Shown piece by piece: positions 1 to 51,064 of a stretch of DNA of 51,064 nucleotides (positions are counted from its first letter, which is position 1; every line of letters starts with the position of its first letter). The position numbers and the translations under genes were made by a program. Source of the stretch: Thermoleophilaceae bacterium (GTDB taxonomy: Bacteria; Actinomycetota; Thermoleophilia; Solirubrobacterales; Thermoleophilaceae); NCBI GenBank assembly GCA_030447905.1, contig JAUJNZ010000004.1:175181-226244 (forward strand), in the 5' to 3' direction. The notes under the pieces are model-generated. The model did not search any database, was not told the DNA's origin, and saw only the letters and a list, made by a program, of their open reading frames with translations.

Positions 1-1
1 G

Positions 2-1084
2 GACCCAGCGAACTCAGTGGTGGTCGTGACCGGCGCGTCGAGCGGTATCGGGCGCGCGACCGCGCTTGCCTTCGCGGAGGCGGGCGCGTCGCTCGTCGTC
101 GCGGCTCGACGGGAGGCGGCGCTGCGTGAGTGCGCGGCTCAGTGCGAGGAGCGGGGCGCACGCGCCGTCGCGGTGGCCACCGACACGCGCGACGAGGCGG
201 CGATGGATCGGCTCGGAGAGATCGCGGTCGAGCGGTTCGGTGGCCTCGACGTGTGGGTGAACAACGCGGCGGTCCATCTCTTCGCGCGCTTTGACGAAGC
301 ACCGCCCGACCTCTGGCGAGAGGTCATGGAGGTCAACTTCTTCGGCTACGTCCACGGTGCCCGGGCAGCCATTCCTCGTTTTCGCCGCCAGGGCGGCGGC
401 ACCCTGATCAACGTCGCGTCGGTCAACTCGGCGGTGGGCGCCCCCTACGCGAGCGCCTATGTCGCCTCGAAGTTCGCGCTTCGGGGGTTCGCCGAGTCCC
501 TGCGAGAGGAGCTCCGTGGGGAGGGGATCGACGTCTGCACGGTGATGCCGGCCTCGATCGACACGCCGCTCTTCCAGCACGCGGCCAACCTCACCGGGCG
601 CGCGGCCAAGCCCTTGCGCCCGATCATCCGACCCGAGCGGGTCGCCGCAGCGATCGTCCGCTGCGCCAAGCGACCGAGGCGGGAGCTGATCGTGGGAGCC
701 TCGGGCCGCCAGCTCGTCCTGACCCACGCGCTCGTGCCCTCGGTCTTCGAGCGCCTCATGGCCTGGAACGTCGAGCGCGAGCACTTCCGCCACGAGCCAC
801 TCGAGCCCACCCCCGGAAACGTCTATGAGCCGATGCCCGAGTGGACGGGCGTAACGGGCGGGTGGAAGGAAGGAGACGCCTCGCCGAAGGGCTCGGGCCC
901 CGCCCGCACCGCCGGGGCGGTCGGGACGGCTGCCTTTTCCCTGACGAAGACGGCGGCCATGGTTATCACGACGGCGGCTCCCGCCGCCCTCGCGCTCGCA
1001 GCCCGAGGTTTCAGGCCAGCGCCTCGGAGGCGACCAGGGGTAGGTGCCCCGGAACGGCTGCTCCGGCGCTCCCTCCGATCGTGA
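2..1084 (+). CDS. Short-chain dehydrogenase/reductase (SDR), 5'-partial
   Basis: NAD(P)-dependent oxidoreductase of the classical SDR superfamily, cytosolic, substrate unknown. The cofactor motif TGASSGIG lies at about 29-52, followed by the NNAA motif (NNAG equivalent), an S in VASVNSAVG and the catalytic YVASK (Y codon 458-460, K codon 470-472). The frame is open to the left edge (DPANS precedes the first GTG at 17), so the true start probably lies just outside the window; a GTG at 17 or 20 would leave almost no residues before the first beta strand. The last 80 or so residues after the SDR core are Arg/Ala/Pro-rich and unlike the fold, so the C-terminal extension is either disordered or reads on past a lost stop. 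Family assignment is firm; substrate cannot be inferred. Confidence 0.9.
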   Translation, partial: DPANSVVVVTGASSGIGRATALAFAEAGASLVVAARREAALRECAAQCEERGARAVAVATDTRDEAAMDRLGEIAVERFGGLDVWVNNAAVHLFARFDEAPPDLWREVMEVNFFGYVHGARAAIPRFRRQGGGTLINVASVNSAVGAPYASAYVASKFALRGFAESLREELRGEGIDVCTVMPASIDTPLFQHAANLTGRAAKPLRPIIRPERVAAAIVRCAKRPRRELIVGASGRQLVLTHALVPSVFERLMAWNVEREHFRHEPLEPTPGNVYEPMPEWTGVTGGWKEGDASPKGSGPARTAGAVGTAAFSLTKTAAMVITTAAPAALALAARGFRPAPRRRPGVGAPERLLRRSLRS

Positions 1085-1529
1085 GGGAAGGTACTTCGGC
1101 CACCTCGCCTGGGCAGGCATCGCACCAGCCGACACGGCGGCGCCCACGATCGACGCCGTCTCGCCTGCTGACGGGCAGGTCGGCGTCTCGACGCGGCGAG
1201 CGTGAGCATCGCCTTCAACGAGGCGATGGACCCGCGGCGCCACGGAGGCTGCCCTACAAAGGCCGAAGCTCGGCAGAGCTGCACCCAGACGCTGGCGGTG
1301 TGGCGGTGGACGACGGGCAGCTGGGTGGGACCGACTCGCGCACCGTCGGGACCACCGAGGTCCAGGTCGACAAGGCACCGACAGGGGTCCTCGCCGACTA
1401 ACGTCAGCGGCAAGCGGCGACGGCGAGGTTCGCGTGCGCGTGCGGTGCGCGCACTTCGTCCGGGTTCTATGCGAGTGGCGATCTTGAGGGCCGTCTACGA
1501 GCGGCCGTAGCGAGAAGAGCCGCTCGCCC
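1085..1529. other. Intergenic region without a recognisable gene
   Basis: About 445 bp between the SDR gene and the sigma-factor terminator. Open frames exist on both strands but none gives a protein I recognise, and none has a good ribosome binding site. The plus-strand stretch ending at 1401 reads like coding sequence for about 30 residues (VAVDDGQLGGTDSRTVG...), so it could be the tail of a decayed gene. I assign nothing here. Confidence 0.5.
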
Positions 1530-1553
1530 GGCGCCCGGATCCCTCCGGGCGCC
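1530..1553 (-). terminator. Hairpin terminator of the sigma-factor gene
   Basis: Perfect 9-bp inverted repeat GGCGCCCGG (1530-1538) / CCGGGCGCC (1545-1553) with a 6-nt loop, starting 11 nt beyond the stop codon of the minus-strand sigma gene. There is no U-tract, as is usual for very GC-rich actinobacterial terminators. Confidence 0.65.
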
Positions 1554-1564
1554 TCGAACCAACC

Positions 1565-2587
1565 TCAGGCCGCCTCGCGCAGATCCTCGAGCTCGCCGCT
1601 CTCGGCGAGCCGGCGCAGGGCCTGCTCCTCGACCTGGCGCGTGCGCTCGGCGTTCATGCCGAGCTCGGCACCCGCCTCGCGGAGCGACTTCGGCTGCTCG
1701 CCCGCGAGACCGAAGCGGAGGGTGACGACCTTACGCTCGGTCTCGGGGAGCTGGCCGACCACCCGGCGAACCCGCTGCTCGCCCAGGGATCCTCCGACCT
1801 CGTCCTCGGGCTGCGGCCGATCGCTCGGAAGCAGCTCCCCGAGTGCCGTCTCGCCGTCCTCGCCGACCGCCTGGTCGAGGCTCGCCAGGCTGCGAGCGGT
1901 CTCGCGGGCTTCGAGTACCTGCTCCACCGGCAGCTCGGCGCCCTCTGCGATCTCCTCGTCGGTGGGATCGCGCGACAGCTTCGCCGCGAGCTCCTGCTCG
2001 ACCTTGCGCACCTTGCGCTCGCGCTGGCCGATGTGAACCGGCACCCGGATCGTCCGGCCCGAGTTGGCGAGGCCGCGCTGGATCGACTGGCGGATCCACA
2101 GGGTGCCGTAGGTCGAGAACTTGAAGCCGCGCCGCCAGTCGAATTTCTCGACGGCGCGGATCAGGCCGAGCATGCCCTCCTGGATCAGGTCCCCCAGGGA
2201 GAGACCCTGGTGCTGGTAGCGCCGCGCCTGGGAGATCACGAGCCGGAGGTTCGAGTTGATCATGCGGTCCTTGGCCTCGACGTCGCCGCGCTCGATCCGC
2301 TTGGCCAGCTCGACCTCCTCCGCCGCGGTCAGCAGCGGGTAGCGACTGGCCTGCCGGAAGAAGAGCTGGACGGAGTCGAGCGTGGGGTCAGCGGTGGCGT
2401 TGGCCGTCGAGCTGCCCTCCGAGCGGGCGTCCGAAGCCGCTGGGGCATGGCCGCGGCGGCGCCGGCCCGGCCGCTTGGCGGGCGCTTCGGCCGGGATGCC
2501 GTTGTCGGTCATTCGCCCGTTCTCGTCGACCGCGTGGTCACCGCGGAGCCGAGGGGGGCGGGGGTTCATATCAGTGGGTACAGCCAA
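1565..2587 (-). CDS. RNA polymerase sigma factor, sigma-70 family (group 1/2 type)
   Basis: Primary-like sigma factor of 340 aa that directs RNA polymerase to -10/-35 promoters. Region 1.2 (DSVQLFFRQASRYPLLT) is followed by region 2 with SNLRLV, GLSLGDLIQEGMLGL and the -10 recognition helix around FKFSTYGTLWIRQSI; region 3 contains RTIRVPVHI, and region 4 ends in the helix-turn-helix NAERTRQVEEQALRRL. Region 1.1 is replaced by a roughly 75-residue low-complexity basic leader. Starts at 2587, 2569 (MNPRPP) or 2512 (MTDNG) are all possible and differ only in this leader. At 340 aa it is shorter than a housekeeping RpoD, so it may be a HrdB/SigB-like paralogue. Followed by a terminator; single-gene unit. 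Confidence 0.93.
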   Translation of the reverse strand: MAVPTDMNPRPPRLRGDHAVDENGRMTDNGIPAEAPAKRPGRRRRGHAPAASDARSEGSSTANATADPTLDSVQLFFRQASRYPLLTAAEEVELAKRIERGDVEAKDRMINSNLRLVISQARRYQHQGLSLGDLIQEGMLGLIRAVEKFDWRRGFKFSTYGTLWIRQSIQRGLANSGRTIRVPVHIGQRERKVRKVEQELAAKLSRDPTDEEIAEGAELPVEQVLEARETARSLASLDQAVGEDGETALGELLPSDRPQPEDEVGGSLGEQRVRRVVGQLPETERKVVTLRFGLAGEQPKSLREAGAELGMNAERTRQVEEQALRRLAESGELEDLREAA

Positions 2588-2666
2588 CTCGCGTCCTAAT
2601 CCCTCAAAGGTTTGATGATGATCGAATCTTAGCAGTCCGGCCGGTCAAAATAGGGCTTCCGCACCC

Positions 2667-2993
2667 TCAGACTACTTGCCTGGCCACCCCGCGCCCGAGT
2701 CCTGAGAGGACGGATCGGAGGAGCCCGGGGAAGCAAGCTTCCAGGTCGTCGGTTCGCAAGGAGACCAGGCGCTGGGTCCCTTCGGCCCGCGTCCACGTGA
2801 TACCGGCGTCGCGGAGCACCTTGAGGTGGTGGCTCAGCGTCGACTTGGAGACCGGCGCGCCGAGACAGCTGCACGCGAGCTCGCTGGCTCCATCGAGCGC
2901 ACGGACGATCTCGAGGCGGACCGGATCGCTCAGGGCGTGGAGGACCTGGGGCAGCTCCAGCTCGTCTTGGGCGGGGTGGGGTGGGGTCCTCAT
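2667..2993 (-). CDS. ArsR-family winged-helix transcriptional regulator
   Basis: Small dimeric repressor, 108 aa. The N-terminal helix ALSDPVRLEIVRAL and the recognition helix KSTLSHHLKVLRDAGI are the standard ArsR/HTH_5 signature, followed by the wing (RAEGTQRLVSLR). Two cysteines (ACSC) sit just before the recognition helix, near the position of the metal-sensing alpha-3 cysteines of ArsR/SmtB sensors, but many actinobacterial members of this type are not metal sensors, so an inducer cannot be named. A perfect palindrome lies 6 nt upstream of the start codon and is a plausible self-operator. The gene is divergent from the helicase gene. Confidence 0.88.
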   Translation of the reverse strand: MRTPPHPAQDELELPQVLHALSDPVRLEIVRALDGASELACSCLGAPVSKSTLSHHLKVLRDAGITWTRAEGTQRLVSLRTDDLEACFPGLLRSVLSGLGRGVARQVV

Positions 2994-2999
2994 CGAGAG

Positions 3000-3019
3000 G
3001 GTTCGAAAGCCTTCGAACC
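3000..3019. promoter_or_regulatory. Palindromic operator candidate for the ArsR regulator
   Basis: Perfect 8-bp inverted repeat GGTTCGAA (3000-3007) / TTCGAACC (3012-3019) with a 4-nt spacer, ending 6 nt from the start codon of the arsR-like gene. ArsR dimers bind short palindromes that overlap their own promoters, so autorepression is likely. A related half site (GCTTCGAGC) follows at about 3032. Binding by this protein is an inference from position and symmetry. Confidence 0.55.
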
Positions 3020-3187
3020 AGGATAGTGAAAGCTTCGAGCGCCCGCTTTCGTCTCACGTCGGTGCTAGCGTCACCAAGGCAGGCGGCGTCGCTGCTTGCG
3101 AGGTTCCGCTTCCGTGCGCTCCAGCGATCCGGGTCAGTCGAATCTCCCGAATCGTCCGGCGGCTCTCGGCCGCCAGCAAGGAGCCAC

Positions 3188-4459
<1,272 letters not shown>

Positions 4460-4608
4460 GGCATGGGATTCCGCCTGATCCTCCCGATCCGTCCCCGCCC
4501 GGACGGCCGTCAGGGCAGCGGGCGCGGTCTTCAGCTCGGGCGGTAGCAGCGGGCCGCGTCGGCGGCCGTGGAACAAGCGTACACCGGCGGTCAGCTTGCG
4601 CGATCGTC

Positions 4609-4614
4609 TAGGTT
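4609..4614 (+). promoter_or_regulatory. Candidate -10 element (TAGGTT) for a leaderless exonuclease mRNA
   Basis: TAGGTT lies 7 nt before the ATG at 4622, the spacing expected of a -10 box when transcription starts at or next to the start codon. No Shine-Dalgarno sequence is visible and no good -35 is seen. Similar boxes precede 26545 and 48505. Inferred from position only. Confidence 0.3.
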
Positions 4615-4621
4615 CGGTTGG

Positions 4622-5485
4622 ATGGCCGGTCCGCTGCTGCTCGTCGACGGCGACTCGATGCTGTTTCGTGCCTTCCACGCGCTGCCCGACTCGATCGAGG
4701 GCACCGACGGCCGGCCGGTCAACGCGCTGCTCGGGACGGCGAACCTCGTCCTTCGGGAGGTGGAGGCCCACGCTCCGCGGGCGGTGGTCATCTGCTTCGG
4801 CCAGGAGGCGGCCGCCTACCGGGTCGAGCTCTTCGCCGGCTATCACGCCGACCGTCCCGAGCTTCCCGACAAGCTCGCGGATCAGTTCGCTGCGGCTCCG
4901 GCGTTCCTAGGCGCCTTTGGATGGACGGTCGCCAGCCACAACTCACTCGAGGCCGACGACCTGCTGGGAGCCCTCGCGAGCCGCGAGTCCTCGGCCGGCG
5001 GACGAGCGCTGATCATGACCGGCGACCGCGATCTGTACCAGTGCGCCGGCGAGCGGGTGAGCGTGCTCTACGTCCGGACCGGACGCGAGGGCGCCGAGGT
5101 CGTCGACCCGGCTGAGGTCGAGCGGCGCTACGGTGTGGGGCCCCGGCTCGTGCCGGACTTCATCGCCCTTCGCGGCGACCCCGCCGACGGGATTCCGGGC
5201 GCGAAGGGCGTCGGAGAGAAGACGGCGGCCGCCCTGCTCCAGCGCTATGGCTCGCTCGAGGCGGCCCTCGACGGAGCCCTGGGCGAGGCGCGCGCGAGCG
5301 TCCGTACCGCCCTGCTCGACGGGCGCGATCAATTGATCGCCTTCAAGGAGGTCGCGACCCTGCGCGACATCGAGCTCGAGCTTCCGCCGGACCGCGAGAC
5401 CGACTACCGCGGGGCCGCCCGAGCGGCCGCGCAGCTCGGCATGAGGCGGCTCGCCGAGCGGCTCGAGCGGGCCGCCGCGGACTGA
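4622..5485 (+). CDS. 5'-3' exonuclease, Pol I N-terminal / ExoIX type
   Basis: Stand-alone 287-aa homologue of the FEN-like 5'-nuclease domain of DNA polymerase I, acting on flaps and RNA primers during replication and repair. The acidic metal-binding clusters are present: LLVDGDSMLFRAFHAL at the N-terminus, SLEADDLLGALA and MTGDRDLYQ in the middle. The helix-hairpin-helix follows as DPADGIPGAKGVGEKTAAALL. ATG 4622 starts directly at the first beta strand; the open frame extends to 4568 but adds unrelated residues. The position next to dinB (convergent, 14 nt between stops) gives a small DNA-repair cluster, though not an operon. Confidence 0.93.
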   Translation: MAGPLLLVDGDSMLFRAFHALPDSIEGTDGRPVNALLGTANLVLREVEAHAPRAVVICFGQEAAAYRVELFAGYHADRPELPDKLADQFAAAPAFLGAFGWTVASHNSLEADDLLGALASRESSAGGRALIMTGDRDLYQCAGERVSVLYVRTGREGAEVVDPAEVERRYGVGPRLVPDFIALRGDPADGIPGAKGVGEKTAAALLQRYGSLEAALDGALGEARASVRTALLDGRDQLIAFKEVATLRDIELELPPDRETDYRGAARAAAQLGMRRLAERLERAAAD

Positions 5486-5499
5486 GTCGCCGGCCGACT

Positions 5500-6591
5500 T
5501 CAACCCGGCTCGCCGAGCGCCAGCGCGAGCTGGTCACAGCCGATCGGCTCCGCCTGAGATCCCGGGCCCCCGCTCGCGTCGAGGCCGGCCACCCGCACGC
5601 CGAGCAGGCGCACCGGCCGGGGGGGATCGAAGCGCCGCAGCAGCTCGCCGGCCACCGCGCCGACGACGGCCGCGTCGTTCGTCGCCTCGGGCAGCGTCCG
5701 GGCGCGCGTGTGCGTGGAGAAGTCGTCGAGGCGGACCTTGATGCCGACCGTCCTTCCCGTCCGGTCCTGAGTCCGCAGGCGCTCGCACAGCTCGCGACCG
5801 AGCTGCTCGAGGGCGGGCAGCAGCGCGGGCACTCCGCGGAGGTCGGTGTGGAAGGTGGTCTCCCGCGACTCGGACTTGGCCGTCCGGGCGAGCTCGAGCC
5901 CCCGGTCGTCCTCGAAGCGCGCGAGCCGACCGAGACCGCGGCCGAGTCGCGGCCCGAACCAGCCCGAGAGGTCGGCCTCGGAGGCGGCGGCTAGGCCGTC
6001 GAGGGTCTCGATCCCCAGGCTCGCGAGCCGTGCGGCCGTCTTCGGGCCGATCCCCGGGAGCAGTCCCGGCGGCTCACTACCGAAGCGCCTGCGCGCCTCG
6101 GCGGCCGAGAGGAACACGAAGCCGTCGGGCTTGTCGGCGTCGGAGGCGACCTTGGCCACCAGCTTGTTGGGCCCGATCCCGATCGAGCAGACGAGCCCCG
6201 TCTGCTCGCGCACGGTCGCCTTGAGGCGGCGCCCGGCAGTCTCCGGGCGCTCGAGGTCGGAGAGGTCGAGGTAGGCCTCGTCGAGTCCTACCGGCTCCAC
6301 GCGATCGATCTCCTCGCGGAGGATCGCCATGACCTCGCGCGAGCGGTCGCGATAGGCCGGAAAGTCGGGCTCGATAGATACCGCCTCCGGGCAGAGGCGC
6401 CGCGCCCGCGCCGCCGGGGTGGCCGAGAAGATGCCGAAGCGGCGCGCCTCGTAGCTCGCGGTGGTGACGACGGCGCGGGGGCCGCGCCCGGCGACGACGA
6501 CCGGCAGACCGCGTAGCTCCGGTCGCCGGGCGAGCTCGACGCTCACGTAGAAGGCGTCGAGGTCGAGGTGGGCGATGCAGCGGGACGCCAT
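5500..6591 (-). CDS. dinB: DNA polymerase IV (Y-family)
   Basis: Error-prone translesion polymerase, 363 aa. Conserved palm residues are in IAHLDLDAFYVSVEL at the N-terminus and GLDEAYLDLS further on; the fingers motif SYEARRFGIFS and the helix-hairpin-helix LLPGIGPKTAARLASLGI are intact, as is the little-finger segment around TFHTDL and GIKVRLDDFSTHTRA. ATG 6591 is chosen because it puts the first catalytic Asp about nine residues from the start as in the family; the frame continues upstream to 6690 but that extension is unrelated. No beta-clamp motif is obvious in the short C-terminal tail. Confidence 0.95.
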   Translation of the reverse strand: MASRCIAHLDLDAFYVSVELARRPELRGLPVVVAGRGPRAVVTTASYEARRFGIFSATPAARARRLCPEAVSIEPDFPAYRDRSREVMAILREEIDRVEPVGLDEAYLDLSDLERPETAGRRLKATVREQTGLVCSIGIGPNKLVAKVASDADKPDGFVFLSAAEARRRFGSEPPGLLPGIGPKTAARLASLGIETLDGLAAASEADLSGWFGPRLGRGLGRLARFEDDRGLELARTAKSESRETTFHTDLRGVPALLPALEQLGRELCERLRTQDRTGRTVGIKVRLDDFSTHTRARTLPEATNDAAVVGAVAGELLRRFDPPRPVRLLGVRVAGLDASGGPGSQAEPIGCDQLALALGEPG

Positions 6592-6696
6592 GTCGAGAAC
6601 GCTAGTCGGCAGTGCGGATCGCTCGCGGGGAAGAGCCGGCGCCTGCCGCCGGCCTTGCGCGCTAGCTTTCGAGTCGGCCGGTCGACGCACCCCACC

Positions 6697-8119
6697 ATGG
6701 AGTTGAACGCTGCAGAGCCGGGCCTGACCGAGGCGCTCGCCGAAAGCGAGAACCGCTTTCGCTGCCTCGTCGAGTACGCCTCCGACGGCTACCTCCTCTG
6801 CGACCAGGACGGCCGCGTCCTCGACGTGAACACGAGCGCCTGCGACGCGTTCGGCTACGCACGTGACGAGCTCGGCGGCCTCTCACTGGGCGACCTCGTC
6901 GAGGACCCGAGCGCCGTCGGCGCGCTGACCGAGGCCGACGACACCATGTGCGGCGGTGGGGCGCGCACGGTCGAGGTGACCGCCGGGCGCCGCGACGGGC
7001 GGACGTTCCCCGTCGAAGCGCGCGTCGGGCTGCTCGAGGGACGCACGGGCCGAACGTTCATGACGCTGATGCGCGACGTATCCGAGCGCGAGCACGACCG
7101 GCGCCGGATCGAGTACCTGAGCGACCACGACGAGCTCACCGAGCTGCCGAACTGCCGCTTCTTCGCGTCGCAGGTGGAGGAGCCGTCGAGCGGGCCGGGC
7201 GATCCGACCGCCACGTGGCCGTCCTGCACGTCGATCTCAACCGCTTCAGCCTCGTCAACCAGGGCCTCGGCTCGGCCGGAGGGGATGAGCTGCTGCGCCA
7301 GACGGCCGGGCGGCTGCGCGAGGCCGCCCGCCCGATGGACCTCGTGGCTCGCCACTCGGCCGACGAGTTCCTCCTGCTCGCCTCCGACCTGGCCCCGGAA
7401 CAGCCGGAGGCGGATGGCCAAGCCGAGCCGGCGGGACCGGCGGTCGCGCACGCGATCGCCGACGCGATCCATGCCGCCCTCGGGAGCCCGTTCGACGTCG
7501 ACGGAACCGAGGTCTACGTGACGCCACCGTCGGCATCAGCCTCTACCCCCTCGACGCCGACGCCCCCGCCATCCTCCTGCGCCACGCCGATCAGGCCGCC
7601 CAGCACGCCAAGCGGCCGGGCGAGGGACCGACCAACCAGTTCGCCGAGGACACGAGCGACAAGTGGGCGCGTCTCTGGCTCGCCACGCGCCTGCGCAAGG
7701 GCGTTGAGCGCGAGGACCTGAACCTGCACTACCAGCCATCGTCGACCTCCGCACGCTGCCCGGAGGCGACGTGCCCGACCGGCTCGGTGACCACATCCAT
7801 GGAGGCGCTCGTTCGCTGGCGCGACCGCGAGGGCCTCGTGCCTCCGGCTGGGCACTCCTCGTTCGGCCGCCTGTCCGAGCTGCCATGCCAGGTGCTCCAG
7901 ATCGATCGCACGTTCGTCGCCCGCCTGCCCGACGACGCGCGTGCCGCTTCGATGGTCACCGCCATGCTCGAGCTCGCGGACCGGCTCGGCATGCGCGCCG
8001 TCGCCGAGGGGATAGAGACGGTGGAGCAGCTCGAGTTCCTGACCGCCCACGGCTGCCCGCTCGGCCAGGGATTTCTGTTCGGCCGGCCGGTCCCCGCACA
8101 GCAGGTGGCGCTGCTGTAG
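6697..8119 (+). pseudogene. Decayed PAS-GGDEF-EAL cyclic-di-GMP signalling gene
   Basis: Homology runs through the full domain order but changes reading frame repeatedly. PAS (ENRFRCLVEYASDGYLL) starts at 6697. The GGDEF domain begins in the same frame (YLSDHDELTELPN) and resumes in another after about 7182, where one G appears lost (VEEP for VEEAVERA). Another G is lost near 7522 (VYVT then ATVGISLYPLDA) and a C near 7732 (LHYQP, then IVDL); the frame changes again before MEALVRWRD (7799). The EAL domain lacks about 90-100 residues: VPPAG is joined directly to HSSFGRLSELP, so the DDFGTG block and other metal ligands are gone. The GGDEF signature itself reads SADEF. Even without the frameshifts neither catalytic domain could work normally. 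The final piece ends in GQGFLFGRPVP, the usual EAL C-terminus. Confidence 0.88.
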
Positions 8120-8189
8120 CGCCCGCGCGGTGGACGCGCGACAACGCGCCTGGGGCGGCGCGAGGCGCTCCCTCCGGTAGCGGGACTCC

Positions 8190-9752
8190 CTACCGGACCA
8201 CGACCTCCTCCACGAAGACATCCTTGTCGCCGTTGTCGTCGGTCACGGTCAGCTTGGGGAAGTAGCGGCCGGGGCGGCTGTAGCGGTGGCTAGGCGCCAT
8301 GCCGTGCTCGCCAGCACCGTCGCCGAAGCTCCAGGCGTAGTCGACGATCCGTCCGTCGGGGTCCGATGTGGGCGAGGCGTCGAACCGCAGGGCGCCGGGC
8401 GCGGACGCCGTCGCGGCCTTCGCCTCGGAAGCCGGCGGCAGGTTGCCGCCGTTCAGGAGCCGGGTCGTGATGTCCGTCTCGTAGTCGACGTAGTGGCGGT
8501 AGTTGCCGCGCATGAAGAGGATCGACATGTCGGTGTCGAAGGTACGTAGTCCCCGGGGCGAGAACGGACGGATGTTCTCGACGCTCGAGCCCGAGGTCAC
8601 GGGGGTCCTGGTCCACCGGGAGCCACCGTTCGACGTCCGCCAGGTCTCGACCTCGTGCATGCCCCTGACCTCACGCGAGAGATAGACGACCGACGGGTTC
8701 TCCTGGTCGATGGTGATGCCGCCCGAGTACCAGGGCTCGGCGCCGTTGTCGGCGATCGTGCCGCCCGCCGCGACGAACCGGTGGCGAACCCACTTGGCGC
8801 CGGTCCAGCGGGCGTACCAGTAGTAGTGCTCCCGGGAAGAGCCGAAGGAGGCGTACACGATGATCGGGCGGCCGCGAGAGTCGGCGGCGACATCGTGGAT
8901 CCACGTCTTCTGTCGCCTGCCGGAGTGGACCCTGTCGACCTCGTTCAGCTCGAGCGGGAGACTTGACATCGACCCGATCCGCCAACCGTTCGCCCGGTAG
9001 AACGAGCCCGGCTTGTAGCGCGCGTAGTAGATGTTGAGGTTCCCACGCGAGGGATGGCCCTTGGTGAAGGCGAAGTGGATCTTGTCCTTGTTGTCGGACG
9101 CGGCCTTCAAGTAAGGCCGGTGGTGAGGCGAGCGGATCAGGTCCCGCGCCCTCGTCCAGGTAGCGCCTCCGTTGCCCGTCGAAGCGTAAGTGGGCCACGA
9201 GCTCCCGCCGCGCCAGAGAAGCCACAGCCGCCTCTCCGCCGGCAGCCAGATCGGGTTCGGGTAGGTGTTGCCCCGGACCGATCCGGTCGATTCCTTGCGC
9301 GTGTTGGTGGGAATGGAGCGCTCGCGACCCCAGGAAGCGACGTCCTCGGGATTGCGAGACGTGCGGTAGTACATCTTCGCGCCGTTGTGCCTGGAGTAGA
9401 AGACCACGACCCGTCCGTCGGGCCGAACCGTCAGGGCGGGGTTGTTGTGGTCGTCGACCCCCAACCGCCAGTGGAGGACCGCCGTAGTGCGCAGCTTGGA
9501 CGTGTGGTCGTAGCTGGCGATCTTGACGTCGCCCTCCCGATCGAGCCAGCCGACGTAAGTGCGGCTGAAACGCCCCCGGTGATGGACGCCCCTGGGGTCG
9601 GCGAACCAGCACCAGCCCCCGGCGCCGAGCGAGCGAAGCTCCGGTCGTGGAGCAGCCGCGGCCGGGCCCGCCAGAGAGGCTGCCCAGACAGCACACACGA
9701 CGGCAGCGAGGAGCGGCGCGTTGACGAGCGGACGGCGAAGGTGCAGCGGCAT
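8190..9752 (-). CDS. Secreted BNR_4-type beta-propeller protein with C-terminal PKD domain
   Basis: Exported protein of 520 aa. A hydrophobic signal peptide with an AAAAP cleavage region is followed by a beta-propeller with repeated aromatic/Asp-rich blades (GWCWFADPRGV, HNNPALTVRPDGRVVVFYS, GNTYPNPIWL, YYWYARWTGAKW). This layout resembles the BNR_4 family, whose fold is shared with polysaccharide lyases such as ulvan lyases and with sialidase-like proteins. A PKD domain occupies about residues 430-520 (FDASPTSDPDGRIVDYAWSF, then GRYFPKLTVTDDNG). The likely role is recognition or cleavage of an extracellular polysaccharide; which one cannot be told. The start at 9752 leads directly into the basic n-region MPLHLRRP. 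Single gene, convergent with the decayed GGDEF-EAL gene. Confidence 0.82.
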   Translation of the reverse strand: MPLHLRRPLVNAPLLAAVVCAVWAASLAGPAAAAPRPELRSLGAGGWCWFADPRGVHHRGRFSRTYVGWLDREGDVKIASYDHTSKLRTTAVLHWRLGVDDHNNPALTVRPDGRVVVFYSRHNGAKMYYRTSRNPEDVASWGRERSIPTNTRKESTGSVRGNTYPNPIWLPAERRLWLLWRGGSSWPTYASTGNGGATWTRARDLIRSPHHRPYLKAASDNKDKIHFAFTKGHPSRGNLNIYYARYKPGSFYRANGWRIGSMSSLPLELNEVDRVHSGRRQKTWIHDVAADSRGRPIIVYASFGSSREHYYWYARWTGAKWVRHRFVAAGGTIADNGAEPWYSGGITIDQENPSVVYLSREVRGMHEVETWRTSNGGSRWTRTPVTSGSSVENIRPFSPRGLRTFDTDMSILFMRGNYRHYVDYETDITTRLLNGGNLPPASEAKAATASAPGALRFDASPTSDPDGRIVDYAWSFGDGAGEHGMAPSHRYSRPGRYFPKLTVTDDNGDKDVFVEEVVVR

Positions 9753-9952
9753 GGAAACCCTGTTCGGTGGTGCTGAAGAACGACTTGCGGCGTCTACTCG
9801 CTACCGCCCGTCAGCCGCTCACCCTAGGGCACGCACGGGGTTTCGGTGCTCGTGGAGAGACCCGGCCACGGCGTGTCCCCGAAGTCGAGCTGCCCGGGGA
9901 CGGTGTGCTTAACCTTGGGAGCCGAAGATAGGCTGAAGGATCGAGCAATGCG

Positions 9953-11260
9953 GTGGGCTCTACCGAGTGGCCTAACCTGCGCCTCCCCGTGTCGGCCCCC
10001 ACCGCTCCACCTCCCGGGGAAAGCGTGCCCCCTCCCTCAGGACGCCCCAGCGGCACGGTGGGGCCCAGTCACCGTCTGCGTCGACGGATCAGCCTCGCCG
10101 TCCTCGGCGCCGTGGCGCTGGTGGCGACGATCGCCGGCGCGATCGCCGGATCTGGGGCCGAGACCGAGGGCGGGAGGGGAGACCGCCGACCCGGCCCTGC
10201 CGAGCGCGCGGTCGACCGACTGAGCCTCGAGCAGCAGGTCGGCCAGCTTCTCGTGCTCAGCTTCGACGGGGCGAAGGCGCCTGACTACGTCACAGACCTC
10301 CTGCGGGAGGGCCGGGCGGCCGGGGTGGTCCTGTTCCAGTCGAACGTCGGGTCCCGCCGACAGGTCCGCTCCCTCACCCGCCGGCTGCAGCGGGCGGCTC
10401 GAGGGCGAGCGCTCGTCGCGACCGACCAGGAGGGGGGCCCGATCCGGATCCTCTCGTTTGCGGATCCGGTCGAGGGGCAGGCGGCCCAGGCGACCCGGCG
10501 CGAGGCGTCCACCGCCGCCCGGGACGGCGCCCGCGACCTCGACCGCGTCGGGGTCAACGTGAACCTCGCGCCGGTGGCCGATGTCGGAGTGCCCGGCGGG
10601 TCGGCCGTCGGTCCCCGTGTCTATCCCGGGGACAGCGGCGAGGTGGCCGAGCTCGTGCGGGCCTCGATACGGGGGCACCGGCGCGGTGGCGTGGCCCCCA
10701 CCGCGAAGCACTTCCCGGGCTTCGGCTCGGCCCAGGGCAACACCGACGACGAGCCGGTGACGATCTACGCCCCCCGCGACCAGATCCTCGCGCGCGACCT
10801 CGAGCCCTTCCGAGCGGCCATCGCCGCGCAGGCGCCGCTCGTCATGGCCTCGCACGCGCTCTACCCGGCGCTCGATCCGCGGCGGATCGCCTCTCAGTCA
10901 CGGACCGTCCTCGGCGACCTGCTGCGCCGGCGGCTCGGCTTCCGCGGGGTCGTCGTCACCGACTCGATCGAGGCCGAGGCCGTGATCGCGCGGTCGTCGG
11001 TCGAGACCGCCGCGGTTCGCTCGGTCGCCGCGGGCGCCGACATCGTCCTGATGACCGGCCCCGGCACCTTCGACGGCGTCCGCGACCGTCTGCTCGCCCG
11101 GGCCCGCCGCTCGCCGCGCTTTCGCCGGCGCGTCGAGGAGTCGGCCGAGCGGGTCCTCGTGCTCAAGGACCGGATGGGCCTCGGACGCTCGTCCGGCGCT
11201 CCCCCGCTCGCTAACGTTGGTGCGGGGAGCACGCGCTCCGAGGCGAGAGGCAGGAGGTAA
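9953..11260 (+). CDS. Glycoside hydrolase family 3, beta-N-acetylhexosaminidase-like, membrane-anchored
   Basis: GH3 N-terminal TIM-barrel enzyme of 435 aa, probably removing N-acetylglucosamine from cell-wall muropeptides (NagZ-like). A cytoplasmic Pro-rich segment and one membrane helix (LAVLGAVALVATIAGAIAG) precede the catalytic domain, so it should face outward. NagZ-type features are LVATDQEGGPI, VNLAPVADV, KHFPGFGSAQGNT (His/Asp-loop region; the usual KHFPGHG has F for H here) and VVTDSIEAEAV with the nucleophile Asp. The second GH3 domain is absent, as in NagZ. GTG 9953 is the first start; the true start may be a few codons downstream. Its last codons, AGG AGG TAA, also form the ribosome binding site of msrA. 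Confidence 0.87.
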   Translation: MGSTEWPNLRLPVSAPTAPPPGESVPPPSGRPSGTVGPSHRLRRRISLAVLGAVALVATIAGAIAGSGAETEGGRGDRRPGPAERAVDRLSLEQQVGQLLVLSFDGAKAPDYVTDLLREGRAAGVVLFQSNVGSRRQVRSLTRRLQRAARGRALVATDQEGGPIRILSFADPVEGQAAQATRREASTAARDGARDLDRVGVNVNLAPVADVGVPGGSAVGPRVYPGDSGEVAELVRASIRGHRRGGVAPTAKHFPGFGSAQGNTDDEPVTIYAPRDQILARDLEPFRAAIAAQAPLVMASHALYPALDPRRIASQSRTVLGDLLRRRLGFRGVVVTDSIEAEAVIARSSVETAAVRSVAAGADIVLMTGPGTFDGVRDRLLARARRSPRFRRRVEESAERVLVLKDRMGLGRSSGAPPLANVGAGSTRSEARGRR

Positions 11261-11263
11261 GCG

Positions 11264-11728
11264 ATGGAGAAGGCCAGTTTCGCGGCAGGTTGCTTCTGGC
11301 AGGTGGAGGAGACCTTCCGCAGGGTGCCGGGCGTCCTCTCGACACAGGTCGGCTACACCGGTGGCGAGAGCCCCAACCCCACCTACCGGGACGTCTGCAG
11401 CGGCTCGACCGGGCACGCCGAGACCCTCGAGATCGAGTTCGACCCCGCCCAGGTCAGCTACGACCAGCTTCTGGACCTCTTCTGGGAGGTTCACGACCCG
11501 ACCCAGCTCAACCGCCAGGGCCCCGACGTCGGCACCCAATACCGCTCCGCCATCTTCTTCCACAGCCCCGAGCAGGAGGCCGCCGCGCGCGCGTCCAAGC
11601 AGGCCGTGCAGGCGCGCTCGCCCAAGGAGATCGTGACCGAGGTGATCGCCGCCTCGGACTTCCACCGCGCCGAGGAGTATCACCAGCGCTACATGGAGAA
11701 GCGGACGGGCGCGAGCTTCGCCTATTGA
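11264..11728 (+). CDS. msrA: Peptide-methionine (S)-S-oxide reductase MsrA
   Basis: Repairs S-methionine sulfoxide in proteins. The full 154-aa MsrA domain is present: the catalytic GCFW motif (C10), [18 protein letters not shown], the GHAE substrate loop and AEEYHQRY near the end. A strong Shine-Dalgarno AGGAGGT ends 6 nt before ATG 11264 and overlaps the end of the GH3 gene, so the two are translationally close. A second cysteine in DVCSG could act in resolving; there is no C-terminal Cys pair. The R-specific partner MsrB is encoded 4 kb downstream rather than fused or adjacent. Confidence 0.97.
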
Positions 11729-11748
11729 CTCCCGAGCGGCTCGGCGCG

Positions 11749-13419
11749 TCAGGCCAGCCGGAGCTCGGCGATCTGCTCGAGCTGCGGTGGTCCGGCGGTT
11801 CCCGGCCCCGGTCGCTCGAGCCGCAGGAGCGCGCGACGTCCGTCGAGCTCGAGCGTCGCCAGCTGGTTGTTGAACCAGGGCTGCCGGGGCACGGCAGGGC
11901 GCCACCGAATCGCGTGGTCGCGCGCCCCAGCGGCACGCGCGAGCAACCGCGCGACCGCGATGAACGGACGCGTCGACGCGAGGCGGATCGCGCGCCGCTC
12001 GGGATTCGACAGCGGGTTTCGCGTCGGCGAGCAGACGGCCTGGTAGACGGCGGAGCGGCGGTCGGCCGCGGCGACCGAGGCCCCGGGATAGCGGCGAAAG
12101 CCGGCCTCGTATACGTAGGCATGGTGGACGTCGCCCGAAAGCGTCACGATCGTGGCCGGTGCGGCCCCCCGCTCGCCGGCCGCAACTGATCGCTCGAGCT
12201 CGGTCAGATGGCGGAAGGAGTTGTCGAACGCCGCCCAGTGCTCGAGGTCGATCGCCTGGCGGATCGCCTCTGCGGCGCGCGCCGCGAGCCTTCCCCACGC
12301 GCCCGAGCACACCCGTTCGTTCCACTGCTCGAGGTGGTGCATGCCGGCGGGGAGTAGAAACGGCACCGAGGTGGCGATCAGGAGGTGGTCGCAATCGCCC
12401 CGCGCATGGCGCTCGACGTACTCCCATTCGGCGTCGTCGAGCATGCGCCGCCCCGAGCCGTCGAGCACGCGCCCCGCGCGCGAGTCGACGACCACGAGCT
12501 GCGTGCCGCCGAGGTCGCGGTGGAAGCTCCAGCGCGCGGTACCGACATCCCGGTCGGCGCGCTCGGCCAGGTCGCGCACGAGCGGGCCGGCGTCCTCGCC
12601 CGCCTCGATCCGGCGGTAGACCGGGTCCTCGTCGAGCTCACGCGGCGACAGGTTTCCGAGGTGCTGGTAGAGCCAGTACGACATCAGCGCGCCGACGATG
12701 CGCTCGTGCCACCACGGCTTAGCGCGTATCTTGGCGACCCACGCCTCGGAGATGTTCCAGTCGTCGTGGACGTCGTGGTCGTCGAAGATCATCGCGCTCG
12801 ATACCGTGGACAGCAGCCAGCGGACGAGCGGGTCGCTCCACGAGTCGAGGTAGAGGTGCGTGTACTCCTCGAAGTCCGCGACGTGCTCGCCGGGGGGCTC
12901 GGCGACGTCACGCCGTGACGCGGCGAAGCTGCGCGTCCCCAGCGAGGGTTCGTCGGCGTAGACCTGGTCGCCGAGCCAGAGCAAGAGATCCGGCCACTCC
13001 TCGTGGGGCCGCGTCGACATGCGCAGCGCGTAGGCGTGGAGGGCGTCCTCCTCCCGCGCCCGCGGGTCCTCGTCGCGCCGCAGGTTGTAGGGCGGCTCGT
13101 GGGGCAGGGCGATGCGGCAGGAGCCGAAGATCAGGCGGTAGGGCCGGCCAATGTCTATGGTGCGGATGACGCTCGGCGGATGGGGCGAGTTCGGCGGCGG
13201 CCAGGCGCGGTCGCCGTCGAGGTGCACCTCGTAGGGGGTCGCCGTGGCGGGCTCGAGCCCGTCGACGCGTACGAGCGTGTAGTGGTGGCCCTCGACCTCA
13301 AACGTGCGCGCGCGGTGGCCGAGGACCTCGACCTCGCAGGCCGAGTCGGTCTCCACCCATACCGTCGCCTCGTGCTCGCCGACGTAGCGCAGCAGGGGGC
13401 CGAGGACTAGCTCGCTCAC
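11749..13419 (-). CDS. PhoD-like alkaline phosphatase/phosphodiesterase
   Basis: Metallophosphoesterase of the PhoD family, 556 aa. An N-terminal beta-sandwich (GPLLRYVGEHEATVWVET...) precedes the catalytic domain. Metal-binding motifs are FGSCR, LLWLGDQVYADE, IFDDHDVHDDWN and VTLSGDVHHAYVYEAG. GTG 13419 is chosen: GGGAGG lies 3 nt upstream and the product starts VSELVLGPLLRYVG, the normal family start; the frame continues upstream to 13665 but those residues are unrelated. No signal peptide is visible, so secretion is doubtful, unlike the Tat-exported classical PhoD. Convergent with msrA, 20 nt between stops. Confidence 0.92.
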   Translation of the reverse strand: MSELVLGPLLRYVGEHEATVWVETDSACEVEVLGHRARTFEVEGHHYTLVRVDGLEPATATPYEVHLDGDRAWPPPNSPHPPSVIRTIDIGRPYRLIFGSCRIALPHEPPYNLRRDEDPRAREEDALHAYALRMSTRPHEEWPDLLLWLGDQVYADEPSLGTRSFAASRRDVAEPPGEHVADFEEYTHLYLDSWSDPLVRWLLSTVSSAMIFDDHDVHDDWNISEAWVAKIRAKPWWHERIVGALMSYWLYQHLGNLSPRELDEDPVYRRIEAGEDAGPLVRDLAERADRDVGTARWSFHRDLGGTQLVVVDSRAGRVLDGSGRRMLDDAEWEYVERHARGDCDHLLIATSVPFLLPAGMHHLEQWNERVCSGAWGRLAARAAEAIRQAIDLEHWAAFDNSFRHLTELERSVAAGERGAAPATIVTLSGDVHHAYVYEAGFRRYPGASVAAADRRSAVYQAVCSPTRNPLSNPERRAIRLASTRPFIAVARLLARAAGARDHAIRWRPAVPRQPWFNNQLATLELDGRRALLRLERPGPGTAGPPQLEQIAELRLA

Positions 13420-13448
13420 GCCTCCCGGAGTCGCCCCCGCGAACCTTC

Positions 13449-13691
13449 CTAGAGCGGCAGCTTCCCGCGGCCCATACGGCCCTTGGCGGCGCTCTTGTTG
13501 GTCGCCTTGCGCGACGAGCTGAAGGGCTTCTGGAGCAGCCGGCCGAGCGGACCGGGTGCCTTGCCGCCGGCGCGCTGACCGACGCTCAGGGTGCGGTCCA
13601 CGCCGCGCTGAGGGTGGCGCGACAGCCTCGGCACTAGGAACGCCAGCACGAGTAGGACGACGCACACGGCGGCGATGACGGCGACGGTCAT
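13449..13691 (-). CDS. Small single-pass membrane protein with basic tail
   Basis: An 80-aa protein: one membrane helix at the very N-terminus (AVIAAVCVVLLVLAFLVP) followed by a basic Gly/Lys/Arg-rich cytoplasmic tail containing KAPGPLGRLLQKPFSSSRKA and GRMGRGKLPL. ATG 13691 starts directly before the helix. I do not recognise a functional family; the tail looks conserved in composition and may bind nucleic acid or the membrane surface. It lies upstream of, and on the same strand as, the PhoD-like gene, with 29 nt between them, so the two may be cotranscribed. Confidence 0.6.
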   Translation of the reverse strand: MTVAVIAAVCVVLLVLAFLVPRLSRHPQRGVDRTLSVGQRAGGKAPGPLGRLLQKPFSSSRKATNKSAAKGRMGRGKLPL

Positions 13692-13817
13692 GAGCCCCCT
13701 CCGGCCTTGGGCGAGTCTCCTAGCTCGACCTGTTGAGAGGAAACTATCAGGCTCATCGGTCCCCGCGCGCCGGGTCTCCACGCGTGTTCGGGGCCGGCTG
13801 GGGGGTAGGAGCCGGCC

Positions 13818-14609
13818 ATGGTCATCCGCGAGCAGGGTGAGGGTGTCGTGGCGGTCGGGCAGCCCTCGCACGCCTGGCTCTCGGGTCAGCTCGCGCGGGC
13901 CTGGGGGAACGAGCGCTTCGGGGGCGTTTGGCCGTGGGAGGAGGTGTGCCTGGGAGCCGAGCAGCATGACCTCGGGATGGCGGAATGGGACCTCGAGCCC
14001 GAGCTCGACCCCGCCAGCGGCCGCCCGCGCTCGTTCATGGCGATGTCGCTCGAGACCCACCTCGAGCTGTGGTCGGCGGCGCCGCGACGCATGCGGGCGC
14101 AGAGCCGCTACGCCGCGCTGCTCGTCGCCATGCACGGGACCGCGCTCTACGAGCGGCGTGACCTCGGGACGCTCGCGCCCGAGCAGGCGGGGCTCGTGCG
14201 GGCCTATCTCGACCGCCAGCGCACGCTCGGCGACGAGCTCCTCGGCGAGTTGTGCTCCGATCCCGAGACGGCGGCGGCCGCGGCGGAGGATGTGGTCGGG
14301 CGCAACGCCCGCCTCGTCTGGACCTGGGACTCCCTGTCGCTCGCGCTGCTGCTCGACTGGGCACCGCACGATGTCGAGGGCGTCCCGACCGCCGCCGACC
14401 CGGTCACGCTGCATCTGGGCCACGTGGCCGGCGCGCCCGGGCGGCTCACGCTCGAGCCGTGGCCGTTCGCGGCCGAGCGGGTGTCGGTGCACTGCGAGGG
14501 TCGTCGCCTGGCGGGCCGCTTCGACGACGAGGAGGCGATGCGAGCCGCCCTCGCGCGCGCTCCGTGGGCGACCCTGCGCTTCGAGCTCCTTCCCGGGAAC
14601 GCGAGCTGA
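13818..14609 (+). CDS. DUF3891-family protein
   Basis: A 263-aa cytosolic protein matching the DUF3891 pattern: an N-terminal VIREQGEGVVAVGQPSHAWLSGQLA, then CLGAEQHDLGMAEWD with closely spaced His/Asp residues reminiscent of an HD-type metal site, and METHLELWS-like and YAALLVAMHGTALYE segments. The biochemical function of the family is unknown to me. ATG 13818 starts at the family N-terminus. It is followed after 4 nt by the polysaccharide deacetylase gene, suggesting cotranscription. Confidence 0.8.
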   Translation: MVIREQGEGVVAVGQPSHAWLSGQLARAWGNERFGGVWPWEEVCLGAEQHDLGMAEWDLEPELDPASGRPRSFMAMSLETHLELWSAAPRRMRAQSRYAALLVAMHGTALYERRDLGTLAPEQAGLVRAYLDRQRTLGDELLGELCSDPETAAAAAEDVVGRNARLVWTWDSLSLALLLDWAPHDVEGVPTAADPVTLHLGHVAGAPGRLTLEPWPFAAERVSVHCEGRRLAGRFDDEEAMRAALARAPWATLRFELLPGNAS

Positions 14610-14613
14610 GCCA

Positions 14614-15288
14614 GTGGCGCCCGGGCGGTCGCTGGGCGCCGAGCTCGCGCGCGGCCTGCTCGCGGCCACGCGGCGCCGCGGCGTCTCCTACTTCGACCAC
14701 GGCCCCCGCGACGTGCCTCGGGTCGCCCTGACCTTCGACGACGGGCCCGGCGCCCTGACCGCCGGGCTCCTCGACGTGCTCGGCGACCGCGGCGCGCGCG
14801 CGACGTTCAACGTGCTCGGGGAGCGGGTGCGGGGCCGCGAGGAGCTCCTCCGTCGCACCCTGGCCGAGGGCCATGAGCTCGGCAGCCACGCGGAGCGCCA
14901 CGACCCCCTCGCCGGACGGCCACTCGACGCCCTGGGCCAGCTCGTCCGCACGAACGCGGCACTGCGCACCGCGACCGGGACCACGCCTCGGGTCTTCCGT
15001 GCTCCCTACGGCGCGGTCAGCCCCGGGGTGGTCCGGGCCGCGCGGCTGACGGGCCTCGTCACCGTCGGCTGGGACGTCGATCCGCGCGACTACGAGACGC
15101 CCGGCGCCAGCGCCATCCAGGAGCGGGTGGTGGAAGCCGTGCGGCCGGGGTCGATCGTCCTGCTCCACGACGACCGCCGCGCGCTCGAGCAGACCGTCAC
15201 GGCGGTCGAGTCGATCCTGGCGACGCTCCGAGGGCTGCGCTGGGTCACGGTCTCCGAGCTGCTCGGCCTCGGGGCCCCGCGTCGCTAG
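14614..15288 (+). CDS. Polysaccharide deacetylase (NodB/CE4) family protein
   Basis: CE4-fold hydrolase of 224 aa that removes acetyl groups from N-acetylated sugars such as peptidoglycan or chitin oligomers. All five NodB motifs are visible: LTFDDGPG, GHELGSHAERHD (zinc His pair), RAPYGAVSPG, GWDVDPRDYE and IVLLHDD. GTG 14614 starts 4 nt after the preceding stop and gives a product without signal peptide or membrane segment, which is unusual for an enzyme acting on the wall; an intracellular substrate or non-classical export is possible. It sits in a stretch rich in envelope enzymes. Confidence 0.9.
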   Translation: MAPGRSLGAELARGLLAATRRRGVSYFDHGPRDVPRVALTFDDGPGALTAGLLDVLGDRGARATFNVLGERVRGREELLRRTLAEGHELGSHAERHDPLAGRPLDALGQLVRTNAALRTATGTTPRVFRAPYGAVSPGVVRAARLTGLVTVGWDVDPRDYETPGASAIQERVVEAVRPGSIVLLHDDRRALEQTVTAVESILATLRGLRWVTVSELLGLGAPRR

Positions 15289-15300
15289 GGTCGGAGCGAA

Positions 15301-15777
15301 ATGAAGCCGCTGCGCGTCCTGCTCCCGCTCCTGATCGTGGTGGCGACGCTGGCGGGCTGTGGTGGCGCGGACGAGCCCGCCGTCGAGGCCCCCGACGACG
15401 ATCCCGTCGTCCGCCCGCGGCCATCGGCCTTCCTCACCCTCTCCTCCGCGGACGACGCTCGCCGGGGCCGGCCCCGGGAGGCCAACCTGAGCTGTGCTCC
15501 GGGCGCCGAGCGGGCGACGGGCTACCTCAGCGAGCGTCCCCCCGTCGACCTCTGCCGGCGGACCCGCGCCCTGAGCGGCTTCCTGACCTCCTCCCCGCCG
15601 CGCGACCGCACCTGCGCGGAGGTCTACGGCGGGCCGCAGACCGCCCAGGTCATCGGCAACCTCGAGGGAAGGGCGGTGGACCGGCGCTTCGCGCGCACCG
15701 ACAGCTGCGAGATCGCCGACTGGAACCGGGCGCAAGCGCTGCTGCCCAAGCTCGAGCGCGAGTCCGACCGACCGTAG
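15301..15777 (+). CDS. SSI-fold (subtilisin inhibitor-like) lipoprotein
   Basis: A 158-aa exported lipoprotein. The signal sequence ends in the lipobox LAGC, followed by an acidic Pro-rich linker. The mature domain has the cysteine and sequence pattern of subtilisin-inhibitor-like proteins of actinobacteria: LSCAPG, a PPVDLCRRTRALSGFL segment, CAEVYGGPQTAQVIGNLEG and FARTDSCEIADW. Classical SSI proteins inhibit serine proteases; a lipidated version would act at the membrane surface, but inhibition is not shown by the sequence. The start lies 12 nt after the deacetylase stop. Confidence 0.72.
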   Translation: MKPLRVLLPLLIVVATLAGCGGADEPAVEAPDDDPVVRPRPSAFLTLSSADDARRGRPREANLSCAPGAERATGYLSERPPVDLCRRTRALSGFLTSSPPRDRTCAEVYGGPQTAQVIGNLEGRAVDRRFARTDSCEIADWNRAQALLPKLERESDRP

Positions 15778-15834
15778 CCCGACCCATCTAGGCTTGGTGG
15801 CCGAGTTGTCGTGCACCGAAGCGGAGGTCTCCCT

Positions 15835-16248
15835 ATGGAAGGCGCCAAGGTCGTAAAGAGCGAGCAGCAGTGGCGCGAAGAGCTCACGCCGCAGCAGTAC
15901 GAGGTGCTACGGCAAGCGGGCACCGAGCCACCCTTCAGCGGCGCCTATACCTACTCGAAGGAGAGCGGTGTCTATCGCTGCGCGGCCTGCCACGCGCAGC
16001 TCTTCGACTCCGACACCAAGTTCGACTCCGGCACGGGCTGGCCGAGCTTCACCGAGCCGGCGGCCGCCGAGGCCGTCGAGGTGCGCAGGGACCGAAGCCT
16101 CGGCATGACCCGTACCGAGGTGCTCTGTCGCCGCTGCGGCTCCCACCTCGGTCACGTCTTCGACGACGGGCCGCGCCCGACCGGTCAGCGTTACTGCATC
16201 AATTCGCTTGCACTCGACCTGGATGCAAGCGGCGACGGCGCCGGCTGA
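15835..16248 (+). CDS. msrB: Peptide-methionine (R)-S-oxide reductase MsrB
   Basis: Reduces R-methionine sulfoxide in proteins, complementing MsrA at 11264. The 137-aa domain has both zinc CxxC pairs (C49/C52 in CAACH and C98/C101 in CRRCG), the GTGWPSF motif and the catalytic cysteine C121 in RYCINS; selenocysteine is not used at this position. ATG 15835 follows GGAGG (15822-15826) at 8 nt. A TAGGCT box at about 15788 is a possible -10. Confidence 0.97.
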   Translation: MEGAKVVKSEQQWREELTPQQYEVLRQAGTEPPFSGAYTYSKESGVYRCAACHAQLFDSDTKFDSGTGWPSFTEPAAAEAVEVRRDRSLGMTRTEVLCRRCGSHLGHVFDDGPRPTGQRYCINSLALDLDASGDGAG

Positions 16249-16363
16249 GCCTGCTGACGCTCTGCGCCGCGGCGATCCGCCCACGGGCGACGCGGCCGCC
16301 GCCCGCGCCCGCAATCGGTAGGCTGCACGCGCCGATGGCCGTAGGGACGGGGGTTTCCCGAGC

Positions 16364-17245
16364 ATGCCCGCGCCGCCCGCGCGGGCCGAGCCGGACAGGA
16401 TGAGGGCGTCACGTGCCCTGCGTGGGCCTCCGCGCGGACCCGGGCGACTGTTGTTGCTGGCACTCGTCCTGCTCGCGGCCGGCGGCGTCGCCGTCGCGGG
16501 CGTGCTCCGCCCCGACCTCGACCCGCCGGCCGCCGAGGCCGAGCATGCAGCCGCGACCGGGACCGGCGCGGGGGAGGAGGCGATCTCTCTGGATGAGCTC
16601 GCACGACGCCCGTCCGCACCCGACCGGGACGACTCCGAGGGCGACGAGCCTCCGCCCACGGCTCGCAGCGTGATCGGCGTCGGAACCGACGAGTTCGCGG
16701 CCAGCGCGGTGGGCGGCGACATCGAGGACGTCGACGGCTACGACCCCGCCCAGGCCCGGCCTCCCTCGGACGCCGAGATCCGCAGCGAGGTCGCCGACTT
16801 CCGCGACCACCTCGAAGGCCTCGATCCCCGCAAGGGCGCTCGCGCCTACATCGACAAGGACGGCCGCGCGGTGCTGCCCAAGGGAGCGCCGCGTACCGTC
16901 GCGCTCGTGGTCGCGGCGGCGAACGAGATCGCCACGAAGCCGTACAAGTGGGGAGGTGGTCACGGCGCCTGGAAGGACTCCGGCTACGACTGCTCGGGCT
17001 CAGTGTCGTTCGCGCTGGCGGGCGCTCGCCTGCTCGACAGCCCGCTCGCCTCGGGCGGGTTCGTGCGCTACGGCAAGCGTGGCCCGGGCCGCTGGATCAG
17101 CATCTATACGCATTCCGGCCACATGTTCATGACGGTCGCCGGTCTGCGGTTCGATACGAGCGGCCAGGGCGCGGCGGGCACCCGCTGGCAGCGCGGCACG
17201 CGGTCGACCTCCGGCTACACCGTCCGCCATCCGCCCGGTCTCTGA
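16364..17245 (+). CDS. Membrane-anchored NlpC/P60-like cell-wall hydrolase
   Basis: A 293-aa protein with a basic N-terminus, one membrane helix (LLLLALVLLAAGGVAVAGVL), a long acidic Pro-rich linker (about 50-150) and a C-terminal cysteine-peptidase domain. The catalytic Cys is in YDCSGSVSFAL, preceded by the KPYKWGGGH motif, and the His is in THSGHMFMTVAG. Such enzymes cleave stem-peptide bonds in peptidoglycan. The domain is a short, divergent NlpC/P60 form. ATG 16364 is taken; an ATG at 16400 (MRASRAL) is an alternative. Its neighbour downstream is an M23 hydrolase. Confidence 0.82.
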   Translation: MPAPPARAEPDRMRASRALRGPPRGPGRLLLLALVLLAAGGVAVAGVLRPDLDPPAAEAEHAAATGTGAGEEAISLDELARRPSAPDRDDSEGDEPPPTARSVIGVGTDEFAASAVGGDIEDVDGYDPAQARPPSDAEIRSEVADFRDHLEGLDPRKGARAYIDKDGRAVLPKGAPRTVALVVAAANEIATKPYKWGGGHGAWKDSGYDCSGSVSFALAGARLLDSPLASGGFVRYGKRGPGRWISIYTHSGHMFMTVAGLRFDTSGQGAAGTRWQRGTRSTSGYTVRHPPGL

Positions 17246-17307
17246 GAGAGATCCCGCGCCCGTCCCCGCATCCACGGACTCGGTCGGAAGCGAAACTCTG
17301 AGCGTCC

Positions 17308-17344
17308 GTGACCGTTACGGTTCGCCAGAGCCCGCTACGGTCAC
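17308..17344. promoter_or_regulatory. Inverted repeat upstream of the M23 hydrolase gene
   Basis: GTGACCGT (17308-17315) and ACGGTCAC (17337-17344) are perfect inverted copies separated by 21 nt; a further GTTACG occurs at 17374. The position between two cell-wall hydrolase genes suggests an operator. Actinobacterial MtrA binds GTNAC-type motifs before such genes, so MtrA is a candidate, but this is speculative. Confidence 0.35.
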
Positions 17345-17506
17345 CTCGGTCGGACGGGGCGGCGGCGCGCGTTACGCCACGATCGCGGGTGAGACCGCGG
17401 CGAGGTGGGGGCGAATTCCGTCCGCCACGACCCTTGCACTTCTCAAGCGACCTTCAGACCTGACGATGCGAACGGAATCGAGCGACCTGAACGGAGTCAG
17501 CCCATC

Positions 17507-18523
17507 ATGAGATCTTCGAGCCTTGTCCGTACCCTCCTCCCCTCGGCCGCTGTGCTCGCGGGCCTACTCGTCTTCGTGAGCGCCGCGATGGCGGCACTCG
17601 GGGACCGCACGCTGCGACAGGGCATGAGCGGCGACGACGTGATGCAGCTGCAGCGGCTCGTGACCGAGCTCGGCTACCCGACGCCGCGCTCCGGAGCCTT
17701 CACCAGCCGCACCAAGAGCGACATCACCGGTTACGAGCGGACCACGGGCCTCACGGTGAACGGGGAGGTCGACCCGTCCGAGGGCAAGACGATCGTGCGG
17801 CGCGCTCAGGAGCGCCGCGATCGCATGAACGGCGGCTCGGGCGGCGGCTCTACGCGCCGCTACCACTTCGGCGAGCGCCCCCTGTACGAGGGACGGCGCG
17901 GCGGCGACGTGATGACCCTCCAGCGGCTCGTGACCGAGCTCGGCTATCCGACGCCGCGCTACGGGCTCTTCACGAGGCGGACCAAGCGGGACATGCTCCA
18001 CTATGAGCGCAGCACCGGGCTTCAGGTGAACGGCGTCGTCAGCCTCACCGAGCAACGAGCGATCGCCCGCCGAGCCGGTCACGGCGAGTCCTCGCGCGAC
18101 CACGTCTTTCCGATCCGCGGTCCGCACTCCTACGGCGGCTCCGGCTCTCGCTTCGGCGCGCCCCGTAGCGGCCGCCGGCATGGCGGCCAGGATCTCGCCG
18201 CCGCCTCGGGCACGCCGCTCGTGGCGGTGACAAACGGCCGCGTCTCCCAGGTCCGATACCAGGCCGGCGCGGCGGGCTACTACGTCGTGATCCAGGGCGA
18301 CGACCGGTACGACTACGTCTACATGCACATGCGCGAGTCGGCGTCGGCCTGGGTGTCGCCGGGGCAGCGCGTTCGCGTCGGACAGCAGATCGGGCGCGTG
18401 GGCTCGACTGGGGGCTCGACGGGGCCGCATCTGCACTTCGAGATGTGGACGGCGCACTGGTTCGACGGTGGCCATCGCATCGACCCGCTGGCGGCCCTCA
18501 AGCGCTGGGACGCCTACTCGTAG
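17507..18523 (+). CDS. Secreted M23 metallopeptidase with two peptidoglycan-binding domains
   Basis: A 338-aa exported endopeptidase. Signal peptide (LLPSAAVLAGLLVFVSAAMA) is followed by two PG_binding_1-type repeats that are nearly identical in their core LQRLVTELGYPTPR (about residues 46-100 and 127-185), then a lysostaphin-type M23 domain with the zinc ligands in RRHGGQDLAA and GPHLHFEMW. The two repeats look like a recent internal duplication. ATG 17507 is the only start giving a clean signal peptide; the 260-bp upstream region contains an inverted repeat but no riboswitch I recognise. Confidence 0.93.
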   Translation: MRSSSLVRTLLPSAAVLAGLLVFVSAAMAALGDRTLRQGMSGDDVMQLQRLVTELGYPTPRSGAFTSRTKSDITGYERTTGLTVNGEVDPSEGKTIVRRAQERRDRMNGGSGGGSTRRYHFGERPLYEGRRGGDVMTLQRLVTELGYPTPRYGLFTRRTKRDMLHYERSTGLQVNGVVSLTEQRAIARRAGHGESSRDHVFPIRGPHSYGGSGSRFGAPRSGRRHGGQDLAAASGTPLVAVTNGRVSQVRYQAGAAGYYVVIQGDDRYDYVYMHMRESASAWVSPGQRVRVGQQIGRVGSTGGSTGPHLHFEMWTAHWFDGGHRIDPLAALKRWDAYS

Positions 18524-18686
18524 CCCCCGGGCCGGTTCCTGGGCCCCTCGCGAGCGGCGGTCGGCCTCTGCGCTTTCTGCGCGCGGTCGCTGCCCTCTCG
18601 GCCGCGCTCACCCCGACGGGGGGCGGAGCGGGCGGGTATGGCAGGTCAGCGCGAGCCGGGTGGCCGGTCGTGGACGTGGGCGGCCC

Positions 18687-19856
18687 GTGACCGATCCCTG
18701 GGTCGACGGGGCGGCACCGGCCATCGCGGTCCGCGCCGAAGCGGAGCTCGAGGCGCTCGTCGGCGTATCGTCTCCGTCGGGGGACGTCAAGGGGGGTGAG
18801 GAGGCGGTGGCCGTCGCCGCGGCGCTGCTTCCCGCCCCGATCGAGGTCGAGCGGCTGCCCTGCTCGTCGCCCGGATACGCGCCCGACTTCCTGGCCCGCT
18901 TGCGCGGCGACGGAGCGCGGCGGCTGCTCCTCCTCGGCCATCTCGACACCGTCGTATCGCACGCGGCCCACCGGGCGCTCACCCGGCGGGACGGCCGCCT
19001 GGAGGGCTCCGGCACGATCGATATGAAGGGTGGTGTGGCGATCGCCCTCGGCGTCATGCGCGAGCTCGCCCAGACGGCCGCGACGGAATCCGGCGCGGGG
19101 TCGCCCCCGCGCTTCGCCGAGGTCGCGCTTCTCCTCGTCAACGACGAGGAGTGGCGACGCCATCCGTTTTCCCACGCCGACCGGTTCGCCGCCTTCGACG
19201 CCTGTCTGTGCTTCGAGGCCGGCGAGCACGGCCCGAATGGGGAGGAGGGGGTGGTGGTGCGTCGCAAGGCCGCCGGAACGCTCCGGGTCGAGGCCCGCGG
19301 CGCCTCGGCGCACTCGGGGTCGGCGCCCGACCGCGGCCGTAACGCCCTGCTCGCCCTCGCCGCGGCCGCAGAACGGATCGCCGCCTTTCACGAGCCCGGG
19401 GGATCCGACCGGCTGAGCGCCGTCCCGACCATACTGCGCTCGGGTGAGGCCTTCAACGTCGTGCCGGCCTCGGGCGAGCTCTTCTGCGACCTGCGCGCCG
19501 ACCGTCTCGAGGCCATCGATCCGGTGGTGGAGGCGGTGCCGGCCGAGGTCGGCGGGGCCCAACTCGAGGCTGAGCTCGTTCGCCGCTGGCCGGGGATGGA
19601 CGCCCGAGCGGCGACGACCGGACTTATCGCCGCGGGCTCCGAGCGCCTCGGTCGCCCGATCGTGGGCGTCGAGCGCGGGGGCGCGAGCGACGCGAGCCAC
19701 GTGGCGACGGTGATCGACCTCACCGTGGACGGTCTCGGCCCTCGCGGCGGCGGTGCCCACGCTCCCGAGGAGTTCGTGCTGCAGGCGTCGCTGCGCTCGC
19801 GCGCCGAGGTGGCGCTGGCGCTCGTGGCCGCGCTGCTCGACCAGGGTCGGGCCTAG
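18687..19856 (+). CDS. M20-family metallopeptidase (CPG2/ArgE/DapE-like)
   Basis: Cytosolic zinc peptidase/deacylase of 389 aa. Metal ligands and catalytic residues are in LLLGHLDTVVS, GSGTIDMKGGVA, LVNDEEW (general base Glu), FEAGE and the C-terminal GGGAHAPEEF. The lid-domain segment GASAHSGSAPDRGRNALL matches the glutamate carboxypeptidase-like branch. GTG 18687 is used because the product begins right at the family N-terminus; the same frame is open upstream into the M23 3' region without homology. The stop codon shares the tetranucleotide CTAG with the end of the convergent dehalogenase remnant. Substrate unknown. Confidence 0.9.
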   Translation: MTDPWVDGAAPAIAVRAEAELEALVGVSSPSGDVKGGEEAVAVAAALLPAPIEVERLPCSSPGYAPDFLARLRGDGARRLLLLGHLDTVVSHAAHRALTRRDGRLEGSGTIDMKGGVAIALGVMRELAQTAATESGAGSPPRFAEVALLLVNDEEWRRHPFSHADRFAAFDACLCFEAGEHGPNGEEGVVVRRKAAGTLRVEARGASAHSGSAPDRGRNALLALAAAAERIAAFHEPGGSDRLSAVPTILRSGEAFNVVPASGELFCDLRADRLEAIDPVVEAVPAEVGGAQLEAELVRRWPGMDARAATTGLIAAGSERLGRPIVGVERGGASDASHVATVIDLTVDGLGPRGGGAHAPEEFVLQASLRSRAEVALALVAALLDQGRA

Positions 19857-20593
19857 GCCCGGCGCCGAGCCTGGGTCCCGAGCCAGTCGGGGATCAGGGC
19901 GCCGATCTATTCGCCCTGGTCTTCCGGGGGAAGTGGCTCGCGTCATCGATCACCGTGGGCTTGTCGGCGGTGGGAAAGAGCGCTTGAACCTGTCGGCCGT
20001 CGGACTCGAGCGGCAGAACCGGGTCGGCATCTGCCCACAGGCCACCACCTCGGAGGGAGGTTCGTTCTTGCAGGCGTCGGCGATGAGGCGGCCGATCGGC
20101 ACGTCGGGCGTTCGCTCGACGAAGGCCGCGAAGCGGTGCCATCCCTCGCTCATACGCTGACGGCCGGTGAACACCCAAGTGTCCAATGGCCACGATCTGG
20201 GCTACGCGCTCGGGAGGGTCGCTACGCGCAGCCCGATCGGGCCGCCCCAATCCTGGACCACGAGCGTGACGTCGCGCAGGTCGAGCTCCTCGAGCAGCGA
20301 AGAATCACCCGTGTGTGGTTGTCGTAGGAGTACCAACCGTCGTCGATCGGCTTGTCGGAGCGACCGAAGCCCGGCAGGTCGAAAACCACCCAGAGGTGCC
20401 CCGCCTCGATGACCGGGCCCATCACCTTGCGGTAGAGATAGGACCGGGTCGGCTCGCCGTGGAGCATGACCACCGCAGCGCCCTCGTCCTCGTCGACGTG
20501 TGTGAGCCGCATCCCGTCCCATGCGCGGTGGCGCGGCTCGTAGTCAAAGCCCGGGAGGTTGGAGAAGCGCTCCGGAGTGCGGTACACCTCCAC
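19853..20593 (-). pseudogene. Decayed haloalkane dehalogenase (alpha/beta hydrolase)
   Basis: Reads as a haloalkane dehalogenase when frames are joined: GTG 20593 starts EVYRTPERFSNLPGFDYEPR, then VVMLHGEPTRSYLYRKV, FDLPGFGRSDKP, the nucleophile region VVQDWGGPIGLR, DTWVFTGRQRMSEGWHRF, LWADADPVLPLE and the histidine region DDASHF. Lesions: a frameshift after NHTRVI (about 20309), further shifts near 20190-20205, an internal deletion of roughly 40-45 residues where SEVVA runs into LWADADP (about 20035), a shift after DASHF (about 19930) and an in-frame TAG in QGE-stop-IGALI (about 19908). The residual C-terminus PDWLGTQARRR reaches 19853. The multiple independent lesions make sequencing error unlikely as the sole cause. 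Confidence 0.87.
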
Positions 20594-20696
20594 CCTCGGG
20601 TGCTACCCGCGCGCGATTCCGCCGAACCAGGCCGGTAGGCCGCACCGGGTACGGGGTAGAGGGTGCAGAGAGCCGAGCGAGACAGGAGGTCGCGGG

Positions 20697-20882
20697 ATGG
20701 CAGAGGAGCGAGCTGAGCAGAGCGAGCCGCCAGAGCAGGCGTCCTTTGACGCCAACCCGCCCGTCGACCCGAGCGAGCCGCAGGTCGGCAACTCGAAGGC
20801 CCGGTTCTTCGTACCGCGCGAGGACGAGGCTCGAGAAGGCCAGGAGGAGCAGCAGGACGAGTCGTCGGAAGACGCCCACTAG
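20697..20882 (+). CDS. Small acidic hypothetical protein
   Basis: A 61-aa, very acidic, Glu/Gln/Pro-rich protein, probably disordered except for a central VGNSKARFFVPRED patch. It is supported by a strong Shine-Dalgarno AGGAGGT 7 nt before ATG 20697 and by codon usage like its neighbours. No family recognised. It stands alone between the dehalogenase remnant (divergent) and the GT-C gene. Confidence 0.6.
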   Translation: MAEERAEQSEPPEQASFDANPPVDPSEPQVGNSKARFFVPREDEAREGQEEQQDESSEDAH

Positions 20883-20993
20883 CAGCGGGCGGCGCTGAGT
20901 CCCGGCCTGGCGAGCGAACGGCGGCCTCCGGCCGATCGCGGCAGCCGCGGCCGGACCTGAGGCCGCTCCGCCCGGATCTGGTAAGCAGGGTGC

Positions 20994-22868
20994 GTGTCGA
21001 CGCTGCTCTCACCACGCGCGGGGCGGGCGCGCGCGCGGCGGGCCACCGACCCCCTCCGCGCGGTCGACCCGGCGCTGGCCCTCGCGCTGGCCCCGGTGGC
21101 GATCCTCGCCCTCGTCGGCTGGGAGCTGCGCTGGGTCAACGAGGACGGCTTCATCTACTTCCGCGTGGTGGAGAACCTGCTCGCCGGGTACGGACCGGTG
21201 TTCAACGCTGGCGAGCGGGTCGAGGCCTACACGAGCCCGGCGTGGCTCGCGTTGCTCGCCGTCGCCGGCGGCCTGCTGCCGTCCGCCGGCCTCGAAGGGA
21301 TATCGGTGGTGCTCGGCGTGGCCCTGTCGGCGGGCGGGCTGCTGGCGGCGTGCGCGGGCGCCCTGCTCCTGCGGCGGGCGCTCGCCCCCGGTCCTACGGC
21401 GGTGGCGCTGCTGCCGCTCGGAGCGCTCGTCGTGGCGGCGGTGCCGGCCTCCTGGGGGTTCGTCACCTCGGGCCTCGAGACGAGCCTCGTGTTCGCGTGG
21501 CTGGGGGCCGCCTTCCTCGGCTTGGCCGGGCTGCTCCAGGCCGAGGAGAGCCCGGTGGTTTCGGCCCGCCGGCAGCGCCGCCCGCTCGCCCTCGCCGTCC
21601 TCGTCGGCCTCGGCCCGCTCGTCCGGCCCGACCTCGTCCCCTTCTCGGCCTGCTTTCTGATCGCTCTGGTCTTGCTCGCCCGTCCGGCAGGCCGCCGCGC
21701 GGCGATCGGCCTAGTGGCCGCGGCGGTCGCCCTTCCGATCGCCTACCTGATCTTCCGCATGGGCTATTTCGCGGCGCTCGTACCGGGCACCGCGCTCGCC
21801 AAGGAGGCGGGCCTGCCCTTCTGGGAGCGGGGGCTCGGCTATCTGGGCAACCTAGTGCTGCCCTACGCGCTCCCGCTGCCGCTCGCGGCGCTCGGCTGGC
21901 GGTGGTGGCGCCTCGTCGGGCCGGCGTGGCGGGAGGGGCGCCGCGGCGCCGCCGCGCTCGCCGCGGCGCCGGTCGCCGGAGCCGTTCTCCACACCCTCTT
22001 CGTCGTTCGCCTCGGCGGCGATTACATGCACGGGCGCATGCTGCTGCCGGGCCTGTTCGCCGCGGTCATGCCGGTGGCGATAGTGGCGCTGCCGCGGCGG
22101 CGTGCGGCCGCGATCGGTCTGACCGCGGCCGTGGTCGTGTGGGCGGGGGTGTGCGCGCTCGCGCTGCGGACGCCGTCGCAGTTCGGTCCCGAGGCCGGGC
22201 GCTGGCAGATCCTCGACCAGCGGGCCAAGCAGCGCGACACGCCCTCGCATCCTCACCCGGTCACGCTCGCCGACCACGATGCCCTGCCGCTCTCCCAGCC
22301 GAGGGTTGGCTACGCGGCGCGGGCGTTGGCGCGGCCGAGGAGAGCGGTCCTCTCGCTCGACGCCCGCGTTCAAAGGCGGCGCGCCCCCGACGGGATCCTC
22401 CCCGTGCAGGTCCCGTCGGCGCTCGACGTGCGAGCGGACCGCTCGGTCACCGCCCGGGTGGTCATCTTCACGGGCTCGATCGGGCGCCTCGGCTACGCCG
22501 CCGGCCCCGAGGTGCGGATCGCCGACCGCCTCGGCCTCGCCGATCCGGTCGCCGCACGGTTGCGGCTTGGTCCCGACCGACCCAATCGCGCCGGGCACGA
22601 GAAGCTGCTCTCCCCGGCCTGGTTCCTCGCTCGCTTCGCCGACCCGGCGTCGGTCCGAGCGAGCCCGCGCTTCGGCGCGAACCCGCGGATCCCGGCGGCG
22701 CGGGCCGCGCTGGGGTGCGGAGAGCTCGGACGCCTGCTGGAGGCGGTCAACGCGCCGCTCACCCCGTCGCGCTTCGTCGCAAACCTGGGCGCGGCGTTCG
22801 AGCTGAATGGGCTGCGCGTTCCCTCAGACCCGGTCGCCGCTCGCCGCGAGCTCTGCCGCGGCGGCTGA
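20994..22868 (+). CDS. Polytopic GT-C glycosyltransferase, AftB/arabinofuranosyltransferase-like
   Basis: Integral membrane protein of 624 aa with about ten hydrophobic helices in the first ~420 residues and a soluble C-terminal portion. The first extracytoplasmic loop carries NEDGFIYFR followed by NAGERVEAYTSPAWLA, and a later loop carries RLGGDYMHGRMLLPGLF; both are characteristic of AftB-like enzymes that use lipid-linked sugars (decaprenyl-phosphoarabinose in mycobacteria). Donor and acceptor here are unknown; Thermoleophilia need not make arabinogalactan. GTG 20994 starts just before the basic N-terminus and first helix. Confidence 0.78.
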   Translation: MSTLLSPRAGRARARRATDPLRAVDPALALALAPVAILALVGWELRWVNEDGFIYFRVVENLLAGYGPVFNAGERVEAYTSPAWLALLAVAGGLLPSAGLEGISVVLGVALSAGGLLAACAGALLLRRALAPGPTAVALLPLGALVVAAVPASWGFVTSGLETSLVFAWLGAAFLGLAGLLQAEESPVVSARRQRRPLALAVLVGLGPLVRPDLVPFSACFLIALVLLARPAGRRAAIGLVAAAVALPIAYLIFRMGYFAALVPGTALAKEAGLPFWERGLGYLGNLVLPYALPLPLAALGWRWWRLVGPAWREGRRGAAALAAAPVAGAVLHTLFVVRLGGDYMHGRMLLPGLFAAVMPVAIVALPRRRAAAIGLTAAVVVWAGVCALALRTPSQFGPEAGRWQILDQRAKQRDTPSHPHPVTLADHDALPLSQPRVGYAARALARPRRAVLSLDARVQRRRAPDGILPVQVPSALDVRADRSVTARVVIFTGSIGRLGYAAGPEVRIADRLGLADPVAARLRLGPDRPNRAGHEKLLSPAWFLARFADPASVRASPRFGANPRIPAARAALGCGELGRLLEAVNAPLTPSRFVANLGAAFELNGLRVPSDPVAARRELCRGG

Positions 22869-23189
22869 GCCGGCCCGCCTGCAAGCACGGTCCGACCCGC
22901 CTCGCGGCGAGCGCCCCGCCGTCGCCGCGCCGCTCCTCCCCCCGTCGAGCGCATGGCGCGTCCTGGCGCGCAGCCCAGCGGGGAAGCTCGGCGGTAAGGC
23001 GCACTCGCGCCTCAGGCCCACTCCGCTCGATCAACCGCGTGTCGCGCGGAAGACCGGATGGAGCGCCGGCGCGCGCGGCCCCGGGCAGGATCTTGCGCAC
23101 GCAGGAAACAGGCGCAGGAGCAGGAACTTTCGCGGCCGATGCAGTTTCTCAAGACATCCGCCGAATGTTTATGTACCCTACCGCCCGTC
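22869..23189. other. Intergenic region upstream of the c-di-AMP riboswitch
   Basis: About 320 bp with no convincing gene on either strand: the open frames are Arg/Pro-rich and match nothing known to me. It presumably holds the promoter for the riboswitch-controlled lysin gene; AT-richer sequence around 23150-23185 (AATGTTTATGTACCCTA) is the most promoter-like stretch. Confidence 0.4.
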
Positions 23190-23326
23190 CAACGCCGAAT
23201 TCGTGCCCTCCCGAGGGCGCGAAACGGGGAACCCGTGGCGGCTTCCAGCCGCAGGGGCGAATCGTCGCCTAAGCGCGACGTAGCGTGATCTTTCCCACGC
23301 GAGCCCGTCAGCTAACCCCGTAGGCC
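23190..23326 (+). promoter_or_regulatory. c-di-AMP riboswitch (ydaO-yuaA leader)
   Basis: The 3' core CCCGTCAGCTAACC..GTAGGC (23305-23325) matches the most conserved segment of ydaO-yuaA RNAs. Upstream, in the right order, are AACGCCGAA (23191-23199), a short hairpin GCCCTCCCGAGGGC (23205-23218), ACGGGGAACCCGT (23224-23236) and GGGGCGAATCG (23253-23263). These RNAs bind cyclic di-AMP and in actinobacteria typically precede genes for peptidoglycan hydrolases, usually turning them off when c-di-AMP is high. The M23 gene starts 27 nt downstream, which fits exactly. Confidence 0.9.
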
Positions 23327-23352
23327 TGAGAGGAAGAAAGGGTTTGCACTCG

Positions 23353-25800
23353 ATGACAGCTCTGCACAGGGATCTGAGCGCCCCGGAGATCTGGCAGCGC
23401 TCGTTCGAGCGCTCGCGCCGCCGCCGCGCCACCGCCCCCAAGCTTCGCCGCCAGGTCGCGCGCCGCAAGCGCGCGTCGACGGCCATGGCCGCGGCCATGC
23501 TCGCCGGCCCCGCCACCCAGTTCGCGGGTGCCCAGAGCCCGAGCCCGAGCACGGGCGGATCGGGGATCGCCTCAGGGTCCCCCGCCAACCGCGCGATCGA
23601 GGGTGGGAATCAAGCCGCTCAAGTCATGCTGAGCATTGGCAGCGCGGGCAACGCGGTGACGGCCGTGCAGAGCAGGCTGGGCATCGAGGCCACGGGCGTG
23701 TTCGACGAGGAGACCGACCAGGCCGTCCGCGTCTTCCAGGGCCACGAAGGCCTCGCGGTCGACGGCGTCGTCGGCCCGCTGACGTGGGGTGCCCTGTTCG
23801 GCGGCTCCGACACGGGCCCGGCGGCCGACACCGGGTCCGGTCCCGTGCTCGTCCCCGCGATCGGTGACGGCGAGCAGCGGACGTCGTTCGCCGTCCGCCG
23901 CGCCTCCAAGGGCGATGCCCAGCAGCTCGAGACCCTGGGTGCCGACCTGCCGAAGCCCGAGGACGACGGTGCCGCACTGGCGGCCATCGAGCTCCGCCTC
24001 CCCGCCGAGGAGGCCGGCGAGGAGGCCTCTGACTCGGGCGGCGAGGAGGCCTCTGACTCGGGCGGCGAGGAGGCCTCTGACTCGGGCAGCGAGGAGCCCT
24101 CCGACTCGAACGTACAGGCGAGCGCCCAGGCGCGCGCCGCCGAGGACTCAGGCGCGAAGGAGGGACGCGTGAGCCTTGCCGTAAGGCCCCACTCCGAGTC
24201 GACCTCCGACTCGGGGTCGACGTCGGGCTCGAGCGACGGCTCCGGCTCGGCCGACGACCCCGACAGCTCGGTGAGCGACGGCGACTCCGGCGCGGGCGGC
24301 GGAGAGGACAGCGAGGAGCCGAGCGGCGGCTCGAGCGGTAGCGAGCCCTCGCGCGGCGGCGAAGAGGAGGCGGGCTCTGACCGCGGCGAAGAGTCGACCG
24401 GCGGCGCGTGTAGCCAGACCCTTAAGTGGCCGACCACGGGCCGGAACATCACCTCGACTTACGGCGACGGGCGCGGCCATGGGGGAGTCGACATCGACGG
24501 AGGTCTCGGCGACGAGGGCAACCCGGTCTATGCGGCTGCGTGTGGCGTGATCAGCCTAATATCACCGAACGGCAGCAACGGTGGCTACGGCAACTTCGTC
24601 TGCGTCAAGCACACCGACCGGTTCGTCACCTGCTACGCGCACCTGAAGGGCTTCGCAAAGGTACGCGAAGGCGACTACGTACGCCGAGGGCAGACCATCG
24701 GGTACGTCGGCAACACCGGTCGGTCGTTTGGGGCGCACCTGCACTTCGAGGTTCGCAACGGCACTCCCTACCGGAGCAGCGGCTGGCCGAGGACCGAAGA
24801 TCCCATGCCGTACCTCAACGGACGCAAGATCCCCGGCCGTGCGGTGCAGCAGTCGTCGGGTGACACCGGCGGACCGAACGAGGAAGAGGCCAAGCAGGCC
24901 TGGACCGCCGCCAGGAGCGAGCCGGCGACCGAGGAGCGGTCGGCCGTCGCCATCGCCACCGACCGGGAGGAGCCGGCCCCGGCGACATCGAGCGAGCGGC
25001 GTGCTTCGGTGGCGGCTGAAACCGAGCCCGCCGAGCCAGTCGCGGATAAGCCCGCGCCTGCGGCGAGCGAGCCCGACCGGGTCGAGCAGCAGGCCGCGGA
25101 CGAGCCGCCGGCCGGCGACGAAGCTTCGGCCCGGGCCGGCGAAGAGGCTCAGCCCGTGACGAAGCCGGCGGAGGAGGCTCCGGCGGACACCGAGCCGGCG
25201 GCCGAGCCGAAGGGCGAGGCCGCGCCGGCGGACGACAGCTCGGCGGAGGCCGACGCGAAGGCTGCCGAGCAGGAGAAGCCTCCGGTCGAGGAGGCCAGCT
25301 CCGATAAGTCCGCGCCGGCCACCGAGGAGTCCTCCGGCGCCGGCGAGGAAGCCGCGCCGCAGAGGGAGGGAGAGGTCGTCACCGACGACGGTGCCGAGTC
25401 GAGCCCCCCGACCCCGGAGGACCCGGCCCCCTCGAACGGCTCCGATCCGTCGACGGGTGAAGACGCGGAGCAGCCCTCCGCGGGCGGGGGCGAGGGCGCG
25501 ACCGGTGAGGGCACGAGCGTCGAAGGCGAGACGGGCCCAGCCGGGAGCGACGGCGACGCTGGATCTCCCACGAGCACGGACGGGTCGTCGTCGGTCGCGC
25601 CGGGCGCGGGGACGACGGCGACCGTCGAGGCTCCGGCCTCCACGGCGACCACGGGCTCGGCCAGCGCCGACGCCGGCGAGGCCCAGACCGCCACGGCCAC
25701 CGCCCCGAGCGAGAGCGCCGCGTCGAGCTCCGACGCCTCTACGGAGGCGTACTTCTCGGCTGAGGAGTCGGACGAAAGCGAGCCCGGCGCCGGCGACTGA
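23353..25800 (+). CDS. Large M23 peptidoglycan hydrolase with PG-binding domain and disordered tail
   Basis: An 815-aa exported cell-wall lytic protein. A long basic N-terminus leads to a weak hydrophobic export segment (AMAAAMLAGPATQFAGAQ), then a PG_binding_1 domain (about 90-150; VTAVQSRLGIEATGVFDEETDQAV), a Ser/Asp/Glu-rich linker with tandem repeats, an M23 domain (about 355-490) with GRGHGGVDIDG and GAHLHFEVRNG, and a ~300-residue Ala/Glu/Pro/Ser tail that should be disordered. ATG 23353 or TTG 23344 could be the start; GAGAGGAAG and AAAGGG precede. A c-di-AMP riboswitch directly upstream links its expression to wall or osmotic status. The tail length is far above that of typical family members. 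Confidence 0.92.
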   Translation: MTALHRDLSAPEIWQRSFERSRRRRATAPKLRRQVARRKRASTAMAAAMLAGPATQFAGAQSPSPSTGGSGIASGSPANRAIEGGNQAAQVMLSIGSAGNAVTAVQSRLGIEATGVFDEETDQAVRVFQGHEGLAVDGVVGPLTWGALFGGSDTGPAADTGSGPVLVPAIGDGEQRTSFAVRRASKGDAQQLETLGADLPKPEDDGAALAAIELRLPAEEAGEEASDSGGEEASDSGGEEASDSGSEEPSDSNVQASAQARAAEDSGAKEGRVSLAVRPHSESTSDSGSTSGSSDGSGSADDPDSSVSDGDSGAGGGEDSEEPSGGSSGSEPSRGGEEEAGSDRGEESTGGACSQTLKWPTTGRNITSTYGDGRGHGGVDIDGGLGDEGNPVYAAACGVISLISPNGSNGGYGNFVCVKHTDRFVTCYAHLKGFAKVREGDYVRRGQTIGYVGNTGRSFGAHLHFEVRNGTPYRSSGWPRTEDPMPYLNGRKIPGRAVQQSSGDTGGPNEEEAKQAWTAARSEPATEERSAVAIATDREEPAPATSSERRASVAAETEPAEPVADKPAPAASEPDRVEQQAADEPPAGDEASARAGEEAQPVTKPAEEAPADTEPAAEPKGEAAPADDSSAEADAKAAEQEKPPVEEASSDKSAPATEESSGAGEEAAPQREGEVVTDDGAESSPPTPEDPAPSNGSDPSTGEDAEQPSAGGGEGATGEGTSVEGETGPAGSDGDAGSPTSTDGSSSVAPGAGTTATVEAPASTATTGSASADAGEAQTATATAPSESAASSSDASTEAYFSAEESDESEPGAGD
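24019..24108 (+). repeat. 24-bp tandem repeats inside the M23 gene
   Basis: Three near-identical 24-bp units (24019-24042, 24043-24066, 24067-24090) and one partial, diverged unit, each encoding EEASDSGG. The first two units are identical and the third differs by one base, so the array is recent and could vary in copy number by slippage, changing linker length. Confidence 0.85.
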
Positions 25801-25837
25801 CGGACGGGCGAAGCCATCGAAGGCTCCGGCGCCTCGC

Positions 25838-25860
25838 CTCCGCCCAGGTCTCGGGCGGAG
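25838..25860. terminator. Bidirectional hairpin between convergent M23 and Nfu genes
   Basis: Perfect 8-bp inverted repeat CTCCGCCC (25838-25845) / GGGCGGAG (25853-25860) with a 7-nt loop, placed between two stop codons 74 nt apart. Serves either direction; no U-tract. Confidence 0.65.
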
Positions 25861-25873
25861 TCGGGGCGTCGAG

Positions 25874-26509
25874 CTACTTCTTGGCCTTCTCGAAGTAGGG
25901 GTTCGTGCCCGAGGCGTGGTCGGTCACGTCGACCACCTGGTGGATCTCGGGAACGTTGTCCTTGATCGCCACCTCGATGCCCTGGCCGAGCGTCACCGTC
26001 GCCATGCCGCAGCCCTGGCAGCCGCCGCTCAGGCGCAGGTAGGCGGACTCACCCTCCACGGCGACCAGGTCGGCGCGGCCTCCGTGGGCGGCGATCGCCG
26101 GGTTGACCTGCTGCTCGAGCACCTGCAGCACCTGCTGGGCGACGTCGCCGCTGAGGTCGGCGGACGCGCCGCCGCCTACCGCGGGGCTCGGGCTCGTCAG
26201 GCCGAGCAGCCTCAGGCCGCCCGCGAAAGGATCCCCCGACCACTCGACGGTGACGCCGCGCAGCTTCTCCACGTCGGGCTCGGGGACCACGATCGTCAGC
26301 TCCCCGTGGGTCTCCACGGCGTCGTCCGGCTCGGCCTCGTCGACCGGCCGCAGGGAGAGGTTGTACGTCCACTCCCCGCCCGAGATCCCCGTGATCTCGA
26401 TCCACATGGCCTGGCGCTCGGGCGTGGGAGCCTGCTCGCGAAAGCCGAGGATCTTCTCGATCGCCTCGTCGGTGACGGCGAGGAGGGTTGTCGAGCCGTC
26501 GATGGTCAT
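25874..26509 (-). CDS. Nfu/NifU-type Fe-S cluster scaffold or carrier protein
   Basis: A 211-aa protein with the NfuA-like two-domain layout: an N-terminal A-type (HesB/IscA-like) domain lacking the ligand cysteines (about 1-110) and a C-terminal NifU domain (about 120-200) with VNPAIAAHGGRADLVAVEG and the cluster-binding CxxC in LSGGCQGCGMA. It delivers 4Fe-4S clusters to client enzymes. The start codon lies 35 bp from that of the divergent ATP-grasp gene, so both share one small control region; the radical SAM enzyme downstream of that ATP-grasp is a plausible client, but this is inference. Confidence 0.92.
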   Translation of the reverse strand: MTIDGSTTLLAVTDEAIEKILGFREQAPTPERQAMWIEITGISGGEWTYNLSLRPVDEAEPDDAVETHGELTIVVPEPDVEKLRGVTVEWSGDPFAGGLRLLGLTSPSPAVGGGASADLSGDVAQQVLQVLEQQVNPAIAAHGGRADLVAVEGESAYLRLSGGCQGCGMATVTLGQGIEVAIKDNVPEIHQVVDVTDHASGTNPYFEKAKK

Positions 26510-26532
26510 GGGGCAAGCGGTCGCGCGCCGCC

Positions 26533-26538
26533 TACGAT
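26533..26538 (+). promoter_or_regulatory. Candidate -10 element (TACGAT) for the ATP-grasp/radical SAM operon
   Basis: TACGAT ends 6 nt before GTG 26545 with no Shine-Dalgarno sequence between, as expected for a leaderless transcript. The opposite strand has TATCGT at the same place, which could serve the divergent nfu gene. No strong -35. Inference from position. Confidence 0.3.
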
Positions 26539-26544
26539 AGCGGT

Positions 26545-27813
26545 GTGTCCCGCGTCCTGCTGATCCTGCCCTCGGGCACCTACAGGGCTCCCGACTTCCT
26601 GGCCGCGGCCCGCGCTCTCGGGGTCGAGGTCGTCGTTGCCTCGGACCGCCGCCAAGCCATGTCGGGCATGCTCGGCGACCGGGCCCTCACGGTGAGCCTG
26701 CGCGAGCCCGAGGCCGCCGCGGAGCGGATCGTCGCGCTCTCCGAGCGGACCCCGCTCGACGCCGTGGTGGCCGCGGACGACGGCGGCGTGCTCGCCGCCG
26801 CCCTCGCCTGCCAGCGGCTCGGTCTGCGCGGCAACCCGCCCGCGGCGGCGACCCGGACGCGCGACAAGGCGGCGCTGCGCGAGGCGCTCGCCGCCGCGGG
26901 GGTCGCGCAGCCCGACTTTCGCGTCGCTGCGCCCGGGGCCGAGGTCGGGCGACTCGCGCGGGAGGTCGGCCTCCCGTGCGTGGTCAAGCCGCTCTCCCTC
27001 GCGGCGAGCCGGGGCGTGATCCGCGCCGACGACCCCGGCGCCGCCGCCCGCGCGGCCGAGCGCGCGCGAGACATCCTCGCCGAGGCCGGCCACGAGCCCG
27101 CGCGCGAGCCGCTGCTCGTCGAGCGCTATGTCCCGGGGGCCGAGGTCGCCGTGGAGGGGCTCCTGCGCGCGGGGGAGCTCGAGATCCTCGCCGTCTTCGA
27201 CAAGCCGGATCCGCTCGAGGGTCCGTACTTCGAGGAGACCTTGCTCGTCACGCCCTCGCGCCTTCCCGCGCCGAGCGTCCGGGCCGTCGAGCGGGCGACC
27301 GCTGCGGCCGCCGACGCTCTCGGGCTCAGAGAGGGCCCGGTCCACGCCGAGCTGCGGGTGACGAGCGGGGGAGAGGTCGCGGTCCTCGAGCTCGCCGCGC
27401 GGACCGTCGGAGGGCTCTGCGCCCGCACGTTGCGCTTCGGCCTCGGCGTATCGCTCGAGGAGCTCGTGCTGCGCCAGGCGCTCGGGCTGCCGCTCGCGGG
27501 GCTCGAGCGCGAGCGCTCGGCCGCGGGCGTGATGATGCTGCCCGTGCCGCGCGCGGGCGTGCTCGAGGGGGTGCGCGGCCAAGATCAGGCGCTCGCGGTC
27601 GCGGGGATCGCCGGCCTCGAGCTGTCGCTCCGCCCCGGCGCGGCGATGCGACCGCTTCCCGAGGGCGACCGCTACCTGGGCTTTCTCTTCGCCCGCGCCC
27701 AGAGCCCAGACCAGGTCGAGCGCGCCCTCCGCGATGCGCACGCAGAGCTCGAGGTCCGGGTCGCCGTTCCCGCGGGGGCGAGCCGCCCACCGTCGGCTGC
27801 GGTGCCCGCATGA
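26545..27813 (+). CDS. ATP-grasp domain ligase, partner of the selenocysteine radical SAM protein
   Basis: A 422-aa carboxylate-amine/thiol ligase-like protein. An N-terminal pre-ATP-grasp Rossmann segment (RVLLILPSGTYRAPDFL, VVASDRRQAM) is followed by the ATP-grasp core: LPCVVKPLSLAASRGV (nucleotide-binding Lys), LLVERYVPGAEVAVEG, VHAELRVT and VLELAARTVGGLCARTL (Mg/ATP ligands), resembling the CPSase-L/ATP-grasp_4 branch. It would activate a carboxylate as acyl phosphate and couple it to a nucleophile; the substrate is unknown. GTG 26545 starts at the first beta strand. Its stop TGA overlaps the ATG of the radical SAM gene (ATGA), so the two are translationally coupled and probably act in one pathway. 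Confidence 0.88.
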   Translation: MSRVLLILPSGTYRAPDFLAAARALGVEVVVASDRRQAMSGMLGDRALTVSLREPEAAAERIVALSERTPLDAVVAADDGGVLAAALACQRLGLRGNPPAAATRTRDKAALREALAAAGVAQPDFRVAAPGAEVGRLAREVGLPCVVKPLSLAASRGVIRADDPGAAARAAERARDILAEAGHEPAREPLLVERYVPGAEVAVEGLLRAGELEILAVFDKPDPLEGPYFEETLLVTPSRLPAPSVRAVERATAAAADALGLREGPVHAELRVTSGGEVAVLELAARTVGGLCARTLRFGLGVSLEELVLRQALGLPLAGLERERSAAGVMMLPVPRAGVLEGVRGQDQALAVAGIAGLELSLRPGAAMRPLPEGDRYLGFLFARAQSPDQVERALRDAHAELEVRVAVPAGASRPPSAAVPA

Positions 27814-29222
27814 GGACGCTGCTCGTCTCCACCTACGAGCTCGGCCACCAGCCGCTCCATCTCGCCTCGCCGGCCGCCGCTCTACTCGAGGGCGGACACG
27901 AGGTCCGGTGCCTCGACCTCTCGGTCGAGCCGTGGAGGCCGGAGCTCGTCGACTCGTCCGATGCGGTCGCCTTCTCGGTGCCCATGCATACGGCCATGCG
28001 GCTCGCGCTGCCGGCGGCGCGAGCGGTACGCCGGCGGCGACCCGACCTGCCGATCTGCCTCTACGGCCTGTACGCGTCCGTGAGCCGCGACCTGACGGTC
28101 GGGGCGGTCGCCGACCGCGTGATCGCCGGCGAGTACGAGGCGGCCCTCGTCGCCTGGGTCGACGAGGTCGCGCGGGGCGAGGAAACCAGGGCACCCGCCG
28201 CCCGGTTCGATCTCCGCCTCGACCGTGCTTCCTTCTCCGTTCCCGCCCGCCACCTCCTCCCGCCCCTCGAGCGCTACGCCCGCCTCGCCCTCGGCGGCGA
28301 GGAGCGCGTCGCGGGCTACGTGGAGGCCACGCACGGCTGCCGCCATCGCTGTCGACACTGCCCGCTGCCCGCGGTCTACGACGGAGCGCTGCGCGTCGTA
28401 GATCGCGACACGGTGCTGGCCGACGTCGAGCAGCTCGTCGAGCTCGGCGCGCGCCACATCACCTTTGGAGATCCCGACTTCCTCAACGGGCCGACGCACT
28501 CCCTGCGCCTCGTCCGCGCGGTGCGCGAGCGCTTTCCCGCGCTGACCTTCGATTGCACCGTCAAGGTCGAGCACGTCCTCGATCACGCCGAGCTGTGGCC
28601 CGAGCTGGCGGCGAGCGGCTGCCTGTTCGTCGTCACCGCGATCGAGTCGCTCAACGACGACATCCTCGGGCACCTCGACAAGGGGCATACCGCCGCCGAG
28701 GCGGACGCGGCGGTCGAGCTCCTGCGCGAGCAGGGCATCGAGCCACGGCCCACCTTCCTCCCGTTCACCCCATGGACGGCGCTCACCGACGTGCTCGACC
28801 TGCTCGGCTTCGTCGCCCGCCACGACCTCGTCGACAACGTCGACCCCGTGCAGTACTCGCTCAGGCTCCTCCTCCCGGAGGGCTCGTTGCTGCTCGACTC
28901 GCGCGACTCGACGCTGCGCCGGAGCCTCGGCTGCTACGACGCCGAGCGACTCACCTACGCGTGGAGCGCCGCCGACCCGATGGTCGACCTGCTGCAGGCG
29001 CGCCTGGCCGCGCTGACCGAGCAGGCCGCGGCGGCCGGTGAGCCTGCGACCGACACCTTCGCTCGCGTACGGGCGGCCACGCTCGAGGTCGCCGGCCTCG
29101 AGGCCGAGCCGGCGCTCGCTATCCCTCCAGGCTCGACGGAGGGGCGTCCGCGGCTGACCGAGCCCTGGTTCTGCTGAGCCGAGCCCACCGAGAGCCAGTT
29201 GGGCTCTCTGGAGGACGGCTAG
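27810..29222 (+). CDS. CUAEP-tail radical SAM selenoprotein (UGA-encoded Sec456)
   Basis: Radical SAM enzyme of 470 aa if the UGA at 29175-29177 is read as selenocysteine. The N-terminus (about 1-130) resembles a B12-binding fold but lacks the cobalamin DxHxxG motif. The 4Fe-4S site is CRHRCRHC (C177, C181, C184) in YVEATHGCRHRCRHCPLP, followed by HITFGDPDFLNGP and the rest of a partial TIM barrel. The frame reaches ...TEPWFC, then UGA, GCC GAG CCC: the tail C-U-A-E-P that defines the predicted CUAEP/CCAEP-tail radical SAM (seleno)protein family. Nine more residues (TESQLGSLED plus G) end at TAG 29220-29222. A SECIS-like hairpin follows the UGA. If UGA acts as a stop, the product is 455 aa and loses its conserved tail. 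Reaction and substrate are unknown. No sel genes lie in the window. Confidence 0.88.
29178..29211 (+). other. SECIS-like stem-loop downstream of the Sec UGA
   Basis: CCGAGAGCC (29188-29196) pairs fully with GGCTCTC-T-GG (29202-29211), leaving one bulged U (29209), closed by the loop AGUUG, which contains GU. The stem begins 10 nt after the UGA. Bacterial SECIS elements are stem-loops within the coding region just after the UGA, with a GU in the apical loop and a bulged U, so spacing and features agree; SelB recognition is not proven. The hairpin is also close to the shared end of two convergent genes and could help termination. Confidence 0.75.
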
Positions 29223-29848
29223 GCGGAGTATCCGAGCGCTCGCCGCCCCTGCGGCGCGAGCCCTCCGGGATGGGGTGAGCCATCGGGCGATTCGCCGGAG
29301 ATTCCCAGCCCCTCGGCCATGACCAGGAACGCGCGGGCATACGGCGACGCCTCCGTGCGCCGGCGCAGCGAAGGCCAGTCGATCTGCTCGCGCACCGACC
29401 GGGCGATCTCGAGCAGCGGCTCGAAGTCGAGGTAGTGCTCGTGCAGGGCGAGGAGCTTGGCGACGAGGACGTCCTCGACCTCCATGACGCGAATCGACAC
29501 GCCGAGCACGTCGCGCTTCGGGCTGCGCTCGAAGAGCTGGTCGTCCACCACCAGGCCGATCGGCTCGAAGATGAGGTCCACGAGCACATCGCCGTCCCTG
29601 GCCTTGAGGAGCCACTCCTCGGGAGGATCCTCGGCACCCAGGCCGGTCCCGACGAGCGCCTCGAGCGCACGCTCGGAGTCGCGCGGGCGTACCATGTAGT
29701 CCAGGTCGTGGGCCGACGGGGGCCCCCCGCGCGCCCAGCAGGCCACGCCGCCCGCGAGCACGAACTCGACGTCGGCCGCGTTGAGGGCGGCCGCCGTCTT
29801 CTTGAGGGTCTCCTGGATGTCGTCGAAGCTGGGGCCGGGCGGGCTCAT
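29219..29848 (-). CDS. Nucleotidyltransferase-fold protein
   Basis: A 209-aa protein of the Pol-beta-like nucleotidyltransferase superfamily: EFVLAGGVACWARGGPPSAHDLDYMV carries the GG and hDxDh signatures, followed by DVLVDLIF (third acidic residue) and a helical C-terminal part (VEDVLVAKLLALHEHYLDFEPLL). Such stand-alone domains occur in toxin-antitoxin (MNT/AbiEii-like) and resistance systems, but no HEPN or antitoxin partner is adjacent, so the role is open. Its stop codon and that of the selenoprotein gene overlap in the palindrome CTAG (29219-29222). Confidence 0.78.
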   Translation of the reverse strand: MSPPGPSFDDIQETLKKTAAALNAADVEFVLAGGVACWARGGPPSAHDLDYMVRPRDSERALEALVGTGLGAEDPPEEWLLKARDGDVLVDLIFEPIGLVVDDQLFERSPKRDVLGVSIRVMEVEDVLVAKLLALHEHYLDFEPLLEIARSVREQIDWPSLRRRTEASPYARAFLVMAEGLGISGESPDGSPHPGGLAPQGRRALGYSA

Positions 29849-29930
29849 CCGGGCCGAACCCTACTCAGGAGATGAGAGGGCGCCGAGGCGGCGCGTTCGC
29901 GCTCGGCCGAACGGGTACCCAAGCGAGGAC

Positions 29931-30722
29931 GTGTCGACCCACCCGCACCCAGACTCGGCCGCCGGTCCGCTGCGCATTGCCGCCGCGGGCGATGTGCACG
30001 TTTCCCCGGCGAACCGCGGCCAGGTGGAAACCGCCTTCTCGCGTCTCCCCGAGAGCGCCGACCTCGTCCTCCTGGCCGGCGACCTGACTACTCACGGCGA
30101 GCCCGAGCAGGCCGCCGTGCTCGCGGAGATCTGCCGCCCGCTCGATATTCCGATCTTTGCGGTTCTCGGCAACCACGACTGGCACGCCGAGCGCGGCGAC
30201 GAAATCGCCGCCGCGCTCGCCCAGGGCGGCGTGCGCGTGCTCGATCGCGAGGCGGCGACGTGCCGGCTGCACGGCCTCGAGGTCGGCGTGGCCGGAGCAA
30301 AGGGCTTCGTCGGCGGCTTCGAGGGCTCGTCCCTGCCCGACTTCGGCGAGTCGCTGCTGCGCGAGGTCTACGCCGAGTGCGGGCGCGAGGCCGACGCGCT
30401 CGATCGCGGCCTCGAGGCGGTGGCCGGTTGCGACCTGCGGATCGCCCTGCTGCACTACGCGCCGACGCCGGCCACCCTCCAGGGTGAGCCGCCGGGCATC
30501 TTCGCCTTCCTGGGGTCGCGGCGGCTGGCCGAGCCGATCCTCAGGCACCGCCCCGATCTCGTGCTCCACGGACACGCCCACGCCGGTACCGTCGAGGGGA
30601 CGATCGAGGGCGTGCCGGTGTTCAACGTCTCCGTCCCGGTGATCCAGCGTGACTTCTGGCTGTTCGAGCACGCGGGGGCGCCGCGTGCCGAGCGCGAGGG
30701 TCTGCGGCTGCACACCGCCTGA
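29931..30722 (+). CDS. Calcineurin-like metallophosphoesterase
   Basis: A 263-aa phosphoesterase with the five conserved blocks: IAAAGDVHVS, LLAGDLTTHGE, VLGNHDWHAE, LLHYAPTP and LHGHAHAGTVEG, binding a di-metal centre. The domain fills the whole protein and no export signal is visible. GTG 29931 is preceded by GAGG; the same frame is open far upstream but without homology. Substrate (nucleotide, phospholipid or protein) cannot be told from sequence. Confidence 0.9.
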   Translation: MSTHPHPDSAAGPLRIAAAGDVHVSPANRGQVETAFSRLPESADLVLLAGDLTTHGEPEQAAVLAEICRPLDIPIFAVLGNHDWHAERGDEIAAALAQGGVRVLDREAATCRLHGLEVGVAGAKGFVGGFEGSSLPDFGESLLREVYAECGREADALDRGLEAVAGCDLRIALLHYAPTPATLQGEPPGIFAFLGSRRLAEPILRHRPDLVLHGHAHAGTVEGTIEGVPVFNVSVPVIQRDFWLFEHAGAPRAEREGLRLHTA

Positions 30723-30744
30723 CCGTCGGAGGCGACCGAAACGA

Positions 30745-30773
30745 CGAAGGGCGGCCACGCGGACCGCCCTTCG
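30745..30773. terminator. Bidirectional terminator between convergent genes
   Basis: Perfect 10-bp inverted repeat CGAAGGGCGG (30745-30754) / CCGCCCTTCG (30764-30773) with a 9-nt loop, between the metallophosphoesterase stop (30722) and the lipoprotein stop (30819). One of the strongest hairpins in the window. Confidence 0.8.
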
Positions 30774-30818
30774 CCGATCGGGAGCGGCGGGCCGAAGCGA
30801 CCCGCCGAGCTCCTGCCT

Positions 30819-31496
30819 TTACTGCGTGTCGATCGTGATCTTGGCCTTCCCGACCGGGAAGCCCTTCTTGAGCGCCTTGGTCTCGAACGTCTTGTTGAGC
30901 AGCTTCGCGGCGTCCTTGGTGAGCGTGACCGTGGTGCCCTGGAGGATCGCCTGGTTGCCCTTGGTCTTGAGCGGCTTGAGCGTCGAGCCGTTCAGGAAGA
31001 ACAGTGGAGCGTCCTCAGCGGCCACCTCGCCGTTGGCGGAGACCGTCCCGGTGAGCATCGAGTTTGCCGGGTTGACCACGAAGTCGGTCAGCTCGACCTC
31101 GGTGTCGCCGCTCTTGAGGCTCAGACCGCTGCCCTCGTGCCTGAGCTTCCCGCGCACGTAGGGGCTGGTGCTGCCCGGCTCGAAGTAGGTCACGTTGCCG
31201 CCCGTGATCGGGAACGTGGCGACGCCCTCCTCGATCGAGGCCTCGCCGACGGGACCGGGCGTCAGCTCGAGCATCTCGAGACCCGCGACGAACTCCTCGT
31301 CGAGGGTGACGGCGGTGCTCTCGCCCTTCACGTCGTTGACCTCGGCCACCGGCTGAGGGCCCTGCTGCTGCTGTTGGGGGGGCTGTTGGGCCTGCTGCGG
31401 TGCGCCACCCCCACCGCCCTGCTGGCCGCCGCAGCCGGCCGCCACCAGGGCGACCGCGCCGAGCGCGGCGGGTATGGCTAGCAGTCGTCTACTCAT
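30819..31496 (-). CDS. Secreted lipoprotein of the SigK/RskA-like locus
   Basis: A 225-aa lipoprotein: signal peptide with lipobox VAAGC, a Gln/Pro-rich linker (about 22-50) and a beta-rich domain with TFPITGGNVTYFEPGS, RHEGSGLSLKSGDTEVELTD and a C-terminal LNKTFETKALKKGFPVGKAKI. I do not recognise a functional family with confidence. GGAGG precedes ATG 31496. It lies downstream of the ECF sigma/anti-sigma pair on the same strand with an 87-bp gap, so it may be a target or cotranscribed member of that regulon, as secreted proteins often are. Confidence 0.8.
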   Translation of the reverse strand: MSRRLLAIPAALGAVALVAAGCGGQQGGGGGAPQQAQQPPQQQQQGPQPVAEVNDVKGESTAVTLDEEFVAGLEMLELTPGPVGEASIEEGVATFPITGGNVTYFEPGSTSPYVRGKLRHEGSGLSLKSGDTEVELTDFVVNPANSMLTGTVSANGEVAAEDAPLFFLNGSTLKPLKTKGNQAILQGTTVTLTKDAAKLLNKTFETKALKKGFPVGKAKITIDTQ

Positions 31497-31583
31497 GGAA
31501 AACCTCCGTGGTTGATGTCGCTAATTACTTCGCAGCAGACGGCCGCACGGATGCCTTCGAGCCGACCCCGATGTATGCCTCGC

Positions 31584-32321
31584 TCAGGAGATCGGCACGC
31601 TCACGACCGGCGACTCCGAGGGCTTGCGCGCGCCACCGGCGCGCTCCCGGGTCACGTAGACGGCCTCGACGTCCTCGACGTTTCCGGATATCCCGGTGGT
31701 CGCGACTCCCCCCGGGGTTGGGTGGAAGAGCGAGGCGGGGACGAGCTTTCCGTCGCGCAGCATCCACAGCTCGTAGGTCCTCCGCGAGCCGAGATCGGGT
31801 AGGCCGGTCAGCCGCAGAACCGCGTCCTGTTCTCCGGAGGCGACGGTCAGCTCGGCGCTGACGTCGGGAAGGCGTTCGCGGTCGACGGCTCCGGCGACGC
31901 TGCGCCGATCCAGATCGGCGGTGCCGAGCGCCCATCCCCCGAGCCCGGCGGCGAGGGCGAGGAGGCCGGCCCCCAGCACTGCCGCGGCCGGGCGCCATGA
32001 CGGCATCGACACGGGACGGAAGCGAAGCCGTCGACGGCCAGCCCGGGGTGCTGCTACGGGTGCCGCCTCGGAGGCAGGCGCGTCCGACAGGTCTCTGGTG
32101 AGCTCGCCCAGGACCCGTTCCCGCAGTGAGGTCGGAGGCTCGACCGACTCGACCGAGCGGGCGAGGGCCTCGGCACCGATCCGCAGCCGCCCGACCTGCT
32201 CCTGGCACGACGCGCAGCCGCGCAGATGCTGCTCGAGCTCCTGCGCCTCGATGGGCGTGAGCGCGCCCAGCAGGTAGGGAGCGATGTCCTCCTCGTAGCG
32301 CTCGTGGTCCCGAGCCGTCAC
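31584..32321 (-). CDS. Anti-sigma factor, RskA-like with zinc-finger N-terminus
   Basis: A 245-aa membrane anti-sigma factor. The N-terminal ASD/ZAS domain has H-x3-C-x2-C (H32, C36, C39 in HLRGCASC), a linker, one membrane helix (about 112-133, VLGAGLLALAAGLGGWALG) and an extracytoplasmic RskA/anti-sigma-K domain with TYELWMLRDGKLVPASLF and VTRERAGGA. It would hold the ECF sigma factor at the membrane until regulated proteolysis. The start overlaps the sigma stop by 4 nt (ATGA), the usual arrangement. Confidence 0.92.
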   Translation of the reverse strand: MTARDHERYEEDIAPYLLGALTPIEAQELEQHLRGCASCQEQVGRLRIGAEALARSVESVEPPTSLRERVLGELTRDLSDAPASEAAPVAAPRAGRRRLRFRPVSMPSWRPAAAVLGAGLLALAAGLGGWALGTADLDRRSVAGAVDRERLPDVSAELTVASGEQDAVLRLTGLPDLGSRRTYELWMLRDGKLVPASLFHPTPGGVATTGISGNVEDVEAVYVTRERAGGARKPSESPVVSVPIS

Positions 32322-32863
32322 GCGGCATCACCCGCCAGGTGGCCACGCATCTTCTCGAGCCCGAGGCGCATTCGTCCCTTGACGGTGCCCATCGGCTCCT
32401 CGAGCATTCCGGCGATCTCGCGGTGGGAGAAGCCGCCGAAGTAGGCGAGCTCGAGGACCTTGCGCTGGGGCGAAGGCAACTCACCGAGCGCCGCGTGGAC
32501 CTCGCTCGCCTCCTCGCGGCGCATGACCTCGACGTCCGTGCGCTCGCTCGCCTCCCAGCGGTCCTCCATGTCCTCGACAAACGTCTGGCGCCGCGAATGC
32601 ACGACGTTTCGCCTCAGCACGTCGATGGCTCGCCGGTGAGCGATGGCGAGCAGCCAGGTGCGCACGCTTCCCCGCTCGGGCAGGTAGCGAGAGCGGCTGC
32701 GCCAAACGGTGAGAAACGCCTCCTGGACGGCGTCCTCGGCAGGCCCCCGGGCGCCGAGGATGCGGTAGGCGAGCGAGTAGGCCGCGCGGGCGTGGCGGTC
32801 GTAGATCAGCGCGAAGACCCGCGAGACCTCCTCCTCGGCGGCGTTCTCGCCGGCGAGGCCCAT
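32318..32863 (-). CDS. ECF RNA polymerase sigma factor (SigK-like)
   Basis: Extracytoplasmic-function sigma factor of 181 aa. Region 2 spans about 15-85 (LIYDRHARAAYSLAYRIL, GPAEDAVQEAFLTVWR, GSVRTWLLAIAHRRAID); region 4 spans about 120-172 (LGELPSPQRKVLELAYF, FSHREIAGMLEEPMGTVKGR, the DNA-binding helix). The adjacent zinc-finger RskA-like anti-sigma gene and the VKGRMRLGLEKMR ending match the SigK group. Upstream promoter not recognised in the 200-bp gap to 33066. Confidence 0.94.
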   Translation of the reverse strand: MGLAGENAAEEEVSRVFALIYDRHARAAYSLAYRILGARGPAEDAVQEAFLTVWRSRSRYLPERGSVRTWLLAIAHRRAIDVLRRNVVHSRRQTFVEDMEDRWEASERTDVEVMRREEASEVHAALGELPSPQRKVLELAYFGGFSHREIAGMLEEPMGTVKGRMRLGLEKMRGHLAGDAA

Positions 32864-33065
32864 GAGATCCTCGTCCGCGAGCCGCTCGAGGTGGCGGGAA
32901 AGCTTGGGTCGACCGGCCGAGGCGGCCTTATCTGGGCGGGCGATCGGTGGCTCCTCGGCTCGTTTCGGTGGTGAAGGATGCTCGGCGGCTCTGACGACCC
33001 GTCTTAACTCAGCCTTCGCGGGCGCCGTGCGGCCGGATCAGCGTCGAGGGCGCCGTCCCGTGGGG

Positions 33066-33434
33066 TCAGACCTCGACGCCCTGGGCGGCGAGCCAATCGG
33101 CCACCTCGTCCGGCGGCTCTCCATCGAACTCCGCGCGCGCGGCCAGGCGCAGGAGATCCTCGGGCCGGTCGTCGAGCTGGTCACGGCGATAGGCCAGGTA
33201 GTTGGCTACCGCGGCGGTCATCGTCACGCCGGGCAGGTCGCCTTCGGGGTCGACGCTGCGCCGGGCGCCTTCGAGCCGGTCGCTGAGGTCCGCGACCGCG
33301 GTGATCGGCTCGTCGGCGTCCTCGAGATAGAGGACGAAATCGCCGATGTCGGCGTCGACACCGCTCGGATCGGCTACCTCGGCCGCGCGCTGGACGGCCT
33401 GCGCGACGGTCAGCGGCTCGGGCTCGGTAGGCAT
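33066..33434 (-). CDS. Hypothetical acidic protein
   Basis: A 122-aa cytosolic, Asp/Glu-rich, mostly helical protein (LTVAQAVQRAAEVADPSG, AVANYLAYRRDQLDDRP). No family recognised. AAGGAG lies 8 nt before ATG 33434, which decides this start over the GTG at 33440. It follows tenA on the same strand after 96 nt and may be part of the same transcript. Confidence 0.72.
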   Translation of the reverse strand: MPTEPEPLTVAQAVQRAAEVADPSGVDADIGDFVLYLEDADEPITAVADLSDRLEGARRSVDPEGDLPGVTMTAAVANYLAYRRDQLDDRPEDLLRLAARAEFDGEPPDEVADWLAAQGVEV

Positions 33435-33530
33435 TGGCACATCTCCTTTTTCGGGCTGCGTCCGCTCCTACCCCCCGCCCCGGGCTCCGAAGCCGGCGGG
33501 CTGCGCCCGTCCTTCAGGGCTGTCGAGCGT

Positions 33531-34202
33531 CTAGGCCGCCCAGCCCTCGCGCACCCAGGCCATCTCCCAAAAGGCGAGCTCGTAGCGGCTGCTGGTCAGA
33601 AAGGCCTCGGCCATGCGCGCGCGCCCCGTAGCCGAGGCCTCGACTCCCAGGCGGTCGCACAGCTCGCGGCACCAGCGCGCGAGCTCCGCGAACTCGTCCG
33701 AGGCGTACATGTCGATCCACTTCGCGTAGCGCTCGTCTCCCGGGCGGCCCCGCTCGTCGAGCCGCCGGCCGATCTCGCTGAAACCCCACATGCACGGCAG
33801 CAGGGCCGCCACGAGCTCGGCGAAGTCCTCATGGGCGGCCATCCGCACCAGGAAGTCGGTGTAGCCGCGGGTCGTCGGCAGCATGGCCTCGCCCTCGAGC
33901 TCGGCGCCGCCGATCCCGAGCTCGGCGGCGTAGGAGCGGTGGAGGTCCATCTCCTCGCGCAGCACGGCCTGGGCGAGATCGGCGAAGCGACCCATGGTCT
34001 CGAGGTCGGGCGCCCTGGCGGCGCCGAGGGCGAGCATGCGCGCGTACTCGATCAGGAAGAGGTAGTCCTGGCGGATCCACAGGGCGAAGCGCTCGGCGTC
34101 GAGGGTTCCCTCGCCGATCCCGCGCACGAACGGATGGTCGTGCTGGGCCTCCCAGACCTCGGCTGTCGCGGCGCGCAGGTCGTCGCTGAAGCCAGAGGTC
34201 AT
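33531..34202 (-). CDS. tenA: TenA-family thiaminase II / aminopyrimidine aminohydrolase
   Basis: A 223-aa helical-bundle enzyme that hydrolyses aminopyrimidines in thiamine salvage. The TenA pattern is present: HPFVRGIGEGTLDAERFALW, IRQDYLFLIEYARML, the catalytic cysteine in ALLPCMWGFSEIG, the YASDEFAEL segment and a C-terminal Glu in RYELAFWEMAW. It lies 13 nt downstream of the M16 peptidase gene, so they are probably cotranscribed; no TPP riboswitch is visible ahead of the unit. TenA-like proteins with other roles exist, but the Cys and Glu here argue for a true thiaminase II. Confidence 0.9.
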   Translation of the reverse strand: MTSGFSDDLRAATAEVWEAQHDHPFVRGIGEGTLDAERFALWIRQDYLFLIEYARMLALGAARAPDLETMGRFADLAQAVLREEMDLHRSYAAELGIGGAELEGEAMLPTTRGYTDFLVRMAAHEDFAELVAALLPCMWGFSEIGRRLDERGRPGDERYAKWIDMYASDEFAELARWCRELCDRLGVEASATGRARMAEAFLTSSRYELAFWEMAWVREGWAA

Positions 34203-34215
34203 CCGGCCGCCGCGG

Positions 34216-35463
34216 TCACTCGAAGTCAGCGACCGTGTGCGGCCCCACGCAGGCCACGCTCGGCGGTCCCGCCACCCCTCGCGCCACCTCGCGCACCTCG
34301 TCCTCGGTCACCGCGTCGAGGGCGGCGATGGACTCCTCGGGAGAGGAGATCTCGCCGAAGGTCACCTTCTGGGCCGCCGCCCGGCGCGCCACCGCGTTCG
34401 TGCCCTCGAGCGCCAGCACCGTCGAGCCGGCCGCGTAGGCGCGGGCGCGGTCGATCTCGCTCGGGCTCGGACCGTTCTCGGCGAGGTCGGCCACGATCTC
34501 GCGGATCCGCCGGTAGGCCTCCTCGCACTTGGAGGAGTCGAGGCCCGAGGCGACGTCGAGGTTCGAGGTGTCCGTGTGCGTCCACGAGTACGAGCGGATC
34601 GCGTAGCAGAGCCCGCGCTGCTCGCGGATCTCGTCGAACAGCCGTGAGCCCATGGAGCCCCCGAGCAGGGTCGAGTAGACGCCGAGGGCGGCGCGCTGGC
34701 GCAGGCTCGTCGGATCGATCGGCGCGCGCCAGTGCAGGCGCAGGTGCGACTGGTTGGTCTCGCGCTCATCGACGACCACCCGGCGCTCGAACCCCGGAGC
34801 CGGCTCGACGCCGTCCTCCTCCGCCCGCCCGGGAAAGCGCCCGAAGAGCTCGGCGAGGCGCGGCTCGTCGACCGCCGAGAGGTCGCCGGCCACGAAGGCG
34901 CCGCCCCGCGTCGGCGCCCATCGGCGCTCGCGAAAGGCGAGGACGGCTTCGCGGCTGAAGCCCTCGAGGTGCTCGGCGGGCCCGAGCACCGGCCGGCCGA
35001 GCGGGTGATCGCCGTAGGCCGCGCGGTCGAGCAGCTTGCTCGCGACGCTCGCCGGAGCGTCGTCTGAGCGGTTGATCTCCTGGATCACTACGCCGCGCTC
35101 ACGCTCGAGCTCGTCGCCGTCGACGCGCGCCTTGGCCACGAAGTCGGTGAGCAGGTCGGCGGCGTCCATCACCGCCTCGGCGCGGCAGGTGACGTGGAAG
35201 GCGACGACGTCGTGGGAGGTGTAGGCGTTGAGCTGGGCCCCGAGCCGCTCGGCGGTCTCGTTGACGTCGCGGTAGCTCGGGTACTTCTCGCCGCCCTTGA
35301 ACACGAGGTGCTCGAGGAAGTGCGCCATCCCGTTCTCCTCGGGACGCTCGGTGCGCGCGCCGGCGTCGAAGGCGACGAGCACGGTGGCCGCACGCGTGCC
35401 CGGCATCCTCAGCTGGACCAGCGGGAGGCCGTTGTCGAGGGTGGTGTCGTCGACCTCGATCAC
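34216..35463 (-). CDS. M16 family (pitrilysin/processing protease-like) zinc peptidase
   Basis: A 415-aa single-unit M16 peptidase. The inverted zinc motif HxxEH is seen as MAHFLEHLVFKGG, with the distal Glu in ERGVVIQEINRS; the C-terminal inactive repeat has the R/Y pair region SRLFDEIREQRGLCYAI. GTG 35463 begins VIEVDDTTLDNGL, the family N-terminus; the frame is open upstream into the divergent gene but without homology. M16 proteins of this size cleave short peptides. It heads a likely operon with tenA. Confidence 0.9.
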   Translation of the reverse strand: MIEVDDTTLDNGLPLVQLRMPGTRAATVLVAFDAGARTERPEENGMAHFLEHLVFKGGEKYPSYRDVNETAERLGAQLNAYTSHDVVAFHVTCRAEAVMDAADLLTDFVAKARVDGDELERERGVVIQEINRSDDAPASVASKLLDRAAYGDHPLGRPVLGPAEHLEGFSREAVLAFRERRWAPTRGGAFVAGDLSAVDEPRLAELFGRFPGRAEEDGVEPAPGFERRVVVDERETNQSHLRLHWRAPIDPTSLRQRAALGVYSTLLGGSMGSRLFDEIREQRGLCYAIRSYSWTHTDTSNLDVASGLDSSKCEEAYRRIREIVADLAENGPSPSEIDRARAYAAGSTVLALEGTNAVARRAAAQKVTFGEISSPEESIAALDAVTEDEVREVARGVAGPPSVACVGPHTVADFE

Positions 35464-35530
35464 GTGAGAAAGGCTAGTGGGCGCCTGCTGGGGCGGTGCG
35501 ACCGCCCCCTGCCGTATTCTCATCGGCGAG

Positions 35531-36037
35531 ATGGCAGCACCTCCTAACCGACCGGTCGGAGCGGACGGACGGCCGCTCACCCCCGAGGAGCAGGCAGACC
35601 TCGAGCACGCCCAGGTCGTCGAGCAGGCTCGCAACTCGCGCCGCTGGGCGTACTTCGCGACCTTCGTTGCCTTTCTCGCGGCGGCCGCGGCGGCGGTTTC
35701 CCTCGCCCTGCTGCTCGCCGAGGACCAGTCCCAAGGCCGAGGGGGTGCCTCGCGCAGCTCGGTCCGCGACCTCCAGGACGACGTGTCCAAGCTCGAGGAC
35801 CAGGTCGATTCGGCACGCGAGGGGTCGCGCGACGCCGAGGGCTCGGTGGATTCCCTCTCGAGTCGCATCGACGACCTCGAGAGCGAGGTACAGAGCGCGG
35901 CACAGAACGCCGACGGGCCGGACGAGTCGACCCAGCGCGAGATCGCCGACCTCAGCGAGGACGTGCAGCAGCTCCAGGAGGACGTCGACCGGGTCGGGCG
36001 CCAGGCGGAGGCCGGCTCCGGCGGCGCCTCGCCCTGA
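35531..36037 (+). CDS. Membrane-anchored coiled-coil protein
   Basis: A 168-aa protein with a cytoplasmic N-terminus containing LTPEEQADLEHAQVVEQA, one membrane helix (about 42-62, FVAFLAAAAAAVSLALLLA) and a heptad-rich extracytoplasmic coiled coil (VRDLQDDVSKLEDQVDS, IDDLESEVQSA, IADLSEDVQQLQEDVDRV). No enzymatic domain. It may have a structural or divisome-like role; no named family recognised. ATG 35531 follows GGCGAG and a TATTCT box (35515-35520). Confidence 0.78.
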   Translation: MAAPPNRPVGADGRPLTPEEQADLEHAQVVEQARNSRRWAYFATFVAFLAAAAAAVSLALLLAEDQSQGRGGASRSSVRDLQDDVSKLEDQVDSAREGSRDAEGSVDSLSSRIDDLESEVQSAAQNADGPDESTQREIADLSEDVQQLQEDVDRVGRQAEAGSGGASP

Positions 36038-36066
36038 GCGCCGGCCGGGTCGCCTTCGGCACCGGC

Positions 36067-36623
36067 ATGGCTCTCGCCGCCACCCTCGCTCTCGGCCGGT
36101 TGGCCCGCGGTCGCGATCGCCGTCCGCCGCTGCGCCCCTCATCCGCGCGGAGCGGTCAGCGTGGTCGTTCCGGTCCGGGACGAGGCGGAGCGGATCGGGC
36201 CCTGTCTCGAAGGGCTTGCCGGCGACCCGGACGTCGGCGAGGTCATCGTCGTCGTCGACCACGACGATCGCAGCGAGACGGCCGCGGCCGCCTCCGCGCA
36301 GGGCGCCAGGGTGGTGATCGCGCCCGACCTGCCCGAGGGCTGGGTCGGCAAGCCGTGGGGCGCTCGACCTGCTCGTCGTCTGGGTCGCCATGGCGACGCC
36401 GTTGGCGCGCGTGCTCCTGCGGCGCGCAGGTCCCCTCGATACGGTCCTCACCGGCGTCCGCATCGCCCTCCTGCTCGCGCTGCGACGCGTCTACGAGCTC
36501 CGAGGAGTCGCCTTTTGGCACTCGCCGCTGGCTGACCTCGCCGCGGCGGCGCGACTCACCCTGTCCGCGCTGCGGCCGATCCGGACCCGGCGGGGGAGGA
36601 CCTACCCGGCCGCCCGCGCCTGA
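36067..36623 (+). pseudogene. Decayed family 2 glycosyltransferase with internal deletion
   Basis: Three pieces in three frames. An N-terminal hydrophobic piece starts near 36067. The GT2 nucleotide-binding strand SVVVPVRDEAERIGPCLEG with VGEVIVVVDHDD follows from about 36155 and runs to EGWVGKPWG (36359). That joins directly to LDLLVVWVAMATPLARVLL and the C-terminal membrane part (FWHSPLADLAAAARLTLSALRP, GRTYP). The central ~150 residues, which should hold the DxD and acceptor-site motifs, are missing, and the junction changes frame. Similar intact enzymes are membrane GT2 proteins of the carotenoid/hopanoid-associated type. The remnant cannot be active. Confidence 0.8.
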
Positions 36624-36638
36624 TCGAGCCCTCCGCGC

Positions 36639-37097
36639 TCAGGCGAAGTGAAGCTCGTCGTCGTCGGCGGCCTCGAGCGCCTGTTCGCACGTCGGACACC
36701 ACCAGCGCGCCTCGAGCGGCGAGCCGCAGACCCCGTGGCGCGGCGACTCGGCCTCCTCTCGATGCCGCCCTCCCCAATCCGCGAGCAGCCGCAACGCGCC
36801 GGCGAGCTCGCGACCGGGAGCGGTCAGCTCGTATACGAAGCGGGTCGGGCGCTCCTGATAGGGCTCCGCTACCACCAGCGCGGCCTGCTCGAGCCGGCGC
36901 AATCGCGCGCTGAGGATGTTCGGCGCGATGCCCGGGAGCTCGCGCCCGAGGTCGCCGAAGCGACGGGGGCCGTCGAGTAGGGCGGCGACCGCGAGCAGGG
37001 TCCAGCGGTCGCCGACCGTGGCCAGGGCCTCGGACAGGGCGGAGGTCGGCGGGCTCGACGCCCGTGGTGCGTCGGCCCGGCTGCCGGTGTGGGCCAT
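36639..37097 (-). CDS. HxlR-family winged-helix regulator with C-terminal zinc ribbon
   Basis: A 152-aa transcription factor. The HxlR HTH is clear: ALATVGDRWTLLAVAALLDG, RRFGDLGRELPGIAPNILSARLRRLEQ and the wing YQERPTRFVYELT. The C-terminus adds HGVCGSPLEARWWCPTCEQA, a short zinc-ribbon-like Cys cluster seen in one branch of the family. ATG 37097 is preferred because it is closest to the conserved part; ATG 37127 would add ten residues. Inducer and targets unknown; divergent from the mutase gene. Confidence 0.88.
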   Translation of the reverse strand: MAHTGSRADAPRASSPPTSALSEALATVGDRWTLLAVAALLDGPRRFGDLGRELPGIAPNILSARLRRLEQAALVVAEPYQERPTRFVYELTAPGRELAGALRLLADWGGRHREEAESPRHGVCGSPLEARWWCPTCEQALEAADDDELHFA

Positions 37098-37111
37098 GGA
37101 AGAGAGCTTAG

Positions 37112-37249
37112 GACCCCTCCGCCACACCGACCGGGCGGCCCGATGGCTCGTACCTGGTCCGCATCAAGCCTCCGCCCGGAGATACAGGCGAGTCCATCGT
37201 GCGTCTCGAGCGGGTACCCGACACCCTGGGAATTCCCGTCCTGAAGTAG
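37112..37249 (+). other. Coding-like fragment without a start codon
   Basis: Between TAG 37109 and TAG 37247 the plus strand reads as plausible protein (GSYLVRIKPPPGDTGESIVR... ending GIPVLK) with neighbour-like codon use, but there is no ATG, GTG or TTG. It may be the 3' end of a gene whose front was lost. Not identified. Confidence 0.35.
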
Positions 37250-37348
37250 CGCGTGCCACCGGCGCGACGCGAGGCGCCGCAGGAGGGCTCCCCACTTCGA
37301 GCGTCCCAACAGCGAAGCGGAAACCGATCAATATCCTTGCCGGCCCAC

Positions 37349-39021
37349 ATGGCCACCCGCCCCGACTCGAAGCCCACCATCGCCCCGGTCGTCGGCTCAG
37401 ACGACGAGCGCCGCTTCACCGACTCCGGCATCGAGATCCGGACCGTCTACGGGGAGGAGGACGTCGAGCCGGGCCTCGAGGAGCGCCTCGGCGAGCCCGG
37501 CGAGTACCCCTACACGCGCGGCATCCACGCCGACATGTACCGCTCGCGGCATTGGACGATGCGCCAGTACGCCGGCTATGCCTCCGCAAAGGAGACCAAC
37601 GAGCGATTCCACTACCTGATCGATCACGGCTCGACCGGCCTGTCGATGGCCTTCGACCTGCCGACCCAGCTGGGCCGCGACTCCGACGACCCCCTCTGCC
37701 TCGGCGAGGTCGGGCGCACCGGCGTGGCCATCGACTCGATCGACGACATGCGCCGCGTCTTCGACGGCATCCCGCTCGCCGACGTCTCGACCTCGATGAC
37801 CATCAACGCCCCGGCGGCGGTGCTGCTCCTGCTCTACGAGCTCGTCGGCGAGGAGCAGGGCGTCGACGCGAGCGAGCTTCAGGGCACGACGCAGAACGAC
37901 GTGCTCAAGGAGTACATCGCACGCGGCAACTTCATCTACCCGCCCGAGCCGGCGATGCGCCTGACCACCGATCTCTTCGCCTACTGCCGGGAGCGGATCC
38001 CGAAGTGGAACACGATCTCGATCTCGGGCTACCACATGCGGGAGAAGGGCTGCTCGGCGGTCCAGGAGGTCGGCTTCACGCTCGCCAACGGCATCGCCTA
38101 CGTGCAGGCCGCCCTCGACACCGGCATGGAGGTCGACGAGTTCGCCCCCCGGCTCGCGTTCTTCTTCAACTGCCACAACAACGTCTTCCAGGAGGTGGCG
38201 AAGTTCCGCGCCGCCCGGCGCATGTGGGCACGCATCATGCGCGAGCGCTTCGGCGCGTGCGAGGACCGCTCGCTCACCATGCGCTTCCACACTCAGACCG
38301 GCGGCTCGACGCTCGCCGCCCAGCAGGTCGAGAACAACATCGTGCGCGTGGCCTTGCAGGGCTTCGCCGCGGTGTGCGGAGGGACGCAGTCTCTCCACAC
38401 CAACGGCTACGACGAGGCTCTCGCGCTGCCGAGCGAGCGCGCCGCGGGGTGGCGCTGCGCACCCAGCAGGTGCTTGCCCACGAGTCGGGAGTGGTCGACA
38501 CCGTCGACCCGTTCGCGGGCTCGTACTTCGTCGAGGCCCTCACCGACGAGGTCGAGGAGCGCGCGCAGGAGCTGATCGACCGGGTCGAGGAGCTCGGCGG
38601 CTCGGTCGCGGGCCTCGATTTCATCCGCGGCGAGGTCGAGGAGTCCGCGTGGGCGTACTCGGAGCGTATCCGGACCAATCAGGACGTCATCGTGGGCGTG
38701 AACGAGTACGTCACCGAGGGCGTCGAGACCGAGGACATCCTCCGGGTCGACCCGGAGACCGAGCGCGAGCAGGTCGAGCGGTTGAAGCAGTTCAAGCAGG
38801 AGCGCGGCGGCGACGCGGTGCACGCGCGGCTCGAGGAGCTGCGCGAGGTCGCGCGGGGGGAGGGAAACCTGCTGCACCCGATCCGCTCCGCGCTGGCCGA
38901 ATCCGCGACGCTCGGGGAGGTCTGCGGGGTCATGCGCGAGGAGTACGGGGAGTACCGGGGGCCTAGGCAAGGCGTTCGCAGTCGATCCGGGATTGCGCAC
39001 CGGGGCGAAGCGCTACGCTGA
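37349..39021 (+). pseudogene. B12-dependent acyl-CoA mutase large subunit (methylmalonyl-CoA mutase-like), frameshifted
   Basis: The catalytic TIM-barrel subunit of an acyl-CoA mutase without its own B12 domain, about 557 aa if restored. Key segments: [68 protein letters not shown] and [19 protein letters not shown]. At about 38446 the frame breaks: SERAA continues as WRCAPS, while the next frame resumes with [12 protein letters not shown] and runs to 39021 without other damage. One lost base (GCGGGG where GCGCGGG is expected) explains it, so an assembly error is as likely as a true mutation. The separate B12-binding subunit is not in the window. It would act after propionyl-CoA carboxylase (48505). 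Confidence 0.87.
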
Positions 39022-39314
39022 CGCACATCGCCGCCCACACCGTCACCGTCCGCGAGCTGCGACAGAACCTGAGCGTCTTCCTTCGGCGGGTCGAGCGAGG
39101 AGAGACACTCTCGGTGACTAACCGCGGTCGTGCGGTCGCTGTGCTCGCACCGCTACCGGGCGCCAGTGATCCGATCGATCGCTTGGAGGCGGAGGGCAGG
39201 ATCGCTCGGCGGGCGACACTTGACGTCTGCGACCTTCCACCACCCGTCGAGCTCCCTCCGGGGTCGATGTCGACCTCCGAGGCGCTCGACGAGCAACGTG
39301 AGGACAAGATCTGA
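39018..39314 (+). CDS. Phd/YefM-type antitoxin (VapB role)
   Basis: A 98-aa antitoxin with the Phd/YefM DNA-binding fold: VTVRELRQNLSVFLRRVERGE then NRGRAVAVLAPL, followed by an acidic toxin-binding tail. The family fold begins at HTVTVREL, so the GTG at 39114 is too far downstream. No ATG, GTG or TTG occurs upstream in frame before the stop at 38964; the best candidate is CTG 39018, which overlaps the preceding TGA (CTGA). The VapC-like toxin gene follows after 5 nt. Confidence 0.82.
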   Translation: MTHIAAHTVTVRELRQNLSVFLRRVERGETLSVTNRGRAVAVLAPLPGASDPIDRLEAEGRIARRATLDVCDLPPPVELPPGSMSTSEALDEQREDKI

Positions 39315-39319
39315 CCGGG

Positions 39320-39703
39320 GTGGTCTACCTGGACTCCTCGGCGATCGTCAAGCTCATAGTCGACGAGCCCGACAGCCAAGTCCTGAGGGCGGCAGCCGAA
39401 GGGTGGGAGCGGCGCGCCACGAGCGCTCTTTCCCGTGTCGAAGTCGCTCGCGCTATTCGGAGACTGGGCGTCGAGGCCGCTCGGGGACGCCAAGCTCTGC
39501 TCACGGTCTCGATGTTGGCGATCACCGATGACATTCTCGACGCGGCGAGCGATCTCGACCCAATAATTCTTCGCTCGCTCGACGCCATCCACCTAGCCTC
39601 AGCGGTCGCGTTCAGTGAGCATTTGACCGCTTTCGTCTCCTACGACGACCGCCTGTTGGGCGCGGCCGAGGCCGAGGGACTACCGACGCTGGTGCCGCGC
39701 TGA
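39320..39703 (+). CDS. PIN-domain ribonuclease toxin, VapC-like
   Basis: A 127-aa PIN-domain toxin that cleaves RNA when not bound by its antitoxin. The four acidic active-site residues are in LDSSAIVKL (D5), SRVEVARAI (E41), LRSLDAIHLASA (D88) and VSYDDRLL (D109/D110). GTG 39320 starts 5 nt after the antitoxin stop. The pair stands just before a decayed restriction-methylase gene and may be the still-active remainder of a defence or mobile cluster. Confidence 0.93.
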   Translation: MVYLDSSAIVKLIVDEPDSQVLRAAAEGWERRATSALSRVEVARAIRRLGVEAARGRQALLTVSMLAITDDILDAASDLDPIILRSLDAIHLASAVAFSEHLTAFVSYDDRLLGAAEAEGLPTLVPR

Positions 39704-41449
39704 GCGACGATAGGTTCCGCTCCGCGGCCCTCGAATCGCCTGTCGGACCGCCCGTACCGCTCGATGACCTCGTCGGGCGCATCGCCACGCGCAGCGCGAG
39801 CCGCAGCGAGGCCGACCTGCAGGCGGATGTCGCCACCCTGCTTCGGTACGGCGGCCTCAACCTCGACGACGAGAGTTTTGTCCGCCGCGAGGTCCCGACC
39901 GCCGACGCCACCCGGCGGCGGATCGACATCGAGCGGGGACTGACGGTCTTCGAGCTCAAGAACGATCTCCGCGTCGGGCGGGCGAGGGCCGCGGGCCTCG
40001 AGCAGCTCGCCGGCTACGTGCAGGCTCGCAGCGGTCAGCTCGAGCAGCGTTACGTCGGTCTGACCGATGGGGCCGAGTGGTACCTCGGATCGCTCGAGTC
40101 GGACGGCGCCCTACATGTCGTCAGCGAGCATCTCGTCGATCCGGGGCGGGAGCGGAGGTTGCGACCCACCAGGATCTCTCGGGCCTGTTCGTCGCTCGCG
40201 CGTGCGAGCTCTACCTGCGGCCAGGCGGCCGCTTCGCCTTCGTGATGCCGGCGGCGACGCTGTCACGCCGTCAGTTCAAGGGGTTTCGCACGGGCGATTA
40301 TCCGGCTCCGTCGGCGCACACGCAACTCGAGTTCGAGGGTATGGAACCTCACGGGGATCGACCCGACGATCTTCCCCGTGCCGTCGGCGGTCGTTCATGG
40401 TCGGCGTGCGGGGTCGGGCGAAGGGGCGTCGGCAATGCCAACGATGGGCGAGGTGTGGTCGGGTCTTCTATCCGATCATCGGCGCTCCTGGGGGCGAACG
40501 CGGAGGTGGTGATCACCGTCGAGGAGGGGGCGGCGAGCGTGGCCGAGGACGCGCCGAGGTCGCCGTATGAGGCGGCCTTCAAGAACGGTACGACGATTTA
40601 TCCCCGAGTACTGCTCTTCGTGGAGCTCGCGCCGGCTGGACCACTCGGAGTACCGATTGGGTTTTGTCGCATTCGCAGCGCGAGGTCGAGTCTCGACAAG
40701 GCGCCCTGGAAGCACCTTCAGACCCTTTGAGGGGACCGTCGAGGAGCGTTTTATCCTTCCGGTTCACCTCGGGAGCACGATCACGCCCTCCCGTTGTCTC
40801 GATCCGGTCGAGGCCGTTATTCCGTGGCTCGGCGAGCGCCTGTTAGACGACCGAGATCCCGCGCTGGACGACTACCCCGGTCTTGCCAGCTGGTGGCGTC
40901 GCGCTGTGGAGCTTTGGGAGCTGCATCGATCCGAGCGCTCGACGCTTTCTCTGCGGCAACAGATCGATTACCAGCGGAAAATGACCGGCCAGTTTCCATT
41001 CATCTCAGAGCGTGTCGTGTACACGAAGGCGGGCGCGCGCCTCGCCGCCGCACGCCTGAGAGACGAGGCAGTGATCGAGAACAAGCTCTACTGAGCGCCC
41101 GTCTCCTCAGCCGACGAAGGCCGCTACCTCTGCGCGATCCTCAACAGTCAGAGTGCTCGGCGAGCGCGTCGCCCCGTTGCAGTCGGTGGGCCAGTTCGGT
41201 CGCCGCGACTTCGACAAGTACGTCTTCGCGATCCCCTTCCCGACCTTCGACCCGGCGGACGATCTGCACGCCGAGATCGCCGGGGCGGCCCTCGAGGCCG
41301 AGCGAGTCGCCGCGTCGGTGGCGCTGCCCGAGGGCTACGGCTTCCAGAAGGCGCGGCGGCTCGTCCGTGCCGCGCTCGACGAGTCGGGCGCCGGCGCGAA
41401 CGTCGAGCGGCTGATCGCCCGTCTGCTCGACTCGGCGCGAACGATCTAG
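39700..41449 (+). pseudogene. Decayed fused restriction endonuclease / N6-adenine methylase (type IIG-like)
   Basis: A once large gene in pieces. The N-terminus from about 39700 has a PD-(D/E)XK-like nuclease motif (RIDIERGLTVFELKND). At about 40155 it jumps into the segment that normally follows the NPPY motif (THQDLSGLFVARACELYLRPG, FVMPAATLSRRQF), so SAM-binding motif I and NPPY are deleted. Frames then change again: LTGIDPTIFPVPSAVVHGRR near 40345-40400, YEAAFKNGTTIYPRVLLFVEL near 40570-40630, FRPFEGTVEERFILPVHLG from 40719. A TGA at 41092-41094 replaces the expected Trp in NKLY(W)APVSS, and a last shift precedes VGQFGRRDFDKYVFAIPF. The end at 41449 is the normal C-terminal recognition region. 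No function can remain. Confidence 0.87.
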
Positions 41450-41609
41450 GCTCGACTGAGGTCGACGGGGTTCACTTTCGGCTCGCGCTCACAGCAATTC
41501 AATCGAGCGCCGCGCCGGGAACCGGCAGGGCGGACCGCGCAGGCCGCCTCACCGGCCCGTGGCCTTCGCGCATGTTCGGGCCCGTGTCCGCGCGGGCAGA
41601 AGCCTCCCC

Positions 41610-42752
41610 GTGCAGACCGATGAGCTGACTCCAGAGCGACTGCGCCACCTCGCCGAGCTTCGGCCGGGCGGGCGCGTCCTGAGCGTGTACCTCAACCTCG
41701 AGCCGACCGAGTTCGCCACCCCCGCGGCGCGCAGCTCGGCTATCGGGTCGCTGATCGACGAGGCCGGGCGCAAGGTCAAGGCCGAGGAAGACCTGTCGCA
41801 CGACGAGCGCCAGGGCCTCGAGGAGGACGTCAAGCGAGTGCGCGACTACCTGCGGGGGCCGTTCTCGGCCGACGGTGCCCACGGGCTCGCGCTCTTCTGC
41901 TCCGGCGCCGCCGACCTCTTCGAGACGGTGAAGCTTCCGCGGCCGGTCGACTCGGGGATCATGGTCGACGACTCGCCGTGGATCGAGCCGCTCGCCGGGA
42001 TGCTCTCGGCCGACCGCTGGGTCGTCCTGCTCGCCAATCGCCGCAGCGCGCGGCTCTTCGAGGGCAACCGCGACACGCTCGAGGAGGTCGAAGCCTTCCA
42101 GGACGTCGTGCGCAGCCAGGCCGACGCCGGCGGTTGGTCGCAGGCTCGTCACGAGCGTTCGCAGGCCGAGGAGCACGAGGAGCACCTGCGCAAGGCGGCC
42201 TATGAAACCTTCAAGCAGTACCGCCGTGCTCCCTTCGACCACTTCCTGATCGGAATCCCTTCCGAGCTGCGCGGAACCATGGAGCATCAGCTGCACACCT
42301 CGCTGCGCGAGCGCCTGCGCGGCTTCATCGAGGTCGACGTCGAGCACTCGAGCCCCGATGACGTGGCCCGCGCGGCGGCCGGGGAGATCGAGGCGGTCGA
42401 GCGGCGCCGCGAGCGCGAGAAGCTCGATCGCCTGGTAGAGGGAGTCGGCGCGGGTGGCCGCGGCACGGCGGGCCTTGACGACACCCTCGGGGCGCTGAAC
42501 GAGCGCCGCGTCGAGACGCTCCTGCTCGCGGAGGGCTTTTCGGCGCCCGGCTCGGTGTGCTCGAGCGACGGCTTCGTCGCCGCCCAGGAGGGCGGCACTT
42601 GCCCCGTCGACGGGGGCGAGCTCGTGCGACGCGACGACATCGTCGAGTCGGCGATCGAGCTTGCGCTCGGCCAGTCGGCAGACGTGCTCGTGGTCCGCCA
42701 CCACGATGATCTCGCCGAACTCGGCTCGATCGGAGCGATCCTGCGCTTCTGA
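41610..42752 (+). CDS. baeRF / Vms1-like release-factor-related protein
   Basis: A 380-aa member of the bacterial archaeo-eukaryotic release-factor-related proteins, the group containing Vms1/ANKZF1-type peptidyl-tRNA hydrolases. The N-terminal part (RVLSVYLNLEPTEFATPAARS) is followed by a VLRF1/eRF1 domain-2-like region with the loop GGWSQARHERSQAEEHEEH, comparable with the GGQ loop, then FDHFLIGIPSEL and a C-terminal domain with two CP/CS motifs (GSVCSSDGF, GGTCPVDGG) that may bind zinc. It may release peptides on stalled ribosomes. GTG 41610 is chosen over ATG 41559 because homology begins at TDELTPERL. Confidence 0.82.
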   Translation: MQTDELTPERLRHLAELRPGGRVLSVYLNLEPTEFATPAARSSAIGSLIDEAGRKVKAEEDLSHDERQGLEEDVKRVRDYLRGPFSADGAHGLALFCSGAADLFETVKLPRPVDSGIMVDDSPWIEPLAGMLSADRWVVLLANRRSARLFEGNRDTLEEVEAFQDVVRSQADAGGWSQARHERSQAEEHEEHLRKAAYETFKQYRRAPFDHFLIGIPSELRGTMEHQLHTSLRERLRGFIEVDVEHSSPDDVARAAAGEIEAVERRREREKLDRLVEGVGAGGRGTAGLDDTLGALNERRVETLLLAEGFSAPGSVCSSDGFVAAQEGGTCPVDGGELVRRDDIVESAIELALGQSADVLVVRHHDDLAELGSIGAILRF

Positions 42753-42768
42753 GGCGCTCGCCGGTCGC

Positions 42769-43110
42769 TCAGCCTCCCGCGCGGCGCCGGGGGTTCTCGT
42801 CGACCGACCGGGGCGTCCTCGAAGGCTCTCCCCGCTCGTAAGCCGTCCGGGCGACCGCGTGGGCAGACACCGGCGCGGTCAGGACGAGGAACGCCGCCAC
42901 GAGCGCCGCACGCGCGATGAGCGCCGCGTCGAGCGTGGCCACCGAGGCCGCCAGAAGGGCCGCCACCCCGAAGACGACCGTCTTGCTCGCGGCGTGGAGC
43001 TTGTTGTAGACGTCGGGCATGCGGGCAAAGCCGACGACACCCAAGGTGATGACGAGCAGTCCTCCGACGACGAGCAGGTCGGCGGTCCACGAGAGCCAGC
43101 TCGGCGTCAC
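42769..43110 (-). CDS. mnhG: Na+/H+ antiporter subunit G
   Basis: Last subunit of the Mrp/Mnh multi-subunit cation/proton antiporter, 113 aa, three membrane helices (LLVVGGLLVITLGVVGF, TVVFGVAALLAASVA, AALVAAFLVLTAPVSAHAVA) and the family motif RMPDVYNKLHAASK. GTG 43110 overlaps the mnhF stop by 4 nt. The polar C-terminal tail is typical. Confidence 0.93.
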   Translation of the reverse strand: MTPSWLSWTADLLVVGGLLVITLGVVGFARMPDVYNKLHAASKTVVFGVAALLAASVATLDAALIARAALVAAFLVLTAPVSAHAVARTAYERGEPSRTPRSVDENPRRRAGG

Positions 43111-43376
43111 CGGAACAGCCTCCCGGAGGCGTGGTAGCGGGCGTAGCCGATCGTGCCCACGAACGCGAGCAGCGCCACCGCCAGCGCGGCGTCGAGGAAG
43201 TAGACGACGCCCCGCAGCTGGGAGAAGAGCGTCAGCAGCGCGATCAGGAGGAGGGCGATCAGGTCGAGCGCGGCGACCCGCTGGGGTACCGCGCTCGGTC
43301 GGATGATCAGGACGACCACCCACCCGAGCAGTAGGATGCTCCAGACCATGGCGATGTAGACGAGGACGTCGTGCAC
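43107..43376 (-). CDS. mnhF: Na+/H+ antiporter subunit F
   Basis: An 89-aa subunit with three membrane helices (VYIAMVWSILLLGWVVVLI, LIALLLIALLTLFSQL, FLDAALAVALLAFVGTIGYAR) and the conserved RPSAVPQRVAALDLI segment. It lies 9 nt after mnhE and overlaps mnhG, in the usual Mrp order. Confidence 0.93.
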   Translation of the reverse strand: MHDVLVYIAMVWSILLLGWVVVLIIRPSAVPQRVAALDLIALLLIALLTLFSQLRGVVYFLDAALAVALLAFVGTIGYARYHASGRLFR

Positions 43377-43385
43377 GGTCGCCTA

Positions 43386-43877
43386 CTAGGGAAAGGCGCG
43401 CCGCTGCCAGCGCTCGTAGAAGTCCCGGTGTCGCGCGCGGACGGCCTCGGGGTCGCTTGCGTCGAGGACGTGGATGAGCATGACCTGCTCCTCCTCGTCG
43501 ACGTCGATCAGCACGTCTCCGGGGGAGAGCGTGAAGGCGAGCGCCGCGACGGCCACGCCGATCGGGGTCCGCTCCTCGATCGGGATGGCCACGATGCCCG
43601 GACAGTCGAGCGGCCGGCGCCCGAGGACGACGAGCGCCACCTCGACCGTCCCGCTCGCCACCTCCGCGACCACGCCCGCGAAGAAGCGCGGCAGCGCGGC
43701 GATCCGCCGCAGCACCTCCCGCGCCGGTTCCGGCTCGGCCGCGTACACGAACCGGCGCGCGACGGCCAGCAGCGCCGCGGAGACGAGCAGGCCGATCGCC
43801 AGGTCGAGCGGGCGCAGGCTCGCTAGGGTCAGCGCGTAGACTGCGGTCAGGCCCGCGAGCGTCAGCACGTATCTCAC
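43386..43877 (-). CDS. mnhE: Na+/H+ antiporter subunit E
   Basis: A 163-aa subunit: two N-terminal membrane helices (YVLTLAGLTAVYALTLASL, DLAIGLLVSAALLAVARRF) and a cytoplasmic domain with FAGVVAEVASGTVEVALVVL, AFTLSPGDVLIDVDEEEQ and LIHVLDASDPE. GTG 43877 overlaps the mnhD stop by 4 nt and places the first helix at the N-terminus. Confidence 0.92.
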   Translation of the reverse strand: MRYVLTLAGLTAVYALTLASLRPLDLAIGLLVSAALLAVARRFVYAAEPEPAREVLRRIAALPRFFAGVVAEVASGTVEVALVVLGRRPLDCPGIVAIPIEERTPIGVAVAALAFTLSPGDVLIDVDEEEQVMLIHVLDASDPEAVRARHRDFYERWQRRAFP

Positions 43878-45244
43878 GGTCGGGTCCCCTCGAGCGCCGC
43901 GGCGGCGTCGCGGCTCACCGCCAGCAGCGGCTCGGGCCACGCTCCGAGCCCGAGCACGAGAACGGCCAGGGCGAGGGCGACGACCCGCGTGCGTGGCGCC
44001 GAGCGCCCGACCTCGCGAGTCCCCGCCCAGAAGTCGCTCTGATAGAGCTGGAACATGTAGAGGAACGACAGCGCGCCGCCGAGGAAGATCAGGGCCACGA
44101 GCGCCACGCTCCCGATCTCGACGCCGGCCTGGAACATCGCGACCTTGCCGAGGAACCCGGCCGCGGGCGGCACGCCGACGACGCTGAACGCACCGACCGC
44201 GAACGCCGCTCCCACGAGCCAGCCGCGGAGATCGATCGACAGGAACAGCAGCGCCTTGTTGAGGCCGTTGACCACCGCGTACAGCACCGCGGCGGCGAGC
44301 CCGACCGCGCCGCCGATGCCCACCGCAACGAACACGTACCCGACCTGGCCGATCGTCGAGTAGGCGAGCACCTCGGCCGCCTCCCGCCGACCGATGGCCT
44401 GCACGGCGCCGTAGACGATGCTCGCGGAGCCGAGCACGACGAGCGCGACCGAGCCCGCCCGAAGCTGCGCCGGGAGCACATCGGCGCCGAAGCGCAGGAC
44501 GCCGTAGCTGCCGATGTTGGCCAGCGCGCCGGCCAGGATGGCCGCGACCGCGGGACGCGCTCCGATGTATACGGCCGGCAGCCACGGGTGAAACGGGAAC
44601 AGGCCGAGCTTGACCGAGAAGGCCACGAGCACGAGCACGGCGATCAGGAGCGCCGCGTTCGGGGCGGCGGTGGCGAGGCCGGTGGTGACCCCGTCCATCG
44701 CGAGCGTGCCGGTCTGGTGGTAGATCCCCGCGACGGCGAGCAGGAACAGGAACGATCCGAGCAGGTTGACCACCGCGAACACGAACGCCGCGCCGGCCTC
44801 GCGCGCCTGGCCCCCGTAGGTCGAGAGCGCGTAGGCCGAGATCATCGCCACCTCGAAGAAGACGTAGAAGTTGAAGACGTCACGGGCCAGGAAGAGACCG
44901 GTCAGGCCGGCGGCCATGAACACGACGAAGGCGGGAAACCGCCGGCCCTCGATCCCAGCCACCGTCTCGTGCACGAGCGCGGCCAGCAGTACCCCGCTCG
45001 AGAGCAGCGCGAAGACCATGCCGAGGGCGTCGGCACGGACGACGATCCCCACGCCGGGCGGCCACTCTCCGGTCACCGCCTCCTGCGGACCGGCCGCGAA
45101 GACCCGCACGGCGAGCACCGCGAGCGCGGCGAGGTGAGCGGCGAGCGCGCCGACCGCGAGCCAGGCCACGCCCTTGCGGCGACCGTCGAGGAGGACGAGC
45201 GGGATGGCCGCGAGCCACGGTATGAGCAACGGGAGGAACAGCAT
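43874..45244 (-). CDS. mnhD: Na+/H+ antiporter subunit D
   Basis: A 456-aa proton-translocating subunit related to complex I NuoM/N, about 14 helices. The essential Glu is present in YVFFEVAMISAYAL, the transmembrane Lys in VAFSVKLGLFPFHPWLP and further residues in YSTIGQVGYVFVAVG and NGLNKALLFLS. It starts 7 nt after mnhC. Together with MnhA it forms the ion-moving core of the antiporter. Confidence 0.96.
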   Translation of the reverse strand: MLFLPLLIPWLAAIPLVLLDGRRKGVAWLAVGALAAHLAALAVLAVRVFAAGPQEAVTGEWPPGVGIVVRADALGMVFALLSSGVLLAALVHETVAGIEGRRFPAFVVFMAAGLTGLFLARDVFNFYVFFEVAMISAYALSTYGGQAREAGAAFVFAVVNLLGSFLFLLAVAGIYHQTGTLAMDGVTTGLATAAPNAALLIAVLVLVAFSVKLGLFPFHPWLPAVYIGARPAVAAILAGALANIGSYGVLRFGADVLPAQLRAGSVALVVLGSASIVYGAVQAIGRREAAEVLAYSTIGQVGYVFVAVGIGGAVGLAAAVLYAVVNGLNKALLFLSIDLRGWLVGAAFAVGAFSVVGVPPAAGFLGKVAMFQAGVEIGSVALVALIFLGGALSFLYMFQLYQSDFWAGTREVGRSAPRTRVVALALAVLVLGLGAWPEPLLAVSRDAAAALEGTRP

Positions 45245-45251
45245 CGACGGG

Positions 45252-45620
45252 TCAGTCCTCGGTCTCCTCGAGCTCGTCTTCCCGCGAGGCCTCCATCCGA
45301 GAGAGCTGGTCGAGATCGACCGTACGGCTCGAGGCGTATACGCGGAAGGCGACCGTGAGCAGCAGCGCGGTCACCCCGAAGCCGATGATGAGGGCGGTCA
45401 GGGCGAGCGCCTGGACGAGCGGGTCGCTTACCTGCGAGCCCTGCGGGAAGGGCCGGATCGGTGCCGCCCCGCGTGTGAAGCCCGCGGCGATCAGGGTCAG
45501 GACGGCGGCGTTCGAGATCAGCACCGTGCCGGCCACCACCCGGAAGAGATCGCCCTTGAGCAACAGGTAGCACCCCGAGCCGAAGATGGTCGCGACCACC
45601 AGGGAGACGAGCAGCGTCAT
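45252..45620 (-). CDS. mnhC: Na+/H+ antiporter subunit C
   Basis: A 122-aa NuoK-like subunit with three helices (LLVSLVVATIFGSGCYLLL, VVAGTVLISNAAVLTLIAA, ALALTALIIGFGVTALLLT) and the conserved DPLVQALALTALIIGF motif. ATG 45620 overlaps the mnhB stop by 4 nt. The acidic C-terminus is predicted to be cytoplasmic. Confidence 0.95.
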   Translation of the reverse strand: MTLLVSLVVATIFGSGCYLLLKGDLFRVVAGTVLISNAAVLTLIAAGFTRGAAPIRPFPQGSQVSDPLVQALALTALIIGFGVTALLLTVAFRVYASSRTVDLDQLSRMEASREDELEETED

Positions 45621-46063
45621 TCTTCGTCCTCCCGCTCGGCCGCCCACGCGAGCTCGCGCACGATCCCCACCACCACTCCGAACACGGTCAGAAAGACGGC
45701 CGCATCGAAGGCCACCGAAGTGGCCAGCTCGAGCGTCCCGAGCTTCGTCACCTTCTCCTCCGCGGGCGGGAGGTGGGTGAGCACCGGGTCCCCGAACAGG
45801 AGCGGGGCGAAGGCGATGGCGAGCCCGAGCCCGAGCCCGACCGCGGCGACGAGCGGAGCGCGGCGGACCGGCAGCAGCCGCTCGGCCTCGCGGTGGCCGA
45901 AGACGACGTCCTGCAGGACGATCCCGAGCGCCGCCACCGTCCCGGCCACGAACCCGTCGCCGGTGCTCGAGAGGCCCTTGACGAACAGCGCGACCGCGAT
46001 CATCCCGATAGGCAGGAGCAGGAAGCGCGCGACCGCGCGCGGCAGGACGTTGCTCGGGCTCAC
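45617..46063 (-). CDS. mnhB: Na+/H+ antiporter subunit B
   Basis: A 148-aa subunit with four hydrophobic helices, starting RAVARFLLLPIGMIAVALFV and including GDGFVAGTVAALGIVLQDVVFG and a C-terminal VAFDAAVFLTVFGVVVGIVREL. ATG 46063 overlaps the mnhA stop by 4 nt. Confidence 0.94.
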   Translation of the reverse strand: MSPSNVLPRAVARFLLLPIGMIAVALFVKGLSSTGDGFVAGTVAALGIVLQDVVFGHREAERLLPVRRAPLVAAVGLGLGLAIAFAPLLFGDPVLTHLPPAEEKVTKLGTLELATSVAFDAAVFLTVFGVVVGIVRELAWAAEREDEE

Positions 46064-48420
46064 CGCGAGCGCCTTCGGGTGAGCGCCCCTGCCACGCCGG
46101 CGAGCGCGATGACGAGGACGGTCACCTCGGCTAGGGTGTCGAGCGCGCGGAAGTCCGACAGGATCGCGGTGACGACGTCCTTGCCGTGGGCCGCGGGAGC
46201 AAGGTCGATCAGCCGCTCGGCGACCCGCCGGTCACTGGGCACCGGGCTCGACAGGGTGCCCCAGACGACGGCCAGGGCGAAGAAGCCCGAGACCACTCCC
46301 ACCAGCGGGTCGCGCCAGCGACGGGAGTGCGACACCGAGAGCGACTGCTCGCGGCGCAGCACGTCGTCGGGCAGGAGCGAGAACACGGCTACAAACAACA
46401 GCGCGAACAGGGTCTCGACGAGCACGGCGACGAGCGCCACGTCGGGTGCCCCGAAGAGGGCGAACACCGCAGCCAGGCTGTAGCCCGAGGCCGAGAGGAC
46501 GAGGACGAGCACGAGCTGGGACCGCGGTACGGTGGCGGCCAGGGCGGCGGCTGCGGCGAGCGCGAGGAGGATGGCCAGCGGTGCGTCGCCGACGCCGAGC
46601 TTTCCGATCGCGTACTGGCCGACGGTCGGGGTGGCGAGTAACCCCGCGGCGACGAGCACGCCACAGGGGACGAGCACCCAGGCCACCCGCCGGCGCAGGT
46701 CGCGGACCTCGACGCGGTGGAGGGCGCTCGAGAGCCGGTTGGCCTGGCGCAGCGACGACACGTAGGCGCGCTCGGGCCCAAAGCGCAGCGCGACCCGGGC
46801 AAATCCCTGGGCGACGGGGAGCCAGTGCCGGTAGGTGGCGAGCAGGAGCCCGCCGAGCGCGTACACACCCAGCGCGATCAGGTTCGTCGCGCGGGCGTCT
46901 AGGTAGTAGGCGAGCGAGATCCCGGCCGGCTTGCCGGCGAGACTGACAGAGCCGACCGCCCCCGCGAGGCTCTCGAGTGGCGCGATCCAGAGCCCGAACG
47001 CGAGCGAGAGCAGCGCGAGCACGGCGATCGGGGCGACGAGCGTGGCCGGCGGCGACCCCGGTCCGGTCGGCGCCTGCCGCGGCCTGCCCAGGAAGATCCG
47101 GCCCCAGAAGCGCCCGATGTAGGCGAGCGTGAGCACCGGGCCCGCGGCCACGAGCGCCGTCACCAGCGGTCCGCGCTTGAGCGCCGCCTTGAACAGCAGC
47201 TCGTCCTTGAAGAACCCGACGGTCAGCGGCAGGCCGGCAAGCGCGGCCGCCGCGAGCGCGCCGGCCACGGCGACGATCGGCATGGTCCGCCATCGCCCGC
47301 CGAGCCGCCCGAGGCGCTCCTCGCCGTCGCTGGCCTGGGTCACCGCCCCCGACACCATGAACAGCGCGCTCTTGGCCAGCGCGTGGGCGGCGACGAAGAA
47401 GGCGCCTCCGACCGCGCCCGCCGCTCCGCCGAGCCCGTAGAGGGCCACCATGTACCCGTACTGGGCGACGGTCGAGTAGGCGAGCACCTGCTTGAGCCGC
47501 TCGCGCGTAAGGGCGATCAGCCCGCCGGTGAGCATCGAGGCGAGCCCGACGACGAGCATGCCGTCGAGGACAAGCTGGCTTTGAGCGAGCAGCGGGTAGG
47601 TGCGGCCGATCAGCAGCACCCCGGCGGCGACCATGGCCGCGCTGTGCAGGTAGGCCGAGACCGGTGTGGGCGCGACCATGGCGTTCGGCAGCCAGAAGTG
47701 GAAGGGCACCTGGGCGCTCTTGGCCAGGCCGGCGACCGCGATCAGGGCCGCCGCCACCGTGAGGGTGGTTCCGGGCCGGGCGTGGGCGATGATCTCCGGC
47801 AACGAGAACGTGCCGTGGGCCACGAACAGGATCACCGATCCGACGAGCAGCGCCACGGCGGTGATCCCGGTCACGAGCAGCGCCATCAGCGCCCCCGACC
47901 AGGAGGCGGTCTCGTGGCGGTCGAAACCGATCAGGAAGTACGACGCGATCGCCGTCAGGTCCCAGAAGACGAACAGGAGCAGGAGATCCTGCGCGGTCGC
48001 CAGGCCGACCATCGAGACCGCGAACAGCAGCATGAACGCGTAGAAGCTCCGCTCGTCGCGCGCGGGCCGCCCGTCGCTTGCGAGATGGAGGCGCAGGTAG
48101 CGCCCCGAGTAGAGGAAGACCGCCGCGCCGATCCCAGTGGCGAGCAGGGCGTAGAGCGCCCCCAGCGCGTCGAGGCGGAAGTGCAGTCGCAGCCCCAGGG
48201 TGGGCGCCCAGGGAAGGTCGATCGACCCGCCGCCGCGCAGCCAGGCGTAGAGGATCGCCGCAAAGGCGAGCGCCGCGAGCGTGGCGGCGAGCGCGGCGGC
48301 GGGGGGGAAGGGGCCGAGCGGACCCGCCTCGGCCCCGGCGCCGTCGCGGCGCCTCGCTGCCGAGTCGGAAACCACGAAGGGCGCACGCTCGTCTGGTTCG
48401 GTGCGGGTCTGTGGTTCCAT
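46060..48420 (-). CDS. mnhA: Na+/H+ antiporter subunit A (with fused MbhD/MbhE-like C-terminus)
   Basis: The 786-aa first gene of the operon, a NuoL-like subunit with about 20 membrane helices. The antiporter core (about 130-430) has FVFWDLTAIASYFLIGF, SAQVPFHFWLPNAM and YSTVAQYGYMVALYGLGG; the C-terminal third carries MbhD/E-like segments (LVLVLVLSASGYSLAAVFAL, ALDTLAEVTVLVIALAGV). In the first motif the family's essential Glu (FWELT in well-studied MrpA proteins) is Asp here. All seven genes A-G are present with 4-nt overlaps at A/B, B/C, D/E and F/G, so the complex is complete. It would exchange Na+ for H+ in pH and salt homeostasis. The upstream region is shared with pccB. Confidence 0.95.
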   Translation of the reverse strand: MEPQTRTEPDERAPFVVSDSAARRRDGAGAEAGPLGPFPPAAALAATLAALAFAAILYAWLRGGGSIDLPWAPTLGLRLHFRLDALGALYALLATGIGAAVFLYSGRYLRLHLASDGRPARDERSFYAFMLLFAVSMVGLATAQDLLLLFVFWDLTAIASYFLIGFDRHETASWSGALMALLVTGITAVALLVGSVILFVAHGTFSLPEIIAHARPGTTLTVAAALIAVAGLAKSAQVPFHFWLPNAMVAPTPVSAYLHSAAMVAAGVLLIGRTYPLLAQSQLVLDGMLVVGLASMLTGGLIALTRERLKQVLAYSTVAQYGYMVALYGLGGAAGAVGGAFFVAAHALAKSALFMVSGAVTQASDGEERLGRLGGRWRTMPIVAVAGALAAAALAGLPLTVGFFKDELLFKAALKRGPLVTALVAAGPVLTLAYIGRFWGRIFLGRPRQAPTGPGSPPATLVAPIAVLALLSLAFGLWIAPLESLAGAVGSVSLAGKPAGISLAYYLDARATNLIALGVYALGGLLLATYRHWLPVAQGFARVALRFGPERAYVSSLRQANRLSSALHRVEVRDLRRRVAWVLVPCGVLVAAGLLATPTVGQYAIGKLGVGDAPLAILLALAAAAALAATVPRSQLVLVLVLSASGYSLAAVFALFGAPDVALVAVLVETLFALLFVAVFSLLPDDVLRREQSLSVSHSRRWRDPLVGVVSGFFALAVVWGTLSSPVPSDRRVAERLIDLAPAAHGKDVVTAILSDFRALDTLAEVTVLVIALAGVAGALTRRRSR

Positions 48421-48488
48421 ACCGGGGCCCGCGCGCTCTACGTCCGGGGCCTCTGATCAGCGTACGGCCCGGAGATGACCGCTTCGCT

Positions 48489-48494
48489 TAGAAT
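48489..48494 (+). promoter_or_regulatory. Candidate -10 element (TAGAAT) for pccB
   Basis: TAGAAT ends 10 nt before ATG 48505, in the 84-bp region between divergent mnhA and pccB. There is no Shine-Dalgarno sequence ahead of the ATG, so transcription starting within a few nucleotides of it is likely. The position argues for ATG 48505 rather than 48475 or 48493 as the start. Confidence 0.4.
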
Positions 48495-48504
48495 GCCCGC
48501 GCCC

Positions 48505-50073
48505 ATGAGCGCGGAAGTCCCCGAGACCACAGAAGAGAGGCTGGCCCAGCTCGAGGAGCGGCGGCACGAGGCCGTGCACGCGTCTTCCGAGCAGGCCGTC
48601 GAGAAGCAGCACGACAAGGGCAAGCTCACCGCCCGTGAGCGGATCGACAGGCTGCTCGACGAGGGCTCGTTCCAGGAGCTCGACACGTTCGTGCGCCACC
48701 GCACCTATGAGTTCGACATGGAGAAGCACAGGCCGTTTGGCGACGCGGTGGTCACCGGGCACGGCGCGATCGACGGGCGTCCGGTGTGCGTGTTCTCGCA
48801 GGACTTCACGGTCTTCGGCGGCTCGCTCGGCGAGGTCATGGCCGAGAAGATCGGCAAGGTCATGGACCTGGCGGCCAAGATCGGCTGTCCGGTCATCGGG
48901 ATCAACGACTCGGGCGGGGCGCGGATCCAGGAGGGCGTCGTCTCGCTGGCGGCCTACGGCAATGTCTTCTCGCGCAACATCCAGTGCTCGGGGGTGATCC
49001 CGCAGATCAGCCTGGTCATGGGCCCGTGCGCGGGCGGCGCCGTCTACTCGCCGGCGATCACCGACTTCGTCTTCATGGTGCAGGAGACCTCGCACATGTT
49101 CATCACCGGTCCCGACGTGATCAAGACCGTGACCGACGAGGACGTCGAGTTCGAGGACCTCGGCGGGGCTATGACCCACGCCACCACCTCCGGCGTCGCC
49201 CACTTCGCCTCCGAGAGCGAGGACGCCTGCCTCGAGGACGTGCGCTACCTCATGTCGTTCCTGCCCCAGAACAACCTCGAGACCCCGCTCCGGCTCGACT
49301 CGGGCGACGATCCCGACCGGATGGACGAGGAGCTCGACCGGATCGTCCCCGACAACCCGAACAAGCCCTACGACATGCGCGACGTCTTCTCGCACGTCGT
49401 CGACGACGGCGAGTTCTTCGAGGTCCACGAGCACTACGCGACCAACATGGTCGTTGGGTTCGCGCGCCTCGCCGGGAACGCGGTGGGGATGGTCGGCAAC
49501 CAGCCGAGCCAGCTCGCCGGGGTGCTCGACATCGATGCCTCGGTCAAGGCGGCGCGCTTCGTCCGCTTCTGCGACGCCTTCAACATCCCGCTCGTCACCT
49601 TCGCCGACGTCCCCGGCTTCCTGCCGGGGACCGAGCAGGAGTGGAACGGGATCATCCGCCACGGGGCGAAGCTCATCTACGCGTTCACCGAGGCGACCGT
49701 GCCCAAGCTGACCGTGGTCACCCGCAAGGCCTACGGGGGTGCCTACGACGTCATGAGCTCGAAGCACATGCTCGCCGACTTCAACTTCGCCTGGCCGACG
49801 GCCGAGGTGGCGGTGATGGGCCCGGACGGGGCGGTCAACATCATCCACCGGCGCGACATCGCGAACTCGCCGACGCCCGAGGAGCGCCGCCAGAAGCTCA
49901 TCACCGAGTACAAGGCCCGCTTCGCTAACCCGTACTCGGCGGCCGAGCGCGGCTACATCGACGACGTGCTCATCCCCCATGAGACCCGGCCGCGGCTGAT
50001 CCGCGCGCTCGCCACGCTGCAGACCAAGCGGGTGGCCGTCCCGAAGCGAAAGCACGGGAACATCCCGCTGTAG
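48505..50073 (+). CDS. pccB: Acyl-CoA carboxylase carboxyltransferase (propionyl-CoA carboxylase beta)
   Basis: A 522-aa carboxyltransferase subunit that moves CO2 from biotin to propionyl-CoA or related acyl-CoA. Family landmarks: KGKLTARERIDRLLDEGSFQE, the oxyanion-hole Gly pairs in GINDSGGARIQEGV and MGPCAGGAVYSPAITDFVFM, and the C-terminal half with ADVPGFLPGTEQE, KAYGGAYDVMSSKH and EVAVMGPDGAVNI. The biotin-carrying alpha subunit is not in the window. Its product, methylmalonyl-CoA, is the substrate family of the mutase at 37349. Substrate specificity between acetyl- and propionyl-CoA cannot be settled here. Confidence 0.94.
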   Translation: MSAEVPETTEERLAQLEERRHEAVHASSEQAVEKQHDKGKLTARERIDRLLDEGSFQELDTFVRHRTYEFDMEKHRPFGDAVVTGHGAIDGRPVCVFSQDFTVFGGSLGEVMAEKIGKVMDLAAKIGCPVIGINDSGGARIQEGVVSLAAYGNVFSRNIQCSGVIPQISLVMGPCAGGAVYSPAITDFVFMVQETSHMFITGPDVIKTVTDEDVEFEDLGGAMTHATTSGVAHFASESEDACLEDVRYLMSFLPQNNLETPLRLDSGDDPDRMDEELDRIVPDNPNKPYDMRDVFSHVVDDGEFFEVHEHYATNMVVGFARLAGNAVGMVGNQPSQLAGVLDIDASVKAARFVRFCDAFNIPLVTFADVPGFLPGTEQEWNGIIRHGAKLIYAFTEATVPKLTVVTRKAYGGAYDVMSSKHMLADFNFAWPTAEVAVMGPDGAVNIIHRRDIANSPTPEERRQKLITEYKARFANPYSAAERGYIDDVLIPHETRPRLIRALATLQTKRVAVPKRKHGNIPL

Positions 50074-50107
50074 AGGGCTGGCACGGGGCGCCCGGCTGAC
50101 GCCCGAT

Positions 50108-50688
50108 CTACTTCCGGACGCGCTTTAGGTCGACCACGAACACCAGGGTCTCGTTGGGCGCGATCGACGGCGGCGAGCCCTGGGCGCCATATCCGAGCTG
50201 CGGCGGGATGACGAGGATGCGCCGACCGCCCGCACGCATCCCCTCGATGCCGAGGTCCCAGCCGGGGATGACCTCGCCGGCGCCGAGCGTGAAGGCGAAC
50301 GGCTCGCCGCGGTCCCAGCTAGCGTCGAACTCGCCTCCGGTCGAGAACGACTTGCCGACGTACTGCATCGACAGCGGCCGGCCGGCGGTCGCCTCGGCGC
50401 CCTCGCCCGGGACAACGTCGTAGACCTGCAGGTTCCGCGGCGGGCTGCCGGAGGGCGGGCGGAACTCCGGCTTCTGGCGGTGTCCTTTCCCACGCCGAGC
50501 GAGCGCAGCGACTCGGTGCGCACGACCTCGGGCTGGGCGGGCTGGGTGGGAGAGGGCTCTGGGCGATCGGCGGCCTCGTTACCGCCGCCGCATCTGCTCG
50601 ACCCGACGAGTGCGACCACCGTGAGGAGCGCGCAGGCCAGGCGGCGAGCCGAGAGGAGGGATCGAATCGGTGGCGAGCCCGCTCGCAT
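50108..50688 (-). pseudogene. FKBP-type peptidyl-prolyl isomerase lipoprotein, frameshifted
   Basis: A 193-aa secreted PPIase if one base is restored. The first frame from ATG 50688 gives a signal peptide ending near VALVGSSRCGGG and a Pro-rich linker up to RSLGVGKDTA. Near 50475 the frame breaks; the next frame reads KPEFRPPSGSPPRNLQVYD, MQYVGKSFSTGGEFDASWD and VIPGWDLGIEGMRAGGRR, then IPPQLGYG and the usual C-terminus. AAGAAG appears to have become AGAAG (one A lost). The FKBP domain itself is undamaged, so a sequencing error is possible. Convergent with pccB. Confidence 0.83.
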
Positions 50689-50783
50689 GCGCGCGGCAGG
50701 CTAGCGCGCGCGGCGGGTAGTCATTACGCCTACCTCTGAGGCCAAACCCTCATGTTCGCCTGCCCGCGCGCGATTCGGCCCCC

Positions 50784-51064
50784 GTGCGCCTGGTCATCGC
50801 CCTGCTGCTGTCGTTCCCCGACTGCGAGACGGGCGGCTACCTCGCCGAGCGGGGCTCGGGGCTGCAGTACATGGTCGCTCCCCTTTTCCATTGCGAGGCG
50901 GTGGTAACCACGGTCAGACGCAACAACTTCTGCAACACCCACACGGCCTCGTTCGGCGTCAACGGCGCCTACAACGCCCTGTCTGTCGACAACGTCGCCT
51001 ACCGCCGGCCGACGTCGGCCTGCGCCCCGAGCCGGCTGCCCTCGAGCAACCCGGATCAACTAGG
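50784..51064 (+). CDS. Cys-containing fragment open to the window edge
   Basis: From GTG 50784 the frame is open to the end of the window (93 codons) with strong G/C third-position bias: a short hydrophobic start (RLVIALLLSFPDC), then FHCEAVV, RRNNFCNTHTASFGVNGAYN and TSACAP. The four cysteines suggest an exported protein. No family recognised; the start is uncertain, and the gene is cut by the window. Confidence 0.4.
   Translation, partial: MRLVIALLLSFPDCETGGYLAERGSGLQYMVAPLFHCEAVVTTVRRNNFCNTHTASFGVNGAYNALSVDNVAYRRPTSACAPSRLPSSNPDQL

Follow-up and report, generated by a model that had tools for sequence, protein, structure and literature searches.

A radical SAM selenoprotein of the CUAEP family in a Thermoleophilaceae bacterium, its SECIS hairpin and conserved gene neighbours, and a possible relation to ArsL chemistry

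The closest characterized relative of the protein described here is ArsL, the radical SAM enzyme of arsinothricin biosynthesis, which has been proposed to transfer the 3-amino-3-carboxypropyl (ACP) group of SAM to As(III), a proposal based on the finding that E. coli expressing ArsL produces AST-OH (PMC8552651). Radical SAM proteins that contain selenocysteine (Sec) are few; TrsS (NF045646) and the TIGR04167 protein share with ours a radical SAM fold and a predicted Sec but belong to different families, and the 2026 review of prokaryotic selenoproteins that treats them holds no entry for NF040546, CUAEP or CCAEP (PMC13188914). The CUAEP kind of selenoprotein does exist as a named database family (NCBIfam NF040546), albeit one whose model name states no reaction, operon or SECIS. 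An earlier sequence-only reading of this DNA held that the family has no established reaction; consistent with this, no paper naming it was found in the literature searched (most subscription journals lying outside its scope).

The window (the whole stretch of DNA that was analysed, 51,064 nucleotides of contig JAUJNZ010000004.1) carries a gene of this kind on its forward strand at 27810–29222. The frame opening at ATG 27810 runs through a UGA at 29175–29177 and meets no further stop until the TAG at 29220–29222, such that read-through would give a product of 470 residues with Sec at position 456 and the C-terminus LTEPWFC-U-AEPTESQLGSLEDG. This product matches NF040546 at 592.9 bits (cut-off 500) across residues 4–465 (profile positions 2–467 of 468), and its ending, PWFC-UGA-AEP, carries the C-[U/C]-A-E-P tail of the family. 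Since selenoproteins of this kind already have a named family in the database, the window gene is, as judged from its sequence, a new member of the CUAEP/CCAEP-tail radical SAM (seleno)proteins, in agreement with the family assignment of the sequence-only reading; the full-length match, the C-U-A-E-P tail and the alternation of Sec with Cys are common to both, and we see no essential difference between family and protein. According to Pfam, the protein joins an N-terminal B12-binding-like domain to a radical SAM core (PF04055), the CX3CX2C cluster motif of which (C177, C181, and C184; 28338–28361, forward strand) is invariant in 72 homologues. An AlphaFold2 model has a mean pLDDT of 94.3, with lower block averages (76–86) in residues 431–470; the nearest solved folds are those of OxsB, AprD4, and TsrM (Foldseek E-values between 5e-16 and 7e-15). 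All three are class B-like radical SAM enzymes; they resemble the model in fold but are only 16–19% identical in sequence. On the reverse strand, a convergent ORF with a nucleotidyltransferase match (PF14907/DUF2204; 29219–29848) overlaps the selenoprotein stop by a few bases at its end.

Among 98 homologues drawn from Actinomycetota, Chloroflexota, Acidobacteriota, Gemmatimonadota, KSB1, and Poribacteria, the codon column at Sec456 holds TGA, TGC, or TGT and nothing else (it should be noted that the pattern used to pick tails required Cys or a stop at this column, such that proteins with another residue there escape the count, and that the tails of four phylum-survey loci and three others, at contig ends or divergent, were not obtained). 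The flanking residues W453, C455, E458, and P459 are invariant, Cys takes the place of Sec in about half of the homologues with AEP kept downstream, and a tree of 81 proteins implies ~13 exchanges between Sec and Cys, at least six of which are forced by well-supported branches. The nearest relative (L046, on an independent MAG contig and 78% identical) carries the same UGA; this and the restricted codon column argue that the UGA did not arise by chance. Two genomes hold pairs of paralogous CUAEP genes (L021 and L045 in genome G032; L102 and L108 in the KSB1 genome JAKEEU01), all with UGA. A general reassignment of UGA to sense was rejected: the gene upstream ends in TGA (27811–27813), and selA, selB, and selD are without internal stops.

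Automated annotation treats the same codon as a terminator. On the megaplasmid of Thermomicrobium roseum (NC_011961.1, L146:7932–9368), a family member annotated by name has a CDS that ends …LTESWFC at the UGA, while the frame beyond continues AEPLEDPSGP; this is the loss of the tail to gene callers that the sequence-only reading had foreseen, and since callers cut the tail off, databases likely hold truncated copies of the family. The selA gene was not found on this megaplasmid (the only T. roseum replicon searched), and the hairpin region there is unexceptional by folding energy (z -0.5). Such annotation is what a genuine stop codon, or an error in sequencing, followed by an untranslated AEP tail would lead one to expect, but that explanation is hardly credible for the window gene in the face of the UGA/Cys column, the several Sec/Cys exchanges, the conserved E458 and P459, and the SECIS covariation and sel genes described below.

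A 7-bp hairpin (29190–29208, forward strand; 29190–29196 paired with 29202–29208 around the loop AGUUG at 29197–29201) begins 12 nt after the UGA. The general form of the loop is AGUUN, with G29198 invariant in the UGA set. Across 44 UGA genes (excluding L034, another UGA gene, which carries an indel), pairs form in 89.9% of cells, two-sided changes are seen in six of the seven pairs, and the covariation score is 0.491 versus 0.222 when shuffled and at most 0.172 for slid versions of the hairpin; pairing at these columns is 39.8% in 46 Cys genes, equal to the shuffle level. On the strength of this covariation in UGA genes and shuffle-level pairing in Cys genes, comparative analysis identifies the hairpin as a real SECIS, selected as RNA only where UGA is used, and the covariation evidence for it is new here. 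The stem had been predicted as 9 bp with a bulged U, and the window RNA does fold in this way (9 bp starting 10 nt after the UGA, bulged U29209, loop AGUUG; 48 nt, -25.2 kcal/mol, z -3.1); covariation, however, is confined to the inner 7 bp, and the outer two pairs and bulged U, although present in the window's own fold, do not separate UGA from Cys genes. An Rfam search of the region returned no SECIS match, only a chance match to a microRNA.

All four sel genes are present in the same genome: selA (C1:12204–13523) adjoins selB (a 714-aa frame on the same contig), selD lies on contig C4, and one tRNA above the gathering score (68.7 bits) is a tRNA-Sec with anticodon TCA (UCA in RNA). Across the family, selA is present in 33 of 40 Sec-tail versus 14 of 30 Cys-tail genomes (Fisher p 0.002, relatedness ignored; with relatedness corrected, the six independent pairs are too few to demonstrate the association), and its absence from seven Sec-tail genomes may reflect draft incompleteness, the two of these with a stated completeness being 78–83% complete. 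The window's genome also holds, at C19:11961–14107 (L141, L142, and L144), a formate dehydrogenase alpha-like gene in two overlapping frames near 13550, which is either frameshifted or split and has no in-frame stop within the matches. UGA 29175 is thus almost certainly decoded by SelB and tRNA-Sec via the hairpin at 29190–29208, yielding a 470-aa selenoprotein with an adjacent Cys455-Sec456 pair. The sequence-only reading, which had called this residue selenocysteine and mentioned a CCAEP variant of the family, is borne out in both respects by the codon column, the SECIS covariation, the sel genes, and the Sec/Cys exchanges; homologues aligned past the UGA do not end at the preceding Cys. It is the covarying SECIS that makes the selenoprotein call solid.

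What the sequence-only reading overlooked, while correct in its family and Sec calls, was the kinship with ArsL and the conserved ligase neighbour. ArsL (NF040542) is the second-best model for the window protein, at 290.1 bits against a cut-off of 450 (residues 3–399). Pseudomonas ArsL is 33% identical to it over ~400 aa, and 42 of 64 near-invariant CUAEP positions are common to at least four of five ArsL/RCCLKC proteins, including C177/C181/C184, H216, D221, D223, E279, K291, P314, W322, and W385. Both proteins have an adjacent pair near the C-terminus, and the terminal Cys-Cys of ArsL falls on Cys455-Sec456, an alignment that is suggestive, the tail being short and the linker gapped. The window protein differs from ArsL in its CUAEP tail (in place of RCCLKC-COOH) and its longer linker; membership of ArsL was rejected on score, on the FCUAEP… tail, and on a gene context without arsenic genes. 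A survey of 396 genomes of the phylum turned up no ArsL above cut-off.

Upstream on the same strand lies the gene of an ATP-grasp L-amino-acid ligase (26488–27813; PF13535 94.5 bits, and the LAL_C2 domain, PF18603, 57.1 bits), the stop of which overlaps the radical SAM start (ATGA, 27810–27813) and the true start of which is probably GTG 26545. Among solved structures, its nearest relatives are BL00235 (3vot, E 2.9e-46) and BacD (3vmm), both L-amino-acid ligases, although the window ligase is not itself BacD (69.5 bits versus a cut-off of 850). Divergent from the ligase gene, on the reverse strand at 25874–26509, is an Fe-S carrier with a degenerate A-type domain and a NifU domain with CxxC (PF01106), labeled NfuA-like because its TIGR03341 (NfuA) score of 89.9 bits is under the cut-off of 269. 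Among the 46 loci with enough flank, an ATP-grasp gene lies within 5 kb of the radical SAM gene in 29 (versus 0/35 at 5–10 kb) and an NfuA-like gene in 31 (versus 1/35). DUF169 is a partner in 15 of the 46 and is absent from the window's own genome. Gene order and strand are altered in KSB1, Poribacteria, Chloroflexota, and Acidobacteriota, with the association often kept; about a third of loci lack an ATP-grasp gene in this 5-kb range, including a lineage with an adjacent aceE. The conserved unit of radical SAM protein, L-amino-acid ligase, and NfuA-like carrier is new here, in that the literature searched (again with most subscription journals outside its scope) yielded no description of it as a functional unit, nor any paper on DUF169 with radical SAM or on arsinothricin with ATP-grasp.

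Other genes accompany the family in particular lineages. In Chloroflexota (L059, L064, L067–L070, L073, L079, and L084), lipB, lipA, aceE, and dihydrolipoyl acyltransferase genes come next after a Cys-tail radical SAM gene; in Acidimicrobiia (L096–L099, L103, L107, and L111), aceE lies upstream of the radical SAM gene, and a NifS-like gene is nearby in some members of this class.

An ATP-grasp gene is likewise found in several ArsL-type loci: RCCLKC radical SAM genes of Alicyclobacillus, Priestia, Pantoea, and Klebsiella adjoin an ATP-grasp ligase gene and many arsenic genes, ligases from the two types of locus sharing only 25% identity. The plasmids concerned (L148–L151) combine the RCCLKC protein and ligase with a GTP-binding protein; most also encode an MFS transporter and carry a putative arsM, and these arsinothricin-like clusters may make a ligated (dipeptide-like) arsenical. 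CUAEP loci differ in that they lack ars genes and are associated instead with NfuA-like genes and, in certain lineages, with DUF169, lipA/lipB, or aceE; arsM, arsR, arsQ, arsN1, and arsenite transporter genes are nearly missing from all 78 CUAEP loci, the window included, with ArsM- or ArsR-like genes in just one or two. This bears directly on the idea that the window protein is a Sec-dependent ArsL, a direct arsenical enzyme whose product is hydroxyarsinothricin or its dipeptide. Selenolates are strong ligands of As(III), and both the ArsL homology and the shared ATP-grasp neighbour would follow naturally; yet RCCLKC loci are rich in precisely those genes (arsM, arsR, arsN1, arsenite transporter) of which CUAEP loci have almost none. 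Because the ars genes are missing, we regard a direct arsenic role as very unlikely, and the acceptor in CUAEP enzymes is probably not arsenic.

Relatives and gene neighbours suggest rather that the enzyme builds an unusual amino acid, which its partner joins to another molecule. Sec codon conservation, the SECIS, the sel genes, the homology to ArsL, and the conserved gene unit are observed, and from these we infer ACP chemistry, a role for the tail, a kind of acceptor, and an order of steps as follows. The flexible Cys-Sec tail, in place of the Cys-Cys of ArsL, would hold or present a soft acceptor to the radical, candidates being a metalloid, a chalcogen, or another thiophilic species; the enzyme would then attach the SAM-derived ACP group to this acceptor to form a 2-amino-4-X-butanoate, and the co-operonic ATP-grasp ligase would join this amino acid to another molecule, giving a dipeptide-like product. 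We assign the whole chain, from ACP addition on a Cys-Sec-held acceptor to ligation, a probability of about 0.4. Counting for it are the rank of ArsL as second-best model together with the aligned Cys pair of the tail, the relation of the ligase to BL00235/BacD, and the presence of a ligase beside RCCLKC radical SAM proteins; counting against it are the score below the ArsL cut-off, the differing tails, the lack of arsenic genes, the third or so of loci without ATP-grasp, and the 25% identity between ligases. The chain also leaves unexplained why the unit of one lineage extends into lipB/lipA/aceE.

The same tail lends itself to two further explanations. Cys-Sec could act as a redox couple (a selenenylsulfide, as in the tails of thioredoxin reductases) that supplies reducing equivalents or returns the active site to its starting state, with ordinary 5′-deoxyadenosyl chemistry taking place on an organic substrate later used by the ligase. 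Frequent Sec/Cys exchange, as seen on the tree, is typical of redox selenoproteins; the two residues are adjacent on a C-terminal tail that is predicted with lower confidence (76–86, residues 431–470), arsenic genes are not nearby, and the nearest folds (OxsB, AprD4, and TsrM) include 5′-deoxyadenosyl enzymes. The closest relative by sequence, however, is proposed to perform ACP chemistry and has a tail Cys pair that aligns with Cys-Sec, and no thioredoxin-like partner was recognized among the conserved neighbours; we consider a redox role possible but rather improbable.

Alternatively, Cys-Sec could ligate an auxiliary Fe-S cluster, which would be consumed or remodeled (insertion of S or Se, as in LipA/BioB); the usual proximity of an NfuA-like cluster-repair protein (within 5 kb in 31/46 loci, as above) would then be explained. 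In lipoyl synthase, the auxiliary cluster is supported by NFU proteins (e.g. PMC9585516), lipB and lipA stand directly next in the Chloroflexota loci, and the NifS-like gene of some Acidimicrobiia would fit the same picture. Against this, Nfu proteins act in ordinary 4Fe-4S maturation as well, lipA is not nearby in most loci (the window among them), and the tail offers just two possible Cys/Sec ligands, the only other invariant Cys residues being those of CX3CX2C; a ligand role for the tail is, in our estimate, unlikely.

For experiment, the relationship with ArsL, in which Cys-Cys matches Cys-Sec, yields a specific chemical hypothesis for a family that has been named but assigned no reaction; the conserved ligase and Fe-S carrier genes indicate what to co-express, and natural Cys-tail variants, such as that of Thermogemmatispora aurantia A1-2, allow the chemistry to be tested without selenium technology. 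Taken at its broadest, the ACP-ligase proposal would describe a hitherto undescribed biosynthetic unit, widespread in Actinomycetota, Chloroflexota, and several candidate phyla; its Sec-dependent radical SAM enzyme would add ACP to a non-arsenic soft acceptor held by Cys-Sec, and its ATP-grasp partner would ligate the product, with a possible tie in some lineages to lipoate/pyruvate dehydrogenase metabolism. We put this broad form forward as a tentative and somewhat doubtful picture; if true, such a widespread unit would represent both a new chemistry and a new metabolite.
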